Shown one piece after another: positions 1 through 64,000 of a stretch of DNA of 64,000 nt. Within the stretch, counting starts at the first letter, position 1; each line of letters begins with the position of its first letter. The position numbers and the translations under genes are program-made. Origin of the DNA: Desulfuromonadales bacterium (GTDB lineage Bacteria > Desulfobacterota > Desulfuromonadia > Desulfuromonadales > Geopsychrobacteraceae); contig JAFGEL010000065.1 of assembly GCA_016931615.1 (NCBI GenBank), forward strand, positions 61,718 through 125,717, in the 5' to 3' direction. The notes under the pieces were generated by a model that saw nothing but the letters and a program-made list of their open reading frames with translations, was not told the DNA's origin and did no database searches.

Positions 1-11
1 TGGTCTGACCA
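1..11. promoter_or_regulatory. Possible FadR/GntR-type operator TGGTCTGACCA
   Basis: The first 11 bases form a palindrome with arms TGGT and ACCA and a 3-base centre, matching the TNGTNNNACNA pattern known for FadR-subfamily GntR regulators. It lies 75 bases before the CxxCxxCC gene. The upstream gene is outside the window, so the regulated promoter cannot be named. An 11-base match can arise by chance. Confidence 0.35.
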
Positions 12-86
12 GATTATAGAGTTGTTCACAGTCTGTCAATTCCCGGCTATGTACGGTTGTAAAAAATCTGATCGGAGTGCTGTGGT

Positions 87-359
87 ATGTCTCTGAAAAA
101 GCTCCAGGCTGACGAATGGGAGCGCATCTGTGAGCGTTGTGGTCGTTGCTGTTATGAAAAGTACGCTTACCGGGGGAAGATATTTTATTCCAAGACGCCG
201 TGTCCCCATCTTGATACAAAAACTCAGCTGTGCAAAATCTATCATCAACGAGCCAAACTTCACCCGGAGTGTGTGCAGTTGACCCCGGAGCTGGTTCGTG
301 CCGGAATATTGCCGGATGATTGTCCTTATGTAAGACTTATCAGCGGTGAAGATGATTAG
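87..359 (+). CDS. YkgJ-type CxxCxxCC zinc/iron-chelating domain protein
   Basis: A 90-residue soluble protein with the eponymous cysteine cluster CERCGRCC near residues 15-22, followed by further Cys residues in TPCPHLD, QLCKIY, PECVQL and DCPY. This layout is that of the UPF0153/YkgJ family, thought to chelate Zn or Fe; its biochemical role is unknown. A GGAG motif precedes the ATG. It stands alone upstream of the phosphohexomutase gene. A second, divergent member of the family lies at 45138-45404, next to the ribonucleotide reductase gene. Family membership is clear from the motif; function is not. Confidence 0.85.
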   Translation: MSLKKLQADEWERICERCGRCCYEKYAYRGKIFYSKTPCPHLDTKTQLCKIYHQRAKLHPECVQLTPELVRAGILPDDCPYVRLISGEDD

Positions 360-433
360 ATTTTCCGGACGAAATTTAACTCTGTGCTATCATTATGTAT
401 TGAAACTTTATAGACCTATTGAGAGGGAGAGTT

Positions 434-1855
434 ATGACCCAAATAAAATTTGGTACTTCAGGCTGGCGCGGCATTGTTTGTGATGAATTTACTCTGGCGA
501 ATGTTCGTGTGGTCACTCAGGCAATTGCTGATTATCTGCACGATCAGAAGCTGGCTGAAAAGGGCGTCGTTGTAGGCTATGACGCCCGTTTTATGGGTAA
601 GGACTTTGCCCGCGAGACGGTGCGTGTGCTTGCCGGTGCGGGGATCAAGGCTTTTCTCTGCAATCGCGATACACCGACACCGGTTATTTCTCATGAATTG
701 ATCCACCGTCAGGCTGCGGGGGCGATTAATTTCACCGCCAGCCACAATCCTTATGACTATAACGGGATTAAATTTTCCCCGGCATGGGGTGGACCGGCCC
801 TGCCCGAAACAACCGGAGATATCGAAAAACGCGCCAATGCGATGCTGGGTGAAATCGTATTTAAAGATATGCCGCTGGACGAAGCGGAAAGCATGGGACT
901 TTTTGAAGAAATTGACCCGCGCGAAGAGTATTTTTCGACCATGCGCGGCCTCATTGATTTCAAGGCAATCGCCCAATCGGGGATCAGGATTGCCGTCAAT
1001 CCCCTGTTCGGCTCAGGGCGAGGTTATCTGGATCGCCTGCTGAGCGAGGCCGGTGTCGATATCGTAACGATGAACGACCACACGGATCCCTACTTTGGTG
1101 GGGAACCCCCGGAGCCTGCCGAGGCTCATATTCAGGATTTCATCAACCTGATCAAGTCGGACGCTGATATCCGTTTGGGCCTGGCGACGGATGGTGATGC
1201 CGACCGCTTCGGCATCGTTGATGGTGACGGGAGCTATATTGAGCCCAATTACATTCTCGCCCTGCTGTTCGATTACATGATCCGCAGCAAGGGTCTGAAG
1301 GGTAATGCGGCGCGGAGTGTTGCGACTTCCCACTTGATCGATGCCGTCGCTGAATACCATGGTGTCGAAGTTCTTGAGACCCCGGTCGGGTTCAAATTTA
1401 TCGGTGAATATATCAGTGAAAACCGGATTCTGATTGGTGGTGAGGAGAGCGCAGGGCTGAGTATTCAGGGTCATGTTCCGGAGAAGGACGGCATTCTGGC
1501 CTGTCTGATGGTTGCAGAGATGGTCGCCGTTGAGAAAAAGTCGCTGCAGCAATTACTCGACGACCTTTATGCCCGGGTTGGTGAAATTCATACCAAGAGG
1601 ATTAATATTCGACTGTCGCCAGAAGTCGAAACCAGGCTGCCTGCCAAGTTTGCCAATCCGCCAAAACAGATCGGCGGGCATGATGTCATCCAGGTTATTC
1701 GGGTTGACGGAAACAAATACCTGTTTGACGATGGCTCCTGGATGTTATTCCGCAAATCGGGAACCGAACCGGTCGTCAGGTTGTATTCCGAGGCTAAAAC
1801 GGCTGGAAGGATGAGGGAGTTGCTGGATTTGGGGCAGCGCTTTATTTTGGAGTAG
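434..1855 (+). CDS. Phosphoglucomutase/phosphomannomutase family protein
   Basis: A 473-residue alpha-D-phosphohexomutase that interconverts hexose 1- and 6-phosphates for glycan precursor synthesis. All four family signatures are present in order: N-terminal FGTSGWRG, the phosphoserine loop TASHNPYDYNGIKFS, the Mg site DGDADRFG, the sugar-binding GGEESAG, and the C-terminal phosphate loop RKSGTEPVVR. The ORF track begins at an upstream TTG (419). The ATG at 434 is preferred because the purine-rich GAGAGGGAGA lies just before it and the family N-terminus begins there. Whether glucose, mannose or glucosamine phosphate is preferred cannot be read from sequence. Confidence 0.93.
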   Translation: MTQIKFGTSGWRGIVCDEFTLANVRVVTQAIADYLHDQKLAEKGVVVGYDARFMGKDFARETVRVLAGAGIKAFLCNRDTPTPVISHELIHRQAAGAINFTASHNPYDYNGIKFSPAWGGPALPETTGDIEKRANAMLGEIVFKDMPLDEAESMGLFEEIDPREEYFSTMRGLIDFKAIAQSGIRIAVNPLFGSGRGYLDRLLSEAGVDIVTMNDHTDPYFGGEPPEPAEAHIQDFINLIKSDADIRLGLATDGDADRFGIVDGDGSYIEPNYILALLFDYMIRSKGLKGNAARSVATSHLIDAVAEYHGVEVLETPVGFKFIGEYISENRILIGGEESAGLSIQGHVPEKDGILACLMVAEMVAVEKKSLQQLLDDLYARVGEIHTKRINIRLSPEVETRLPAKFANPPKQIGGHDVIQVIRVDGNKYLFDDGSWMLFRKSGTEPVVRLYSEAKTAGRMRELLDLGQRFILE

Positions 1856-1867
1856 TCACTGGTGTCC

Positions 1868-1891
1868 AGGGAAGGCTTGACAGCCTTCCCT
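1868..1891. terminator. Hairpin between convergent genes
   Basis: A perfect 10-bp stem (AGGGAAGGCT / AGCCTTCCCT) with a TGAC loop sits in the 47-base gap between the convergent phosphohexomutase and lipoprotein genes. No strong T-tract follows on either strand, so termination efficiency is uncertain, but its position suits a shared terminator. Confidence 0.6.
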
Positions 1892-1902
1892 CGACCTCTC
1901 TT

Positions 1903-2478
1903 TCAGTGGGCCGCGAGTTCTTCCGCAATTTCATGGCTGAAGATATCAAGACCGCGACTCAATTCTAAAGCCAGGTTGCTGTAGCCCTGGCCAAGCGGAT
2001 GCTGATAGCTGAAGTTCCCGCGATCAATTGTGCTTCCAGCCTTTCTGACCAGCCAGTTTATGTCGATATTTACCTGATCCCCGAATCTCCCGGAAAAATC
2101 ATTGATCAGCAACTTCACCTGCAGTGCTTCAGCCGGCCTTTGTTCCCAGGGGCTGACGGTCACTGTTGCTTCGGGAAGCAGCTGATAAAGGTTTCTTCGC
2201 AGAACCCGCATCAGACTATCAGGCAGAGGGTCTGCCCAGCGTGCCGCTGAAGCTATTTTTATACTGTTGTCCCGGTTTCTGGTGACCATGTTTTTTTGTT
2301 TTAAATAATCTGGAAAATCAATAACTTTAATATCTATAGTTAAGTTGTCAGATGAAACTGATGGAGTGTCCGGGCTCAGGCCGGTAAGAAGAAAGTGATG
2401 CGTTGCAGCAGGCTCTCCGCCCAGTTGAATGCAGGATGTACAGATCAGCAACACTAACGGCAACAACAGGCGCATCAT
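1903..2478 (-). CDS. ABC-type transport auxiliary lipoprotein (PqiC/ABC_trans_aux-like)
   Basis: A 191-residue protein with a short hydrophobic leader ending in LLICTSC, read here as a lipoprotein signal with the Cys lipidated. The mature part resembles the ABC_trans_aux (DUF330/PqiC) family: outer-membrane lipoproteins that work with MCE proteins in trans-envelope lipid transport. It is the last gene of the reverse-strand MlaE-MlaF-MCE operon, and its ATG overlaps the MCE stop by one base (TAATG), implying translational coupling. The lipobox is atypical at position -3 (Cys). Assignment rests on the leader, size and operon position more than on a diagnostic motif. Confidence 0.75.
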   Translation of the reverse strand: MMRLLLPLVLLICTSCIQLGGEPAATHHFLLTGLSPDTPSVSSDNLTIDIKVIDFPDYLKQKNMVTRNRDNSIKIASAARWADPLPDSLMRVLRRNLYQLLPEATVTVSPWEQRPAEALQVKLLINDFSGRFGDQVNIDINWLVRKAGSTIDRGNFSYQHPLGQGYSNLALELSRGLDIFSHEIAEELAAH

Positions 2479-3563
2479 TATTCATCTCCCTTTATCCGGC
2501 CGCGGATCAGCATCTGCGGGTCACGCTCAATTTCAGCGGACAATAACCCCAGGCTGCGCGCGGTACGATTGACTTCCTGAAGGGTTGTACTGAGCTGTTC
2601 CAGCAGGTGTGAATCACTCGCTGACAAATTGTTGATTTGCGTGATCGCTGCCCCGGCTTTGAGCGCAGTGCCATTGAAGTTATGAAGCGTCTGGTTAACC
2701 TGCTCAGAGAGGGGATCGATCTTGGCATCAATGTGTCTGATCGTCTTCTGTACCTGGTTTAGGGTGTCTTCGAAATGCTCTGCCACGGGGTCGATTTTCC
2801 CCTCGAGGCGGCTTACTGCCTGATGGCTTGTTGACAGGGTTTCCCGCAACGTTGCAGCCAGGGGTAGCAGCTGCTGATTGAGGTTTTTGAGCAACTGGTT
2901 CAGTTGGGTCGTCGTATCGTCGAACTGCGCCAGGGCATTGTGCAAATCGGGAGAGGTGATGATTTTTTCAAACCCTTCGGCTGACCGGATCATTTTTTGG
3001 GCCAGTTCCTTTAACGGCAGATCCTCAAAGGTTTTCGTCAGCTCTTCAAGGCTGGAACTGATTGACGGCAGCTCAGGATAATCACTGGTGTTTTCGGTCA
3101 GGATCAGAGGCGCCTCCGGGATCATGTCAAAATTGACGTAAAGCTGCCCGGTGACCAGGCTGTCCAGTTGCAGTTGTGCCCGCAGGCCTTTATCAACCAG
3201 TGAGATCATCGGATCCTCACCCTGAACCGTGGTTTTCAAGGCATCAAGCAGGCCCTGTTTTGTCCCTTCCGCCTTGATGCGCGACGGCTCGATTTCGATA
3301 ACGACAGGAATATTGAAGGCAAAGTCGCTCGGCCGGACACGGACGTTAATTTCTTTAACCTGGCCGATTTTAACCCCACGAAAGCGTACCGGCGAACCGA
3401 CATTCAGACCCTTGACCGAACTGTCAAAATAGATCACGTAGCTGCGGGTTTCCGAGAGAAACCCTCCCGGGCCGAAAAACAGCAGGCCGGCAACGCTCAG
3501 AATAACCGCTCCAACAACAAAGCTGCCGATAACTCTCGGATCAACCCGTTTGCGTGTATGCAT
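2478..3563 (-). CDS. mlaD: MCE/MlaD-family lipid-binding protein
   Basis: A 361-residue periplasmic substrate-binding component of a phospholipid ABC transporter. Residues about 12-32 form one N-terminal membrane anchor. A single MCE/MlaD domain follows, with the typical segment SVKGLNVGSPVRFRGVKIG. The rest is a long, predicted alpha-helical, coiled-coil-like tail, longer than E. coli MlaD (about 183 residues) and closer to the single-MCE proteins of delta- and alphaproteobacteria. MCE proteins form hexameric rings that pass lipids between membranes. It lies between the ATPase gene and the auxiliary lipoprotein gene. Confidence 0.9.
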   Translation of the reverse strand: MHTRKRVDPRVIGSFVVGAVILSVAGLLFFGPGGFLSETRSYVIYFDSSVKGLNVGSPVRFRGVKIGQVKEINVRVRPSDFAFNIPVVIEIEPSRIKAEGTKQGLLDALKTTVQGEDPMISLVDKGLRAQLQLDSLVTGQLYVNFDMIPEAPLILTENTSDYPELPSISSSLEELTKTFEDLPLKELAQKMIRSAEGFEKIITSPDLHNALAQFDDTTTQLNQLLKNLNQQLLPLAATLRETLSTSHQAVSRLEGKIDPVAEHFEDTLNQVQKTIRHIDAKIDPLSEQVNQTLHNFNGTALKAGAAITQINNLSASDSHLLEQLSTTLQEVNRTARSLGLLSAEIERDPQMLIRGRIKGDE

Positions 3564-3604
3564 AAAAACCTCTTGTCCGTTTTTGACCTGTGAGTATTAG
3601 CATA

Positions 3605-4360
3605 TCATTTCATTCTGGTTAAGAACTGAATGACCCGGGGATCCGATGAGGTTTCAAGCAGATCCTTGGGGGAACCGGATGCGATGATGGTTTTTTCAGT
3701 GGGATCGAGAAAGATCGAATTATCCCCGACGGCAAAAATACTGGCGAGTTCATGGCTGACGATGACGATGGTCGCCCCGAGGCTGTCTCTTAATTCGAGG
3801 ATCAGGTCATCGAGGCGTCTTGAACTGATCGGATCGAGCCCGGCTGATGGTTCGTCAAAGAACAGGATGTCGGGATCCAGCGCCATAGCCCTGGCAAGAC
3901 CGGCTCTTTTGCGCATGCCGCCACTGATCTCAGAAGGGTAGTAGTCGGCATAACGCGACAGCCCGACAAGCGATAGTTTATAAGCAATAACGTCCTGAAT
4001 CTGTTTGGGAGTCAGCTGGGTATGCTCTTTCAGGAGCAGTTCGATATTTTCACCCAGGGTCATTGAACTCCATAACGCTCCTCCCTGAAAAAGCACTCCG
4101 CTGCGGCTGATGATCCGTTGCTGTTGCTCAGGGTCGGCCTGCCATAGATCGACACCATGGTAAAGGACCTCTCCTTGTGCCGGTTTCATGAGTCCGATGA
4201 GATGTCTGAGCAGGGTGCTTTTGCCGCATCCGCTGCCCCCCATGATGATAAAGATCTCTCCCTGGCTGACGGAAAAGTTGAGCTTTTCCTGAATGATCGA
4301 CTCACCATAGGCCATGGTCAGCTGCCGGACCTCAAGATGCGGAGTCGCGGTACTCATCAT
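3605..4360 (-). CDS. mlaF: ABC transporter ATP-binding protein, MlaF-like
   Basis: A 251-residue ATPase of the Mla/Ttg2 phospholipid transporter. It has a Walker A GGSGCGKS, the signature ISGGMRKRAGLARA (the ISGGM(R/K)KR form is typical of MlaF-type ATPases), a Walker B DILFFDEPSAGLDP, and a switch His in VIVSHE. The track ORF runs 103 codons further upstream, but that part only shadows the permease gene. The ATG at 4360 overlaps the permease stop as ATGA, the usual coupled arrangement, and MSTATPHLEVRQL is a normal ABC start. It powers the MlaE-type permease encoded just upstream. Confidence 0.93.
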   Translation of the reverse strand: MMSTATPHLEVRQLTMAYGESIIQEKLNFSVSQGEIFIIMGGSGCGKSTLLRHLIGLMKPAQGEVLYHGVDLWQADPEQQQRIISRSGVLFQGGALWSSMTLGENIELLLKEHTQLTPKQIQDVIAYKLSLVGLSRYADYYPSEISGGMRKRAGLARAMALDPDILFFDEPSAGLDPISSRRLDDLILELRDSLGATIVIVSHELASIFAVGDNSIFLDPTEKTIIASGSPKDLLETSSDPRVIQFLTRMK

Positions 4361-5490
4361 ATTCCCAGTACCTGGCAGAGAACCGTGATGATCGCATCGG
4401 CAACGATAATCAGGACGATCGAGGTGACCACCGCGCTGGTGGCGGCAAATCCGACGGCTGATGCACTGCGCCCGCACTGCAGGCCGCGAAAACATCCTGC
4501 CATGGCGATCAGAATACCGAAAACAGCGGCTTTGAACACCCCGATGAAAAAGTGGGACAGGCCGACAAATCCCTGAATCTGCTGAAAATACTGAAAAAAT
4601 GATATGTCCAGCATGGTGGCGCTGACGATGGCACCGCCGATAATTCCCATGAAATCCGAATAGATACAAAGCAACGGCATGGTCAATAAGAGTGCAATCA
4701 CGCGGGGCAGGACCAGAAATTCCACCGGCGAAACGGCAATCGTTTTGAGAGCATCTATCTCTTCGTTGACCTGCATTGTGCCGAGTAAGGCGGCATAGGC
4801 CGCCCCCGTTCGTCCGGCCATGATAATGGCTGTCATCATGGCTCCCATTTCCCGTGCCATACCCAATCCTACGAGGTTGGCGATGAAAATTTCGGCACCG
4901 AACAAACGCAATTGTACGGCTCCGACGAAGGCTAAAATCATACCGACCAGAACGCTGATCAGGGTGACAATGAAAAGCGCCGAAGGGCCTGCTGCTTCAA
5001 TTTGAAAAAACAGATCCGACAGGCGAAACTGGGCCTTGCGACGGAAAAAATTTATAAAGGCGGAAAATACTTCACCGATAAAGCCCAGCATATCTGACCA
5101 GTTGCGGTGCATTTCTATGGTCACGTTGCCTATTTTGGTCAGAACCGGCTGGCCCAGGACTGCTCGCCGCTGACTGCGTCGTTCAGTGACTGTAAAGGCC
5201 AGTTTGAGCAAGGTCTGAATCCCGTCCGGTAATGATTCTCTGTTGACGTGAATATCATGTTCATCACAGAGTCTAAGCAGATCGGTCAGGAAAATCATCA
5301 GGCCGGTGTCCCATTTTTCGAGATGCCGGCAATCAAAGCTGAGAGTTGTTGGTTGAAGGGAGAGTAGGTTGTGAAAAAGCTGAGCGCTGTCGGGTATGCT
5401 GCTGGAAAACGACCAGCTTCCGAATAATTGAAGACAGGCCCCAGCATCACTGGCGACAAGATGATATTGATCAGAAACGGAAACCATCAT
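4357..5490 (-). CDS. mlaE: MlaE-type permease with N-terminal STAS domain
   Basis: A 377-residue inner-membrane permease of a phospholipid ABC transporter. Residues 1-110 look like a STAS domain (FDCRHLEKWDTGLMIFLTDLLR). In the E. coli system this job is done by a separate protein, MlaB; here it is fused to the permease. Residues about 120-377 are the MlaE/YrbE domain with five or so hydrophobic segments and the conserved stretch VGLGMAREMGAMMTAIIMAGRTG, followed by EEIDALK. First gene of the reverse-strand transporter operon; the 115-base gap upstream should hold its promoter. Confidence 0.92.
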   Translation of the reverse strand: MMVSVSDQYHLVASDAGACLQLFGSWSFSSSIPDSAQLFHNLLSLQPTTLSFDCRHLEKWDTGLMIFLTDLLRLCDEHDIHVNRESLPDGIQTLLKLAFTVTERRSQRRAVLGQPVLTKIGNVTIEMHRNWSDMLGFIGEVFSAFINFFRRKAQFRLSDLFFQIEAAGPSALFIVTLISVLVGMILAFVGAVQLRLFGAEIFIANLVGLGMAREMGAMMTAIIMAGRTGAAYAALLGTMQVNEEIDALKTIAVSPVEFLVLPRVIALLLTMPLLCIYSDFMGIIGGAIVSATMLDISFFQYFQQIQGFVGLSHFFIGVFKAAVFGILIAMAGCFRGLQCGRSASAVGFAATSAVVTSIVLIIVADAIITVLCQVLGI

Positions 5491-5605
5491 GTGAAATCAA
5501 TCACCCCTCAATGGACGAATCACATAAATATCACGTCAATCTTAATGAATCCAGAAGATGATACCTGATCATCGTTTAAAGGCGGATAATCGCTGTTAAC
5601 GGCGC

Positions 5606-7147
5606 TTATTCTTCGGAGGGTTCTAGCTCAAGAACGGTGACCTGGTTGCGGCCATTCTGTTTCGATGTATAAAGACCGCGATCAGCTGTATCAATCAAGA
5701 TGTCTTTCGTGGCGCGTGGTGTCGTATGTGTAAAAGTTGTGGCCCCCGAACTGATCGTGACGTAAATAAGCTGCCCGTCAACCAGGGTTGCAATACCTTC
5801 GACGCAGCGTCTCAGGCGGGCGGCAAACACTTTGACGCCGGCGGCATTGGTTTCCGGAAGGATGACGGCAAATTCCTCGCCGCCGTAACGTGCGACAATA
5901 TCACTTGGGCGTACAGCGCTGCTGACGGCTCTGGAAATATTCATCAGCACCATGTCTCCGGCAGGGTGTCCGTGAGTATCATTAACCTGCTTGAAATGAT
6001 CAATATCGAAAAGAATCAATGAGATCGATGACTGGTAGCGATTGGCTCTGGCCAGCTCTTTGGACAACGCTTCCTGAAAATAACGATGATTATAAAGCCC
6101 GGTGAGACCATCACGATAAACCAGTTCTTTCAGACGTGCATTGGCATCTTCCAATTCGTGAGCGATCCGCTCAGCTTTTTCTTTTGCTTCCTTCATCTCG
6201 AGCATCAGCTGCTCATTGCTGAGATGCAGTTTCGCCAGTTCGTTGTTGGCTTCCTGCAAAAGTACCGAGTAAGGTTTAATCTCTTCAGGGGCCATTTCAA
6301 ACGTCGTCAGCATCGCTTGACTCTGTGTTGCTGCATCGTCCAGTAATCTTAACGCCTGAGCCTGGTCAAGCTGATAGCGCTCCGTCAGCTCCTGCTGGAG
6401 CAGTCGAGCTTTTTCCGCCTGTTCGCTGGAATGATAGATTGCTGCAATCTGGTGAGCAAAGTAGAGGACCGCCGCCGACTGGCGAGATTCTTCGTTCGCT
6501 TTGTCCGGCTGGTGATGAAAAAGAATCGGTTCTGTGATTGATTCCGGCAGTTTCCAATCGGCCAGTAATGCGTAACCGACCTGTTGATGGTGATAACCAT
6601 ATTTGGTTAATTCCAGTTCAGTCAGGCAGCGTCCGGATGCCAGGCTTTCGCTGACAAGGTTTTTGTATTCTTCCCCTTTGGTCTGAAGGATGACCAGCAT
6701 GCCGATATTCTGTAAAAGGGAGGCGACAAAAAGGTCATCATCCTGAAGACCGATCTCTTTGGCGATCAACTCGGCAGCTACTGCTGCCGTGACTGAATGA
6801 TGCCAGAAATATTTGTAATCGTACCCGCAGTGACCGTTGCTGTTGAAATTTTCGGCAATGACGAAGGAGAGCGCGATGTTCTTGATAATGTTGGTACCAA
6901 GAATCATCAAGGCACGATTGATACTGGCGATTTCACCGTTGCAGGTAAAAATTCCTGAATTGGCCACTTTCAGCATCTTTGCGGTTAAGGCGGGATCAGC
7001 GGAAATGATTTCCGCCAACTCGGTCAGTGCGGACTCATCTTTCTGTACGGCATCAAGAATTTTGACGGCGACTGCCGGAGGAGAAGGAAACTGAAGGTCT
7101 TCCCCGATCAGATTCAATATTTGATGATAATTTTCATTTGACTGCAT
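5606..7147 (-). CDS. HDOD-GGDEF protein (diguanylate cyclase), copy 1
   Basis: A 513-residue soluble signalling protein. Residues about 15-220 form an HDOD domain (FPSPPAVAVKIL at its start, ADPALTAKMLKVANS). A coiled-coil-like linker follows (about 290-340), then a GGDEF domain with the active-site variant GGEEF and an RPSD inhibitory-site motif five residues before it. This predicts an active, product-inhibited diguanylate cyclase making c-di-GMP. It lies 21 bases downstream of a full-length paralogue with the same architecture; the pair is a tandem duplication. The HDOD input signal is unknown. Confidence 0.92.
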   Translation of the reverse strand: MQSNENYHQILNLIGEDLQFPSPPAVAVKILDAVQKDESALTELAEIISADPALTAKMLKVANSGIFTCNGEIASINRALMILGTNIIKNIALSFVIAENFNSNGHCGYDYKYFWHHSVTAAVAAELIAKEIGLQDDDLFVASLLQNIGMLVILQTKGEEYKNLVSESLASGRCLTELELTKYGYHHQQVGYALLADWKLPESITEPILFHHQPDKANEESRQSAAVLYFAHQIAAIYHSSEQAEKARLLQQELTERYQLDQAQALRLLDDAATQSQAMLTTFEMAPEEIKPYSVLLQEANNELAKLHLSNEQLMLEMKEAKEKAERIAHELEDANARLKELVYRDGLTGLYNHRYFQEALSKELARANRYQSSISLILFDIDHFKQVNDTHGHPAGDMVLMNISRAVSSAVRPSDIVARYGGEEFAVILPETNAAGVKVFAARLRRCVEGIATLVDGQLIYVTISSGATTFTHTTPRATKDILIDTADRGLYTSKQNGRNQVTVLELEPSEE

Positions 7148-7168
7148 GGCTGTTCCGTTTCACTGTAT

Positions 7169-8701
7169 TCAAGGCGCAGGAGCGTTTTCCGTTGCCAGAA
7201 TGGTGACCTGATTACGGCCGTTGTCTTTGGACATGTACAATCCCCGGTCGGCGGTTCTGAACAGGACTTCTTTGGTTACTTCAGGCTGTTCCGGGTCGAA
7301 GGTGGTTCCGCCGACGCTGATTGTGACTTTGATTTTTTCAGACTCATAATAGGTTATCAAGCCTTCCACGCAACGGCGCAGACGGGCCGCAAAAACTTTC
7401 ACCCCGGAAATATTTGTTTCCGGAAGGATAACCGCGAATTCTTCACCACCGTACCTTGCCAGAATATCGCTCGGACGAATGGTCTGGTTAATCGCTTTGG
7501 CAATATTGATCAGAACCTGGTCGCCTGCTGGATGGCCGTAAGTGTCGTTGACCTTTTTAAAGTGGTCGATATCAAACAGAATCAGAGAAACCGGTGATTT
7601 GTAGCGCGCTGAGCGATCGAGTTCCTTTTTAAGTTGATCCTGGAAATAGCGGTGATTGTACAAACCGGTCAGGCCGTCGGTGTTGACCAGGTCATTCAAC
7701 CGTAAATTGGCATCAATGAGCTCTTTCGCCAGGCGTTCAGATTTTTCCTTGGCTTCTTTCAGTTCAATGACCAGCTGCTCATAGGACAGATTCAGACGCC
7801 CCAATTCCTCATTGGCTTCCTGAAGCATTTGCGAATAGGGTTTCATATTCCCCGGATCAATTTCAAAGGCCTTGAGGATGCCGATGCTCTTTTCGACAAC
7901 CAGATCCAGCAGTGTTCGAATCTGCTCCGGACTGAGAGAATAATGTTGAGCCAGGTCTTTCTGTAGCAGACGGACCTGTTCAGCACATTCGTTTGCCGTA
8001 TAAATGCCGGCCATACGATCAGCAAAATGGAGTAAATAGGCCGTTGCTTGAAATTCTTCGGCGGCATCTTCTGGGTTATGATGGTAAGAGATCGGTTCGG
8101 TAATATGTCGCGGCAGCCCCCAATTTTCAACTGTGACGGAGCCGACTTGCTGATGGTCAAAACTGAAAAGATTTTTTTCAGACTGGGTCAGCTGGTTCTG
8201 TCTCAGGTGTCTGTCTTCGATAAGCTTCAAGTACTCGTTTCTCTTCTGCTGATAGATGACCAGCATGCCGATATTATGCAGCAAAGCCGTGACAAAAATG
8301 TCTTCATCCTTAATTCCAAGCTGCTGAATAAGAAGCTCGGCAGAAACAGCTGCGGTGACGGAATTTCTCCAGTAGCCATCAAAGTCAAAATCATCCCGGC
8401 CTTTGTCATGGAAGTCCGTTGCGATGACGAAAGACAGGGCAATGTTTTTGACGAGATTTGTTCCCAGCACAGAGAGAGCACGATCAATATTTGTGACTTT
8501 GCTGCTCAGGGCATAAAACCCTGAATTGGCGATCTGAAGCATTTTTCCCGTTAAAGCCGGGTCAGTAGCAATAATATCAGCCAGCTCTTTCATGCCGGTT
8601 TTGTCTTTTTGTACGGTATTAAGAATCTGCACTGCAACCGCAGGGGGGGAGGGGAGGCTGATGTTCGTGCCGATCAATTCTTTTAAGCCACTTTTCACCA
8701 T
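7169..8701 (-). CDS. HDOD-GGDEF protein (diguanylate cyclase), copy 2
   Basis: A 510-residue paralogue of the downstream gene. It has an N-terminal HDOD domain (LPSPPAVAVQILNTVQKD), a helical linker (LSYEQLVIELKEAKEKSERLAKEL), then a GGDEF domain with GGEEF and an RPSD I-site. Conservation of both the catalytic and the allosteric motif in both copies suggests neither is decaying. The HDOD part has diverged more than the GGDEF part, consistent with different inputs feeding one output. An AT-rich 124-base gap upstream (8702-8825) is the likely promoter region. No strong Shine-Dalgarno precedes the ATG. Confidence 0.92.
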   Translation of the reverse strand: MVKSGLKELIGTNISLPSPPAVAVQILNTVQKDKTGMKELADIIATDPALTGKMLQIANSGFYALSSKVTNIDRALSVLGTNLVKNIALSFVIATDFHDKGRDDFDFDGYWRNSVTAAVSAELLIQQLGIKDEDIFVTALLHNIGMLVIYQQKRNEYLKLIEDRHLRQNQLTQSEKNLFSFDHQQVGSVTVENWGLPRHITEPISYHHNPEDAAEEFQATAYLLHFADRMAGIYTANECAEQVRLLQKDLAQHYSLSPEQIRTLLDLVVEKSIGILKAFEIDPGNMKPYSQMLQEANEELGRLNLSYEQLVIELKEAKEKSERLAKELIDANLRLNDLVNTDGLTGLYNHRYFQDQLKKELDRSARYKSPVSLILFDIDHFKKVNDTYGHPAGDQVLINIAKAINQTIRPSDILARYGGEEFAVILPETNISGVKVFAARLRRCVEGLITYYESEKIKVTISVGGTTFDPEQPEVTKEVLFRTADRGLYMSKDNGRNQVTILATENAPAP

Positions 8702-8825
8702 AATAGCCGATCAAAATTATAAATAAAATTAGTGATAATAATTTAATTATCAATAATAGACTAATTTAAAAACAAATCAAGAAATAATTAATAAGTTGTC
8801 ATGTTTGTGCGTCAATAAGTGAAAC

Positions 8826-10595
8826 TCAGATGAGGGAAATATTTCGTTCGATCATTGATGGAAAATCTTGAGATGAAACGGCTGGGCTGAACAAAAAACC
8901 CTGTCCGTAATCACATCCCATCTCCTGCAATAGAACCAGTTGTTCCCGCTCTTCGATCCCCTCGGCAATGACTTGCATCTCCATGCTGTGAGCCATAGCG
9001 ATAATGGCTTTGACGATGGACGCATCCTGGGAGCTGGTGAGAATGTCTTTGATAAAGAAACGGTCAATTTTCACAATGTCGATCGGAAAAGTTTTCAGAT
9101 AAACCATGGATGAGTATCCGGTCCCGAAATCATCGATCGATATGGACATGTTCATCTCTTTGATCTGACGCAGAATATCGAGGGTTTCGTCGTTCTGTTG
9201 AGCCAGAACTGATTCAGTCAGTTCCAGTTCGAGAAAATCAGGGCTCAAGTTGAATTCCGCCAAAGTTCTGGTGATCTTTTCCGGGATATTTTGCTGAACA
9301 AAATGTTTGCTTGAAATGTTAATGGCGATCCTTTTGGGAGGAAGCTTAAGCTCTTTCCAGTCCAGCTGTTGTTTACAGCTTGTGCGGATGACCCAGTCGG
9401 TAAAGGGAATGATCAATCCCAATTCTTCGATAGCGGGAATAAATTCGCTCGGAGGGATTGTTCCCCGTTGCTGGTGCTGCCAGCGTGTCAGTGCCTCAGC
9501 TCCGATGATGGACCCGTCTTTAAGGTTGACTTGAGGTTGGTAATAAAGTTCAAACTCTTCGCCCTGTACAGCTTTACGGACATCATTTTCAAAATCGAGC
9601 CTTTGTCGAGCCTTGATGTTGAGGGTTTTTTTATAGAACTGAAAATTGTTTTTTCCGCTCTCTTTAGCATGATACATGGCCAGGTCGGCGTGTTTCATCA
9701 ATTCTTCAACTTCGGTTCCATCCAGCGGGAAAACACTGATTCCGATGCTGGCTGAGATGAAAATCTCGGTTCCGTCCAGGTTGAAAGGTTCAGCCAGGAT
9801 CTGATTGATTCTTTGTGCGACTCGGCCGGCGAATTCAGCATTTTTCAACCGCGGCAACATTACAGTGAATTCATCTCCGCCAAGGCGTGAAATATAGTGT
9901 TTCGCCTTTCTTTTGTTCAAGCGGCTGAAGGCATCACTGTCGCGAATGCACGAGCTGACCCGGTCGGCGACATGTTTGAGCAGATAATCACCGATATGAT
10001 GACCAAGCGTGTCGTTGATGGTTTTGAAGCGATCCAGATCCATGAACAGGATCCCCAGCATCGATTCTTCCTTGGCCGCTTCAGCAATAGCGATCTCCAG
10101 CGTATCTTTGAACAGGGTGCGATTGGCCAGTCCGGTCAGATGATCGAAGAATGCGAGTTCCCGGATCTGTTTCTGCTTGTCTATAACATCGTAAAAAGCT
10201 TCACTGGCTCGCAGCATGTACTTGACGCGGTAGTTCAGTACGGCCCAGTTGATCGGTTTGGTAATGAAGTCGGTCGCTCCTGAATCGAATGCCTTGTGAA
10301 TGGCCTCGATATCATCCAGCCCGGTGACCATCAGGATTGGAGCGTTTTCTCCACCCTTCAGTTTGCGGATGGCACGACAGGTGTCAAAGCCGTCCAGCTT
10401 CGGCATCATGACGTCAAGCAGTACGGCGTCCGGTACGATATTCTCAAATTCTTTCAAGGCGATCAGGCCATTTTCCGCCTCAGCTATGCGAAAGCCGATT
10501 TTTTCAAGGCTGGCACGCATCAAAAGTCTTGATGGCAGGTCATCATCGACAATGAGAATCAATGGCGCATTAGGATTTTTATCGGTCATATTCAT
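8826..10595 (-). CDS. Response regulator with REC-GGDEF-EAL domains
   Basis: A 589-residue c-di-GMP-metabolising response regulator. The N-terminal receiver has the acidic pair in VDDD, phospho-acceptor Asp in LLDVMMP, Thr in MVTG and Lys in ITKPI. The GGDEF domain keeps GGDEF, but about 12 residues (LNKRKAKHYISR) are inserted between the RDSD I-site and the active loop. The EAL domain keeps EALTRW, INISSKH, ELTESV, DDFGTGYSS, KIDRFF, AEGIEE and QGFLF, so phosphodiesterase activity is expected. Its ATG overlaps the upstream HPt-domain ORF as ATGA, suggesting a phosphorelay partnership. Confidence 0.93.
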   Translation of the reverse strand: MNMTDKNPNAPLILIVDDDLPSRLLMRASLEKIGFRIAEAENGLIALKEFENIVPDAVLLDVMMPKLDGFDTCRAIRKLKGGENAPILMVTGLDDIEAIHKAFDSGATDFITKPINWAVLNYRVKYMLRASEAFYDVIDKQKQIRELAFFDHLTGLANRTLFKDTLEIAIAEAAKEESMLGILFMDLDRFKTINDTLGHHIGDYLLKHVADRVSSCIRDSDAFSRLNKRKAKHYISRLGGDEFTVMLPRLKNAEFAGRVAQRINQILAEPFNLDGTEIFISASIGISVFPLDGTEVEELMKHADLAMYHAKESGKNNFQFYKKTLNIKARQRLDFENDVRKAVQGEEFELYYQPQVNLKDGSIIGAEALTRWQHQQRGTIPPSEFIPAIEELGLIIPFTDWVIRTSCKQQLDWKELKLPPKRIAINISSKHFVQQNIPEKITRTLAEFNLSPDFLELELTESVLAQQNDETLDILRQIKEMNMSISIDDFGTGYSSMVYLKTFPIDIVKIDRFFIKDILTSSQDASIVKAIIAMAHSMEMQVIAEGIEEREQLVLLQEMGCDYGQGFLFSPAVSSQDFPSMIERNISLI

Positions 10596-11185
10596 ATATT
10601 GATGTCCTGTTTCAGCTCATGGGCGACAAGTTCATAGACATGGCGGATACGGCTGACGATTTCCGTCGTTCCCATGAGAGAATTGTGTCGGGCTTTCTCT
10701 TCCAGGTCTTTGCATAATGCGGACAGCTGCATGGCCCCCAGGTTGGCACTGCTCGATTTGAGGTTATGGGCGATGTTGCGTAGGGTTACGGCGTCTTGTG
10801 TGTCCAAGGCTCGCTGGAGTTTGGTTAATTGTTCAGGGGTGTTTTCAAGATATAAGTTGACGATGCGCGCCAGAATATCCGGGTTGCCTTCGCTCTGCAA
10901 ATTGCGGATCGCTTCCAGGGCCGTTCGGTTGATCATCCCTTTTGGGGTCTCCTCATCATGGTCCGTCTGGGTGGTTTTCGCTGGGTTGCCGCTGCCGGTT
11001 TGTCGCTGTTGTAAAGTTTTGGGGAGCCATTGTTCAAGAACACGGGCAATCCGTTCCTGCCCAAACGGCTTGCTGACATAATCATCCATTCCGGCGGCCA
11101 GGCAATCCTCCCGATCCCCTTTCATGGCGTTGGCCGTCATGGCAATAACCGGAACAGATCTCCGCGACAATGAACCGGGTCATGA
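10592..11185 (-). pseudogene. 5'-truncated hybrid histidine kinase remnant (partial REC + HPt)
   Basis: The reading frame opens directly after a TGA with PGSLSRRSVPVIAMTANAM, the back half of a receiver domain (conserved Thr in MTA, Lys in VSKPF). The phospho-acceptor Asp, and all sensor, HisKA and HATPase parts, are missing. A complete-looking HPt domain follows, with its phosphorylatable His in AHNLKSSSANLGA (about residue 135 of the 192-residue track ORF). The only upstream start is a TTG at 11170 without a Shine-Dalgarno. This is best read as the 3' end of a hybrid kinase gene whose 5' part was deleted. The HPt could still be made, and its stop overlaps the start of the REC-GGDEF-EAL gene. 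Confidence 0.75.
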
Positions 11186-11201
11186 AAAGATTTAAACCCG
11201 C

Positions 11202-11993
11202 TTAAACAGCTCCCCTTTTCTTCAACTCCCGATCGATCAGACGTTTTCTGGTCGGCAGCGTTTTAAACGTCAATTGAAGCTGCTTCAGCAGAGGAAGATT
11301 CAACTGCGGTAGCCATAAAGTCAGCCATATTTCAGGTGTGCGGGGGTTTTTAAGCACGGCCATTCTGATGTTGCTTCTTTGCTTCCAACGGTTGTGGCGG
11401 GCAATCATGGAGATGGTTTCCCCGTTAGCCGTCGAACCCCTGAGAAACTGAAAAACCGCTGCTTCCTTCAGATGTGGGCTGCTCAGACAGGCCTCACAAA
11501 TCTGTGGATGTCCTTCTTTGAGAAGTTCTCCAACGATGGTGGCTGTACCGCGCCGGGCCAGGGTGATCTTATTACCCAGGGGGGTGGTCGCCAGGCGCTG
11601 AAGTATAGCGCGTTCAGCGGCAAGTTTCTGATCAGGAGTCGAACCGGGAAGGATACACAGGTCGAGAAGTTCAAACAGTCTCAGGTGAGGAAGCAGGCTG
11701 CGAATCAGCGGACCCGGTGTCGCCGGATTTTTAACGATAGCCAGCTGCAGGCGGTGGGTTAGAAGTGGTCTCTTGAGACGGTAAATGTGGCTCAGTAGCT
11801 CTTCCGACAAATCTCTGCGTTTCAGCAGTGTCAGCAGATGATCTTCGCCGAAAAAGGGGTTTTTGAGCACGACCTTAAGGACGCCCATATCCTGATCGAG
11901 CAGCAGCTGAAAAAGCTCTTCAACGCCTGCACTGAGAGCGCGTCGATATTTCTGTGTCGTTTGCTGGTCAAGGTTGTCGGCCGCAGAGTCCAT
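11202..11993 (-). CDS. Helical-repeat hypothetical protein
   Basis: A 263-residue Leu-rich, predicted all-helical soluble protein with no recognised catalytic motif. Short repeated units are visible, such as VLKNPFFGEDHLLTLLKRR, AIVKNPATPGPLIRSLLPHL and AVLKNPRTPEIWLTLWLPQL. The recurring (V/I)(L/V)KNP.(T/F) followed by a Leu-rich helix suggests a HEAT/LRV-like solenoid used for protein binding. It lies 7 bases downstream of the MshEN gene and just upstream of the truncated kinase remnant, in one apparent reverse-strand operon. A role as a scaffold in c-di-GMP signalling is only inferred from position. Confidence 0.7.
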   Translation of the reverse strand: MDSAADNLDQQTTQKYRRALSAGVEELFQLLLDQDMGVLKVVLKNPFFGEDHLLTLLKRRDLSEELLSHIYRLKRPLLTHRLQLAIVKNPATPGPLIRSLLPHLRLFELLDLCILPGSTPDQKLAAERAILQRLATTPLGNKITLARRGTATIVGELLKEGHPQICEACLSSPHLKEAAVFQFLRGSTANGETISMIARHNRWKQRSNIRMAVLKNPRTPEIWLTLWLPQLNLPLLKQLQLTFKTLPTRKRLIDRELKKRGAV

Positions 11994-12000
11994 GAGCTGA

Positions 12001-13197
12001 TCAGGAACTGAGAATCTTATTTTTCAGTATCAGTAGTTTGAAGGCCATTTCTGCTTTACCGACAATATATTGAATTTCAGCGAAGTACTGTTCCAGTTTT
12101 TCCAGTGGTCCTTGAACATAAAGAATGCTGACCAGGCGATCCCGGACCCTCAGTGGGACGGTCAGGCAATTTTGTGGAGGAGAGGTTTTGAAAAAATCCA
12201 GAATTTTGCGGTTTTGATCAGACTCTCTCACTGGGCCGAGATAATAAGGCCCTTGGGATGCAACCAGTCTGAAGATCGAATCTTCCGCCAGCGGGACGGA
12301 GAGATGATCAAATTCCTGCCGGGGATGGGAGCCTGCCGCCAGCCACCCGGAGACCATGTCGCCGCGAACCATGAATAATCCACAATGAGGGAAATTCACT
12401 TCAAAATAACGGATAATTGCAGATGCGATGTCATCACGTTGCTGGGCTTCCGCGAGCAGGTGAAGGATATCGATTTCTGGTTCTTTGCCGGAAGAGGGTG
12501 CAGCGACATAGGTGTCTTCGATTTGTTCCTCCGGACCGAGTTCGACATCCCCGAGTAAGGGCCAGGCTGTTTCATCGTCAATCTTGGCCTGATCGGTATT
12601 TTCAGCTGTGGCGACAGCTGCAGGCTGTACGGTAGCCCCGGGTTCCTCCGCGGTTTTTTCGGGTGCTTTTTTTTGCGCGGCGAGATTACGTCGGTTCAGC
12701 TGTACGGCGAGGGTTTCGTACCGGGGTGACAGCAGCATGCCGTAATGTTTTTTCAGGGCCATCATCAGGCGGATTTCCGGGATGGCAAGGGGGACGATGA
12801 TATGATTGAGCTGGAACGCGAGGTCATCGAGAATTTTCAGGTTGGCCACATCGTTGATGGCAACGTAGAGCTTCTTGCCTTCCTCATGGTAAGGAACGAT
12901 CTGATGTTTGAGGGCCACTTTGTCGGGGATCAGATTGAGGACAGCACCGGGAACGTTCATCAGCAGCTCCGGCTTGATATAATGAAGACGCAGCTGCTGG
13001 CTGAGAATTCGGGCCATCTGGTCCTCTTCGATCAGGCCGAGTTCAATCAGGCTGGTACCCAGCTTACCACCATAAATGCACTGATATTCAATCGCCTCAT
13101 CAAGCTGATGGGCATCGATGATTCCTTCGGCAAGAAGACATTCGCCCAGACGCCGTCGGGGAGCTCCGGATCTGTTCTGATGCTCTGGTAAATTCAC
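12001..13197 (-). CDS. MshEN-domain protein with C-terminal GAF-like region
   Basis: A 398-residue protein. Residues about 14-150 match the GspE/PilB N-terminal (MshEN) domain, with two RLGxxL...G-type motifs (RLGECLLAEGIIDAHQL and LGTSLIELGLIEEDQM). In MshE such motifs bind c-di-GMP. A low-complexity acidic/Ala linker (about 170-235) leads to a C-terminal part resembling GAF sensors. No ATPase domain is present, so this is not a secretion ATPase. The GTG start is backed by GGAGGGTGAT. Its neighbours are GGDEF/EAL genes, so a c-di-GMP effector role is a reasonable inference. First gene of a four-gene reverse-strand unit. Confidence 0.82.
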   Translation of the reverse strand: MNLPEHQNRSGAPRRRLGECLLAEGIIDAHQLDEAIEYQCIYGGKLGTSLIELGLIEEDQMARILSQQLRLHYIKPELLMNVPGAVLNLIPDKVALKHQIVPYHEEGKKLYVAINDVANLKILDDLAFQLNHIIVPLAIPEIRLMMALKKHYGMLLSPRYETLAVQLNRRNLAAQKKAPEKTAEEPGATVQPAAVATAENTDQAKIDDETAWPLLGDVELGPEEQIEDTYVAAPSSGKEPEIDILHLLAEAQQRDDIASAIIRYFEVNFPHCGLFMVRGDMVSGWLAAGSHPRQEFDHLSVPLAEDSIFRLVASQGPYYLGPVRESDQNRKILDFFKTSPPQNCLTVPLRVRDRLVSILYVQGPLEKLEQYFAEIQYIVGKAEMAFKLLILKNKILSS

Positions 13198-13364
13198 ATC
13201 ACCCTCCTGTGAAAATGAATTTTAGCAAATATTTTTTATAAAAGGGAAAAACTTTCCGAACTCACCTCTGGACAGGCCTTTTTTGAGTCGGTAAAGTAAC
13301 CTGCTTGGAACTTTTTATCGAACAGGACGAACTTATACACAGTTTTTAAGGATAATGACCAATC

Positions 13365-14288
13365 ATGACTTTCTCTGAACAACCTCTGCTGATTTTTGAC
13401 GGAGCCTGCGGAACCAATCTGCAGCTTGTCGATATCGGTGAAAAAGACTGGGATGGCTGCGAAGGCTGTAATGAAATTCTCAACCTGACGGCGCCCCGGT
13501 ATATCGTTGATCTGCATCGTTCGATGCTTGAGGCCGGGGCAATGGTGCTTGAAACCGATACGTTCGGCGCTTCACGGATTGTCCTGGCTGAGTATGGTCT
13601 TGAGGACCGGGTCCAGGAAATCAACCGCCGGGCCGTTGCCAATGCCCGTCAAGCGATCGGGGATCTGCCCGATAAATATGTTGCCGGATCGGTGGGACCC
13701 GGAACCAAACTGCCTTCACTCGGGCATATCGAAGTGAGGGCGCTCGCGGCGGCAACTCGTGAACAGGTTGAAGCCCTCGTCGATGCCGGTGTTGATTGTC
13801 TGATGATCGAGACCTGTCAGGACCTGCTGCAAGTCAAGACCGCCCTGGTTGCCGCCTTTGACGTGCTGAACAGCGCGAAACTTGACTTGCCGGTCATGGT
13901 TTCCGTGACCATAGAGCAGCAGGGGACAATGCTGGTTGGATCGGATATCGCCGCGATTGTCGCAACCCTTGAACCTTACCCGCTGTTTTCCCTCGGGTTG
14001 AATTGCGCGACCGGGCCGCAGGACATGATGTCGCATGTGCAGTATCTCAGTCAGAACTGGCCACGGCGTATCTCCGTGATTCCGAACCAGGGCCTGCCCG
14101 AAGTTGTGGCTGGTCAAACGCATTATCCGTTGAGTCCCGAAGATTATGCCGAGCAGATGTACGGATTTGTCGTGAACCAGGGCGTCAGTATCGTCGGGGG
14201 GTGCTGCGGGACCAGTCCGAAGCATATCAGGGCTCTGGTGCAGCGTCTTGCAGGGGTTGAAGTGAAAAAGCGGGAGGTGTCGGCATGA
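13365..14288 (+). CDS. Homocysteine S-methyltransferase domain protein (methionine synthase subunit 1)
   Basis: A 307-residue protein covering only the homocysteine-binding, zinc-dependent methyltransferase domain of MetH. It starts with FDGACGTNLQ (family DGA.GT) and carries the zinc-ligand cysteines in GLNCATGP and GGCCGTSP. It ends at the natural domain boundary and overlaps the next gene by ATGA. The next gene encodes the folate, cobalamin and reactivation domains in a different frame, so together they amount to one methionine synthase split in two. The divergent 167-base upstream region shows no recognisable SAM, SAH or cobalamin riboswitch. Confidence 0.88.
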   Translation: MTFSEQPLLIFDGACGTNLQLVDIGEKDWDGCEGCNEILNLTAPRYIVDLHRSMLEAGAMVLETDTFGASRIVLAEYGLEDRVQEINRRAVANARQAIGDLPDKYVAGSVGPGTKLPSLGHIEVRALAAATREQVEALVDAGVDCLMIETCQDLLQVKTALVAAFDVLNSAKLDLPVMVSVTIEQQGTMLVGSDIAAIVATLEPYPLFSLGLNCATGPQDMMSHVQYLSQNWPRRISVIPNQGLPEVVAGQTHYPLSPEDYAEQMYGFVVNQGVSIVGGCCGTSPKHIRALVQRLAGVEVKKREVSA

Positions 14289-16714
14289 AACCATCCGTCG
14301 CCAGTTTGTATCAGTCGGTCGAGCTCAACCAGGAAATTCCCCCGCTGCTGATCGGAGAACGCTGCAACCCCAACGGCTCCAGAGCTTTTCGTGAAGCCCT
14401 GTTGGCGGAGGACTGGGATGCCTGCCTGAAGATTGCTCTTGACCAGGAAGCACGCGGTGCCCAGGTTCTCGATTTATGTGTTGCCTATGCCGGGCGCGAT
14501 GAAGTCACGGATATGGTGCAATTAACCAAGCTTTTCGCCGGATCCTGCAAGGCGCCGTTGGTTTTTGATTCGACCAGTCCTGAGACTCTGGAGCAAGTTC
14601 TGCCGCTTTATCCGGGCCGCGCCATCATCAATTCGATCAACCTGGAGGACGGCGGAGCGAACCTGGAACGGATCTGCAAACTGGCCAAGACCTACGGCGC
14701 TGCAGTGATCGCCCTGACCATCAATCTCGAGGGAATGGCTTTGACCTGCGACAAAAAGGTCGCCGTGGCCAAAGATATTTATGCTCTGGCTGTCGATACT
14801 TACGGTTTGCGGCCGCAGGACCTGCTGTTTGATTTGCTGACTTTTACCGTCGGATCAGGCGATGAAACCATGCGTGACGCCGCGGTAGAGACCCTGAACG
14901 CAATCAAGCGGGTCAAACAGGAATTGCCGGACGTTGGGTTTACGCTGGGGATCAGTAATATCAGTTTCGGTCTGCGCCCTGCCGCGCGCAAAGTTCTGAA
15001 TTCGGTTTTTTTGCATCAGGCTGTCGAGGCCGGGTTAAACACGGCAATCGTCGATGCCGCCAAAGTGCTCCCCTACGCCAATATCAGCGAAGAGGATCGT
15101 GAGGTCTGTCAGGACCTGCTCCTGAATCGCAGCCCTGAAGCGCTGATGATTTTTATCGACCACTTCGAACAAGCAGCTGAGACCACAGATGAACAGGACG
15201 AAGCTGGAATTCTGGCTGAAGAAGCTCTGCGTCACAAGGTTTTGAAAGGTGACAAGGAAGGTCTGGATGATCTGCTGAGCGGCCTGCGCGGCCGCTGGCA
15301 GCCGCTGGATATCATCAACAACCTGTTGGTTCCCGCCATGCGCGAAGTCGGAGACCTGTTCGGGCGCGGTGAGCTGCTGCTGCCTTTCGTTCTGCAGTCT
15401 GCGGAAGTGATGAAACAGAGTGTGGCGTTGCTTGAGCCGTATATGGAAAAACTCTCCGATGAGGGGCGCACGTCAATTCTTCTGGCGACGGTTGCCGGCG
15501 ATGTCCATGATATCGGCAAAAATCTTGTCGACATCATTCTCAGCAATAACGGCTACAAGGTTCATAATATCGGGATCAAGGTTCCGGCTGAAGAAATCAT
15601 TGCTCAGGCCAGGGCCCTGAAGGTTGATGTTGTCGGCCTCTCGGGATTGCTGGTCAAATCGGCCCTGCTGATGAAGGAAAATCTGGCGCAATTTCAGGCG
15701 GCGGGTTTGACCCAACCGGTTCTTCTGGGGGGCGCAGCGCTGACGAAAAAATTTGTCGCTCAGGACTGTGTTCCCAATTATGCCCGTCCGGTGGTTTATT
15801 GTACCGATGCCTTTGCCGGTTTAAAGGCTATCCGCGAATTTGAAGCGGGAAACCTGCAGTCATCGACATGGGAAGAAAAGTCTGTCTCCCCTAATAAGCC
15901 GGGCCCGCAGCAGGACGTTCTTGATCGCTCCCATCCGGTTCCGAAGGTCCCTTTTGTCGGGCGACGACTGGTTGCTGATGTCGATGCGGAAAAGCTTTTT
16001 GCCTACCTCAATGAAGCGGCGTTGTTCCGCGGGCGCTGGGGCTACAGGCGTGGAAAGATGGCCAAAGAGGACTACGATCGTTTAAATCAGGAGACCGTTC
16101 TTCCCCTGTTTAAGCGACTCAAAGAGCAGGCTCTGAACGAAGGCTGGTTGAAGCCTCAAGTGGTTTACGGTTATTTTGATTGCCATAGCCGGGGTGAAGA
16201 CCTGGTGGTTCATTCCGACAGCGAAGACAAAGTGTTCAGCTTCCCCCGCCAGTCCGCTTCTCCCGGGCTGTGTATTGCCGATTATTTCCGTTCCGCTGAT
16301 GAAGGTGGTGATAAAGTCGGCTTTTTTGTCGTGACGATCGGCGATCAACTGGCGCGGATCACTCATGAGCTTTACGCCTCGGACAGTTATCATGATTACC
16401 TGATGCTCCATGGCCTGGGTGTTGAGCTGACCGATGCTCTGGCTGAATACTGGCATGAGCAGATGCGGATTGAAATGGGGATCCAGCAGGAACGGGGCGA
16501 TATGGCGGCTTATGTGGCCCAGGGCTATCAGGGTTCGCGCTACGGCTTTGGTTATCCTGCGTGTCCTGACCTCGAAGCCCATGTGCCGATTTTTGCCCTC
16601 TTGCGTCCTGAGGATATTCAGGTAAGCTTGACGGAGTCCTACGAAATGGTCCCTGAAATGACGACCTCGGCCATTGTTGCTCATCATCCTCAGGCCAAAT
16701 ATTTTGCGGTCTGA
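14285..16714 (+). CDS. metH: Methionine synthase, folate-, B12- and activation-domain part
   Basis: An 809-residue cobalamin-dependent methyltransferase lacking the Hcy domain, which is encoded just upstream. In order: a pterin-binding domain (IGERCNPNGS, about residues 20-270), the cobalamin cap (about 310-390), the B12-binding Rossmann domain with the DVHDIGKN cobalt-ligand motif and GLSGLL (about 395-520), and the C-terminal AdoMet-binding reactivation domain (RGRWGYRRG; YGFGYPACPDL, about 560-800). It transfers the methyl of 5-methyltetrahydrofolate to homocysteine together with subunit 1. The activation domain shows the enzyme is built for reductive reactivation by SAM. Confidence 0.92.
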   Translation: MKPSVASLYQSVELNQEIPPLLIGERCNPNGSRAFREALLAEDWDACLKIALDQEARGAQVLDLCVAYAGRDEVTDMVQLTKLFAGSCKAPLVFDSTSPETLEQVLPLYPGRAIINSINLEDGGANLERICKLAKTYGAAVIALTINLEGMALTCDKKVAVAKDIYALAVDTYGLRPQDLLFDLLTFTVGSGDETMRDAAVETLNAIKRVKQELPDVGFTLGISNISFGLRPAARKVLNSVFLHQAVEAGLNTAIVDAAKVLPYANISEEDREVCQDLLLNRSPEALMIFIDHFEQAAETTDEQDEAGILAEEALRHKVLKGDKEGLDDLLSGLRGRWQPLDIINNLLVPAMREVGDLFGRGELLLPFVLQSAEVMKQSVALLEPYMEKLSDEGRTSILLATVAGDVHDIGKNLVDIILSNNGYKVHNIGIKVPAEEIIAQARALKVDVVGLSGLLVKSALLMKENLAQFQAAGLTQPVLLGGAALTKKFVAQDCVPNYARPVVYCTDAFAGLKAIREFEAGNLQSSTWEEKSVSPNKPGPQQDVLDRSHPVPKVPFVGRRLVADVDAEKLFAYLNEAALFRGRWGYRRGKMAKEDYDRLNQETVLPLFKRLKEQALNEGWLKPQVVYGYFDCHSRGEDLVVHSDSEDKVFSFPRQSASPGLCIADYFRSADEGGDKVGFFVVTIGDQLARITHELYASDSYHDYLMLHGLGVELTDALAEYWHEQMRIEMGIQQERGDMAAYVAQGYQGSRYGFGYPACPDLEAHVPIFALLRPEDIQVSLTESYEMVPEMTTSAIVAHHPQAKYFAV

Positions 16715-16740
16715 ACTTTCCTTTAAGGGGGGAATACTCG

Positions 16741-16899
16741 ATGCGTTATATCTGTACCTGCTGCGGCTATGTCTATGATCCTGAAAAAGGGGATCCGTTG
16801 AATAATGTCTCCCCGGGAGTCGAATTTGAAGACCTTCCTCAAGGCTGGGTCTGCCCCCTCTGTTATGCCGAAACTGATCAGTTTGATCCTCTGGATTGA
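16741..16899 (+). CDS. Rubredoxin
   Basis: A 52-residue gene absent from the ORF track. The translation begins MRYICTCCGYVYDPEKGDP and contains both iron-ligand pairs: CTCCGYVYDP near the N-terminus and WVCPLCYA near the C-terminus. The length and the G-D-P and aromatic positions are standard for rubredoxin, a one-iron electron carrier in the cytoplasm of anaerobes, often serving oxygen or peroxide reductases. The sequence AAGGGGGG lies just upstream of the ATG as ribosome binding site. It lies 26 bases after metH and may be cotranscribed; a reductant role for MetH reactivation is possible but unproven. Confidence 0.93.
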   Translation: MRYICTCCGYVYDPEKGDPLNNVSPGVEFEDLPQGWVCPLCYAETDQFDPLD

Positions 16900-16913
16900 C
16901 CAGGCTCACTGTT

Positions 16914-18152
16914 ATGACCGCTTTTGATATTCAAGCTGTGACCACGACCCTGGATAAGATGAAGATGCTTTTCTGGCGTCTCGATCTGTCAAAGCGGTCA
17001 TTTATGAATCTGAATGAATGTAGTGCCGGGGTCCTTGGTCTTGAAAACTACCGCTTTTTTAAAGATCGGGATTATCGCGAGAAAATACTTTTCCCGGATG
17101 ACCGTATTCTGATGGATCGCACCATGGCCAGCATTAAAGAGCGCATGCCGGTCCGCACGGTTTTTCGCGTTCAGTCCGAGAATGCCATTTCATGGTTCAA
17201 GTTGACCGGTTGGCCAACTGCCGACTATCGTTACTACGAGGGGGCCGTTGAGGAAATTACTGAACATGTCGCCTGGCTGAAAAATATTTTCAATCAGCAG
17301 GATAAGCGTTTGTTAAGTATCGACGCTGACTACCCTGTTGCTCTCTTTAATGATCACACCCAGAAACTGTTGAAAGCCAATGATGCTTTTTGTCGGTTAC
17401 TTGAAATCGACACCAAGCACGGTGCGCGTTATCGTCTGGCGGATTTCATTCTTGGCGATATCAAGTTGCCGCAGATTCTTGAGACCCTGTTTATGGAGCG
17501 GCGCCTCAGTCTCGAACTCGTTTTAGCAACGCAGAACCAGGGTAAAGCCAGAGCTTTTTGCCAGTTTGAATACTTTTCTCATGGCGGCGAAGGCTATATC
17601 CGCCTGGCGGTTATTGATCAAACCGTTCAAAAACCTGCGGTCGTTGAGAAAAAGCCGCTTCAGAAAGTGGAGGTGTCGGCCCTTTGTGACGATCTGTCTC
17701 AATGCCAGTCTGTTGAGGCCATGCTTGAGCGCATTTATCAGGAAAGAATTCTTTTTCCCGATATGGATGTCGTGATGTTTTCCGATATTTACGCGCGCAA
17801 GAATAAGGTTATCGTTTATTCGCGTGGCGAGATGGATGAGCCTTTGGAGCCGGGCAGCCAATTCCCTTATGCCGGAACGATTGCGGAAAACATTGAAAAG
17901 GAAAAACTGGAATACCTGATCGTCGATGATACTCAAAGCAGCATCAAAGCCATCGACTGGATGCTTTTTGTTCCCAAAGGACTCTATTCCTACGTGGCAA
18001 AAGCTCTTTATGTGCGTGGCGCGATGAGGACGGTGCTGATTTTGTGTTCCAGAAAAAAACACGCCTTCAGCGAAGATGATATTGCCGATGTGACGGCAAT
18101 AGCCACGGCTTTTCATCAGCAGTTGAAAAAAATCAGGAGAATAAAAACTTAA
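16914..18152 (+). CDS. PAS/GAF-like sensory protein without output domain
   Basis: A 412-residue soluble protein. The first third resembles a PAS fold (FWRLDLSKRSFMNLNECSAG ... FRVQSENAISWFKLTGW, then YYEGAVEEITEH). A second PAS-like segment follows (PVALFNDHTQKLLKANDAFCRLL). The last 150 residues resemble a GAF domain (VEAMLERIYQERILFPDMD ... FSEDDIADVTAIATAF). No kinase, GGDEF, HD-GYP or DNA-binding module is present. The track ORF starts at a TTG overlapping the rubredoxin stop; the ATG at 16914 is equally possible and chosen here. A terminator follows. What it senses and signals to is unknown. Confidence 0.7.
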   Translation: MTAFDIQAVTTTLDKMKMLFWRLDLSKRSFMNLNECSAGVLGLENYRFFKDRDYREKILFPDDRILMDRTMASIKERMPVRTVFRVQSENAISWFKLTGWPTADYRYYEGAVEEITEHVAWLKNIFNQQDKRLLSIDADYPVALFNDHTQKLLKANDAFCRLLEIDTKHGARYRLADFILGDIKLPQILETLFMERRLSLELVLATQNQGKARAFCQFEYFSHGGEGYIRLAVIDQTVQKPAVVEKKPLQKVEVSALCDDLSQCQSVEAMLERIYQERILFPDMDVVMFSDIYARKNKVIVYSRGEMDEPLEPGSQFPYAGTIAENIEKEKLEYLIVDDTQSSIKAIDWMLFVPKGLYSYVAKALYVRGAMRTVLILCSRKKHAFSEDDIADVTAIATAFHQQLKKIRRIKT

Positions 18153-18185
18153 TCGGAACAACCGTTGATGATGTTTCAATAACCG

Positions 18186-18215
18186 GGTCGCAGATGCCAG
18201 TCTGCGGCCTTTTTT
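18186..18215 (+). terminator. Intrinsic terminator
   Basis: A 9-bp stem with one G-T pair (GGTCGCAGA / TCTGCGGCC), 6-base loop, followed by TTTTTT. It ends the metH-rubredoxin-PAS/GAF transcript. Confidence 0.88.
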
Positions 18216-18276
18216 GTTTTTGAAATAGCGTTATATCTAAAATTCCAATTCATAAAGTAACTAAATAGGTTGTTAA

Positions 18277-18395
18277 TGGTTATACCAATCTTAAGATGGC
18301 TATTTATCAGAAGTGATAATATTTGCGAATCTGTTCTTTCAAAACATGATTCTATTTTTAAGTTGCTTAAAAGTTTAGATTGGTTTATACAATCT
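18277..18395 (+). promoter_or_regulatory. Promoter region of the FadR-type regulator with two operator-like repeats
   Basis: TGGTTATACCA (18277-18287) matches the FadR-family TNGTNNNACNA operator pattern. A second inverted repeat, AGATTG-7 bases-CAATCT (18377-18395), overlaps a plausible -10 (TACAAT, with TTGCTT 18 bases upstream). The two sites share ACCAATCT/AGATTGGT in opposite orientation about 90 bases apart. Autoregulation by the encoded FadR-type protein, possibly by looping, is inferred. Confidence 0.5.
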
Positions 18396-18421
18396 TTATT
18401 ATTGTTAGAAGGAAACCGAGC

Positions 18422-19099
18422 ATGTCTGTTGTTGATACGGTGATGTTGAAAATTGAGGAGTTGAATCTTTCTGTTGGTGATAGGCTGCCCTCAGAACGGA
18501 GTTTGGCTGAGTATTGCGATATCAGCCGCTCCAGCGTCAGAAATGCTTTGAAAGAGCTGCAGTCCAAGCGTGTTCTCAACGTCAAGCAGGGGAGCGGATA
18601 TTTTCTCTCTTCCGACTTTGCTTTGAAACAGGCTCTTGATAAGCAGGACACCGAATGGTCAATGACCAGAATTAGTCAGGTTTTTCAGGCGCGCATGCTG
18701 GTGGCTGCTCATGTGACGGCTATGGGATCTCAGCAGATGACGGCTGATGCGTTGCTTGACCTGGAAAACTGCCTGGTTGACCTTGGCAAGGCGGTGATCA
18801 ATGTTGATATCTCGGCCATGGAGATCCTGCACAACCGCTTCATCAATATTATCTTTGAAAGCAGTTCCAACCCTGAGTTTATTCGCATGCTGAATGAAGT
18901 CCGAATACCGACGCATTACGTCAGTAAGGTTTTGCAATTGGCGGAAGGGGATGAAAGAAACGCTTACTTTTCGGAGCACGTTAATTTATTTCAGGCGATT
19001 AAAAAGCGTGATCATGAGCTGGCTAAACAGATTTGTGTGCGGATGAGTGAGTACTTATCTGCCTTGTTTGAACGTTATTCGCAAATGATCTTTCAGTGA
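18422..19099 (+). CDS. FadR-subfamily GntR transcriptional regulator
   Basis: A 225-residue DNA-binding regulator. The N-terminal winged helix is typical GntR: LSVGDRLPSERSLAEYCDISRSSVRNALKELQ, with the wing QGSGYF. Residues about 85-225 form the all-helical FCD effector domain of the FadR/LldR subfamily, which usually binds small organic acids with a metal ion. The ATG at 18422 follows GAAGGA; the track start 14 codons upstream lacks a ribosome site. It is followed in the same direction by the MBL/membrane/cytochrome cluster, its most likely target. The ligand cannot be told from sequence. Confidence 0.9.
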   Translation: MSVVDTVMLKIEELNLSVGDRLPSERSLAEYCDISRSSVRNALKELQSKRVLNVKQGSGYFLSSDFALKQALDKQDTEWSMTRISQVFQARMLVAAHVTAMGSQQMTADALLDLENCLVDLGKAVINVDISAMEILHNRFINIIFESSSNPEFIRMLNEVRIPTHYVSKVLQLAEGDERNAYFSEHVNLFQAIKKRDHELAKQICVRMSEYLSALFERYSQMIFQ

Positions 19100-19172
19100 T
19101 TTCAACGCCATCTTGAGTTGTTGGCACAACCTCTGAGAGAGGATTCATCAACCCCAAATGAAGGAGGAAGGA

Positions 19173-20237
19173 ATGGAAAGACGCAGTTTTCTTAAGGCAA
19201 TGGGGGCAACAGCTGCCGGTGTTGGTGCCGCGGCGACTATCGGGGCTCCAAGTAAGGCTTTTGCCCGTGGTAAGGAAGACATTGGTGAGTGCAAAAGTTT
19301 GAAGATCACCGTTCTGACCGAAACCAGCTGGTTCGATAATGATCAGTTCAAAAAGGACATCGTTGATTATGGCGGTGCCAGCAGTAACCAGTACGATACC
19401 CCCTGGGATCCGAAGAATGCCGGTGGCTACTCCACCCTGCTCGAAATTGAGCAATTGGATGGAACCGTCAATAAGCTGCTGCTCGATACCGGCTGGAGCA
19501 ACGAATGGATGGACTATGTCTATGATCGCCACGGCATTGACAAGATGATTGCCAGCAAAGAGATCGATACCATGGTCATCAGCCACTGGCATCTTGATCA
19601 CTTCTGGGGTATCGAGTCCACGCTGAAGCACAACGACAAGATCAAAATCTATGGACCGGAAACCATGTTTCCGGAAGATGAAAAACTGCTCTATGGTGGC
19701 AGACTGGAGGCCAAAGGTCAGCTGATATGTAAGAATGATGTTCCATTTAAAGGGGAACTGGTGAAGACTAACCCGAAGGAGTATTACAAACTCTATCCAG
19801 GCGTTGCCGTCAAGGAATTTGATGTGCCGATTCTGCTGCGGGTCCGTGGTGAAAACATCATTTACGTCAATGTTAAGGATAAGGGGATCGTCACGGTTAC
19901 CGGTTGCTGCCACCCCGGTCTGTTGACCCTTTACTCTACCGCCAGACGTGAGATCAAGGGTGGTGAAAATATTTATGGGTGTTACGGTGGCTTGCACATC
20001 TCCCTGTTCGAAAACTGGGATCCCAAGATGGACGATATCATCAAGGGCGCCAAGGCCTTCAACCCGAAGAAGATGGGTTGTAATCACTGCACCGGTTGGG
20101 TCTGGGCTGAAAACGCCGCCAAGGCAGGGCTGCCGATCGTCAAGGGAACGGATACCTTTAAGACCTACCCGAGACAATCTGCCGTGGCCAAGGATAACAA
20201 CGTGTTCCTGACCAACGGAGACACGGTCGTCTTCTGA
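19173..20237 (+). CDS. Tat-exported metallo-beta-lactamase-fold hydrolase
   Basis: A 354-residue protein with a twin-arginine signal peptide (ERRSFLKAMGATAAGVGAAA, cleaved after AFA), so it is exported folded, presumably with metals bound. The MBL metal motif is SHWHLDHFWG, with further candidate ligands in VTGCCHPGL and GGLH. The overall pattern resembles the MBL subgroup annotated as dihydropterin ribofuranosyl-aminobenzene phosphate synthase-like, but those are cytoplasmic. Start chosen at 19173 because AAGGAGGAAGGA lies directly before it; the track start at 19158 has none. The substrate is unknown. First structural gene of the cluster. Confidence 0.85.
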   Translation: MERRSFLKAMGATAAGVGAAATIGAPSKAFARGKEDIGECKSLKITVLTETSWFDNDQFKKDIVDYGGASSNQYDTPWDPKNAGGYSTLLEIEQLDGTVNKLLLDTGWSNEWMDYVYDRHGIDKMIASKEIDTMVISHWHLDHFWGIESTLKHNDKIKIYGPETMFPEDEKLLYGGRLEAKGQLICKNDVPFKGELVKTNPKEYYKLYPGVAVKEFDVPILLRVRGENIIYVNVKDKGIVTVTGCCHPGLLTLYSTARREIKGGENIYGCYGGLHISLFENWDPKMDDIIKGAKAFNPKKMGCNHCTGWVWAENAAKAGLPIVKGTDTFKTYPRQSAVAKDNNVFLTNGDTVVF

Positions 20238-20249
20238 TTTTATCTGCAT

Positions 20250-20286
20250 GGGTGCAGCATCAGTAATGCTGCACCCTTATTTGTTT
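20250..20286 (+). terminator. Intra-cluster hairpin/partial terminator
   Basis: A perfect 11-bp stem (GGGTGCAGCAT / ATGCTGCACCC, loop CAGTA) followed by TTATTTGTTTG lies between the MBL gene and the membrane-protein gene. It could be a leaky terminator or a 3'-end stabiliser lowering downstream expression relative to the MBL protein. Confidence 0.65.
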
Positions 20287-20305
20287 GATCTTGAGAGGTT
20301 ACGAA

Positions 20306-21499
20306 ATGACTACAACAAAAAATAATTACCTCTTCGGCCTGATTGCGTTTGTCGTCATGATCGTGGTTAATTTTGGCCTGTGGCGTTTGTTTTTTGCCCC
20401 GAGTAACGGCGTGTTCAAGCTGTTTACGCCCATGTATGGTTTGTCGTTGGCCGCTTTCTACTTTTATGCTGTGATCCTGGTGGCTGATGTGTTCGGGTGG
20501 AAGAATGACACGGGGAATGTGGCAAAGGGTATTGCGCCATTGATTACTTCCGGCGTGGTTTTTCTGGTGCTCTATTATGTGTTTTTCTGGAATATTCTCG
20601 GCACTTACGGAATTACTTATTTCAGTCCGCAGGCCCAGATCGCAACCGGCGGAACCGGCCTGGAAATCTGGAATGCCCGGGAAAACTCATCTCTGGCGAT
20701 TCTGTTCGTTGTCACCGCATTGATCTGGGTGACCATGATCTGGAATGTCGGTTTCGGTGATTCTCCCTGGGATGGCCTGAAGAAATCCACCGTCGGTTTC
20801 AGTAAATTTTTTGCCACCGCGTTTATCAGTATTATTTTTTACGCGATCTTTTTCCATCCGAATATCACCGCGCTCTTCCTGCCCAAGCAGATCTTTGCCG
20901 GTGTATTGCCATGGTGGGAGGGGATGGCGATGACCGCCAGTTCTTTCTATCATCTCGGCTGGATGTTTGCCGGTCTGTTCGTCATCATGTTCCTCAATGA
21001 CTGTGTTGACGGTTTTCCTTTCAATCTCTTCCGCAATGAAGAGCGAAGCGGTTCCTGGATCGGTGCGATTGTCGCTCTGGTAGTTTCCGTGGTCGGTGGC
21101 TATATTCTCATGTATATCGCCGAGGCGGTCATGTCCTATTACTGGTTTGAGCCGTTCACCGGCGGGAACTACACCGATGATCCACGTTTCCGTCATGTAC
21201 ATACCGCCGAAATAGCAGCGTTCTTCATGCTGGCTTTGATGATTGTCAAAGTGTTTTTCAATAACGTTTTCCAGCCTGCCAACCGCTGGTTGGCGGCGAT
21301 TGTCAGGCTCGTAGTTGTCAGTGCCGTCGGGATGTTGATCTATTTCTTTTACTATTCCGAGACGTTGGGGCCGAAGTTTGTTGATCGTGTTCCGGGAATC
21401 GGTAATCTCGACGATACCTCGCTGTGCTGGACGATCATGTCGATGGCGATCATCCTGGCGTATGATAAATTTTTTAACGCTTTTCCGATTCGTAAGTAA
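20306..21499 (+). CDS. Ten-helix integral membrane protein of unknown function
   Basis: About 397 residues with ten hydrophobic segments spread over the whole length and no soluble domain. I do not recognise the family. Candidate metal or haem ligands are the conserved-looking His residues in FFHPNI, FYHLGWM and FRHVHTAEI, the last pair at a membrane boundary. The start is either the TTG/ATG region at 20285 or the ATG at 20306 (MTTTKNN), preceded by TTGAGAGG; the latter is chosen. It lies between genes for a periplasmic metallohydrolase and a periplasmic cytochrome c, so a redox or transport role in the inner membrane is a reasonable guess only. Confidence 0.8.
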   Translation: MTTTKNNYLFGLIAFVVMIVVNFGLWRLFFAPSNGVFKLFTPMYGLSLAAFYFYAVILVADVFGWKNDTGNVAKGIAPLITSGVVFLVLYYVFFWNILGTYGITYFSPQAQIATGGTGLEIWNARENSSLAILFVVTALIWVTMIWNVGFGDSPWDGLKKSTVGFSKFFATAFISIIFYAIFFHPNITALFLPKQIFAGVLPWWEGMAMTASSFYHLGWMFAGLFVIMFLNDCVDGFPFNLFRNEERSGSWIGAIVALVVSVVGGYILMYIAEAVMSYYWFEPFTGGNYTDDPRFRHVHTAEIAAFFMLALMIVKVFFNNVFQPANRWLAAIVRLVVVSAVGMLIYFFYYSETLGPKFVDRVPGIGNLDDTSLCWTIMSMAIILAYDKFFNAFPIRK

Positions 21500-21501
21500 C
21501 C

Positions 21502-21798
21502 ATGAAAAGGCGTGAATTTTTCAGAGAAGCCTTTGAAGAGTCGATTCGGGCCGCTCAGAAAAGTTTTTTGACCCTGCAGGAGACCTTTACCGAGGTGAAT
21601 ACCTCTGTTCAGGATGCCATGGATGGTTCAACGCCCGGAAAGGGAGATTTTTTTGACTCCTATGAAATGAGTTATTCCCTGACTCTGGCCTACCCGCGTG
21701 AATTTTTCGAGCAGATGGCCAGAGAACAGGGGATGCCCTATGAAGATGTTGAAACCATTACGTTGGCGGCTGAATTACACAGAAGGGGAGTGATATGA
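21502..21798 (+). CDS. Small hypothetical protein of the MBL/cytochrome cluster
   Basis: A 98-residue soluble protein starting 2 bases after the membrane-protein stop and overlapping the next gene by ATGA. It begins MKRREFFREAF, superficially like a twin-arginine motif, but no hydrophobic stretch follows, so it is not a Tat signal. The rest is acidic, predicted helical, with SYEMSYSLTLAYPREFFEQMAREQG. No Cys or His cluster and no known domain recognised. Tight coupling on both sides argues it is a true gene and part of the system. Confidence 0.75.
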   Translation: MKRREFFREAFEESIRAAQKSFLTLQETFTEVNTSVQDAMDGSTPGKGDFFDSYEMSYSLTLAYPREFFEQMAREQGMPYEDVETITLAAELHRRGVI

Positions 21799-22523
21799 GA
21801 GGGCTTGATGCCTATCACGCGACAAGAAATCTGATTGAGAGTTCATTCAGCCATCTCACCTGGTATGAGGATGTATGTACCACTTGTGGTTTTAAAGGGA
21901 TCAGCCAGATATGGAAAGTGGATCCGGCCTGGTATTTCTGGATGAATCAGGTTGCGGGGGCTTTTCTGCTGCGTCTGCATGCCGATGAAGCTGTCGGTGA
22001 AAATCAGTACGTCAGCTTGTCTCTGCATTATTTTCCTGCAGCGGATGAGACTCTTTACCAGGCTCTGAGTGCCGGGGAAAAGTGGCTCCTCAGCGATGAG
22101 CAGGTGTTTGATCGGCAGACCAATACCCCGAAGTTTGAGTCCTACGAGCAGTTTGTTTCATTATTTGTCGTTGCTGAAATCGGGTTGATTATTGATCCGG
22201 ATAACCAGCTCAAGGTCCTGCTTTTCAGTGCGGAACTGCCCTCGGAGCATCCGGCCAGGGCTTTTCTTGACCTGTTGGTGACTGCGTTGAACTTTCAATC
22301 CAAGCTTCATCACCAGCGCGTTCTTTCTCTTCAGGATGGGGGGGTTAGAACCCTGATGCTTGATTACTCGACCCCGGTTTTTGAAAATTTTCTCAGTGAA
22401 TTTCATCTGAATGCCGAACAGTTGGAGGATGTCTCTTCACAGGAAAACTTTGCCGAATGGAAGCAGGTTGCGCATCTGGACGCCGTATGCACTATGAGCG
22501 GGGCCTGCAGCTGTCATCACTAA
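21795..22523 (+). CDS. Hypothetical cysteine-containing protein of the MBL/cytochrome cluster
   Basis: A 242-residue soluble protein without a signal peptide. Two Cys-rich patches stand out: VCTTCGF near residue 30 and the C-terminal VCTMSGACSCHH, ending in His-His. Together they could form a metal or Fe-S site. The mostly helical middle and the operon setting recall TorD-like chaperones that escort Tat-exported redox proteins, but the TorD signature is not seen, so this is only a possibility. It overlaps the 98-residue gene by ATGA and lies 17 bases before the cytochrome gene. Confidence 0.72.
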   Translation: MRGLDAYHATRNLIESSFSHLTWYEDVCTTCGFKGISQIWKVDPAWYFWMNQVAGAFLLRLHADEAVGENQYVSLSLHYFPAADETLYQALSAGEKWLLSDEQVFDRQTNTPKFESYEQFVSLFVVAEIGLIIDPDNQLKVLLFSAELPSEHPARAFLDLLVTALNFQSKLHHQRVLSLQDGGVRTLMLDYSTPVFENFLSEFHLNAEQLEDVSSQENFAEWKQVAHLDAVCTMSGACSCHH

Positions 22524-22540
22524 TTCTCAAGGGAGGAAAC

Positions 22541-22837
22541 ATGAAAAAAGTATTTATTCTGGTGCTTATCGTTTTGGCCTTTTGCGTTTCCGGTGTTTCC
22601 GCGATGGACGCGAAAGGGCTGATGGAGAGCTACGCGCTGCACAACCAGCATTGTCTGGCCTGTCACGATTCGGTTGCCGATCCGGAAAAACCCGGCTTTA
22701 CCCAGGATACCTGGTTCCTGATTCTCAACATTATGCATGACAAGTACGGGATGGAGAGTCTGTCGGTGGAGGATAAAGGCAAGTTGACCGATTATCTCTA
22801 CACGATTCGCAAGGGGATTGAGCGTGAAGCGGGTTAA
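22541..22837 (+). CDS. Periplasmic monohaem cytochrome c
   Basis: A 98-residue protein with a clear Sec signal peptide (MKKVFILVLIVLAFCVSGVSA) and one haem-attachment motif, CLACH. The C-terminal segment NIMHDKYGM offers His or Met as distal ligand and is followed by a helix ending TDYLYTI, usual for small class I c-type cytochromes. GGGAGG precedes the ATG at 22541; the track start at 22457 is inside the previous gene. It is the last gene of the cluster and ends at a strong terminator. Electron transfer to or from the membrane protein or MBL protein is inferred from linkage. Confidence 0.88.
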   Translation: MKKVFILVLIVLAFCVSGVSAMDAKGLMESYALHNQHCLACHDSVADPEKPGFTQDTWFLILNIMHDKYGMESLSVEDKGKLTDYLYTIRKGIEREAG

Positions 22838-22870
22838 TTGAAGACCAGTTACGATCATTGATGTGTATTG

Positions 22871-22901
22871 AAATAGCCTGCCTCGTTGCAGGCTATTTTT
22901 T
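22871..22901. terminator. Bidirectional intrinsic terminator
   Basis: A perfect 11-bp stem (AAATAGCCTGC / GCAGGCTATTT), 6-base loop, with a T-tract on the plus strand and the mirrored A-tract. It sits between the convergent cytochrome and MTHFR genes and serves both. Confidence 0.92.
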
Positions 22902-22904
22902 GAC

Positions 22905-23645
22905 TTACAGAATGCCGTCAAGATAGTCGGCAATATTCGTTCGAATCGGCATGAAATAGAGGTTGCCGTTACAGCTTGTGGCAAAATCGAGCGCTTGTTC
23001 GGCAAAGCGGCGGTTCCATTCCAGGGTTGGAACAAAATCCGGAGGAAAGACGGCATTGTTTTTATTTTCCCAATAATTGCGACTGTTCTCTGTCAGGACG
23101 GGGGAAACTCCCCAGTAGATGGTGAAATCCTGAAGAAACCCCTGGTAAATGTCCATCAGCCTCAAGTCGAAAAAGGGCTGAGTGAAAAATGCTTCAGCCC
23201 CGGCATCGCGCTTGGCCAGAACATAGTCGATCTCTTCCTTGATGCCGCTGCGATACGGATCCATACCGGCAAAAATTTTTAAGTGCGGCAGTTCCCGTTT
23301 AAGCCGTCGGATCATTTCGAGACAACTGGTCCGATAACATTTATGACTCATATCCTGTGGGGGATCACCGGTAATTACCAGGACCGCTTCCACTTCCTTG
23401 CGGGAAATTTCTGCGATGATATGGAGAGGCGCGTCCGGGTTGAAGTCGATTGCCCGCAGGTGGGGGATGGTTTTGGGAAAATATTCCCCGGCGATACGGC
23501 ATCCATCCCAACTGTGCAGATCAAACCGCAGAATATCAGGTATGTTGATTCTTTGAACCGCTGGAAAACGTTGACGCACCAGTTCGAGTTCTCTGCGCAG
23601 GGAGGTTTCGCTTCTTGGAACAAGTTCTATTGATATCTCAGTCAT
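22905..23645 (-). CDS. Methylenetetrahydrofolate reductase family protein (MetF-like)
   Basis: A 246-residue TIM-barrel protein of the MetF family, reducing 5,10-methylene- to 5-methyl-tetrahydrofolate, the methyl donor for the methionine synthase at 13.4-16.7 kb. Family features: an early SIELVPR (Glu in the active site), VLVITGDPP, and GAEAFFTQPFFD. It is about 50 residues shorter than E. coli MetF (296), mainly at both ends, so a divergent member with another electron partner is possible. It starts 7 bases after the AMMECR1 gene on the same strand and is probably cotranscribed with it. Confidence 0.8.
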   Translation of the reverse strand: MTEISIELVPRSETSLRRELELVRQRFPAVQRINIPDILRFDLHSWDGCRIAGEYFPKTIPHLRAIDFNPDAPLHIIAEISRKEVEAVLVITGDPPQDMSHKCYRTSCLEMIRRLKRELPHLKIFAGMDPYRSGIKEEIDYVLAKRDAGAEAFFTQPFFDLRLMDIYQGFLQDFTIYWGVSPVLTENSRNYWENKNNAVFPPDFVPTLEWNRRFAEQALDFATSCNGNLYFMPIRTNIADYLDGIL

Positions 23646-23652
23646 TTATAAC

Positions 23653-24216
23653 TCATAAATAAGAATCAGGATAAGATTTTTCAGAGATGATCTGACCGCT
23701 GAAAATATAAATTTCTGCGTCAGGAGCCTGCCAGGCATCGGTCGGCAGCCCGGCCTTCAGACAGGTTTGTTGTAAAAAGGTCAACTTGTCCCAACCCTGT
23801 TCCGTCGCCACCTGTGGCAGCAGCACCCCGCGACGGAAGCCTTTCTCGATATAGATTCCATGACGGCCGATTTCGATCTGGTCTGTGTCGAGGATTTTTT
23901 CAAGCGGGGAGAGTACGGTTATCTCAAGGCTGAAATCTTTCAGATCTTCAGCTGTCATCGGTGCGAAGCGCGGATCCTGAGTGGCCGACGCGACAGCTAT
24001 CTGAGCGACTTCGCGGTACAAAGGCTGCTGAGATTGAAAATTGCCGATACAACCGCGCAGACGACCATGCTGTTTGATGGTTACAAAGCAGCCGGAGCGT
24101 TCATTCAAGGCTTTTTCTTCCCGCGGAGCTGGTGCATAATCGCCATTATTGACGCCATGAACGATTGCGTCACGGGCTATTTCAAGCAGAATTGAGGCAT
24201 CGCTGGAAGAAAGCAT
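23653..24216 (-). CDS. AmmeMemoRadiSam system protein A (AMMECR1 domain)
   Basis: A 187-residue protein made of one AMMECR1 domain, with the diagnostic GCFVTIKQHGRLRGCIGNF and DPRFAPMTAEDL. In many anaerobes this domain occurs with a Memo-like protein and a radical SAM protein (the AmmeMemoRadiSam system, function unknown). Neither partner is in this window, so they are encoded elsewhere or absent. It is divergent from the M48 protease gene and immediately upstream of the MTHFR-family gene. Biochemical role unknown. Confidence 0.9.
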   Translation of the reverse strand: MLSSSDASILLEIARDAIVHGVNNGDYAPAPREEKALNERSGCFVTIKQHGRLRGCIGNFQSQQPLYREVAQIAVASATQDPRFAPMTAEDLKDFSLEITVLSPLEKILDTDQIEIGRHGIYIEKGFRRGVLLPQVATEQGWDKLTFLQQTCLKAGLPTDAWQAPDAEIYIFSGQIISEKSYPDSYL

Positions 24217-24326
24217 TGCGGGATTCCCATACCGGTGGATTGTTGTCAGCGGACACTGTCTTCCTTTATAGTTGCTGAGTTGATCTTTCGCAACTGTTTT
24301 AACTTTTTCCGTTCTGGAGGTTTATA

Positions 24327-25619
24327 GTGAAAAGCCTGACAGTTCTGGTGGCGATCCTCGTCGGGGTATTGATCTCCGGTTGTGCCGTCAACCCGGTGAC
24401 CGGAAAAAATGAACTGGCATTGATGAATGTGTCGGTTGAACAGGAAATTCAACTGGGCGGTCAGGCCTATACTCAGGCGCTTCAGAAAATGGGTGGCGAG
24501 TATCCCGACCCTGTGCTGGGCAACTATGTCGAGCGGGTTGGCCAGAGAGTGGCGCGCGTCAGTCACCGTCCTGAGCTGAAATATCAGTTCAAAGTCGTCA
24601 ACGATTCATCACCCAACGCCTTTGCCCTGCCGGGAGGCTACATCGCCATTACCCGGGGGCTGTTGATCACCATGGAAAACGAAGCTCAGTTGGCTGCGGT
24701 TCTTGCTCACGAGGTCGGTCATGTGACTGCTCGTCACAGTGTACAGGAGCTGCAACGCAGTTCGCTGATCGGTACTACGGTGGGGCTGTTGAGCGCCCTT
24801 GCGGGTGGAACCGGTTATGGTGAACTGCTGACCCAGGTCGGTGGCTTAACCGCTGATCTTTTAAGTAAAAGCTACAGTCGCGACCAGGAATACGAAGCGG
24901 ACAGCTTAAGCGTCGATTATCTGATCAGGGCCGGTTATTCTGCGCAGGGGGCTGTTCAGCTGCAGAATATTTTTATAACGAAATTTGAAAACGGGAACAA
25001 TGCCGACTGGCTCAATAACATGTTCAGGACCCACCCCTTTTCGCGCGATCGTCTGGCCGCTATTCAGAACCGGATTGCGACCCGCTATGCCGGTAACCGC
25101 AACAGTTTCGGCTTGGATGCAGTCGACTACCGGAACAATCTGGGAAACCTGAATGATACTGTCGCGGCATATGAACTTTATGATCGTGCTCAGGAGGCTG
25201 AAGTCAATGGGCAACTTGATGCAGCGATCGAGCTTTACCATAAGGCGATGCAGAGCGCTCCGGATCATGGCCTGCTGTTAACCAGTTTAGGAATGGCTTA
25301 TCTGCGCAAGGAAGATAAGGTGCCGGCACGCCGCTATCTGCTGAAAGCGGTTAACGCCGATTCCGGTTATTTCAAGTCGCGCATGGGGCTGGGTTATATC
25401 TATCTGGAGAATCACCAGGCTGCCGAGGCCGCGGAGCAACTGGAAACATCGATCAAGTTGTTGCCGACCGTCGAGGGGACTTATCTTCTGGCTGAGGCGG
25501 AAGAACAGCAGGGGCATCTGCCCAGAGCACGAGATCTCTATCAAACCGTTGTGCAGGCGGATCGGGATGGCAAGCTCGGTCAATCAGCTGCCGTCCGCCT
25601 GAGGAGTATGTCCAAATGA
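24327..25619 (+). CDS. M48-family periplasmic metalloprotease lipoprotein with TPRs (BepA-like)
   Basis: A 430-residue predicted lipoprotein (lipobox LISGC). The peptidase domain carries the zinc-binding helix LAHEVGHVTARHS and the downstream Glu in YEADSLSVDYL. Residues about 270-420 hold three TPR-like repeats, as in E. coli BepA/YfgC, which guards outer-membrane protein assembly. The GTG start at 24327 is supported by TCTGGAGG. Its stop overlaps the following gene (ATGA), so the two are coupled. Confidence 0.92.
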   Translation: MKSLTVLVAILVGVLISGCAVNPVTGKNELALMNVSVEQEIQLGGQAYTQALQKMGGEYPDPVLGNYVERVGQRVARVSHRPELKYQFKVVNDSSPNAFALPGGYIAITRGLLITMENEAQLAAVLAHEVGHVTARHSVQELQRSSLIGTTVGLLSALAGGTGYGELLTQVGGLTADLLSKSYSRDQEYEADSLSVDYLIRAGYSAQGAVQLQNIFITKFENGNNADWLNNMFRTHPFSRDRLAAIQNRIATRYAGNRNSFGLDAVDYRNNLGNLNDTVAAYELYDRAQEAEVNGQLDAAIELYHKAMQSAPDHGLLLTSLGMAYLRKEDKVPARRYLLKAVNADSGYFKSRMGLGYIYLENHQAAEAAEQLETSIKLLPTVEGTYLLAEAEEQQGHLPRARDLYQTVVQADRDGKLGQSAAVRLRSMSK

Positions 25620-26119
25620 ATGACAGATTGAGTTGGCAGCTGAAAGATACAGAAGTTCTGCTCTGGCAGGGTCGTCCGGCACCGCGCTGTTATACCTTTC
25701 GGCACTGGTTGCAGGCAGCGCTCGGGACGCTCATCTTTTTGGCCAGCAGCTTCTGGTTGATGGTGGGTATGCAGCTGATCAAAGACCGGAATTATTCCTG
25801 GTGGCTGCTGGTTGTTCCGCTGATTCTGGTTGCCGGATCTTTTCTGGTGGGTCCCGGACAGTTGATTTTGGCGCGGTTGAAATGGGAAAAAATCTATTAT
25901 GCGTTAACTGATCAGCGGCTCCTGGTGCGTCAAGGTGGGTTTGGAAACAAAACCTCAAGTTATGAGATGACCGACTACAGACATTATAAATCGAAACCCT
26001 ATGGTCGGCAGCTGCTCAGCATTAAACTTTTTTTCCATCAGAAAACTCCCGTTGTGCTTGAATGTCTCGAACATCCGGCTGCTCTTATGCGGCTTCTGGA
26101 TGACGTCAATCCTTCCTGA
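25616..26119 (+). CDS. Membrane protein with bacterial PH-like domain
   Basis: A 167-residue protein beginning with ELLWQG-type sequence (TEVLLWQGRPAP), then two transmembrane helices (about 32-52 and 61-80), then the YYALTDQRLLVRQGG segment that marks the bPH2/DUF304 (YdbS-like) bacterial pleckstrin-homology domain. These proteins are inner-membrane anchored and of unknown function. It is translationally coupled to the M48 protease gene. Confidence 0.78.
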   Translation: MNDRLSWQLKDTEVLLWQGRPAPRCYTFRHWLQAALGTLIFLASSFWLMVGMQLIKDRNYSWWLLVVPLILVAGSFLVGPGQLILARLKWEKIYYALTDQRLLVRQGGFGNKTSSYEMTDYRHYKSKPYGRQLLSIKLFFHQKTPVVLECLEHPAALMRLLDDVNPS

Positions 26120-26134
26120 ATGGGGCGGCAACTA

Positions 26135-26164
26135 TTGACTTGCTGCTTTTCGCGCCGGTATGAT
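26135..26164 (+). promoter_or_regulatory. Sigma70-type promoter for miaB
   Basis: TTGACT and TATGAT separated by 18 bases, 40 bases before the miaB ATG. It is in the only intergenic space upstream of the miaB-PHP-peptidase unit. Confidence 0.6.
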
Positions 26165-26203
26165 GCGCAACTTTCCCGTAAACCTGGACATGGTGTTTGA
26201 ATA

Positions 26204-27532
26204 ATGAAAAAAGCTTTTTATCTGGAAACCTTCGGCTGCCAGATGAATGTTGTCGATTCCGAGCAGATCGTCGATCTGCTCCACCAGATCGGTTATGCCC
26301 AGGTCCCATCGGCTGAGCTGGCTGATCTGGTGCTGCTGAATACCTGTTCAGTTCGCGATAAAGCCGAACGCAAAGTTTATGGTCATCTCGGCCGCTTCAA
26401 GCCGATCAAGGATCTGCGACCTGAACTGATTATCGCTGTCGGAGGTTGCGTTGCTCAGCAGGAAGGGGAGAGGATGCTTGACAAAGTCCCCTACCTTGAC
26501 CTGGTTTTCGGAACCCATAATATTCATCGTCTGCCGGAGCTGGTCCAGCAGGTTGAAGAGCGGCGCAGACGGGGAGTAGAAACTGATTTTCTCGACCGAG
26601 AGACCCGTTTGAACCTGTTCCCTGAACGAACTCAGCGGGATTCGGTCACCCGTTTTGTAACGGTTATGCAGGGCTGCGATAACTTCTGTTCCTACTGCAT
26701 TGTTCCTCATGTTCGTGGTCGTGAAATCAGTCGGCCAAGCGCGGATATTATTGCTGAAGTTCGGCATCTCGTCGCCCATGGCGCCCGCGAAGTGACCCTG
26801 TTGGGACAGAATGTCAATTCCTACGGCATCAGAGATCACGGGGAGTTGTCCTTTGCCCAACTTCTTGAGCAGGTCAATGCCATTGATGGGTTGCAGCGCC
26901 TGCGTTTTGCAACCTCACACCCCAAAGATCTGACCGATGAACTGATCAGTTGTTTCGGGCGTCTTGACAAACTCTGTAAGCATATCCACCTGCCGATGCA
27001 AAGTGGTTCGGATCGTATTCTCAGGTTGATGAACCGCGGCTATAGCGCCGGGGATTATCTGGGAAAAGTTGAGCAGCTGAAAAAAAACTGCCCGGAAATT
27101 CTTTTTACCACCGATATTATCGTCGGGTTTCCCGGCGAGACGGAAGACGACTTTCAGGCGACCCTCGACCTGGTCGAACAGGTCGGTTATGCTGATGCCT
27201 ACACGTTTCTTTATTCCCCCCGAATTGAGACGGCTGCGGCAAGAATGCCGGATGATCAACCCCCTCATCAGAAACAGCAACGCTTCGATCGTCTGCTTGA
27301 ACTTCAGCGCCGGATCAGTGCGGATATCTGGAAGAAAGACGCCGAGCAGGTTCTTCCGGTTCTGGTCGAAGGAGTAAGCAAGCAGGGGCAGGGACAGCTC
27401 TTTGGCCGTACTGATTGGAACCGGATTGTCAATTTTAACGGCACAGCGGAGCTTATCGGCTCAATTGTTCCCGTTCGCATTGTCAAGGTCTTTAGAAATT
27501 CTCATCTTGGCGAACTCGCGGCGCCGCAATAA
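26204..27532 (+). CDS. miaB: tRNA-2-methylthio-N6-dimethylallyladenosine synthase MiaB
   Basis: A 442-residue radical-SAM methylthiotransferase acting on i6A37 of tRNAs reading UNN codons. The N-terminal UPF0004 domain holds the three Cys of the auxiliary [4Fe-4S] cluster (FGCQMN, NTCSVR, GGCVAQ). The radical SAM motif is CDNFCSYC, and a TRAM domain follows at the C-terminus. MiaB rather than MtaB is indicated by the FGCQMN and NTCSVRDKAE signatures. The related MtaB is encoded at 41.0 kb. Confidence 0.95.
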   Translation: MKKAFYLETFGCQMNVVDSEQIVDLLHQIGYAQVPSAELADLVLLNTCSVRDKAERKVYGHLGRFKPIKDLRPELIIAVGGCVAQQEGERMLDKVPYLDLVFGTHNIHRLPELVQQVEERRRRGVETDFLDRETRLNLFPERTQRDSVTRFVTVMQGCDNFCSYCIVPHVRGREISRPSADIIAEVRHLVAHGAREVTLLGQNVNSYGIRDHGELSFAQLLEQVNAIDGLQRLRFATSHPKDLTDELISCFGRLDKLCKHIHLPMQSGSDRILRLMNRGYSAGDYLGKVEQLKKNCPEILFTTDIIVGFPGETEDDFQATLDLVEQVGYADAYTFLYSPRIETAAARMPDDQPPHQKQQRFDRLLELQRRISADIWKKDAEQVLPVLVEGVSKQGQGQLFGRTDWNRIVNFNGTAELIGSIVPVRIVKVFRNSHLGELAAPQ

Positions 27533-27548
27533 GATCGGAGGACGATCA

Positions 27549-28199
27549 ATGATTGATCTGCATACCCATACATTTTTCAGTGATGGAGAACTCGTGCCCG
27601 CAGAGCTGGTCAGACGGGCGGCGGTTGCCGGATACAGTGCCATGGCCATTACCGATCACGCCGATAAGACCAATACCGCCTGGTTGCTGGCAAACATTGT
27701 TGAGGTTGTCGATGAGCTGGGTGCTGCCAATCAGATGCAGGTTCTGGCCGGCGTTGAATTGACCCACGTTCCTCCCGGGGGGATGAACGACGCCATTCAA
27801 TTGGCCCGGGATAACGGGGCCGAGCTGGTTGTTGTTCATGGTGAGACCATCGTCGAACCGGTCATGGCGGGCACTAACCTGGCGGCCATCAATGGCGGTG
27901 CCGACATCCTCGCCCATCCCGGGTTGATTTCGGCTGAGGAGGTTCAGCTTGCTGCCGAAAAAGGCGTCTGTCTGGAAATCACCACGCGCAAAGGTCACTC
28001 ACTGACTAATGGTCATGTGGTGAAAATGGCCCGCTTGTTCGGGGCCAAACTGGTGATCAACAATGATGCTCATGCACCTGGGGATCTGGTTTCTCCCGAG
28101 CTGGCAAAAAAGATCGCGTTCGGAGCCGGCATGACGGAAGAGGAATATCAACGGGCCTGTCAAAATTCGGCAGAGCTGGTAAAAAAAGCCAAAGGTTAA
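27549..28199 (+). CDS. PHP-domain phosphoesterase/histidinol phosphatase-like protein
   Basis: A 216-residue PHP-fold metal hydrolase: MIDLHTHTFFSDGE supplies the first metal ligands, AITDHAD the second set, and ILAHPG and NDAHAPGDL the later ones. Such proteins hydrolyse phosphoesters; the substrate here is not evident, and no his genes are nearby. The start at 27549 follows CGGAGGACGATCA; the track ORF begins 49 codons earlier inside miaB. It lies 16 bases after miaB and 1 base before the M42 peptidase gene. Confidence 0.85.
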   Translation: MIDLHTHTFFSDGELVPAELVRRAAVAGYSAMAITDHADKTNTAWLLANIVEVVDELGAANQMQVLAGVELTHVPPGGMNDAIQLARDNGAELVVVHGETIVEPVMAGTNLAAINGGADILAHPGLISAEEVQLAAEKGVCLEITTRKGHSLTNGHVVKMARLFGAKLVINNDAHAPGDLVSPELAKKIAFGAGMTEEEYQRACQNSAELVKKAKG

Positions 28200-28200
28200 A

Positions 28201-29271
28201 ATGATGAATAAAGAAGATTTTGGTTTTCTTAAAGAGTTAGTTGAAATTCCCAGCCCTTCCGGCTATGAACAACCCGCTCAACGTGTGATCACAAAACAGC
28301 TTGAATCTGTAGCCGACAGTCTCCAAACAGATGTTATGGGTAACCTGATAGCCCGCCTGAAATCATCCCCTGGTCCGCGCGTCATGTTAGCCGGTCACTG
28401 TGATGAAATCGGTTTTATGGTGCAGTTTGTTGATGATCGGGGTTTTATCTATTTCGGGGCGATCGGCGGTGTTGACCCGCATCTGTCGCCCGGACAGAGA
28501 GTTCTCATTCATACCAAGGACGGCGATGTTCCGGGAGTGATCGGCAAGAAAGCAATTCATCTGATTGAGCCGAAAGATCGCGATACCGTTATTAAGCTCA
28601 AGCAGCAGTTTATCGATATCGGCTGCAGTTCGCGTGAGGAAGTTGAAAAACTGATCCGGATCGGCGATCCAGTGACCTTCGCTGTCGGTGTTCAGAAACT
28701 TCAGGGGGACAGGGTCACTTCGCGGGCTTTTGATGACAAGATGGGCGCTTTTATTGTTGCTGAGGTGATGAAAAGAATTAAGCAGTCGCCCGCAGAATGT
28801 CGCTGTGATTTTTATGCCGTTTCAACCGTCCAGGAAGAAATTGGTCTGCGGGGAGGCGCGACAAGCAGCTATGGTGTTGATCCCGATGTCGGAATCGTTG
28901 TCGAAGTGACCCATGCGACCGATTATCCTGATGTCGAACAGTCTGCCATCGGCCGTGTCGAATTGGGCAAAGGTCCGGTTATCGCCAGGGGCGCGAATAT
29001 CAACCCCGTGTTATTTGAGCTGATCACAGATACGGCCAGGCAGCAGAACATACCGATCCAGGTTATCGGTGTGCCTCGTGCGACCGGGACTGATGCCAAC
29101 GTCATGCAGTTGTCGCGCGGTGGGGTTGCAACAGCACTCTTGGGAATTCCTCTACGTTATATGCATACCCCGGTTGAAACCCTTTCCCTGTCAGACCTGG
29201 AGGCTGCGATTGCCCTGTTGACGGCTGTCGTCCTGAGGATTGATGAGAACAGCTCTTTTATTCCGCGTTGA
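28201..29271 (+). CDS. M42-family metallo-aminopeptidase
   Basis: A 356-residue cobalt/zinc aminopeptidase of the M42 (glutamyl aminopeptidase/TET/YsdC-like) family. Visible motifs are LAGHCDEIGFMV (first metal His), SRAFDDKMGAF (bridging Asp), VQEEIGLRGG (catalytic Glu pair) and the C-terminal His in YMHTPVE. These enzymes form large dodecameric shells that trim peptides after proteasome-like degradation. Start is ATG 28201 or the second ATG at 28204. Last gene of the miaB unit. Confidence 0.92.
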   Translation: MMNKEDFGFLKELVEIPSPSGYEQPAQRVITKQLESVADSLQTDVMGNLIARLKSSPGPRVMLAGHCDEIGFMVQFVDDRGFIYFGAIGGVDPHLSPGQRVLIHTKDGDVPGVIGKKAIHLIEPKDRDTVIKLKQQFIDIGCSSREEVEKLIRIGDPVTFAVGVQKLQGDRVTSRAFDDKMGAFIVAEVMKRIKQSPAECRCDFYAVSTVQEEIGLRGGATSSYGVDPDVGIVVEVTHATDYPDVEQSAIGRVELGKGPVIARGANINPVLFELITDTARQQNIPIQVIGVPRATGTDANVMQLSRGGVATALLGIPLRYMHTPVETLSLSDLEAAIALLTAVVLRIDENSSFIPR

Positions 29272-29480
29272 AAGGTGCCGCGCCATAGGTTCGGTTCTGA
29301 GGACCTTTACTTGACAATTCATTAAATATATCGTAACCATTTGAATTATAGAGTCTAATTTTCTGTTTTTCTTGTGAGGTCAAAGGCAGTATCTGCTCTT
29401 CTCACGGGAGGGACCGGTTTATGCTCTCGTTCTCTCTCGTGCCTGTGATGCAGCAACCGTCGTGTGTTCAGGAGGTCGGG

Positions 29481-30599
29481 ATGACAGAAACCAGTCTTCG
29501 CAAACGGACTGAGGCCATGTTGCGTCACGCGGACGTGGTGATTAACGGTGGCCGTCCCTGGGATATTCAGGTCAAAAACAACCGCCTTTATCGCCGGGTC
29601 TTTGCCCAGGGCAGCCTGGGATTCGGTGAATCATATATGGATGGCTGGTGGGACACAGAATCCCTTGACCAGTTGATTACCCGCCTGATTAAAGCCCGTC
29701 TCGATGAAAGATTCAAATCCTTTGTTGTGCTGATGTCCGCCCTCAAGGCCAAACTGCTCAATTGCCAGTCGGTCAGACGGGCCTACCAGGTGGGGGAAAA
29801 ACACTACAATATCGGCAATGATCTTTATCAGCGCATGCTTGACTCGCGCATGATTTACAGCTGCGGGTATTGGAAAAATGCCCAAAACCTGGATGAAGCG
29901 CAATATGACAAACTCGACCTGACCTGCCGCAAGCTGCATTTGCAGGCAGGACAGAAGGTGCTTGATATCGGTTGCGGTTGGGGAGGGACCGCCCGCTTCA
30001 TGGCTGAAAATTACGGCGTTGAAGTGGTCGGTGTGACCATATCGACTTCCCAGGCTGAGTTAGCCAGAGAGCGCTGCCGGGGGTTGCCGATAGAGATTCG
30101 TGTTCAGGATTATCGTGATCTGGAAGGTCAATTCGATCGTATTGTCTCAATCGGCATGTTTGAGCACGTGGGCTACAAAAATTACCGGACCTATTTTCAA
30201 AAGGTCGCTGATTTGTTGAAAGAGGACGGTCTCTTTCTCCTGCACACGATCGGGGGCAACGTTCCCGCCGATCGTACCGACCCCTGGATTGATAAATACA
30301 TTTTCCCCAACGGCATGATTCCCTCGGCACAACAGATCAGTACTTCTTTTGAGGGTTTTCTGGTCCTGGAAGACTGGCACAACTTCGGGCTTGATTACGA
30401 CAAGACCCTGATGGCCTGGTACAACAACTTTGAATCCGCCTGGCCGGAGCTGAAAGACAACTACGACGAGCGTTTCAGACGCATGTGGACCTACTACCTG
30501 TTGTCTTGCGCCGGTTCATTTCGAGCTCGGGATAATCAGCTCTGGCAGATCGTACTGTCCAAACAGGGATTGCCTGAGGGGTATCATTTCCCCCGTTAG
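29481..30599 (+). CDS. cfa: Cyclopropane-fatty-acyl-phospholipid synthase
   Basis: A 372-residue SAM-dependent enzyme that methylenates unsaturated acyl chains in membrane phospholipids. The N-terminal lipid-binding part has GSLGFGESYMDGWW, as in E. coli Cfa. The SAM site is LDIGCGWGG, and the catalytic domain has SIGMFEHVGYKNY and YIFPNGMIPS. The start is set at 29481 behind AGGAGG rather than the track start at 29421. A TTGACA at 29311-29316 may be the -35 of its promoter, though the matching -10 is poor. Its stop overlaps the stop of the convergent DEAD-helicase gene. Confidence 0.95.
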   Translation: MTETSLRKRTEAMLRHADVVINGGRPWDIQVKNNRLYRRVFAQGSLGFGESYMDGWWDTESLDQLITRLIKARLDERFKSFVVLMSALKAKLLNCQSVRRAYQVGEKHYNIGNDLYQRMLDSRMIYSCGYWKNAQNLDEAQYDKLDLTCRKLHLQAGQKVLDIGCGWGGTARFMAENYGVEVVGVTISTSQAELARERCRGLPIEIRVQDYRDLEGQFDRIVSIGMFEHVGYKNYRTYFQKVADLLKEDGLFLLHTIGGNVPADRTDPWIDKYIFPNGMIPSAQQISTSFEGFLVLEDWHNFGLDYDKTLMAWYNNFESAWPELKDNYDERFRRMWTYYLLSCAGSFRARDNQLWQIVLSKQGLPEGYHFPR

Positions 30600-32374
30600 C
30601 TGCCGGATAAATTTTTGACCGGTTTTTTACCCCGGCGGGGATTTTTTACTGCGCTTCTTGTCTTTGTTTGCTGAGCGGAACCCGCAGTTTTTCCAGCTCC
30701 GAAGCGTTGACGCCGGGACGATCTTTTCGCTATCGATGGGGCGTTTCCGGAATCCGGACTGATCTGCAATTGTTCATCGCAGACCCAGACGCTTTTCAGT
30801 TTGTGTAATTTGTCTGCGCTGATATTTTCAGGCAGATCAACCAGGCTGAAGTTGTCGAAAATGCGGATTCTGCCGATATCTCCACTGTTTATTTTGCCTT
30901 CGTTGCTGATGGCACCAACGATGTTTCCCGGTTCGACGCCGTGGATGCGCCCGACTTCAATACGGTAGCTCTGTTTGTCAGCATCCCCCCCTCGATTGTC
31001 ACGTCTCGAACGGGATTTCTCTGGTGCTCCTTCCGCCTGTATCTCTTCAGCTACCTGTTCGTCCATCTGCAAGGGGCGGTCTTTCTGGAGCAAAAAAGCG
31101 AGGGCCGCGGCTATCCGGCGATGTCCCGTGTCGTATTCCGACTGGTAACTGTCGATGAGCTCTTCAAAAAATTCCAGGTCTTCAGATTCCATAGCTGCGG
31201 CAATCTGTTCCTTGAACTGATTGATCCGCCGGTTGGTGATGTCTTTACGACTGGGAAGAGCCATCGCCTTGATTGGCTGTTTGGTGGCTCTTTCAATGGC
31301 GCTGAGCATTCTTTTTTCCCGCGGGGCAACGAACAGGATCGCTTTACCCTCACGACCGGCCCGGCCGGTTCGACCAATTCTGTGAATGTAGGCTTCAATG
31401 TCATAGGGAATATCATAGTTGACGACGTGGCTGATGCGTTTAACATCAAGGCCTCTTGCGGCAACATCGGTAGCAACGACGATATCCAGAGAACCGTCCT
31501 TGAGGCGTTCGACGGTTTTCTCGCGCAACATCTGACTCATGTCCCCATTGAGGGCGGCACTCGAAAACCCCCGGGCTTCAAGTTTTTCGGCGAGTTCGAC
31601 AGTGGCGACTTTGGTGCGTACGAAGATGATCATACCGTCGATCTCTTCGGCTTCAAGGATGCGTGTGAGAGCATCAAGCTTGTGCAACCCCTTGACCTGC
31701 CAGAAGTGTTGTGAAATTTTCTCAACTGTAGAGGTTTTTCCCTTGATTCTTATTTCTACCGGGTCTTTGAGATGTTTACGGGCGATGGTGAGAACTTCTT
31801 TGGGCATTGTCGCTGAAAACAGAGCCGTCTGGTGGTCTTCTGCAGCAAGCGCAAGGATTTCTTCAACATCATCGATAAACCCCATTTTTAACATTTCATC
31901 GGCTTCATCAATGACGACGGATGCAACTTTATCGAGTTTCAGGGTTTTACGCTGAAGATGATCTTTGATCCGGCCCGGTGTTCCCACGACGACCTGAACA
32001 CCGCGTTGCAGCTGGCGTAATTGCTGCACCATATTCTGTCCACCATAAACCGGTAAAACCTGAAAATTAGGTAAGTGACGGGAATAGGTCTGCATCGCTT
32101 CGGCGACCTGCAACGCCAATTCCCGGGTCGGGGTCAGAACCAGGATCTGCGGGACTTTCAGCCGGGGCTGCAGGCGACTGAGCAGGGGCAGGGCAAAGGC
32201 TGCTGTTTTTCCCGTGCCGGTCTGGGCCTGTCCAAGAAGATCGCGTCCTTCCAGTAAAGGAGGGATACTGCGACTTTGAATCGGGGTCGGGGTTTCATAG
32301 CCGACTTCATCAATGACTTTGTAAATAGCCGGGGACAGAGAGAAGTTTTCAAATGAGGTTATATCGTCGGACAT
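30596..32374 (-). CDS. deaD: DEAD-box RNA helicase (DeaD/CsdA type)
   Basis: A 592-residue ATP-dependent RNA helicase with Q-motif, AQTGTGKT (I), PTRELALQV (Ia), DEAD (II), SAT (III), ATDVAARGLDV (V) and HRIGRTGR (VI). Residues about 465-540 form the DbpA-like RNA-binding domain (YRIEVGRIHGVEPGNIVGAI), followed by a short basic tail rich in Lys/Arg. The layout is that of CsdA/DeaD, which remodels rRNA and mRNA, especially in the cold. The final 4 bases overlap the convergent cfa gene. Confidence 0.94.
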   Translation of the reverse strand: MSDDITSFENFSLSPAIYKVIDEVGYETPTPIQSRSIPPLLEGRDLLGQAQTGTGKTAAFALPLLSRLQPRLKVPQILVLTPTRELALQVAEAMQTYSRHLPNFQVLPVYGGQNMVQQLRQLQRGVQVVVGTPGRIKDHLQRKTLKLDKVASVVIDEADEMLKMGFIDDVEEILALAAEDHQTALFSATMPKEVLTIARKHLKDPVEIRIKGKTSTVEKISQHFWQVKGLHKLDALTRILEAEEIDGMIIFVRTKVATVELAEKLEARGFSSAALNGDMSQMLREKTVERLKDGSLDIVVATDVAARGLDVKRISHVVNYDIPYDIEAYIHRIGRTGRAGREGKAILFVAPREKRMLSAIERATKQPIKAMALPSRKDITNRRINQFKEQIAAAMESEDLEFFEELIDSYQSEYDTGHRRIAAALAFLLQKDRPLQMDEQVAEEIQAEGAPEKSRSRRDNRGGDADKQSYRIEVGRIHGVEPGNIVGAISNEGKINSGDIGRIRIFDNFSLVDLPENISADKLHKLKSVWVCDEQLQISPDSGNAPSIAKRSSRRQRFGAGKTAGSAQQTKTRSAVKNPRRGKKPVKNLSGS

Positions 32375-32487
32375 AAGGCGGTAATCACTTTCCGTGGGGA
32401 AGGGTTAGGCAAAAGACGCGCACCATAGCCTATTTACGGATTCAGCGCCAGTGAAATTAATCGTGACAATCAACCGGTTCCGGAAAT

Positions 32488-35022
32488 TTACTTTTGGGCT
32501 GACAGGTTATGTCTGGTAGAGGGGGTCGGGCGTGCCGGCCACATCATCAGTAACAGTGCGAGCAGGGTCAAGTTGGCGAACATGGCCACGAGCATGGCGA
32601 GCCCGGTAAACAGCCCGAAATAAATGGTCGGAATGAAGTTTGACAGGGCAAGAATGGAAAACCCGCAGATAATTGTCACTGAGGTGTAATACATAGCCCG
32701 GCCGACACTGTCGTGGCTGCGTTTCATCGCCGCCAGATAGTTTCCGTCAAGGCGCAATTCTTCATTGAAGCGGTGTACATAGTGAATCGTGTCATCGACC
32801 GCTATGCCGATGGTGATCGCTGCAATGGTAATGGTCATGATGTCGAGAGGAATATGCAGCAGACCCATCAGCCCGAGAACTGTCGCCGCCGAGATCAGGT
32901 TTGGAATGATGGCAATGATCGCCAGACGCAGAGAGCGGAACTGGACGATAAACATCACCATAATCACCAGAAAAACCACTCCGATGGTCATGATCTGTGA
33001 GCTGAACAGACTCTGCAGGACATTGTTGTAGAGGACGAACATCCCGGTCAATTTGAGTTGTTCGGGTTTGATGCCGAGGTTGAGAGTCAGGTCAGAGCGG
33101 ATTTTCTTCAGCAGGGCATCGCGGCGCAGGTTGGGGTCGGAATCGATCACTCGAAGAGAGAACCTGACCTGGTTCCCATCGGCAGACATATAAGGCTTGA
33201 ACAGGGCGTTTTCTATCACCTTAGGAAGCTTCTTATGAATGACGGCGAGGGAGATATTATCCAGAGGCACATCCCCGTTGAGCTGTTGCATCAGGCTCAT
33301 GGTTGTCCACATGGACAGCACCTTGCCCGTCTCAGGCAGCGCGTCGAGGTAATGATGAATTTTGTGTAATGTGTCGATCTGGTAACTGTTATACCAATAA
33401 CTGCTGCCGGAAAGCCCTGCGTCGGCCTTTTCCTGGTCAAAAAAATCATCGGCGAAAGGATCAGCTTCTGGATTTGAATCATTCTGCTTTTGAGCAGTTA
33501 AAAAATCCGGATCGGCATCGATGATGATATCGAGAGGCGTTGTGCCGCCCAGTTTTTTGTCGATCAACTCCATGCCCTGATAAATTTCAGTTGTCGGCTT
33601 GAAATAATCGATAAAACGGTTTTCGACGGTCAGTTTGGAGATTCCGATACCGCTGCCGACAGTAATAATGGCGAAGATCAGGAGGGTTTTCTTGGCGTGG
33701 TGTTCTACCCAATGGGCGCATCCGTGCGTGATGAAACCAGTGATGTCAAAGCGGGGGGTAAAATGGACCGGCTTTTTACACAGCATTAATCCTGCTGGAA
33801 ACAGGGCAAAAGACAATATCAGCGCGAAGCTGATGCCGATGGCCATCATCCAGCCAAAATCGATTACCGGCCGAATGTCACTGGTGAGTAAAGAGACAAA
33901 GGCAACGATGGTTGTCAACGCGGTGTAGATGCTGGGAACGGCCTTGCTGCGAATCATCTCTTTGACCATAGTAGCATGGTCGGCCCCGGGGATTTCATCA
34001 TGCAGTTCGTTGTAACGAACAATCAGGTGGACACACAAAGACAGGGTGATGATCAGTAGTAACGAAGTAAAGTTGGAGGAAACGACGGTGACTTTCCATC
34101 CGATCAGCCCGAGAAAACCGAACATGAAGAAAACCGAAGCAAAACAGCAGAGCATCGGCAGGACCACCCAGCGGGGCTTACGGAAGATCAGGATCAGCAT
34201 CGAAACAAGAAAGACGAGCACACCCAGCCCGAAAGTGGTGAGATCATAACGGATAAAATCGATCATGTCGGCAACGATCATCGGTACGCCGCCGAGAAAG
34301 AGCGCGGCTTGTCGGCGATGTTGCTCCATGATCGAGCGAACCTGGGCGATATCCCTGGCTTCGCGTTCGGCAACCTGCCGATTATAGTCATCAAACTTCC
34401 GGATAGCCTGATCCAGGGCGTGTTTTTCTGCTGATGACAGTGAGCGCTGAAGCTGAAGCTCTCTGAGGCTGTTCCGGGCCTCCAGAAGGTCGTGATAAGT
34501 CTGATCTCGTTTAAAAAGGACCTGAAGAGCCGTGGTTTTTTCATCCGGGCTGACGAGCAGATTCTTATACAGCGGACTGGTCTGGAATTCCCTGCGCGCC
34601 AGGTCGGTATCGATGCCGGGAGTTTCCAGGGTGGGAACGCTCTGGCTCAAATCGCTCAGGGACAGCCGCGGACTGTCAATCAGCGGGACATCGAGGATAC
34701 TGAGGACCGATTCGACCCGCTCCATCTTCAGGAGACTGTCACTTAGCCGGCGAAGATCCGCTAGTGTTTCAGGGGCATAAAGATCTTTTTGCGGGGAATA
34801 GCTGATGACCAGGAAGTCTGCGCTGCCGTATTTGGCGTTAATTGAACGAAAATACTTAAGGTCTTGATCATTCTCCAGCAACAGAGAATCGGCGGATGCG
34901 TCGAGGTGGAAATCTTTGGCATAGCTGCCAATGCCGGAAACAATGATCACCATCGCCAGAATCGTCAGGAGCGGGTGGCGTAAGACGCTACGTTCGTAGA
35001 GTTTGAAAAACAATTCCGTCAT
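32488..35022 (-). CDS. RND/MMPL-superfamily exporter
   Basis: An 844-residue inner-membrane transporter with the duplicated RND plan: one helix, a large periplasmic loop (about 35-245), five to six helices, a second helix and loop (about 440-650), then five to six helices. Conserved RND patches include TIGIAVDDTIHYVHRF in the second repeat. The family (MmpL/HpnN-like) exports lipids or hydrophobic compounds powered by the proton gradient. No membrane-fusion or outer-membrane partner gene is adjacent. Substrate unknown. Confidence 0.85.
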   Translation of the reverse strand: MTELFFKLYERSVLRHPLLTILAMVIIVSGIGSYAKDFHLDASADSLLLENDQDLKYFRSINAKYGSADFLVISYSPQKDLYAPETLADLRRLSDSLLKMERVESVLSILDVPLIDSPRLSLSDLSQSVPTLETPGIDTDLARREFQTSPLYKNLLVSPDEKTTALQVLFKRDQTYHDLLEARNSLRELQLQRSLSSAEKHALDQAIRKFDDYNRQVAEREARDIAQVRSIMEQHRRQAALFLGGVPMIVADMIDFIRYDLTTFGLGVLVFLVSMLILIFRKPRWVVLPMLCCFASVFFMFGFLGLIGWKVTVVSSNFTSLLLIITLSLCVHLIVRYNELHDEIPGADHATMVKEMIRSKAVPSIYTALTTIVAFVSLLTSDIRPVIDFGWMMAIGISFALILSFALFPAGLMLCKKPVHFTPRFDITGFITHGCAHWVEHHAKKTLLIFAIITVGSGIGISKLTVENRFIDYFKPTTEIYQGMELIDKKLGGTTPLDIIIDADPDFLTAQKQNDSNPEADPFADDFFDQEKADAGLSGSSYWYNSYQIDTLHKIHHYLDALPETGKVLSMWTTMSLMQQLNGDVPLDNISLAVIHKKLPKVIENALFKPYMSADGNQVRFSLRVIDSDPNLRRDALLKKIRSDLTLNLGIKPEQLKLTGMFVLYNNVLQSLFSSQIMTIGVVFLVIMVMFIVQFRSLRLAIIAIIPNLISAATVLGLMGLLHIPLDIMTITIAAITIGIAVDDTIHYVHRFNEELRLDGNYLAAMKRSHDSVGRAMYYTSVTIICGFSILALSNFIPTIYFGLFTGLAMLVAMFANLTLLALLLMMWPARPTPSTRHNLSAQK

Positions 35023-35093
35023 GAAGTCCCTGTCGGCAAAATTTAGACAGAGGTCATTATAGCCGGTTTATCTGTCCAAGGGAATCGCTTCAT

Positions 35094-35119
35094 GAAAAAA
35101 GCCCCGGTTGCCCGGGGCT
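35094..35119 (-). terminator. Intrinsic terminator of the fumarase gene
   Basis: On the reverse strand an 8-bp stem (AGCCCCGG / CCGGGGCT) with a 4-base loop is followed by TTTTTT, about 50 bases after the fumarase stop. Confidence 0.88.
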
Positions 35120-35167
35120 CAAGAAAAAAGTGATTAAATCATGTACTTAATTAAATATGTCCCCGGA

Positions 35168-36787
35168 TTAAAGACCGAGTTTTTTGAAGAAGTCGTTGCC
35201 TTTGTCATCAACCAGGATGAATGCCGGGAAGTTTTCAACTTCGATCTTCCATACGGCTTCCATTCCCAGTTCCGGGAAGTCAATGCATTCGACCTTCTTG
35301 ATGTTTTCTTCAGCCAGAACGGCTGCCGGTCCACCGATTGAGCCGAGGTAGAAGCCTTTATGCTTGGCACAGGCATCGGTGACCTGCTGGCTGCGGTTCC
35401 CCTTGGCGATCATGATCATTGACCCGCCGTTGCTCTGCAACAGGTCCACATAGCTGTCCATCCGTCCTGCCGTCGTCGGACCGAAAGATCCTGAAGGCTT
35501 TCCGGCTGGGGTTTTAGCCGGACCGGCATAATAGATCGGATGGTTTTTCAGGTAGTCCGGCAGCGGTTTGCCGCTGTCAAGGATTTCCTTGAATTTGGCG
35601 TGAGCGATATCACGGCCGACAACAATCGTCCCGTTCAGCCGCAGGGGAGCGCCAACTTCGAGCTTGGTCAGGTCGGCAAGGACTTCGCTCATCGGGCGAT
35701 TCAGATTGATTTCGGTGGCGACACTTCCTTTGCCGCGCAATTCACTCGGGATCAGGCGGCCCGGATTGCGGTCCATCTCTTCGATAAACAATCCGTCCTT
35801 GGTGATCTTGGCCTTGATGTTGCGGTCAGCCGAGCAGGACACAGCCATGCCTACGGGGCAGGATGCTCCATGGCGGGGCAGGCGAATGACACGCACGTCG
35901 TGAGCAAAGTACTTGCCTCCGAATTGAGCACCGATGCCGAGTTCCTGAGCGGCTTTGAGGAGTTTTGCTTCCAGTTCGAGATCGCGGAATGCCTGGCCGT
36001 GCTCATTGCCTTCGGTCGGCAGCTCGTCAAGGTAGCGGGCGGTGGCCAGTTTAACGGTTTTCATACAGGCGTCTGCCGAGGTGCCACCGATAACGAAGGC
36101 CAGATGGTAGGGCGGGCAGGCAGCCGTACCGATGGTTTTCATTTTTTGAATCAGGAAAGATTCCAGTTTCTCCGGATTGAGCAGGGCTTTGGTTTCCTGA
36201 AACAGCATGGTTTTATTGGCTGAACCACCGCCTTTGGCGATAAACAGAAACTTGTAGGCATCGCCTTCGGTCGCATAAAGGTCGATCTGGGCGGGAAGAT
36301 TGGTGCCGGTATTCTTTTCCTTGTACATGTCTAGAGCGACAGTCTGACTGTAACGCAGGTTTTCCTCAGTGTACGTTTTGAAAACCCCCTCAGAAATGCG
36401 TTCCGCATCGTTGCCCCCGGTCCAGACCTGTTGACCTTTTTTGCCGATAACCGTGGCGGTACCCGTGTCCTGACAGAAGGGCAGCTCAAAATTGGCGGCT
36501 ATTTCAGCATTACGCAGAAATGCCATGGCGACAGTGCGATCGTTGTCGGAAGCCTCAGGGTCACTGAGGATTTTGGCAACCTGTTCATTGTGATCCGGCC
36601 GTAACAGGAAAGAGACATCGCGCATGGCGGTGTTGGAGAGAACCGTCAACGCCTGGGGATCGACTTTGAGGACATTCTGGCCATCAAAATTCACGACGCT
36701 GACGAACTGTTCGGATCCTTCAATCTTGTAGTACTTGGTCGATTCTGCACCTAAGGGCATTGGATCCTGATACTTGAAATCTGGCAT
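35168..36787 (-). CDS. fumA: Class I (Fe-S) fumarate hydratase
   Basis: A 539-residue oxygen-sensitive [4Fe-4S] fumarase of the fused FumA/B type, interconverting fumarate and malate in the TCA cycle. Likely cluster cysteines lie in [18 protein letters not shown] and [11 protein letters not shown]. The C-terminal beta domain follows ([21 protein letters not shown]). The start at 36787 is preceded by AAGGAG; the track ORF adds 20 codons upstream that do not resemble the family. It has a well-formed promoter and its own terminator, so it is probably monocistronic. Confidence 0.95.
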
Positions 36788-36965
36788 CTTCTCACTCCTT
36801 ATGCATTGGGATAGACATCCGGGACATTTGACCCGCACAAAACTCATGCATTATAGGTGATTTTTATACAGTTGTCGACTGATAAGAACGCTCCGAGGGT
36901 ATCAATATCACGACATTTAAAGGGTGCTTTCCGGTTGCGCCCTGATGCCTGGGCAAGGTCTTATA
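36788..36965. other. Intergenic region, fumarase leader side
   Basis: This is the fumarase half of the 348-base divergent gap between fumarase and cysE. It holds the fumarase promoter (listed separately) and, between about 36880 and 36960, no feature I recognise. No ORF or tRNA is seen. Confidence 0.5.
36850..36878 (-). promoter_or_regulatory. fumA: Sigma70-type promoter for fumarase
   Basis: On the reverse strand TCGACA and a perfect TATAAT are separated by 17 bases. The predicted transcript start, near 36843, leaves a leader of about 55 bases before the ATG. Confidence 0.72.
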
Positions 36966-37021
36966 ATACCTGACTAAAATGTTTGAAAAAAATTGACAGA
37001 AATAGTCGGGTATGCTAGTAA
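36966..37021 (+). promoter_or_regulatory. Two IscR type-1-like operators over the cysE-iscR promoter
   Basis: Site A (36966-36990) begins with the perfect half-site ATACCTGACTAAAAT. Site B (36989-37013) ends with the perfect half-site ATAGTCGGGTAT and matches the E. coli type-1 IscR consensus at 22 of 25 positions by hand count. Site B covers the -35 TTGACA (36993-36998); a weak -10 (TAGTAA) follows 17 bases later. IscR, the second gene of the operon, is the obvious ligand, giving negative feedback on cysE-iscR-nifS-nifU. Confidence 0.72.
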
Positions 37022-37135
37022 ATTGCTAGATTTTGGATGGTAAATGTAAAAAAATATCATTCGGTGTTTGAAACTTTACATCTTTTATCTGGTATCGAAT
37101 CTGTGGGATAATGTAATCGCTGGAGGTAAGCCGGA

Positions 37136-37837
37136 ATGTTTTCTCATCTAAAAGAAGATTTACGAGTTGTTTTTGACCGTGACCCGGCCGTCAGAAGTGT
37201 TTTTGAGATTGTTCTCTGCTATCCAGGCTTCCACGCGATGATTTTTTATCGCTTGTCCCACTGGTTGTGGGTCAACAATTTAAAACTCGCCGGACGTTTC
37301 ATCTCCCATGTCGGACGCTTTTTGACCGGCATCGAGATTCATCCGGGAGCGACCATCGGGCGAGGCTTTTTTATCGATCATGGCATGGGTGTCGTGATCG
37401 GTGAGACGGCAGAGATCGGTGATAACTGTACCCTTTACCACGGCGTCACTCTGGGTGGCACGTCCTGGGCAAAAGAGAAAAGGCATCCGACTCTGGGTAA
37501 CAACGTGATTATCGGTTCGGGAGCAAAAATTCTGGGTCCTTTTACTCTTGGGGACAACTGTAAAGTCGGTTCCAATTCGGTCGTGGTGAAAGAAGTCCCT
37601 GAAAATGCCACCGTGGTGGGTATTCCCGGGCGCGTTGTGATGTCGGGTGAAAAGCGGGTTGGTGTCGACCTGGAGCATGACAAACTGCCCGATCCGGTTG
37701 CCAAAGCGGTCAGTTGTGTCTTTGATCAGCTCCATCGTCTCGAAGACCAGGTCGAAGAATTGCAAAAAGAGCAAAAAAGGTTGCAGTCCGAGCTGGCGGA
37801 ATATGAAAGAAACGCTCAGCAGAGAGAAGTCGTCTGA
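37136..37837 (+). CDS. cysE: Serine O-acetyltransferase
   Basis: A 233-residue acetyltransferase making O-acetylserine, the carbon skeleton for cysteine. The left-handed beta-helix is visible as hexapeptide repeats with [23 protein letters not shown] and [10 protein letters not shown] (catalytic His in the DHG and YHG loops). The last 30 residues form a charged coiled coil ([23 protein letters not shown]). GGAGG precedes the ATG. It heads the cysE-iscR-nifS-nifU operon, so cysteine supply and Fe-S assembly share control. Confidence 0.95.
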
Positions 37838-38274
37838 TGCGCATGTCAACCAAAGCACAGTACGCAGTGCGGGCACTGGTCAGCCTGAACCTGACCAGCG
37901 ACGGGGCGCCTGTGACGATTAAGGCGATTTCCGAGCAGGAGAAGATTTCCCTGAATTACCTTGAGCAGCTCTTTGTCAAGCTGCGTCGTGGCGAGATCGT
38001 TCAGAGTGTCAGGGGCCCGGGCGGCGGTTATGTTCTGGCGCGTCATCCCGCGGACATAACGATAGATCAGATCATCGATACGGTTGAAGAAGCGATTATG
38101 CCGTTGTCCTGTATGAATGATGACGGCAGCTGCAGTTGCGGTCTTGAGTGCACGACCCAGGCCGTCTGGCAGGGACTGGGACAGCAAATCCGCAGTTTCC
38201 TGGCATCGATGACTCTTGAAGATTTAACCAATGACGGGCGACAGCGGCTGACGGGCTGCGTGTCGAACAGTTAA
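37837..38274 (+). CDS. iscR: Rrf2-family regulator IscR
   Basis: A 145-residue winged-helix repressor of the Rrf2 family. MSTKAQYAVRALVSL is the family N-terminus. The cluster-binding region has Cys residues in LSCMNDDGSCSCGLEC, the spacing region where IscR holds its [2Fe-2S] cluster. Its ATG shares one base with the cysE stop (TGATG). IscR-type boxes lie upstream of the operon, so it probably represses its own transcription when Fe-S clusters are plentiful. Other Rrf2 members (CymR, NsrR) are less likely given the nifS-nifU neighbours. Confidence 0.9.
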   Translation: MRMSTKAQYAVRALVSLNLTSDGAPVTIKAISEQEKISLNYLEQLFVKLRRGEIVQSVRGPGGGYVLARHPADITIDQIIDTVEEAIMPLSCMNDDGSCSCGLECTTQAVWQGLGQQIRSFLASMTLEDLTNDGRQRLTGCVSNS

Positions 38275-38304
38275 ACCCATTTTTCGTTAAACCGGAGGTT
38301 TTTT

Positions 38305-39522
38305 GTGAACAAGATTTACCTGGACAACAATGCGACTACCGCTGTGAAAGAAGAAGTTCTTGACGCGATGTTGCCCTATTTTCGTGAGCAGTTCGGTAAC
38401 CCTTCAAGTGTCCACTGGGCCGGCCGGATGGTCAGCAGTGCCATAGAAAAAGCCCGTGAGCAGGTGGCTGAGCTGTTGAATTGCTCACCAGCGGAAGTGA
38501 TATTTCTCTCCTGCGGCAGTGAAGGTGATAACTATGCCATCAAAGGGACCGCCGAGGCTTTGAAGCATAAAGGGAACCATATCATCACCACAGCGGTGGA
38601 ACATCCTGCCGTGCTGGAAACCTGTGAAGCTCTTGAAAAGGATGGCTTTGAGGTCACCTACCTGGGTGTTGATCGCGACGGTATGCTGGATCTAAAGGAA
38701 CTCGAAGCAGCCATCACCCCTCAGACCATACTGATTTCGGTCATGTGGGCCAACAATGAAACAGGGAATATCTTTCCGATCAGCGAAATCGGCGCGATCG
38801 CCAAAAAACATCGGGTCAGATTTCACACCGATGCCGTCCAGGCGGCGGGGAAGATCCCGGTGGACGTGCGGGCAGCCAATGTCGACATGGCAGTCATTTC
38901 AGGGCACAAGATCGGGGCTCCGAAGGGGGTCGGGGCCATGTATCTGAAACGTGGAACTAAAATCAACCGCTTCATGCACGGTGGTCATCAGGAACGCAAT
39001 CGTCGTGCCGGAACCCATAATGTCGCCGGCATTGTCGGGCTGGGAGTGGCCTGTGAACTGGCCCTGAGAGATCTTGACAGCAATTATGCCTATGTCCGTC
39101 AACTGCGGGACAAACTGGAGCAGGGGATTCTGGAGACCATTCCCGAGGTCAAGCTCAATGGGCACCCCGATGCTGATCTGAGGTTGCCGAACACCCTGAA
39201 TGTCAGTTTCAATTATATTGAAGGTGAGTCGCTGCTGCTGTTCTTTGACATGAAAGGGATCGCTGCATCCTCAGGTTCAGCCTGTACTTCCGGTTCGTTG
39301 GAGCCTTCGCATGTTATGGGAGCCATGGGCGTTGATATCGTTCTTGCTCATTCCAGCACCCGCTTCAGTCTGGGGCCGGACAACACCGAAGAAGAGATTG
39401 ACTATGTTTTAAATGAACTGCCCCCGATCGTTCAACGGTTGCGGGAAATGAGTCCGTTATATAATCGGGAAGAGCCGACGCCTCTGTCTTGTGATGAGTG
39501 TCGTATGGTTCATCGTGCCTGA
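38305..39522 (+). CDS. nifS: Cysteine desulfurase NifS/IscS
   Basis: A 405-residue PLP enzyme that takes sulfur from cysteine for Fe-S cluster assembly and, via MnmA, tRNA thiolation. Features: YLDNNATTAV at the N-terminus, the PLP-lysine motif SGHKIGAPKGVG, and the persulfide Cys loop SSGSACTSGS. It extends slightly past typical NifS with a Cys-containing tail (LSCDECRMV), possibly metal-binding. GTG start with GGAGG upstream. Confidence 0.94.
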   Translation: MNKIYLDNNATTAVKEEVLDAMLPYFREQFGNPSSVHWAGRMVSSAIEKAREQVAELLNCSPAEVIFLSCGSEGDNYAIKGTAEALKHKGNHIITTAVEHPAVLETCEALEKDGFEVTYLGVDRDGMLDLKELEAAITPQTILISVMWANNETGNIFPISEIGAIAKKHRVRFHTDAVQAAGKIPVDVRAANVDMAVISGHKIGAPKGVGAMYLKRGTKINRFMHGGHQERNRRAGTHNVAGIVGLGVACELALRDLDSNYAYVRQLRDKLEQGILETIPEVKLNGHPDADLRLPNTLNVSFNYIEGESLLLFFDMKGIAASSGSACTSGSLEPSHVMGAMGVDIVLAHSSTRFSLGPDNTEEEIDYVLNELPPIVQRLREMSPLYNREEPTPLSCDECRMVHRA

Positions 39523-39551
39523 AAATAGCTGAAATAACAGGGAGAATAATT

Positions 39552-39923
39552 ATGTATACAGAAAAAGTCATGGATCACTTTTCCAACCCGCGCAATGTCG
39601 GTGAAATAGCTAACGCCAATGGTGTCGGAGAGGTGGGTAACGCCTCTTGCGGCGATATCATGAAAATTTATCTGAAAGTCGAAGGGGACGTCATTCAGGA
39701 TGTCAAATTCAAAACTTTTGGCTGCGGCGCGGCTATTGCGACCTCGTCAATGGTGACGGAACTGGCGATCGGCAAGACCATTGATGAGGCTTTGGTTCTC
39801 ACCAATCAGGCTGTTGCCGAAGCCCTGGACGGTCTGCCGCCGGCCAAGATGCACTGTTCTAATCTTGCTGCCGACGCCTTGCATGAAGCGATCAAGGATT
39901 ATCGGGAAAAGCATCCGGCTTAA
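39552..39923 (+). CDS. iscU: Fe-S cluster assembly scaffold (NifU/IscU)
   Basis: A 123-residue scaffold on which clusters are assembled with sulfur from NifS. All three cluster cysteines are present: GNASCGDIMK, FGCGAA and MHCSNLA. It consists of the N-terminal U-type domain only, without the ferredoxin-like and Nfu parts of full NifU. The ATG at 39552 follows GGGAGA; the track start lies within nifS. No hscBA or fdx genes follow; the next gene is the tRNA thiolase mnmA. Confidence 0.93.
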   Translation: MYTEKVMDHFSNPRNVGEIANANGVGEVGNASCGDIMKIYLKVEGDVIQDVKFKTFGCGAAIATSSMVTELAIGKTIDEALVLTNQAVAEALDGLPPAKMHCSNLAADALHEAIKDYREKHPA

Positions 39924-39953
39924 TTTTAAAAAGATTGAAATATCGACAAGAGG

Positions 39954-39982
39954 AGGGCTCTGCAGTTGCGGAGCCCTTCTTT
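39954..39982 (+). terminator. Hairpin between iscU and mnmA (likely partial terminator)
   Basis: AGGGCTC and GAGCCCT form a 7-bp stem, extendable inward, followed by TCTTT. The T-tract is short, so some transcripts may run into mnmA-mtaB. The track start of mnmA lies within this hairpin, which argues for a later start. Confidence 0.6.
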
Positions 39983-39998
39983 GTCAATTGAGGCTGTT

Positions 39999-41042
39999 TT
40001 GAAAAAAAAAGTCGTTGTTGCCATGAGTGGAGGTGTCGATTCCTCAGTTGCGGCATTGCTGTTGAAGGAAGAGGGCTACGAGGTCATCGGGGTTACGCTG
40101 CATTTGTGGGCTGAACAGAATCTGAACGGGCAGTCAGAGGTTGTGGCTGCGGCGGAAGAGATGGCTTCCCGTCTTGATATCCCGTTTCATGCCTATGATC
40201 TGATGTCAAGGTTTCGCCAAAAGGTTGTCGATCCTTTTTGTCATGATTATCTCGCCGGCCGCACACCCAATCCCTGTATCCTGTGTAATCAATTTCTTAA
40301 ATTTGGAGAGCTTCAGGTCATCACGCAGGAACTGGGAGCCGATTACCTGGCAACCGGGCATTATGCCGCCCGGACGCTGATAGACGGTCACTACCAGGTG
40401 CGAAAGGGGCGGGATGCAATAAAGGATCAGAGCTATTTTCTGTTCACTCTGCAACATAACCAACTGCGACACTGTTTATTTCCTCTGGGAGACCTGACCA
40501 AACAGCAGGTGAGGGATTACGCCTCCCGGCTGGATCTGGAACTCAGCGAAAAAAAGGAAAGCCAGGATATCTGTTTTATCCCGGATGGTGATTATGCCGC
40601 TTTCCTCTCGAGAGAAAAAGACACTGACCATCTGGCCGGTGAGATTGTTCATGTTTCCGGTAAGGTCCTGGCAAAGCATCAGGGGACCTTTCATTATACC
40701 GTCGGGCAACGCAAAGGCCTGGGGATCGGTTGGAGTGAACCTCTTTATGTTATTGCTCTGGATGCTGCAAATCAGCGGGTCATCGTCGGGGAGCGAGACT
40801 GTCTGCAGGGCAGGGAACTGAGCCTCAATCGCTGTTGCCTGAATATGGGTCGGCCTGAACCGGTGTTTTCCTGTTCGTGTCGTATCCGCTATCGGCACAG
40901 GGAAGCCCCTGCACGGGTTGAACTGCTTGATAATGGAAAGGCGCGCGTGGTTTTCGAGCAGCCGCAGGAAGGCATCACCCCGGGTCAGGCAGCTGTTTTC
41001 TATGAAGATGATCGGGTTATTGGCGGAGGCTGGATTCAATGA
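39999..41042 (+). CDS. mnmA: tRNA-specific 2-thiouridylase MnmA
   Basis: A 347-residue enzyme that adds sulfur to the wobble uridine of Lys, Glu and Gln tRNAs. The ATP PP-loop AMSGGVDSS, the first catalytic Cys in NPCILCNQ, ATGHYA, and the second catalytic Cys region SQDICFIPDGDY are all present. The third TTG of the track ORF (39999) is preferred: TGAGG lies 5 bases upstream and the product starts LKKKVVVAMSGG as the family does. Sulfur should come from the NifS encoded just upstream. Confidence 0.93.
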   Translation: MKKKVVVAMSGGVDSSVAALLLKEEGYEVIGVTLHLWAEQNLNGQSEVVAAAEEMASRLDIPFHAYDLMSRFRQKVVDPFCHDYLAGRTPNPCILCNQFLKFGELQVITQELGADYLATGHYAARTLIDGHYQVRKGRDAIKDQSYFLFTLQHNQLRHCLFPLGDLTKQQVRDYASRLDLELSEKKESQDICFIPDGDYAAFLSREKDTDHLAGEIVHVSGKVLAKHQGTFHYTVGQRKGLGIGWSEPLYVIALDAANQRVIVGERDCLQGRELSLNRCCLNMGRPEPVFSCSCRIRYRHREAPARVELLDNGKARVVFEQPQEGITPGQAAVFYEDDRVIGGGWIQ

Positions 41043-42343
41043 CTGCAACCTATGCGATCGTCACTCTGGGTTGCAAAACTAATCAGTTTGAATCGGCGGC
41101 CATGGGAGAACAGTTGCAGTATGCCGGTTATCGGCCGGTCGATTTTTCCAGTGGCGCTGACCTGGTGATTGTCAATACCTGTACAGTGACGGCGGCGACG
41201 GATGCACAATCAAGAAATTTAATCCGTCGGGCCAAACGGTTCAATCCGGCAAGCCGTATTATCGTGACAGGATGCTATGCGCAGATTGATCCTCAGAGCT
41301 TGAAACGGCTTCCAGGCGTGACCCTGGTTCTGGGCAACCGAGAAAAAACGGAACTTCTAAAGCATCTCCACGCTGCAAAATCAAACGCGATGATCAGGGT
41401 TTCCGATATTCGTGAACAGCACAGCATCGAACCCCTCAGCCTGACCGGCTTTGAGCAGCGCAGCCGGGCTTTTGTCCAGATTCAAAACGGCTGTGATGCC
41501 TTCTGCTCGTATTGCATTATTCCCTATGCGCGTGGTCGAAGCCGCTCGGTTCCAATAAACGCTGTGGTCAGGCAGATTGAAGAGTTGTCGACCAACGGCT
41601 ACCCCGAAGTGGTCCTCACCGGTATTCACATCGGCCAATACGGTCTTGATCTTGACCCATCAACCAATCTGTTGACCTTGCTGCAGGAGATAGAAAAATC
41701 GGACTTTCAGGGGCGGCTGCGTTTAGGATCCATCGAACCTACGGAACTGAGCCTTGATCTGCTGGATTATGTCGCCGACAGTTCCTGGATCTGTCCCCAC
41801 TTGCATATCCCGCTACAGGCAGGTTCCAACAGGGTGCTTGAGCGGATGAACCGCCATTATAAGACGGCTTTTTATCGAAATCTGCTACTCGCAATTCGAC
41901 AACGTCATGCTGATGCAGCGATCGGACTCGATATTATTGCCGGTTTTCCCGGTGAAACGGATAAGGATTTTATCGAGACCCTTGAACTGCTCGATGAATT
42001 ACCTTTTACCCACATGCACGTTTTCCCTTACAGCCGCCGTCCCGGGACTCCTGCTGCGGAGATGTCAGGCCAATTGCCGGGGGATGTCATCAAATCTCGT
42101 GCTGCCCGTTTACGTCAAGTCGGGACAGATAAATTGACCGCGTATTCTAACTCATTTATTGGCCGGATACTTAATGTTGTCGTTGAAGGTAAGGTTAGTA
42201 ATAATCTGAAAAAAGGACTTTCTGAGTTTTATCTTCCAGTCAATTTTGAGGCAGACGAGGGTGTAGCAGGCACCCTGATTCCTGTCACTATCGCTGAGGC
42301 CAACGGTGAAACCCTTAAGGGCAAAATCTATGTATCCTCATGA
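41039..42343 (+). CDS. mtaB: tRNA t6A37 methylthiotransferase MtaB
   Basis: A 434-residue radical-SAM methylthiotransferase converting t6A37 to ms2t6A37. N-terminal cluster cysteines lie in LGCKTNQ, NTCTVT and TGCYAQ; the radical SAM motif is CDAFCSYC, followed by IIPYARGRSRS, which together with GCKTNQ is characteristic of MtaB rather than MiaB. A TRAM domain closes the protein. It overlaps mnmA by ATGA, pairing two tRNA sulfur-modification genes. The t6A enzyme TsaD is encoded at 50.4 kb. Confidence 0.94.
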   Translation: MTATYAIVTLGCKTNQFESAAMGEQLQYAGYRPVDFSSGADLVIVNTCTVTAATDAQSRNLIRRAKRFNPASRIIVTGCYAQIDPQSLKRLPGVTLVLGNREKTELLKHLHAAKSNAMIRVSDIREQHSIEPLSLTGFEQRSRAFVQIQNGCDAFCSYCIIPYARGRSRSVPINAVVRQIEELSTNGYPEVVLTGIHIGQYGLDLDPSTNLLTLLQEIEKSDFQGRLRLGSIEPTELSLDLLDYVADSSWICPHLHIPLQAGSNRVLERMNRHYKTAFYRNLLLAIRQRHADAAIGLDIIAGFPGETDKDFIETLELLDELPFTHMHVFPYSRRPGTPAAEMSGQLPGDVIKSRAARLRQVGTDKLTAYSNSFIGRILNVVVEGKVSNNLKKGLSEFYLPVNFEADEGVAGTLIPVTIAEANGETLKGKIYVSS

Positions 42344-42433
42344 GCCTTGTGGCGATTAACGACTGTTTTTCACGTGGTTGACATTCCTTTCAAGTCTGTT
42401 TGAATTATTAAACAACAAGTTTTCTGTGCTGAA

Positions 42434-43562
42434 GTGATTCAGAAATCATCTCCAGGACCTGTTATCTTTCTGGGAGGTCCTATAAAAAGATTCTTTCTAT
42501 CAATCCTTTTTCTTGCCGTTTGCCCTGTTCAATTTTCTATTGCATCATCATGTGAAAAATCCTTTTCTGCTGCATTCAACGATGTCTCTCCGCTGGTTGT
42601 GAGGGTTGTCGCCATCAGCATTGATCCTTACAGTGCGTTGTGCAGAGTAAATCGATGTATCGGATCTGGTCTGGTGATCGATTATGAAGGCCATGTTTTG
42701 ACCAATGCGCATGTTGTTTATGGTTCCGCTCAAGTGCTGGTCTCATATGTTGATGAAGGTCCTCTCCTCGAGGCGGAAAGTCATTGGAATGGACTTGATT
42801 TCTGACCTGGCAGTCATCAGGATTCCGCCGAATTCAGCACTTCCCGAAATTAAATTTGCAAAGAAATGGTCCTATGCTGTCGGGGATCAGGTGATGGCTA
42901 TCGGTTATCCGTTGGGTATCGGAAAAACTGCCTCCAGCGGCATCGTTTCCGCCCTTGAACGAGTCATTCCACTGTCAACTTTCAGTTGGATGATGCCTTA
43001 TATTCAAACCGATGCGCCGATAAGTCCGGGAAATTCAGGAGGTCCTCTGGTTAATCTCTGTGGTGAAATAATCGGCATCAATACCCTTCACCTGATTAAC
43101 GGTCAAAATATAAACTTCGCCATTCCTGTCGGGTTGATAGAGGAACTGGTCCCGCAATTAATTGATTCAGGGCACGTTTCACGCACCTGGTATGGTATTT
43201 ATGGACAGATAATTTCATTTCCTATGGCGATGAGCCTCAATATTTCACCAGGTTTTCTGGTTGAAACAATAGAACCGGGGAGTCCAGCTGAAAAAATAGG
43301 TTTGCGAGGAGGGACTTATCCTGCCAGGTTCGGTTTCAGGGAATTTCTGTTGGGTGGCGATGTGTTGACCAGCGTCAATGGTGTTTCTCTGGATGATCTG
43401 GAAACCGTTGCAGAGGTCGTCCGTTCTTTCAATGTCGGGGATTGTGTCGAGGTTGAGTACTGGCGAAACGGCAAGATCGCTAAGGTTGAAGTTTTGCTGC
43501 CTGAGCGGCCGGAGTTGCCCGGAGATGCGCGGTGGCTTTTTTCACGTCAAGCAGATAAGTGA
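42434..43562 (+). pseudogene. Frameshifted trypsin-like serine protease with PDZ domain (HtrA-like)
   Basis: Two overlapping frames together encode one HtrA/DegP-like periplasmic protease of about 375 residues: signal peptide (KRFFLSILFLAVCPVQFSIA), catalytic His (LTNAHVV), Asp (SDLAVIRI), Ser (PGNSGGPL) and one PDZ domain. The frame breaks at the AAA run 42777-42779: removing one A joins EAE directly to VIGMDLISDL. The natural start also looks damaged: GGGAGG sits 4 bases before ATA-AAA-AGA-TTC where ATG would be expected. As sequenced, neither half has the full triad. A sequencing error remains possible. Confidence 0.82.
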
Positions 43563-43572
43563 TTTGCTCACT

Positions 43573-44892
43573 TCATTTGATATCGATACTTTCATTGAAA
43601 GGCTCTGTAGAGGTTTTCGCAAGATTTCTTCCCCGCTGAACATTTACCAGCAGCAGTAAGCCTCCGCCGATTATAAAAAAGCTTCCGAGAGCCACAATTG
43701 AGTTCCGCGAGCTGCCGCTGACATCCGCGATCAACGCGAACAGCAGCGGACCAAAGATCGCAGCAAAGCGCGAGCTGATAGTAAAAAAACCGAAAAATTC
43801 AGCACTTTTTTCTCGTGGAACCATACTGGCGTAGAGTGAACGGCTGAGGGCCTGACTGCCCCCCAGAACCAGGGCGATCACACTGCCGAGAATCCAGAAC
43901 TCGATAGCCGTCTGGATTCGATAGGCGTAAAAACAGACCGCGAGGAAGATGATCAGACTCACCAGAATGGCTTGTGCCGTGCCGACTTTTTCACTGAGAC
44001 GGGCAAAAACCAGAGAACCCGGCATGGCCATGAATTGAATCATCAGAAAACAGCCGATAATAGTTCCCTGCCCGAGCTGCAATTCATCACGCGCAAAGAC
44101 CGCTGAGACACTGATGATGGTCTGAATGCCGTCGTTGTAGCACAGGAACGCGACTAGAAAAATACTCAGATCGCGGTAACGCAGCAACTGTCTGAACTGG
44201 CTCAGGTAGCTCTGGCGGGGTTGCGGAGCTTCCCGGCTGAAAGTTGATTGTGTTCGGGGCAGATAAAAAAATGTCGGCAGGGCAAAAACAAACCACCAGA
44301 AAGCAGTCAGAAAAAAACCGCAACGGGTGGCTGCCGCCCGGTCGGAAAATCCGAGGTTTTCCGCCAGCATGATGATTGTAAAGACGATGGCCAGCAGTAG
44401 GCCGCCACCGATATAACCGTAAGCAAACCCCCGGGCGGAAAGACGGTCGGCCTGATGTGATGGAACGAGAAGAGGCAGGTAGGAATTGTAGAATATATTG
44501 GCTCCGGCAAAGCCCAGGTTGCCGATAATAAACAGCCCCGAGACCAGGAGATAATCTTCGGGACCACTGAAGGCCAGGGCCGCCGTTGCCGCGCACCCAC
44601 CCAGCCAGAATATCATCATCAACGATTTATGCCGGGCATGGCGATCCGCTAATGCTCCGAGGAACGGAGCTGCCACTGCCAGCAGGATCATCGACAATGA
44701 AACACTGTAGCCCCATAAGCTCGCGGCAGAGGACGTATGGCCGATAAAAGGCAGCCTGGCGCCATCTTCAGGAACCAGGGACACGAAATATACCGGCAGA
44801 ACCGCGGCAAGGATGACAGTGGCAAAACCAGAATTAGCCCAATCGTAGAGGCACCAGGAAAAAAGTACTTTGGGTTGAGCATGGCGCATCAT
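43573..44892 (-). CDS. MFS transporter, UMF1/Atg22-like
   Basis: A 439-residue integral membrane protein with about twelve hydrophobic segments. The N-terminal CLYDWANSGFATVI is the hallmark of the UMF1/vacuole-effluxer Atg22-like branch of the major facilitator superfamily, and the internal GSVIALVLGGSQALSRSLYA is typical too. Substrates of bacterial members are mostly unknown (amino-acid efflux is known for yeast Atg22). AGAGG precedes the ATG pair. It is convergent with the broken protease gene, 10 bases apart. Confidence 0.88.
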   Translation of the reverse strand: MMRHAQPKVLFSWCLYDWANSGFATVILAAVLPVYFVSLVPEDGARLPFIGHTSSAASLWGYSVSLSMILLAVAAPFLGALADRHARHKSLMMIFWLGGCAATAALAFSGPEDYLLVSGLFIIGNLGFAGANIFYNSYLPLLVPSHQADRLSARGFAYGYIGGGLLLAIVFTIIMLAENLGFSDRAAATRCGFFLTAFWWFVFALPTFFYLPRTQSTFSREAPQPRQSYLSQFRQLLRYRDLSIFLVAFLCYNDGIQTIISVSAVFARDELQLGQGTIIGCFLMIQFMAMPGSLVFARLSEKVGTAQAILVSLIIFLAVCFYAYRIQTAIEFWILGSVIALVLGGSQALSRSLYASMVPREKSAEFFGFFTISSRFAAIFGPLLFALIADVSGSSRNSIVALGSFFIIGGGLLLLVNVQRGRNLAKTSTEPFNESIDIK

Positions 44893-44968
44893 CTGCGAGG
44901 ACCTCTACAGGTACGGTCAAATGTTGACGTCAGCATAGTTTTGAATGGAGCTGTTAAAGCCGGGTTCG

Positions 44969-45014
44969 CAAAAAAAAGACCCCGAGCCTTGGAGGGGGGG
45001 GAAGGCTCGGGGTC
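44969..45014 (-). terminator. Strong intrinsic terminator of the nrdJ unit
   Basis: A perfect 13-bp stem (GACCCCGAGCCTT / AAGGCTCGGGGTC) with an 11-base poly-G-type loop. On the reverse strand it is followed by an 8-base T-tract, so it ends the nrdJ-YkgJ transcript, about 125 bases past the last stop. Confidence 0.9.
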
Positions 45015-45066
45015 AATAGCAAAAAAAGCATTTTGACCGATTCGAAAATTTTTGTCCATATATTTA

Positions 45067-45082
45067 ATTGCAATATTGCAAT
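45067..45082. repeat. 16-bp perfect palindrome
   Basis: ATTGCAATATTGCAAT is a perfect inverted repeat in an AT-rich 120-base stretch between the nrdJ-unit terminator and the CxxCxxCC gene. It could be a protein-binding site, but no promoter it would control is apparent. Confidence 0.5.
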
Positions 45083-45137
45083 AAATCGTTTTTGTTATTT
45101 TTTCTGTTTCTCGTCATCGAATTATAACAAATATTTT

Positions 45138-45404
45138 TTACGAATCACCCTGCGCTGGAAGATATTGCCGATAGGCGCATTCCTGTGGCAGCCATTTCAG
45201 GGTGGAGATGTTGTCCGGTGTCAGTTGGATACAGTCCGGCATGACCTGAAAACGTTGTTCATAGGCCGTACACAAGCGTTCATGAATATCTAGAAAACGG
45301 CAAGGAACAGATGTTGTCAGAACCGTTCCCCGCCGATCGATCTTCTTTTCAAAGCAACAGGCACCACAGCGTCGGCAGATTGCATCCCAGGAACTCTGCT
45401 TCAC
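45138..45404 (-). CDS. YkgJ-type CxxCxxCC protein, second copy
   Basis: An 88-residue protein with CRRCGACC at residues 10-17 and further Cys in VPCRFLD, RLCTAY, PDCIQL and ECAYRQ, the same pattern as the protein at 87-359. The GTG start lies 3 bases after the nrdJ stop, so the two genes are almost certainly cotranscribed under NrdR control. Metal chelation is the presumed property; a role in serving the reductase is only suggested by linkage. Confidence 0.85.
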   Translation of the reverse strand: MKQSSWDAICRRCGACCFEKKIDRRGTVLTTSVPCRFLDIHERLCTAYEQRFQVMPDCIQLTPDNISTLKWLPQECAYRQYLPAQGDS

Positions 45405-45407
45405 GGT

Positions 45408-47636
45408 TCAGGCGCATTCAGAATAGCCGCAGGCATGGCAGACGCAGCATCCCCCCTCATGTTCGACCGGGCCGCCGCAATCAGGGCAGGCTCCGCCATT
45501 ACTGACAAAGCGGGTCGGCATGTCCTCATCGTTGAGCATGTGCAGTTCGATCGCTTTGGCGACAGCGTCAGCACAGGAGGTGATACGATTGTTGCCAAAC
45601 CCGGCAGGTTTGTGACAGGTGATGCCGATCAGTTGTTTAACCGTCTGTCGGGCCTGGACGCCACTGCGCCAGGACAGCGAGACGAGACGGCCGATGGCTT
45701 CACATTGAGAAGCGGCACAGCCACCGGCTTTACCCATGGTGGTGAAAAGTTCGAAAAGACCGTTTTCATCCTGATTGATGGTAATATACAGCGGTCCGCA
45801 CCCGGTCTCCATCTGGTAAGTTGAGCCGGTCAGGGCACGCGGGCGCTCACGTTTGCGCGATGGTTTTTTGCTTTCCATCGGAATAACACTGTCAACTTTC
45901 TTTTCCTCATCCCCTTTGCCGGCAACAGAGAGAACCTGCATATCCCGGGAGCCGTCACGGTAAATGGTGACCCCTTTGCATCCTTCCTTGTAAGCCAGGC
46001 GATAGACCGTTGCGACATCATCACGGGTGGCGTCATGACAGAAATTAACGGTTTTAGATACTGCGTTGTCCGTATGTTTCTGGAAGACCGCCTGCATCCG
46101 GACATGATCTTCGGGGGTAATGTCATGTGACGTGACAAATATCTTGCGGATATCCTCAGGGACTGCATCAATCCCCTGAACGGTCCCTTTCTCAGCGATC
46201 TCCTGCATCAACTCCGCGCTGTAAAAACCGTGTTTTCTGGCAATCTGTTCAAACAGGGGGTGAACCTCTATCAACTTGTTATTATCCAGAACCTGGCGCA
46301 CATAGGAGACTGCGAACAACGGTTCCACGCCGCTGGAACAGTTGGCAATAATCGATATGGTGCCGGTCGGGGCAATTGTCGTGCAGGTGGCATTGCGCAT
46401 CGGTCCCGACCCGCTCTGGTCATAGATACTTCCGGGGAAATTGGGGAAAACTCCCCGTTCCACCGCCAGTTGTGCAGATTGCTCATGGGCTTTGTCGTTG
46501 ATGAAAGCCATGACCTTTTCACCCAGAGCAAGAGCTTCGCTGCTGTTATAGGGGATGTTCATAAGAATCAGCATGTCCGCCCAGCCCATCACGCCCAGGC
46601 CGATTTTGCGGTTTGCCCGGGTCATTTCGTCGATTTCAGGCAGAGGATAGCGATTGGCTTCAATAACGTTGTCGAGAAACCGGGTCGAAAGCCGCACAGC
46701 GTTCTCCAGCCTTGCCCAGTCGATTTCGCCGTCGTTGACCATGTTGGCCAGGTTCAGAGAACCGAGATTGCAGGATTCGTACGGCAGCAAAGGTTGTTCG
46801 CCGCAGGGGTTGGTGCTTTCGATCTCGCCGACGTGAGGGGTCGGGTTGTCGCGGTTCAGACGGTCGAGAAACACGATTCCCGGTTCGCCGTTGGTCCAAG
46901 CCATGTCAACGATCTGGTTAAAGACTTTCGTCGCGTTGAGTTGTTTGACCACCCGCCCGTCACGCGGGTTGATGATATCGTAATCATGTCCATTCTCGAC
47001 CGCTTCCATGAATTCTTCGGTGATACCGACGGAAATATTGAAATTGGTCAGGATCGTCTGATCCCTTTTGGCCATGATAAAATCCATGATGTCGGGATGG
47101 TCGATACGTAGAATCCCCATGTTGGCCCCACGCCGTGTGCCACCCTGTTTGATCGTTTCCGTCGCTGCGTCAAAGACCTGCATGAATGAAATTGGGCCCG
47201 ACGATACCCCGCTGGTCGAGTTGACGGTATCATTTGCCGGTCTGATGCGCGAAAAGGAGAACCCGGTGCCACCGCCACTCTTATGGATCAAGGCGGTATT
47301 TTTGATTGCTTCAAAGATGCTTTCCATGGAATCGCCAACCGGCAACACGAAGCAGGCTGAGAGCTGACCCAATTCACGTCCCGCGTTCATTAACGTGGGA
47401 GAGTTTGGGAGAAAGTCAAGACGGGTCATCATCTGGTAGTATTGTTCTTCAAAATTTTCACTTTGTGCTGATCCGGATGGTTCGGCTGCACTGATTGTTT
47501 GCGCCACGCGGCGAAACATATCTTCAGGTTGTTCAATGGGATTGCCCTGGCTGTCGCGTTTCAGGTAACGTTTGGCGAGGACTGTCATGGCGTTTTTTGA
47601 CAGTTTCAGGGGGGCGGGTTGGTTCGTGTTGGTCAT
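45408..47636 (-). CDS. nrdJ: Adenosylcobalamin-dependent (class II) ribonucleotide reductase
   Basis: A 742-residue class II reductase making deoxyribonucleotides without oxygen. Active-site elements: the Cys in LSACFVLPVGDS, the thiyl-radical region STNPCGEQPLLPYESCNLGSLNLA (read in parts), and the C-terminal cysteine module with CPDCGG and CCVCHACGYSEC for re-reduction. The fold matches the NrdJ form with a C-terminal zinc-finger-like tail. GGAGG lies 8 bases before the ATG. No nrdAB or nrdDG is in the window. Two NrdR boxes overlie the promoter. No cobalamin riboswitch is recognised in the leader. Confidence 0.95.
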   Translation of the reverse strand: MTNTNQPAPLKLSKNAMTVLAKRYLKRDSQGNPIEQPEDMFRRVAQTISAAEPSGSAQSENFEEQYYQMMTRLDFLPNSPTLMNAGRELGQLSACFVLPVGDSMESIFEAIKNTALIHKSGGGTGFSFSRIRPANDTVNSTSGVSSGPISFMQVFDAATETIKQGGTRRGANMGILRIDHPDIMDFIMAKRDQTILTNFNISVGITEEFMEAVENGHDYDIINPRDGRVVKQLNATKVFNQIVDMAWTNGEPGIVFLDRLNRDNPTPHVGEIESTNPCGEQPLLPYESCNLGSLNLANMVNDGEIDWARLENAVRLSTRFLDNVIEANRYPLPEIDEMTRANRKIGLGVMGWADMLILMNIPYNSSEALALGEKVMAFINDKAHEQSAQLAVERGVFPNFPGSIYDQSGSGPMRNATCTTIAPTGTISIIANCSSGVEPLFAVSYVRQVLDNNKLIEVHPLFEQIARKHGFYSAELMQEIAEKGTVQGIDAVPEDIRKIFVTSHDITPEDHVRMQAVFQKHTDNAVSKTVNFCHDATRDDVATVYRLAYKEGCKGVTIYRDGSRDMQVLSVAGKGDEEKKVDSVIPMESKKPSRKRERPRALTGSTYQMETGCGPLYITINQDENGLFELFTTMGKAGGCAASQCEAIGRLVSLSWRSGVQARQTVKQLIGITCHKPAGFGNNRITSCADAVAKAIELHMLNDEDMPTRFVSNGGACPDCGGPVEHEGGCCVCHACGYSECA

Positions 47637-47696
47637 GGCTGGGCCTCCGTTTTTACATTTGCTGAATCAAGAGAATAGACTTTTATGTCGACTTGA

Positions 47697-47749
47697 ATAC
47701 AATATTTTGTAGCGAGAGAATATAGACCACTACATCTAGTGTGTGTCAA
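47697..47749 (-). promoter_or_regulatory. nrdJ: nrdJ promoter with two NrdR boxes
   Basis: On the reverse strand: -35 TTGACA (47744-47749), -10 TATATT (47719-47724), spacing 19. Box 1, ACACTAGATGTAGTGG (47727-47742), fits the NrdR consensus at 13 of 16 positions and lies between -35 and -10. Box 2, CTACAAAATATTGTAT (47697-47712), fits at 12 of 16 and lies just past the -10. The boxes are 30 bases apart centre to centre, close to three helical turns, as is usual for NrdR pairs. Confidence 0.75.
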
Positions 47750-47923
47750 GTTTGAATGCTCCAATGATCGGCGTCGGTTTTTTGAACCTCCCGACGCGAG
47801 ACTGGGGGAACATGATGGAATTCTAAATAGTCATGACAGTTGTCGCCGGCTTTGAGGTTGTGCTTGTCGTAAAGAATAAATTTAAGTATCCTTCACAATC
47901 CTTTAAATCCACGGGGCCATGGA

Positions 47924-49072
47924 GTGAAACGAATTTACCTGGATAATGCCGCGACCAGTTTTCCCAAGCCTGATTCTGTTTACCAGGCCGTCATGGAAAC
48001 ACTTCAGGGAGGCGGCAGCGCGGGACGGGGCAGTCACCAACAGGCCTTGGCGGTTGACCGTCTGCTGTTTGACACCCGCGAACTGCTGGCCGAGCGGTTC
48101 AATGCCGAAAATTCACATCATTTTGTTTTTACCGCCAGCGCGACAATGGCGATCAACTTGGCTCTGTTTGGTTTGTTAACCGCGGGAGACCGGGTTGTCA
48201 CGACCAGTATGGAGCATAATGCCGTTATGCGTCCTTTAAGGGCCTTGCGTGAGCGTGGTGTTGATGTCGTCCAGGTGAATTCTGATCCCGTCAGCGGTAT
48301 ACTGGATGTAGCAGCGGTGAAACAAGCCTGCCTTGCTCAGCCGACACGCCTGTTGTGTGTCAGCCATTGTTCCAATGTCAGCGGTTCGCTTCAGCCGATT
48401 GATCAATTGGGGCCCTGGTGTCATCAACAGGGGATCATTTTTATGCTCGACGCCGCACAGAGTGCCGGAACCATTCCGATTGATATTCAGGCTGACGGCA
48501 TCGACCTGCTGGCCGCCCCCGGCCACAAAGGATTGTTCGGGCCCCAGGGAACCGGATTTCTCTACTTCAGCAAAGGCCTCGAATTAATCCCGCTGATGTA
48601 TGGGGGGACCGGAACTCAATCCGGCTCTGATCGTCAGCCGGAACAGAGCCCCGAGCGCTACGAGTCCGGTACTCAAAATTCTCCTGGCCTGGCCGGTTTG
48701 AAAGCAGGACTCGAATTTGTTCGGCAGATCGGAATCGACGCGATTCGGGAGCGTGATCGGCTGCACGGTGAAAAGCTCTTGAGTGGCTTGCAGAGCATTG
48801 ACCGGGTTCAGGTTTACGGGCCTGGAGACCCTGAACAGCGCTGTGGTGCCCTGTCGTTCAACATCAGCGGACGTGATCCCGCTGAAATAGGTTTCATTCT
48901 TGATCGTGACTTTTGCATCGCCGTCCGTGTGGGCCTCCACTGTGCTCCTAATGCCCACAGAACCATCGGAACTTACCCGGGTGGCACTGTGAGAGTCAGT
49001 CCCGGTTGGCTGAGCACGGATGATGAAATCGATACTTTTATTGATGCTATCAAGCGAATAAGTCAAACCTGA
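47924..49072 (+). CDS. Cysteine desulfurase-family aminotransferase class V protein
   Basis: A 382-residue PLP protein: YLDNAATSFPKP at the start, the lysine motif APGHKGLFGPQGTG and, near the end, RVGLHCAPNAHRTIG, which places a Cys at the sulfur-carrying position. These are signatures of the stand-alone cysteine desulfurase family rather than NifS/IscS. The start is GTG at 47924. It leads a five-gene run with phoH, tsaD, DUF2062 and rsmA. Its sulfur acceptor is unknown; the dedicated Fe-S desulfurase is the nifS gene at 38.3 kb. Confidence 0.88.
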   Translation: MKRIYLDNAATSFPKPDSVYQAVMETLQGGGSAGRGSHQQALAVDRLLFDTRELLAERFNAENSHHFVFTASATMAINLALFGLLTAGDRVVTTSMEHNAVMRPLRALRERGVDVVQVNSDPVSGILDVAAVKQACLAQPTRLLCVSHCSNVSGSLQPIDQLGPWCHQQGIIFMLDAAQSAGTIPIDIQADGIDLLAAPGHKGLFGPQGTGFLYFSKGLELIPLMYGGTGTQSGSDRQPEQSPERYESGTQNSPGLAGLKAGLEFVRQIGIDAIRERDRLHGEKLLSGLQSIDRVQVYGPGDPEQRCGALSFNISGRDPAEIGFILDRDFCIAVRVGLHCAPNAHRTIGTYPGGTVRVSPGWLSTDDEIDTFIDAIKRISQT

Positions 49073-49106
49073 TGAATGTGCTGATGAGATATGAAATGGA
49101 TTCGCC

Positions 49107-50423
49107 ATGAAAACTTATGTTCTTGATACCAATGTCCTGCTGCATGATCCGCAGGCGATCCTAAAATTTTCCGATAATACCGTTGTGCTTCCCCTGACGG
49201 TCATCGAAGAAATCGACCGTTTCAAGAAAGATCAGAGTGAAACCGGCCGCAATGCCCGCCAGATTTCCCGAATGATCGACGCTTTTCGTCTGCAATATAA
49301 GCTCGTGGAAGGAGTGCCGTTGGAGAATGGCGGGGTTCTCAAGGTTGCCATTTACAAGGAAGAGTTCCTGCAAAAGTTGCCTCCGGAACTCCGCGTCGAC
49401 CGGGGCGACAACCGGATTCTGGCGGTCGCCCGGGATCTGCAAGAGAACTCGCCTCAAGGGACGGTTTTCTTCGTCACCAAAGATATCAACCTGCGGATCA
49501 AGGCCGATACCATCGGCATGTTTGCCGAAGATTATCAGAATGACAAAGTTCCGGTGGAAGACCTGTACACCGGGTGCAGTGAAATATATCTGCCCAAGGA
49601 TGATATCGATCGATTCTTTGAGCAGGGATCCCTGGCGGTAGAAGGTGATTTCTTTGCCAACCAGGGGCTCACACTGATTGATGAAACCAATATTTCGCAC
49701 ACCGCAATTGGGCGCTACAACGCGCTGAGCAAAGAGGTGGTGGCCTTGTTGAAAACTCCCAAGGAAGGAATCTGGGGCATTCATCCGCGCAACCGTGAAC
49801 AGCAGTTTGCTTTTGATCTGCTCCTCAATGATGATGTTCAACTGGTTTCCCTGGTGGGCAAGGCCGGCACCGGGAAAACCCTGATTGCCATTGCGGCGGG
49901 GCTGTTGAAGACCGCAGATGAGAGTACTTACAACCGTTTGCTTGTGTCACGTCCGGTTTTCCCGATGGGCCGGGACCTGGGTTTTTTGCCCGGAGATGTT
50001 GAAGAAAAACTGTCCCCCTGGATGCAGCCCATCTTTGATAACGTTGAGTTATTGCTTTCTTCCTACGATGAAGGAGGGAAGCGCAAACGCGGTTATCGGG
50101 AACTGATCGATCTCGGCCTGATGGAAATCGAACCCCTGACATATATTCGTGGACGTTCGATTCCTCGCCAGTACATGATTGTCGACGAAGCACAGAACCT
50201 CACACCACATGAGATTAAAACCATTATTACGCGGGCCGGGGAAGGGACCAAAATTGTTCTGACCGGTGATCCCTATCAGATTGACAATCCCTATGTTGAT
50301 TCCGCCAGTAACGGTCTCTCTTATTCGGTCGAACGCTTTAAGGGCCAGGATATTGCCGGACATATGACCTTAAGCAAGGGAGAGCGCTCGCTGCTCGCCG
50401 AGCTGGCGGCTAATTTACTTTAG
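49107..50423 (+). CDS. PhoH-like ATPase with N-terminal PIN domain
   Basis: A 438-residue protein. Residues 1-130 are a PIN ribonuclease domain (YVLDTNVLLHDP, with acidic residues in IEEIDRFK and RGDNRILAVA). The C-terminal PhoH ATPase has Walker A GKAGTGKT and Walker B MIVDEAQNLTPHE. This PhoH2-type fusion is described as an RNA helicase-ribonuclease and is often linked to toxin-antitoxin systems, but no antitoxin is seen here. It lies 34 bases after the desulfurase-family gene and 16 before tsaD. Confidence 0.92.
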   Translation: MKTYVLDTNVLLHDPQAILKFSDNTVVLPLTVIEEIDRFKKDQSETGRNARQISRMIDAFRLQYKLVEGVPLENGGVLKVAIYKEEFLQKLPPELRVDRGDNRILAVARDLQENSPQGTVFFVTKDINLRIKADTIGMFAEDYQNDKVPVEDLYTGCSEIYLPKDDIDRFFEQGSLAVEGDFFANQGLTLIDETNISHTAIGRYNALSKEVVALLKTPKEGIWGIHPRNREQQFAFDLLLNDDVQLVSLVGKAGTGKTLIAIAAGLLKTADESTYNRLLVSRPVFPMGRDLGFLPGDVEEKLSPWMQPIFDNVELLLSSYDEGGKRKRGYRELIDLGLMEIEPLTYIRGRSIPRQYMIVDEAQNLTPHEIKTIITRAGEGTKIVLTGDPYQIDNPYVDSASNGLSYSVERFKGQDIAGHMTLSKGERSLLAELAANLL

Positions 50424-50439
50424 AGTGCAGAGTTGATCA

Positions 50440-51456
50440 ATGCTTTTACTGGCTCTTGAAAGTTCCTGTGACGAGACGGCTGCCGCAGTCGTCAAAGACG
50501 GTCGGCAGATCCGTTCCAATCTGATCGCCTCACAGGTTGAACTGCATGCAGTTTACGGCGGAGTCGTGCCTGAACTGGCGTCCAGACGGCATCTTGAAGT
50601 AATTAATCCGTTAGTTGAAGAAGCCCTGTCTAAGGCATCAGTAAACAAGGCCGAACTTGAAGGTATCGTTGTCACGCGTGGTCCCGGGCTGGTCGGAGCT
50701 CTGCTGGTCGGAGTTTCCTTCGCCAAGGCTTTTGCTTATGCCCTGGGTATTCCGCTCATCGGCGTGCATCACATCGAAGGTCATATTCTGGCCATTCAAT
50801 TGGAGCAACAGGTTGATTTTCCTTTTCTCGCCGCGGCGGTGTCGGGTGGTCACACCCATCTTTACCGGGTTGAAGGCATTGGCCGTTATCGCCTTTTGGG
50901 TCGGACGGTTGATGATGCTGCGGGTGAAGCTTTTGACAAGGTCGCAAAAATGCTCGGTCTTGGTTATCCGGGTGGGCCGATTATCGATAAACTGGCGGCA
51001 ACCCATGATGATGGAGGCATTGTTTTTCCCCGGCCTCTGTTGAAAAAAAACACCCTTGATTTCAGCTTCTCAGGGGTCAAGACAGCCGTGCTCAACTATC
51101 TCCATCGACTCGAAAACCCGCCTGGTGAAGAGCTGATCGGTCGAATCGCTTGTGCTTTTCAGACCGCTGTGGTTGACGTTCTGACCCAGAAGATTCTGCG
51201 TGCGGCAGAAGCAGAGAATCTTGAGCGCATTGTGGTCGCCGGCGGGGTCGCCTGTAATTCAGGATTACGCCAACATCTTTCCCGACTGACGGAGGGTTCG
51301 GAACGCACGGTTTATTTTCCTTCCCCGGTCCTCTGTGCTGACAACGCCGCCATGCTGGCGGTTGCGGGTGATTATTACCTGTCGCGGGGAGCGTCGTCCG
51401 GGTTCGATCTCAATGCTGTGTCCAGCTGGCCGCTGGAACAAGTCGTCTGGGGATAG
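50440..51456 (+). CDS. tsaD: tRNA t6A threonylcarbamoyltransferase TsaD
   Basis: A 338-residue Kae1/YgjD ASKHA-fold enzyme that transfers threonylcarbamoyl to A37 of ANN-reading tRNAs. MLLLALESSCDET, the metal-binding HHIEGH, SGGHTHLY and GGVACNSGLR are diagnostic. The product, t6A, is the substrate of MtaB encoded at 41.0 kb. It is in line with phoH and the DUF2062 gene. Confidence 0.95.
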   Translation: MLLLALESSCDETAAAVVKDGRQIRSNLIASQVELHAVYGGVVPELASRRHLEVINPLVEEALSKASVNKAELEGIVVTRGPGLVGALLVGVSFAKAFAYALGIPLIGVHHIEGHILAIQLEQQVDFPFLAAAVSGGHTHLYRVEGIGRYRLLGRTVDDAAGEAFDKVAKMLGLGYPGGPIIDKLAATHDDGGIVFPRPLLKKNTLDFSFSGVKTAVLNYLHRLENPPGEELIGRIACAFQTAVVDVLTQKILRAAEAENLERIVVAGGVACNSGLRQHLSRLTEGSERTVYFPSPVLCADNAAMLAVAGDYYLSRGASSGFDLNAVSSWPLEQVVWG

Positions 51457-51467
51457 TTGCAGCTTAT

Positions 51468-51953
51468 ATGTGGCGACGCTGGGGTTTTTTCAGACAGTCC
51501 AAACTGAACGTGATCCGCCTGGCGCGAATACGTTCTGATCCCGATGCGATCGGGCGGGGGATGGCTCTTGGCCTGTTTCTCGGTTTTACCCCGACTTTTG
51601 GTTTTCAGCTGTTGCTGGCTATCCTTTTTGCTTTTCTTTTACGCCAGAATAAGATCGCCACCTTTATCGGGGTCTGGGTCACCAACCCTGTAACCGCACC
51701 GCTGATCTACGGGCTTGAATATCAGATTGGCCGGCTGATTCTCGGTCATCCGCCTCTGGCCCCGGATCAGTTGTCCTACGAACTGAGCTGGTCAATCGGC
51801 ATGCAGGTCGGTGCTCCTCTTCTGGTCGGAAGTTTGGTTCTGGGCATTCCTGCGGCGATCATCGGTTATTCACTGACCGTGCGTTTTGTTCCCAGTTTAC
51901 GTCATATGAAAATAGCCCGGTGGCCGCGTAAACGGGCCTACGAGGAAGATTAG
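51468..51953 (+). CDS. DUF2062 membrane protein
   Basis: A 161-residue protein with three hydrophobic segments. The phrase SDPDAIGRGMALGLFLGFTPTFGFQ, with the following WVTNPVTAPLIYGLEY, is the DUF2062 signature. Function unknown; members are often fused to or beside glycosyltransferases, but here it sits between tsaD and rsmA. Spacing of 11 bases upstream and 3 downstream supports one operon. Confidence 0.88.
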   Translation: MWRRWGFFRQSKLNVIRLARIRSDPDAIGRGMALGLFLGFTPTFGFQLLLAILFAFLLRQNKIATFIGVWVTNPVTAPLIYGLEYQIGRLILGHPPLAPDQLSYELSWSIGMQVGAPLLVGSLVLGIPAAIIGYSLTVRFVPSLRHMKIARWPRKRAYEED

Positions 51954-51956
51954 CCG

Positions 51957-52751
51957 GTGACATACAGAACCAAAAAGCGTTTTGGCCAGCATTTTCTGCA
52001 TGACCCTGCGGTGATCGATAAAATCATTGCTGCGGCCCAACTGGATCCAGATCAGCGGGTCATTGAAATCGGTCCCGGGCTTGGGGTTCTCACCGACCGA
52101 CTTTTGCCGGCCGCTGAGCAGGTTCAGGTGGTGGAGATCGACCGGGATCTGATCGAGCGCCTTGAGCAGCGTGGCGATGCAAACTTAATCGTGCATGCCG
52201 GTGATGTGCTCAAACTTCCCTGGCGGACGCTTTTTACCCGGCCACCCTATACCCTGGTGGCCAACCTTCCTTACAATATTTCTTCCCAGATCGTTTTCCG
52301 TCTGCTTGATCACCGCGACCTCTTTCAACGCCTGGTGCTGATGTTTCAACGCGAGGTAGGGGAGCGTCTGGTGGCCTCACCCGGAAGCAAGGATTATGGC
52401 ATCCTCTCGGTGCTCTGCCAGCTCTGGTTCGATATCGATAAAGTCGCGTTGGTCAGACCGGGGGCTTTCAGGCCGCCGCCGAAAGTTGACTCCGTGGTTC
52501 TGCATTTCAAACCACTCTCTTCTCCAAGGGTCGATCCGATTGATGCCGAGCTGTTCAAAAAAGTGGTCAAAGGAGCGTTCACCCAAAGACGTAAAACGAT
52601 CAAAAATAGCCTGCGTGCCGCCGGATTCGATCCCGATACGGTCGATACCGCTCTTTCTCATGCGGGAATCTCTCCATCCACTCGAGGCGAAACCCTGACC
52701 CTGAAAAATTTCTCCGATCTCACCAGAGAATTTATCACTCAAGACAATTAA
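51957..52751 (+). CDS. rsmA: 16S rRNA dimethyladenosine transferase
   Basis: A 264-residue SAM-dependent methyltransferase that dimethylates A1518 and A1519 of 16S rRNA during 30S maturation. KKRFGQHFLHD is the family start; the SAM site is IEIGPGLGVLT; the catalytic motif is NLPYNISS. A helical C-terminal domain (about 200-264) completes KsgA architecture. The GTG start directly follows the DUF2062 stop. Last gene of the run. Confidence 0.95.
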   Translation: MTYRTKKRFGQHFLHDPAVIDKIIAAAQLDPDQRVIEIGPGLGVLTDRLLPAAEQVQVVEIDRDLIERLEQRGDANLIVHAGDVLKLPWRTLFTRPPYTLVANLPYNISSQIVFRLLDHRDLFQRLVLMFQREVGERLVASPGSKDYGILSVLCQLWFDIDKVALVRPGAFRPPPKVDSVVLHFKPLSSPRVDPIDAELFKKVVKGAFTQRRKTIKNSLRAAGFDPDTVDTALSHAGISPSTRGETLTLKNFSDLTREFITQDN

Positions 52752-52871
52752 ACATTTATAAAACTATGCTTGATAAGGCGTTACTCGTGATCTATGATTC
52801 TTTAGTTGTGACTGATTTTTCTGTGACAATGTTGAATTTTATCCTTTTTTCCGAGTTTACGGGAGTTTTGT

Positions 52872-55800
52872 ATGAAGGTGACGGTCGTAAGACGTGGACA
52901 AACCTCAGCAGATCGGGTTGATATTTATCAGCCTGAGTTAATTGAACAGGAACTGATCCGTCAGGGGCAGGCGAGTGGCTTGCCGGTCTACCTGAAACTG
53001 GCCACCATTCTGCGCCAGGAAATTCCAGAAACACTGCTGTTGCCGTTCAGCCTGTCTGATCTGGTCGAAAACTTGCGTCAGGCCGGGGATTTTCTGTTTC
53101 AGGCTGAGGATGAGATTGAAGTCGAAATCAAGGCTCTGAAAGAGCCGGGGCATTATTATCTTTTTACTCATTCGCCTGATGCGAATCACATCTTCTTTTC
53201 GTTGCAGGAATATCTTCATCGACGCTCCTTGCACTTTCGTGTCATCTGCCATCCGATCCTGTCCGTCAAACGGGAAAATGGCCTCATTCAGCAAGTTGAT
53301 GAAGGGGCCAGTGACCTGCCTCGAGAGTCTTTTGTCTGGATGGAACTGGAGCGTTTTCCGGCCAGAATGATCGATGGACTGAAACAGGCGATCAAAACAA
53401 TTCTGTCAGCCGCCGTGACGGCTTATCGGGACCGGCCGAAAATGTTACAGAAAATCGCTGCCCTGGGTGCGGTAAAAGGCCTCGAGCAGCATCAGGCCCT
53501 GTATGACTGGTTACAGGAGGAAAATTTTATCCCTGTTGCGACGCGCAGCTATGTCTATGCAAAGGATGCTGACGTGTCGGGATTCAAAGAAGAAAGCGAA
53601 CAGTCTCTCGGCCTTAAGGAATTCTACCGTCAGCCTTTCCACAAGGCGGACCATGCGGTTACTCTGACCCCCGAGACGGTTTTCCCACTGTTGGGTCATG
53701 GCAAAAATGTGGACCTGGAAAAAACCGATCTGCGCTGTCCCCTGCATCGCTTTGAACGTTTGACTTATCTGGGTTTCCGTGAACAGTTGGACGAGGGCCG
53801 GTTTCGTGAACACTGCTTCTTCGGGTTCTACACGCAAAAAAGCATCGATGAAAATACCTTTACCATTCCGACCCTGAAGAAAAAAATCGAACAGGCCCAG
53901 CTCGAACTGAAAATACCCCATGACAGCCACAATTATCGCAAAACTGTACAGATCATTAACAGTTTTCCGAAAATCGAGTTGTTTTTGATGGGTGCCGAAG
54001 ACCTGCGCCGCATGATCCGCTCATTTACCCAGATGCATCGCCAGGCCGGTGTCAAGGTGGTCATCGCTCCGAGTGCCTCGGAAACCGGTATTACCCTGCT
54101 GTTGATCATGCCGAAAGACTACTATCTGCCCGAGCATATCGAGCGTATGGAAGTTTATCTGCGGCGCTATTTCAAAGCCGTCAGTGTCGAAACGCGGCTG
54201 ATCCACCTGGCTTCAGACTATCTCAGTCTGCATGCGAATATTCAGCTGCAGAAAAAGGCAATTCAGATCGACCTGACCCAGCTTGAGCAGGGGCTGACGC
54301 GTCTGGCCATGCCGTGGAAACTGAAATTCAGGGAATTGCTGGAAAAACACTTTGCCGACGATTCCTTCAGTCTGTGGGAGCGCTACATCAAGACATTCCA
54401 TGTTGATTACCGCGCCAGAACCCATCCCCGCTTTGCCGTACGGGATGTGAAAAACCTTGAATCCCTGTTGCGCAACAAACAGGACGCTTTTGATTTGTGG
54501 GGACCTTTTCACGAGCAGGATGATTACTACCGGCTGCAGTATTACAGTCTCAGGCGCAGTTATCTGAATGACCTGATGCCGTTTCTTCAAAACCTCGATT
54601 TGTGTGTCCTCCATGAGGTCGATTCCGACCTGCAGATCGATGGTGAATCGGTTTATATCAAGAGCTTCGCCATCAGGCTCAACAGTGCCAAAAGCCTGCC
54701 TTTCAAGCAGATCAAGGGCCTGCTGCTCGAAGCCCTGCTGGCCCTGCGGAATAACGAAGTCGAAAATGATTATCTCCACCGGCTGTTACCGTTGACCGGT
54801 CTGTCCTGGCGTGAAATCGATGTCTTCCGCGGCTACCGTAATTACTATTTCCAGCTTGGCAGCCCGTTTACCAAAAAGCGGGTCGCCGATGCCCTGATCA
54901 ACAACGCCAAGGTTTCACACCTGCTTTATCGCTATTTCGAGGGTCGTTTCAAGCCGTCCGCCGATTGGACCGATCCGATGACCCGCGAAATCGAAGTCTT
55001 ATCTCCGATTCGTCAGGAACTTGCTGCGGCACTGGAAGAGGTCAGTGATCCCAACGAGGACAGAATTTTACGCACGCTGTTCAACCTGATCGACTCGACG
55101 ATCAGAACCAATTTTTACCTGCGTTATCAGCAGGACGATTATTTCTTCTCGTTCAAGGTCAGCTCACTGGGCATCATCGACATGCCTTCGCCCCGGCCGC
55201 TTTATGAAGTTTATGTGCATTCGGCGAAAATGGAGGGCGTTCATCTGCGTGGCGGCAAGGTTGCGCGGGGTGGAATCCGCTGGTCGGATCGTCCCGATGA
55301 TTTCAGAACTGAAGTGCTTGGTCTGGTGAAAGCTCAAATGACCAAGAATGCAGTGATCGTCCCCGAGGGTTCAAAGGGCGGTTTCATCACTAAGGAATTC
55401 AGCCCTGACCGTGAGCAGATGGGGGAAATTGTCAAAACAGCCTACCAGACTCTGATGCGCGGATTGCTTGATCTGACGGATAATCGCACCGCCGATGATA
55501 TTGTGCGGCCGGAAGGCATTATCGCTTATGATGACCAGGACCCCTACCTGGTTGTGGCTGCAGATAAGGGAACCGCACATTTGCCTGATACGGCCAATGC
55601 GGTCAGCGACTCCTACGGTTTCTGGCTGGGTGACGCCTTTGCCAGCGGGGGATCGCACGGCTATGATCACAAAAAGCTGGGGATTACTGCTCGTGGGGCC
55701 TGGGAAAGCGTCAAGCGCCTGTTCCGTGAAATGGGCCATAATATCCAGGAAGAGCCCTTCACAGTAATCGGCATCGGTGACATGAGCGGCGATGTGTTCG

Positions 55801-57638
55801 GCAACGGCATGCTCCTTTCCCGTCAAACCAAGTTGCTCGGGGCCTTTGACCATCGGCATATTTTCCTTGATCCGAATCCTGATCCGGAAACCTCTTACCA
55901 GGAACGCCAGCGGCTCTTTAACCTGCCGCGTTCAAGCTGGGAAGACTACAACAAAGACCTGATCTCTGCCGGCGGCGGCGTCTTTTCACGACAGCTGAAG
56001 GAGATCCCGCTGTCGCCTGAAGTGGCCGGCTGGCTGGGGATAAAATCGCAGAGTATTGACGTCCCCGGTCTGATCAAGCTGCTGCTGACCGCTCAGGTTG
56101 ATCTGCTCTGGAACGGCGGTATCGGGACCTATGTCAAGGCATCGACTCAGAGTAATGAAGATGCCGGTGACCGGGCCAACGACGCCGTGCGGGTCGATGC
56201 TACGGCACTGCGGGCTAAAGTTGTCGGTGAAGGAGGCAACCTGGGGCTGACCCAACTTGGGCGGATTGAATATGCCCTTAATGGCGGAAAGATCAATACC
56301 GACGCCATCGATAACTCCGCCGGAGTGGACAGCTCGGACCATGAAGTGAACCTGAAAATTCTTCTGCGCCAGTTGCGCCATGAAGGGCGGGTGAAAGATC
56401 TGGATGAGGGCTATGCTCTCCTTGAAGAGATGGAGGAAACCGTCTGCCAGGATGTGCTGGCCAACAATTACGGCCAGACGCTGTCCCTGTCTCTCGATGA
56501 ACTGCGCTGTGCAAAAGACGTTGAACCGTTCCTCGACCTGATGGATCGTCTCGGCCGTTCCGGACTGCTGGATCGGCGTGGCGAGTTTCTCCCCAGTCGC
56601 AAGGAGGTGTCGGCGCGTCAACCCAACCGTCTGCTGAGACCGGAACTCTCGGTGTTGCTGGCGTACAGCAAGATGTTCCTCTTCAAAGCACTGCTTGATA
56701 CCGACCTGCCTGACAACAAGGTTATTCGGCAGCTGCTGTTCGACTATTTCCCTCAGCAGGTGATCGACCGTTACAATGATTCACTGCCGCGTCACCCGTT
56801 GGCGAAAGAAATCACGGCGACGATGTTGACGAACCGGGTGATCGATCAGGCCGGGAGTGCTTTTTTACAGACCATCAGTCGGCTGACCGACAGCACTCAG
56901 GTCGAAGTAGCCAACGCCTACCTGATTTTTGACAGTCTGTTGACCGGGGAAGAGCTGCGCAAAGCAGTTTTTGCTCTTGATAACAAGATGTCTTCAGATC
57001 GGCAGTACGAGCTGTTGATGACGCTGGAGGACCTGCTCAGTTCATTCTGCTCCTATGCGTTGAGCAACAACATGGTGATACCGTCCTCTGAAGAGGAACT
57101 GGCAAGAATTAACCAGCAGCTACTCGATTATGCGCAGATGTTGCCGAAAGTTCTCCCCGCTGCGGCTTGGGAACGTTGTAAACAACGTACAGCCCAGCTC
57201 AAGGAAGAAGGGCTTGAACATGAAATCGCCTTCAAATTTGCCGTGCTCGATTTCCTCGTCGATTTCCTTCCCCTGATCTGCATGGTCAAAAGCTCCGGAC
57301 AAAATCTTGAAGATCTGGCCGCGATCAGGGTGCTGGTGGAAAATAAAGTCAACAGCCGGAAAATTCTGGCCCTGCTTGAAAAGGTTACGATACGCGACAA
57401 TTGGGATCGTCGGGCACGGGAATCGCTGGTCAGCTCGCTGCATGCCGTCAATGTTCGCCTTGTGCAGCAGGTTGCCCAGGAATCACCAGGCAATCCGGAG
57501 AATTACTTTTCCCAACGGCGTCAGAAAATGCGCAACTACGATAGTCTGCTGCAGACATTGATGGCCGAAAAACCCAGTAACTTCCATCCCTTCACCGTGG
57601 TGTTGAGAACCCTGGAGAGTCTTTTAATCAGCCACTGA
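52872..57638 (+). CDS. NAD-specific glutamate dehydrogenase, large (180 kDa) type
   Basis: A 1588-residue enzyme of the Bac_GDH family, deaminating glutamate to 2-oxoglutarate with NAD. The N-terminal ~700 residues are the regulatory ACT-like and helical part. The catalytic core (about 720-1230) shows KVARGGIRWSDRPDDFRTEVLGLVKAQM (read in parts), the Lys site in VPEGSKGGF, IGIGDMSGDVFGNGM for NAD binding, and GEGGNLGLTQ. The long helical C-terminus is standard for the family. It is preceded by a 120-base gap and ends at its own terminator, so it is probably monocistronic. Confidence 0.95.
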   Translation: MKVTVVRRGQTSADRVDIYQPELIEQELIRQGQASGLPVYLKLATILRQEIPETLLLPFSLSDLVENLRQAGDFLFQAEDEIEVEIKALKEPGHYYLFTHSPDANHIFFSLQEYLHRRSLHFRVICHPILSVKRENGLIQQVDEGASDLPRESFVWMELERFPARMIDGLKQAIKTILSAAVTAYRDRPKMLQKIAALGAVKGLEQHQALYDWLQEENFIPVATRSYVYAKDADVSGFKEESEQSLGLKEFYRQPFHKADHAVTLTPETVFPLLGHGKNVDLEKTDLRCPLHRFERLTYLGFREQLDEGRFREHCFFGFYTQKSIDENTFTIPTLKKKIEQAQLELKIPHDSHNYRKTVQIINSFPKIELFLMGAEDLRRMIRSFTQMHRQAGVKVVIAPSASETGITLLLIMPKDYYLPEHIERMEVYLRRYFKAVSVETRLIHLASDYLSLHANIQLQKKAIQIDLTQLEQGLTRLAMPWKLKFRELLEKHFADDSFSLWERYIKTFHVDYRARTHPRFAVRDVKNLESLLRNKQDAFDLWGPFHEQDDYYRLQYYSLRRSYLNDLMPFLQNLDLCVLHEVDSDLQIDGESVYIKSFAIRLNSAKSLPFKQIKGLLLEALLALRNNEVENDYLHRLLPLTGLSWREIDVFRGYRNYYFQLGSPFTKKRVADALINNAKVSHLLYRYFEGRFKPSADWTDPMTREIEVLSPIRQELAAALEEVSDPNEDRILRTLFNLIDSTIRTNFYLRYQQDDYFFSFKVSSLGIIDMPSPRPLYEVYVHSAKMEGVHLRGGKVARGGIRWSDRPDDFRTEVLGLVKAQMTKNAVIVPEGSKGGFITKEFSPDREQMGEIVKTAYQTLMRGLLDLTDNRTADDIVRPEGIIAYDDQDPYLVVAADKGTAHLPDTANAVSDSYGFWLGDAFASGGSHGYDHKKLGITARGAWESVKRLFREMGHNIQEEPFTVIGIGDMSGDVFGNGMLLSRQTKLLGAFDHRHIFLDPNPDPETSYQERQRLFNLPRSSWEDYNKDLISAGGGVFSRQLKEIPLSPEVAGWLGIKSQSIDVPGLIKLLLTAQVDLLWNGGIGTYVKASTQSNEDAGDRANDAVRVDATALRAKVVGEGGNLGLTQLGRIEYALNGGKINTDAIDNSAGVDSSDHEVNLKILLRQLRHEGRVKDLDEGYALLEEMEETVCQDVLANNYGQTLSLSLDELRCAKDVEPFLDLMDRLGRSGLLDRRGEFLPSRKEVSARQPNRLLRPELSVLLAYSKMFLFKALLDTDLPDNKVIRQLLFDYFPQQVIDRYNDSLPRHPLAKEITATMLTNRVIDQAGSAFLQTISRLTDSTQVEVANAYLIFDSLLTGEELRKAVFALDNKMSSDRQYELLMTLEDLLSSFCSYALSNNMVIPSSEEELARINQQLLDYAQMLPKVLPAAAWERCKQRTAQLKEEGLEHEIAFKFAVLDFLVDFLPLICMVKSSGQNLEDLAAIRVLVENKVNSRKILALLEKVTIRDNWDRRARESLVSSLHAVNVRLVQQVAQESPGNPENYFSQRRQKMRNYDSLLQTLMAEKPSNFHPFTVVLRTLESLLISH

Positions 57639-57661
57639 GCTGATAAGCACTATGCTTGTTT

Positions 57662-57694
57662 ACAAGGGCGGACCGGTTCCGCCCTTGTTTCTTT
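57662..57694 (+). terminator. Intrinsic terminator after the glutamate dehydrogenase gene
   Basis: A perfect 11-bp stem (ACAAGGGCGGA / TCCGCCCTTGT), loop CCGGT, followed by TTCTTT. Confidence 0.9.
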
Positions 57695-57701
57695 GCACCG
57701 G

Positions 57702-57978
57702 TGTCTTTGTCGGCAGAATGGCGGAGGTAAACAAGGTTTCAGGGCTGATCTCGGGGCGAAAAGTGACTGGACAGAGAAATAACGCCTATGTTATATCGAG
57801 AACGCCTTTCACAGGGGAGCAGGTTGGCCCGGGACACGTACCGGAGCCGCTTTTGCTTGCCCCCCGTGGCATAACATACCGCCTGGATCGAATGACGACC
57901 GGGACGGAAGGTTTTACAGCTCATGCCGAAGACATTTTTTGTCTTACGCCTTTCGTTTCGATGAAGGGCTTTTTTTTT
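57702..57978 (+). ncRNA. Candidate structured RNA or leader between gdh and panB
   Basis: The 354-base gap 57639-57992 holds no believable gene. Read as RNA it can fold into a long rod. Outer pairing joins TGTCT..TCGGCA (57702-57715) to TGCCGA-AGACA (57924-57934). GAG-GTAAAC pairs with GTTTTAC..CTC. TATGTTAT (57787) pairs with ATAACATA (57871), enclosing GGGGAGCA/TGCT..CCCC and a GGCCCGG/CCGG-a-GCC tip. AAGACA could instead pair with TGTCTT at 57940-57945. A terminator ends it, 15 bases before panB. It may be a free small RNA (a 6S-like rod is one guess) or a panB attenuator. Pairings were drawn by eye. Confidence 0.35.
57948..57978 (+). terminator. Intrinsic terminator immediately before panB
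   Basis: A 7-bp stem with one G-T pair (GCCTTTC / GAAGGGC), 8-base loop, then nine T residues. The T-tract ends 15 bases before the panB GTG, leaving room only for the AGGGA ribosome site. Transcripts from upstream must read through it to express panB. Confidence 0.78.
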
Positions 57979-57992
57979 GAATAGGGATTGCT

Positions 57993-58796
57993 GTGGTTGC
58001 GAGAAAAACAATTCTTCAGATAATGGCCATGAAGGAGCGGCAGGAGAAAATTACTGTTCTGACTGCCTATGATTATCCCTTTGCCAAACTCATGGACGAA
58101 GCTGGAATCGACATGATTCTGGTTGGTGACTCGGTCGGTTCAGTGGTCTCCGGCTATGAGAATACCCTGCCGGTGACTCTTGATGAGATGATCTACCATA
58201 CCCGGGCTGTTGTCAGAGGCAGCCGACAGGCGCTTATTGTCACTGATATGCCGTTCATGTCCTATCAGGCTGATATTCGCGATGCCCGTCTCAATGCCGG
58301 CAGGCTGATCAAGGAAGCCGGAGCTCAAGCGATCAAGCTTGAAGGTGGGGAACACATGGCAGCGACGATTCGTGCCATCGTTGATATTGACATCCCGGTT
58401 GTCGGTCATATCGGTTTGACACCGCAATCGGTTCACCGCATGGGGGGCTTTCGCGTTCAGGGGCGCGAAGAAGAACAGGCCCGCAAGATAATCGCTGATG
58501 CCAAAGCGGTTGAAGCGGCCGGCGCCTTTGCCATGGTTCTGGAAGGGATTCCGCGTGATCTGGCTCGTCAGGTGACTGAAACTGTGACGATTCCGACAAT
58601 CGGAATCGGTGCCGGAGTCGACTGTGACGGACAGGTTCTGGTCATCCATGATATTCTTGGGCTGTGTGATAAATACTCACCAAAATTCGTCAAACGCTAT
58701 GCCGATGTCTCGGGTATAATTACCGAAGGCATTGAAGCCTATATCAAAGACGTCAAAGAACAAAAATTCCCGACGCCGAAACATTCTTTCAAATAA
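57993..58796 (+). CDS. panB: 3-methyl-2-oxobutanoate hydroxymethyltransferase
   Basis: A 267-residue TIM-barrel enzyme making ketopantoate from 2-oxoisovalerate and methylene-tetrahydrofolate, the first step to pantothenate and CoA. TAYDYPFAKL, the Mg-binding LVGDSVG, and GIGAGVDCDGQVLVIHDILG are family signatures. GTG start with AGGGA upstream. First gene of a pan operon; preceded by a terminator-bearing leader. Confidence 0.95.
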   Translation: MVARKTILQIMAMKERQEKITVLTAYDYPFAKLMDEAGIDMILVGDSVGSVVSGYENTLPVTLDEMIYHTRAVVRGSRQALIVTDMPFMSYQADIRDARLNAGRLIKEAGAQAIKLEGGEHMAATIRAIVDIDIPVVGHIGLTPQSVHRMGGFRVQGREEEQARKIIADAKAVEAAGAFAMVLEGIPRDLARQVTETVTIPTIGIGAGVDCDGQVLVIHDILGLCDKYSPKFVKRYADVSGIITEGIEAYIKDVKEQKFPTPKHSFK

Positions 58797-58798
58797 TC

Positions 58799-59650
58799 AT
58801 GGATATCATCAATCAACCACTCCAGATGCAGCAGCGCGCTCTGGCGGAAAAACGCGCTGGAAGAACCATCAGTTTTGTGCCGACGATGGGTTATCTCCAC
58901 GCCGGACACCTGTCTTTACTGGAAGAAGGACGGCGCAGGGGAGATGTGCTGGTTCTGTCGATTTTTGTCAATCCGACCCAGTTCGGCCAGGGAGAAGATT
59001 TCGAAGACTACCCGCGTGATCTGGAGCGTGATCAGGCACTGGCGGCTCAGGCCGGGGTGGATATCATCTTCGCCCCCGGTGCACGGGAGATGTACCCTTC
59101 GGGCTATGCCACCTATGTCGATGTCGAGGGGATCACCGAGACGCTCTGCGGTGCCAGCAGACCCGGACATTTCAGGGGGGTGACGACGGTTGTCACCAAA
59201 CTTTTCACCATTGTCCAGCCCGATGTCGCCATTTTCGGTGAGAAGGACTTTCAGCAGTTGGCGGTGATCAGAAGAATGACTGCTGATCTTAACCTTCCGG
59301 TCAAGATTGTTGGTATGCCCATCTATCGCGAAGTCGATGGCCTGGCGATGAGTTCGCGCAATGTTTATTTAACCCCCGACCAACGCCGGCAGGCGCTGGT
59401 CTTGTCCCAATCACTGCATGAAGCTCGGACCATGGTTGCCTCGGGTCACAATGATGCTGCGATGATCATTCGGCAGGTACAGATAAGGATTTCTGCCCAG
59501 CCTGATGCACGGGTTGACTATGTACGTATCTGTCATTGCCTGACGCTTGAGGATCAGTCCGTGGTTGATGAGAACTCGGTTCTGCTGCTGGCCGTGTTTG
59601 TCGGCCAGACCCGGCTGATTGACAATGCTGTTTTGGTGGCCGCTCAATGA
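58799..59650 (+). CDS. panC: Pantothenate synthetase
   Basis: A 283-residue ATP-dependent ligase joining pantoate and beta-alanine. FVPTMGYLHAGHLSL contains the HIGH-like nucleotide motif, with FVNPTQFGQGEDF, FGEKDFQQLAVIRRM and the KMSKS-like AMSSRNVYL. It begins 2 bases after panB and overlaps panP by ATGA. Confidence 0.96.
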   Translation: MDIINQPLQMQQRALAEKRAGRTISFVPTMGYLHAGHLSLLEEGRRRGDVLVLSIFVNPTQFGQGEDFEDYPRDLERDQALAAQAGVDIIFAPGAREMYPSGYATYVDVEGITETLCGASRPGHFRGVTTVVTKLFTIVQPDVAIFGEKDFQQLAVIRRMTADLNLPVKIVGMPIYREVDGLAMSSRNVYLTPDQRRQALVLSQSLHEARTMVASGHNDAAMIIRQVQIRISAQPDARVDYVRICHCLTLEDQSVVDENSVLLLAVFVGQTRLIDNAVLVAAQ

Positions 59651-61296
59651 CTGAAGCTGCATTAGCCAATCTGAAAAACCTGTACCGTATCTTTACCGTC
59701 CCCGAGGCTCCCGATTCAACTCTCGGCCGGGTTGACCAGGCGATCAGCCAGGATGTGGCGACTTTTCTGCAGAAACACATTGTTGCCCTCGAGCGTAGCC
59801 TTGAAGACATAGAGAAAGATTTCTCCGCCTGCAGCGTTCCGGAAGACCCGACCTTCGTTTCGGATTATACGGAATTTCTCAAAAATAAGCTCGTCGCGCA
59901 ATCGGTCCATACCGCAGCCCCCGGCTTCGTCGGTCATATGACTTCGGCCTTGCCCTATTTCATGCTGCCGCTGTCGCGGATTATGACTGCTCTGAACCAG
60001 AATCTGGTCAAGGTGGAAACCTCAAAAGCCTTTACACCATTGGAGCGCCAGGTTCTGGCGATGATGCACAACCTGATTTACCGGGAAAGTGAAGATTTTT
60101 ATCGGACCTGGATTCATGATAGTCGGCATGCTCTCGGAGCCTTCTGTTCCGGGGGGACGATTGCCAACACCACAGCTCTCTGGGCCGCACGTAATCAGCT
60201 CTTCAAGCCGCAGGGGGGCTTTCGGGGAATCGCTGAAGAGGGTTTGTTCAAGGCTTATCAGTATCTTCAATGCCAGGGCCTGGCCGTACTGGTTTCGCGC
60301 CGCGCACATTATTCCCTGAAGAAAGCCACTGACGTTTTAGGTCTCGGACGCGACAACCTGATTCTGGTCGATACCGATGATGATAACCGTATCGATATGG
60401 AGAAATTGAAAACCGCCTATCTGGGTCTGGTGAAAAACAATATTCGACCTCTGGCTCTCGTCGGTATCGCCGGTACGACGGAAACCGGGCATGTCGATCC
60501 GCTGGAAGCAATGGCCGACTTTGCTGCCGAGATCGGCTGTCATTTTCATGTCGATGCCGCCTGGGGCGGACCGACGCTGTTTTCCACGACTCATCGCGCA
60601 CTGCTCAGCGGCATCGAACGGGCCGATTCCGTTACCGTCGATGCACATAAGCAGCTCTATGTACCGATGGGGGCGGGTATGGTTCTGTTCAAAGATCCGA
60701 AAACGCTTTCAGCAATTGAGCACCATGCCAATTATATTTTGCGTCTCGGTTCAAAGGATCTCGGCAGTCATACCCTGGAAGGGTCCCGTCCGGGAATGGC
60801 CATGCTGGTTCATGCCGGGCTGTCGATTATCGGCCGCAAGGGCTATGAACTGTTGATTGACCTGGGAATTGAACGGGCAAGACAGTTCGCTGAACTGATC
60901 AACGCTCACCCCAACTTTGAACTGATCACCCGTCCTGAGTTGAATATCCTGACCTATCGTTTCAACCCTGAGTGGCTGCAGTCGCGGTTGCCCCGACTGG
61001 TTCCCGAACAGCAGCTGCGGGTAAACCAATTGCTTGACCAGATCGTCCTGGAAGTCCAAAAACGCCAACGCGAAGCAGGCAAGACTTTTGTCTCACGGAC
61101 ACGTTTGCGGGCAAGCAAATACGCTCAGGATGAACAGATTACGGTCTTTCGCTCGGTGCTGGCCAATCCTCTCAGTGATGAAAAGATCTTATCGGCAGTT
61201 CTGGAGGAACAATGTGCTATCGTACGCGAGACCGAGGTACAACGCCTGCTTGATCAGATCAGGATTCTGCTGAAGTCAACTGAAAATTCGTTGTGA
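59647..61296 (+). CDS. panP: PLP-dependent aspartate 1-decarboxylase PanP
   Basis: A 549-residue group II PLP decarboxylase. The cofactor lysine is in SVTVDAHKQLYVP, and HVDAAWGG supplies the Asp that binds the pyridine nitrogen. Length and features fit PanP, the Vibrio-type aspartate decarboxylase that makes beta-alanine where the pyruvoyl enzyme PanD is absent; glutamate decarboxylase-like proteins are related. Overlap with panC by ATGA makes the beta-alanine role very likely: panB, panC and panP together cover both branches up to pantothenate except ketopantoate reduction. Confidence 0.88.
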   Translation: MTEAALANLKNLYRIFTVPEAPDSTLGRVDQAISQDVATFLQKHIVALERSLEDIEKDFSACSVPEDPTFVSDYTEFLKNKLVAQSVHTAAPGFVGHMTSALPYFMLPLSRIMTALNQNLVKVETSKAFTPLERQVLAMMHNLIYRESEDFYRTWIHDSRHALGAFCSGGTIANTTALWAARNQLFKPQGGFRGIAEEGLFKAYQYLQCQGLAVLVSRRAHYSLKKATDVLGLGRDNLILVDTDDDNRIDMEKLKTAYLGLVKNNIRPLALVGIAGTTETGHVDPLEAMADFAAEIGCHFHVDAAWGGPTLFSTTHRALLSGIERADSVTVDAHKQLYVPMGAGMVLFKDPKTLSAIEHHANYILRLGSKDLGSHTLEGSRPGMAMLVHAGLSIIGRKGYELLIDLGIERARQFAELINAHPNFELITRPELNILTYRFNPEWLQSRLPRLVPEQQLRVNQLLDQIVLEVQKRQREAGKTFVSRTRLRASKYAQDEQITVFRSVLANPLSDEKILSAVLEEQCAIVRETEVQRLLDQIRILLKSTENSL

Positions 61297-62585
61297 ATGG
61301 GTCAGATATGCCTGATTCAGCCCGTATTTATACCTCGCGATTTCTTGTTCCCGGTGACGCCCCACCCATTGAAGGTGGGGCGTTGCTTGCTGTGGATGGC
61401 CGGATCGTCAGCCGTGGGTCGTTTCAGGAGCTTAAAAAAAATCATCCTAGTGTGCAGGTTGTCGATTATGGTGAAGCGATCATCGTTCCGCTTTTCGTCA
61501 ATGCCCATACGCACCTGGAATTGAGCGATTTTTCCGAATGGGCCAACAAATCAGGTGCAACTCAATCGCCCGTCGATTTTGTTGACTGGATCCTTCGCCT
61601 GATCAAGGTCAAAGCGGGTCTGGATAAACATGCTTATGCCAGCTCACTGGCTCATGGCATCGAGTTGTCAATTGCCTCGGGAACCGGCGCTGTCGGCGAT
61701 ATCCTGGCACATCATAGAGCCCGTTCAGTTTATCAAAGCTGCCCTCTTGAAGGCTGGGTTTTTCTTGAAACCCTGGGTCAGGATCCCGCGCTTATTCCGA
61801 AACTTGAAGAGCGCCTGAAGGTGGCATTAGCAGACCAGCGCGTGGAACGGTTGGCCCTCGGGGTTTCTCCGCATTCGCCGTACACCTGCAGCGCCGATTA
61901 TCTGCAGCGGCTTTACGCTCATTGTCGTCGGGAAAAAATCCTCTGTTCTACGCATCTTGCCGAATCACCTGAAGAGACCACGCTGATTGAACAGGGCCGT
62001 GGACCGATGGCGAGCCAATTTTATCCCTTTGTCGGCTGGGAAAACTTTGTCCCCCGGGGCAGTGGATTGCGGCCGGTCGAATATCTGCAGCAGCAGGGGG
62101 GACTGATTTCTGAGAATCTTCTGGTTCACGGCGTTCAGCTTAATGATGATGAGATCGAAGTGCTGGCACGGCACAATATGTCCCTGGTCCTCTGCCCACG
62201 CTCAAATACAAAGCTTAACGTCGGAAAGGCCCCCGCTGGTAAATTATTTGCGGCAGGCGTAAAATTATCGCTGGGGACAGACAGCCTGGCCAGTAACGAC
62301 AGCTTGTCCATCTGGGATGAGATGAATTCTGCCGCCAGCTGTTTTGTCGGCGAACTGGACGCTCCGACCTTGTTTCGCCTCGCGACCCAAGGCGGAGCCG
62401 AGGCGTTGAGAGTGGATGACCGGCTGGGGACCCTGGAGCTCGGAAAACAGGCCGGTTTCCAGGTTCTGAAAGCCGAAACTGAGGTTGCGCAGAAAGATAT
62501 TTTTGATTATTTTGTTGCACCGGGCAGGCAGCAGGACATTGTACAGGTTGTCCTGCATGGTCAACCCTGGTTTAAGATGAAATAA
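61293..62585 (+). CDS. Amidohydrolase-family deaminase (aminofutalosine/MTA-SAH deaminase-like)
   Basis: A 430-residue TIM-barrel metal hydrolase. Metal ligands are seen in NAHTHLE, STHLAES, VHGVQL and GTDSLASND, the set used by the cytosine/adenosine deaminase branch. In anaerobes such proteins include aminofutalosine deaminase of menaquinone synthesis and MTA/SAH deaminases; which applies is not resolvable here, as no mqn gene is adjacent. The GTG start overlaps the panP stop (GTGA); an ATG at 61308 is an alternative. Confidence 0.82.
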   Translation: MNGSDMPDSARIYTSRFLVPGDAPPIEGGALLAVDGRIVSRGSFQELKKNHPSVQVVDYGEAIIVPLFVNAHTHLELSDFSEWANKSGATQSPVDFVDWILRLIKVKAGLDKHAYASSLAHGIELSIASGTGAVGDILAHHRARSVYQSCPLEGWVFLETLGQDPALIPKLEERLKVALADQRVERLALGVSPHSPYTCSADYLQRLYAHCRREKILCSTHLAESPEETTLIEQGRGPMASQFYPFVGWENFVPRGSGLRPVEYLQQQGGLISENLLVHGVQLNDDEIEVLARHNMSLVLCPRSNTKLNVGKAPAGKLFAAGVKLSLGTDSLASNDSLSIWDEMNSAASCFVGELDAPTLFRLATQGGAEALRVDDRLGTLELGKQAGFQVLKAETEVAQKDIFDYFVAPGRQQDIVQVVLHGQPWFKMK

Positions 62586-62605
62586 TCAGCTACAGGCGAA
62601 TCATT

Positions 62606-63070
62606 ATGATCGAAGAATATGGAACCATTATTGAATTGAAAGAACAGCAGATCGCCGTGGTAGAGTGTATCAAGCACAGCGCCTGTCATCATTGTCCTTC
62701 GTCCGGTTCATGCCAACTGGGAGATGACAAGGACTCCATGCGGGTAGAGGCCTTCAACCAGGCCGGGGGAAAACTCAATGACCGGGTTAAGGTCGTCACC
62801 ACGACCAGGAATTTTTTACAGTCGTCTTTTCTACTTTATATCGTGCCGATTATCGGTTTGCTGATCGGTGCTATCCTGGGTCAGACTATTGGTGAACGTT
62901 TCCCGCAGCAGGTTGATCCTTCTCTGCTTTCAGCCCTGAGCGGAGCTTTTTTTCTGGTGGCGACATTTCTGGCCATACGATTTTTTACCCGCAGTCTGAA
63001 ACGCGAAAAATTCATGCCGACCATTGTCGCTATTGATTTCAGACCGTTGGCGGAAAGTGAGACCCTTTAA
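62606..63070 (+). CDS. rseC: SoxR-reducing/RseC-family membrane protein
   Basis: A 154-residue protein of the RseC/MucC family. The N-terminal cytoplasmic part has the Cys pattern C-x5-C-x2-C-x5-C in CIKHSACHHCPSSGSC, able to hold a cluster or metal. Two transmembrane helices follow (about 72-92 and 104-125), then a short tail. In other bacteria it works with Rnf/Rsx electron-transport complexes or tunes sigmaE; no rnf genes are in the window. Twenty bases after the deaminase gene and 2 before smpB. Confidence 0.88.
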   Translation: MIEEYGTIIELKEQQIAVVECIKHSACHHCPSSGSCQLGDDKDSMRVEAFNQAGGKLNDRVKVVTTTRNFLQSSFLLYIVPIIGLLIGAILGQTIGERFPQQVDPSLLSALSGAFFLVATFLAIRFFTRSLKREKFMPTIVAIDFRPLAESETL

Positions 63071-63072
63071 CA

Positions 63073-63528
63073 ATGGGGATAAAAATCATTGCCACCAATA
63101 AAAAGGCTTACCATGACTATTACATCGACGAGACCTTTGAGGCCGGTATTGTTTTGACCGGGACTGAGGTTAAATCAGTCAGGGCCGGCAAGGTGAACCT
63201 TAAGGAATCTTTCTGCCGTATTAAAGATGGCGAAGTTTATATCAACAACATGAATATTGCGGCCTATGACTTCGGTAACCGTGAAAATCATGACCCGACC
63301 CGAATGCGTAAACTGCTGTTGCATCATGCCGAAATCGATAAGCTGATCCGTTTGACGGAACAAAAAGGGCTGGCCCTGGTGCCGACCAAGATCTATTTCA
63401 GCAAGAACTATATCAAACTGGAACTGGGTGTCGGGCCGGGTAAGAAACTGCACGACAAACGGGAATCATTAAAACGTAAAGAGGCGGATCGAGAAATGGC
63501 GAAAGCCATCAAAAATGCCCATCGCTAA
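63073..63528 (+). CDS. smpB: SsrA-binding protein SmpB
   Basis: A 151-residue OB-fold protein that binds tmRNA and takes it to stalled ribosomes. IATNKKAYHDYYIDETFEAGIVLTGTEVKS (read in parts), INNMNI and the basic tail KRKEADREMAKAIKNAHR are diagnostic. Its RNA partner, ssrA, starts 72 bases downstream, a common linkage. Confidence 0.97.
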   Translation: MGIKIIATNKKAYHDYYIDETFEAGIVLTGTEVKSVRAGKVNLKESFCRIKDGEVYINNMNIAAYDFGNRENHDPTRMRKLLLHHAEIDKLIRLTEQKGLALVPTKIYFSKNYIKLELGVGPGKKLHDKRESLKRKEADREMAKAIKNAHR

Positions 63529-63553
63529 TTTCTCTGAAATATGCCATAATGAC

Positions 63554-63582
63554 TTGTCAGTGATTGTTTAACTCACTAAAAA
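63554..63582 (+). promoter_or_regulatory. ssrA: Possible ssrA promoter
   Basis: TTGTCA and TAAAAA separated by 17 bases, placing the transcript start about 10 bases before the mature tmRNA 5' end. Confidence 0.4.
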
Positions 63583-63599
63583 ACAGACATTTTTCGAAT

Positions 63600-63950
63600 G
63601 GGGGTGTCAAGGTTTCGACGGGGGACGGAAACGAAGGTCGCATGCCGGAGTGGGCTGGCTCCGTAACAAAGCCCAACTTAACTAAACGCAGACTCTGACG
63701 TTAGTTACGCATTAGCAGCTTAATGCTGCTACGTCCTTGTATTCATCGCCTGTGTGGGTGCCGGGACGTTAATTGAGCAGGCTAGTCATGAAGACAGACT
63801 GCGACTTCATGGCGAAACTTTAGCAGACTCGCCTGGTGGATATCCTGTCTGTGGGAGCTTCATCCGGTTAAATTAATTTGCAGACTAAGCATGTAGAAGC
63901 CTTACGTGGAAAGCTTTCGGACGCGGGTTCGATTCCCGCCACCTCCACCA
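63600..63950 (+). ncRNA. ssrA: Transfer-messenger RNA (tmRNA)
   Basis: A one-piece tmRNA of 351 bases that rescues stalled ribosomes with SmpB. The 5' end GGGGGTG pairs with CACCTCC at the 3' end, followed by A and an encoded CCA. The T-arm is GCGGGTTCGATTCCCGC. The D-loop region TCAAGGTTTCGACGGGG is the conserved tmRNA start. The tag reading frame (63688-63723) runs GCA GAC TCT ... GCA GCT TAA, encoding ADSDVSYALAA, with the usual YALAA proteolysis signal. Pseudoknot-rich sequence follows. No split (two-piece) processing is indicated. Confidence 0.97.
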
Positions 63951-63965
63951 TTTAGAAAAGACAAA

Positions 63966-64000
63966 CCCGTCTCTCTGGGGTCATTCTCCGGGGTGACGGG
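63966..64000 (+). terminator. Probable ssrA terminator, cut by the window end
   Basis: CCCGTC (63966-63971) can pair with GACGGG (63995-64000). The downstream T-tract, if any, lies outside the window. Confidence 0.45.

Follow-up and report, generated by a model that had tools for sequence, protein, structure and literature searches.

A pan-motif RNA and probable transcription attenuator in the panBCP leader of a Desulfuromonadales bacterium

Genes and features at the locus

In the window (the whole stretch of 64,000 nucleotides that was analysed, to which all positions refer), panB begins with a GTG codon and occupies 57993-58796 of the + strand as the first gene of panB-panC-panP, the NCBIfam bit scores being 363.8 for panB, 332.3 for panC, and 873.8 for PanP. 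Comparison of PanB places Desulfuromusa, Malonomonas, and other Desulfuromonadales as the closest named relatives. From the stop codon at 57638 to the GTG at 57993 there is no convincing gene, and an earlier note on this DNA was right to describe a gene-free stretch between two terminators: a terminator-like hairpin (57662-57688, + strand) lies 3' of the preceding 1588-aa gene, upstream of the conserved promoter and outside the leader, and a second hairpin (57948-57969), followed by nine T residues, stands before panB. The 1588-aa gene itself (52872-57638) looks by eye like an NAD-glutamate dehydrogenase ("gdh"), no NCBIfam match at E<=0.001 having been found for it, and its homologues precede panB in most relatives of the family. 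Further downstream, at 63600-63950, the window holds a tmRNA gene (197.5 bits).

As the note had also proposed, the region is highly structured: the + strand of the leader folds at -103.5 kcal/mol compared with -93.4 kcal/mol in shuffles (z -2.1, 5/200). A leader on the minus strand was rejected, its fold being no better than that of shuffles (z -0.9). An ORF of 110 aa (57652-57984) runs across the region and is not favoured as a gene, given the conserved promoter, the covariation of an RNA type, and the many different leader lengths.

The pan motif

The Rfam model of the pan motif (RF01749) matches 57826-57911 (+ strand) over its complete length (1-92), scoring 36.1 bits, where the gathering score is 36.2, with an E value of 1.9e-4 in 801 bases. 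A default Rfam scan of the window returned the tmRNA only, pan falling 0.1 bit short, and it was a scan of the region that recovered the motif. The element is very probably a member of the pan class, an orphan cis-regulatory RNA found upstream of panB, with a score at the threshold. The statement in the earlier note that no known riboswitch class could be recognised is literally fair, pan being an orphan candidate, yet Rfam does include the element; the covariance-model search suggested there came back empty for 6S RNA (RF00013, nothing at E<=10 across 57400-58200) and gave pan as above.

Hairpin 1 has its core (GGCCCGG..CCGGAGCC) at 57826-57848 with a bulged A57845, and hairpin 2 (CCGCCUGGAUC..GACCGGGACGG) occupies 57879-57907 with A57887 and A57904 bulged; both are on the + strand and were defined by the RF01749 match and by covariation. 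In an alignment of 56 leaders (A1), the pan hairpins and the terminator consist of standard pairs in 97.5% of cells, and their covariation (0.193) exceeds that of shuffled alignments (0.127; 0/500), with far lower values for slid controls. Covariation in relatives, on whose presence the earlier note had made its proposal depend, was thereby found. Hairpin 2 is paired in 99.6% of cells and nearly invariant in both sequence and structure, and hairpin 1 in 97.4%, the 5' bulged A of the Rfam model not being clearly retained in the latter.

Beneath its core, hairpin 1 stands on a strongly covarying, lineage-specific lower stem, built on the + strand from 57814-57824 (GGGG A GCAGGU) and 57855-57864 (GCUUGC CCCC) and recognised by fold and covariation; the second strand follows a 5-nt internal loop on the 3' side (57850-57854). 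When the flanks were swapped between genomes, the mean energy of the duplex went from -14.4 kcal/mol to -8.7 kcal/mol (0/3000 permutations), and swaps confined to each of four taxonomic groups gave 0/2000 in every case. At least five contiguous pairs adjoin the hairpin 1 core in 82% of leaders versus 33% after swapping, and each of the first five positions shows all six pair types. The sequence of the stem is variable, and a 3' internal loop of 4-6 nt is usual. The model RF01749 begins inside this stem, which is missing from it. The inner rod of the earlier note (57787-57878) therefore survives in its inner part (57814-57864), but its outer arm ATGTTAT (57788-57794) largely belongs to the -10 region.

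Promoter and predicted start of the transcript

Promoter scoring of the leaders points to a -35 box TGGACA (57768-57773, + strand) and, after an 18-base spacer, an extended -10 box TG-T-TATATC (57789-57797, + strand), which is kept in several relatives without pan. A score of at least 9 of 13 was reached by 80 of the 88 leaders with a scored site and by 36 of 940 mononucleotide shuffles, and the blastn similarity of the window leader to its nearest relatives starts at about 57757, where the promoter begins. Since this promoter is conserved, the RNA probably starts near 57801-57804 (+ strand, AACGC...), as judged from the spacing to the -10 box; no start is predicted downstream of 57878, which the earlier note had named as evidence against its view.

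The placement of the start bears on several pairings that the note had listed. All of its complementary segments exist as sequence, but they were not confirmed as parts of one RNA. The closing stem (57702-57715 with 57924-57934) could not form in the transcript of this promoter, because its first arm lies upstream of the predicted start and of the conserved promoter, and the alternative pairing of AAGACA with TGTCTT is likewise left without its upstream partner.

Downstream of the promoter, many families share a conserved AACGC(T)n element in the start region (57801-57811 in the window), which two relatives (L238 and L239) have kept although their leaders have lost pan and the terminator. The element is perhaps an initial transcribed sequence subject to slippage.

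Terminator and antiterminator

The intrinsic terminator (57948-57978, + strand), defined by its sequence and by covariation in A1, comprises the hairpin at 57948-57969 and a U9 run at 57970-57978, which ends 14 bases before the GTG of panB. Its 5' arm, GCCUUUCGU (57948-57956, + strand), is complementary to ACGGAAGGU (57904-57912, + strand), a putative switch strand that takes in the base of hairpin 2 and the conserved tail that follows it (CGGAAGG, 57905-57911). Complementarity and fold thus make these the 3' and 5' strands, respectively, of a predicted antiterminator.

In A1, the eight core pairs of the antiterminator are formed in 95.1% of cells (40-65% in slid controls), with a covariation of 0.172 compared with 0.146 when shuffled (0/500). 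Of 27 further leaders, taken from beyond the first set and including Firmicutes, 26 also have the antiterminator, though a few of these entries repeat a leader. The pairing extends from Desulfuromonadales to other Desulfobacterota and to Firmicutes, and some lineages show compensatory changes: AAGAC/GUCUU in one genus of family f4, a re-registered GGCAGU/ACUGCC in family f12 and, outside the order, ACAGAGGG with CCUUCUGU in L202 and GACGGAAAUAGC with GCUCUUUUUGUC in Fusibacter. Most Firmicutes of the class of G137 carry the tail GACGGAAGGU and a terminator arm [AG]CCUUUC[CG]G.

Swap tests gave weak covariation (189/5000 for the core version, 101/5000 for the second set), both strands being strongly conserved, so the case for the antiterminator comes mainly from conserved complementarity together with a few compensatory lineages. 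The first such test, with long flanks, gave no signal (own -14.31, swapped -14.30), partly because six terminators had been mislocated and the flanks add noise.

Folding of the window leader agrees with a choice between two states. For a transcript that ends past the terminator 5' arm, the antiterminator is the fold adopted, its pairs having probabilities of about 0.65-0.87, whereas little energy separates terminator and antiterminator in the complete leader (-69.6 and -70.0 kcal/mol for the two states). At equilibrium, the full-length fold has a terminator pair probability of only about 0.33, since the 3' arm of the terminator has an alternative partner in the 5' end of the RNA, GCCUUUCA. A conserved antiterminator that is mutually exclusive with the terminator apparently precedes panB.

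Distribution among relatives

Of the 136 genomes of the order, 97 gave a pan match at E<=1, in 39 of them above the gathering threshold. The match almost always lies immediately 5' of panB, and the arrangement of pan ahead of panB-panC-panP is common to nearly all relatives that have one. In the Firmicutes class of G137, all 10 of 10 genomes have pan. Of 26 members of the order without a match, 16 possess panB. Read by eye, four of the 16 panB leaders carry a divergent pan with a terminator, one is cut by the contig end, and in the remaining 11, all readable, neither pan nor terminator was seen. The joint absence of the two from these leaders supports pan and the terminator as one unit. The same leaders (L235-L239 and L241-L246), several of which have kept the promoter, are natural constitutive controls.

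Proposed mechanism and its alternatives

The region is very probably the 5' leader of panBCP, a pan-motif RNA joined to an expression platform, which would act as a transcription attenuator in which an occupied pan domain favours termination. With a promoter, pan, antiterminator, and terminator before panB in almost every relative that has a match, one of the two options in the earlier note, in which the leader makes the choice between terminating and expressing panBCP, is supported.

Transcription would begin near 57801-57804, and the polymerase would make the tandem hairpins in turn, hairpin 1 on its lower stem and then hairpin 2. With the pan domain unoccupied, the strand at 57904-57912 would capture that at 57948-57956, the terminator would be blocked, and panBCP would be transcribed. 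A factor, either a protein or some metabolite from the pantothenate/CoA pathway, may instead stabilise hairpin 2, its basal pairs and its bulged A, and so weaken the antiterminator; the terminator would then form, and transcription would stop at about 57978 to leave a short RNA of about 175 nt. The direction suggested here follows from the overlap of the two structures: since formation of the antiterminator opens the basal pairs of hairpin 2, a stabilised hairpin 2 should favour termination. The factor, the lowering of expression by its binding, and the exact start and end of the RNA are the parts that we infer.

With regard to the factor, the chances are not far short of even that the same leader and attenuator respond to a dimeric protein, for example a self-regulating enzyme of the pathway, which binds the pan hairpins in place of a small molecule. 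This explanation competes over the factor only and leaves the anatomy of the attenuator unchanged. Weinberg et al. (2010; PMC2864571), who described pan as tandem hairpins with bulged A residues upstream of pantothenate genes, suggested a dimeric protein-binding motif on the basis of these simple hairpins and their bulges, and reviews from 2022 (PMC9971707; PMC10043782) state that no CoA riboswitch is known, an absence that has been called a blind spot, with about 100 orphan candidates left. The near-invariance of hairpin 2 and the shortness of both hairpins also fit a protein, but the lower stem makes hairpin 1 exceed a minimal protein site, though it is compatible with either kind of factor. 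It is possible, if rather doubtful, that pan is a metabolite riboswitch for an intermediate or the product of pantothenate/CoA synthesis, with a terminator/antiterminator platform that crosses phyla and an extended hairpin 1 that Desulfuromonadales need for folding; in that event, constructs without the lower stem or the tail might show no binding.

The same anatomy could work in the opposite sense, an occupied pan domain preventing termination, which we consider unlikely. The direction of switching is unreadable from sequence alone, and the terminator and antiterminator energies are near equal; against this, the antiterminator strand shares CGG (57905-57907) with the base of hairpin 2, so that a stabilised hairpin 2 competes with the antiterminator, and genes of vitamin biosynthesis are usually under feedback repression.

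A classical riboswitch, in which a P1 helix of GCCUUUC (57804-57810) and GGAAGGU (57906-57912) closes both hairpins, is improbable. The helix is present in the minimum-energy fold of the window leader and is a good best duplex in several genera, but across 75 leaders own pairs do no better than swapped ones (-6.47 vs -6.30, 548/3000), and the 5' AACGC(T)n is also kept in relatives without pan. A general P1 helix formed by the 5' end of the RNA was set aside on this result.

The other option of the earlier note, a stand-alone rod-shaped small RNA, was unsupported. Such an RNA, of about 175 nt and ending at 57978, with panB served by another promoter, would account for a promoter and a strong terminator that flank a structured RNA, but it is highly improbable, as the element directly precedes panB in almost all relatives and no second convincing promoter lies between the terminator and panB (the search gave one 9-of-12 match, inside panB, and shuffles give as many). 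A 6S RNA or another known rod-shaped RNA can practically be dismissed despite the rod-like fold, as no 6S covariance model matches at the locus and the genome has two separate 6S genes above the cut-off elsewhere (L031, G000:C27:5740-5920; L032, G000:C92:154186-154363).

Relation to known systems

The attenuator reading has a familiar counterpart in OFF-type riboswitches with terminator platforms (such as those for TPP, FMN, or lysine in Firmicutes), in which an aptamer, a switch strand shared with the antiterminator, and a terminator precede the gene. The leader resembles them in its aptamer-like domain, its shared switch strand, and its terminator 5' of the gene, and both parts of a terminator platform are present: an intrinsic terminator 5' of panB, and an antiterminator whose formation excludes it. 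It differs in that a conserved closing P1 helix is unsupported and in that pan is an orphan class.

The leader shares with RF01749 (PMC2864571) the two tandem hairpins with bulged A residues, the conserved 3' tail GAaGG, and the position upstream of panB, whereas hairpin 1 of the order has RAC..GUR where the Rfam model has the apex UAUC..GAAC, and the long covarying lower stem has no counterpart in the model, the window score standing at the threshold. The class has been known since 2010, and pan is listed in 5' UTRs of Bacillus and Paenibacillus in RNA-seq papers. A described expression platform for pan was not found in the searchable literature and may exist in subscription papers or supplements. 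The proposed expression platform and the lower stem are detail beyond the Rfam model.

The locus is an ordinary setting of a known orphan RNA, here probably as a transcription attenuator of panBCP, and it matters mainly as a view of how the pan class probably works. The conserved pan tail would be explained as an antiterminator strand; the tail in this role and the lower stem together define the RNA construct to test, with termination as the read-out, which makes the orphan directly testable.

The pan RNAs of Firmicutes (L142, L164 from Fusibacter ferrireducens, and L222-L230) have the same hairpins, and in them, too, the conserved tail has its partner in the 5' arm of the following terminator. 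They differ in that, in the leaders read, hairpin 1 begins only about 13 nt after the -10 box, which leaves no room for a lower stem, and in that, at the two loci whose ORFs were listed, a dehydrogenase-like gene stands first in the operon, ahead of panB. Besides the motif before its panB operon, Fusibacter ferrireducens has a second one (L191, G136:C2:84966-85052), which scores 44.1 bits at a locus where no panB, panC, or panP match was found.
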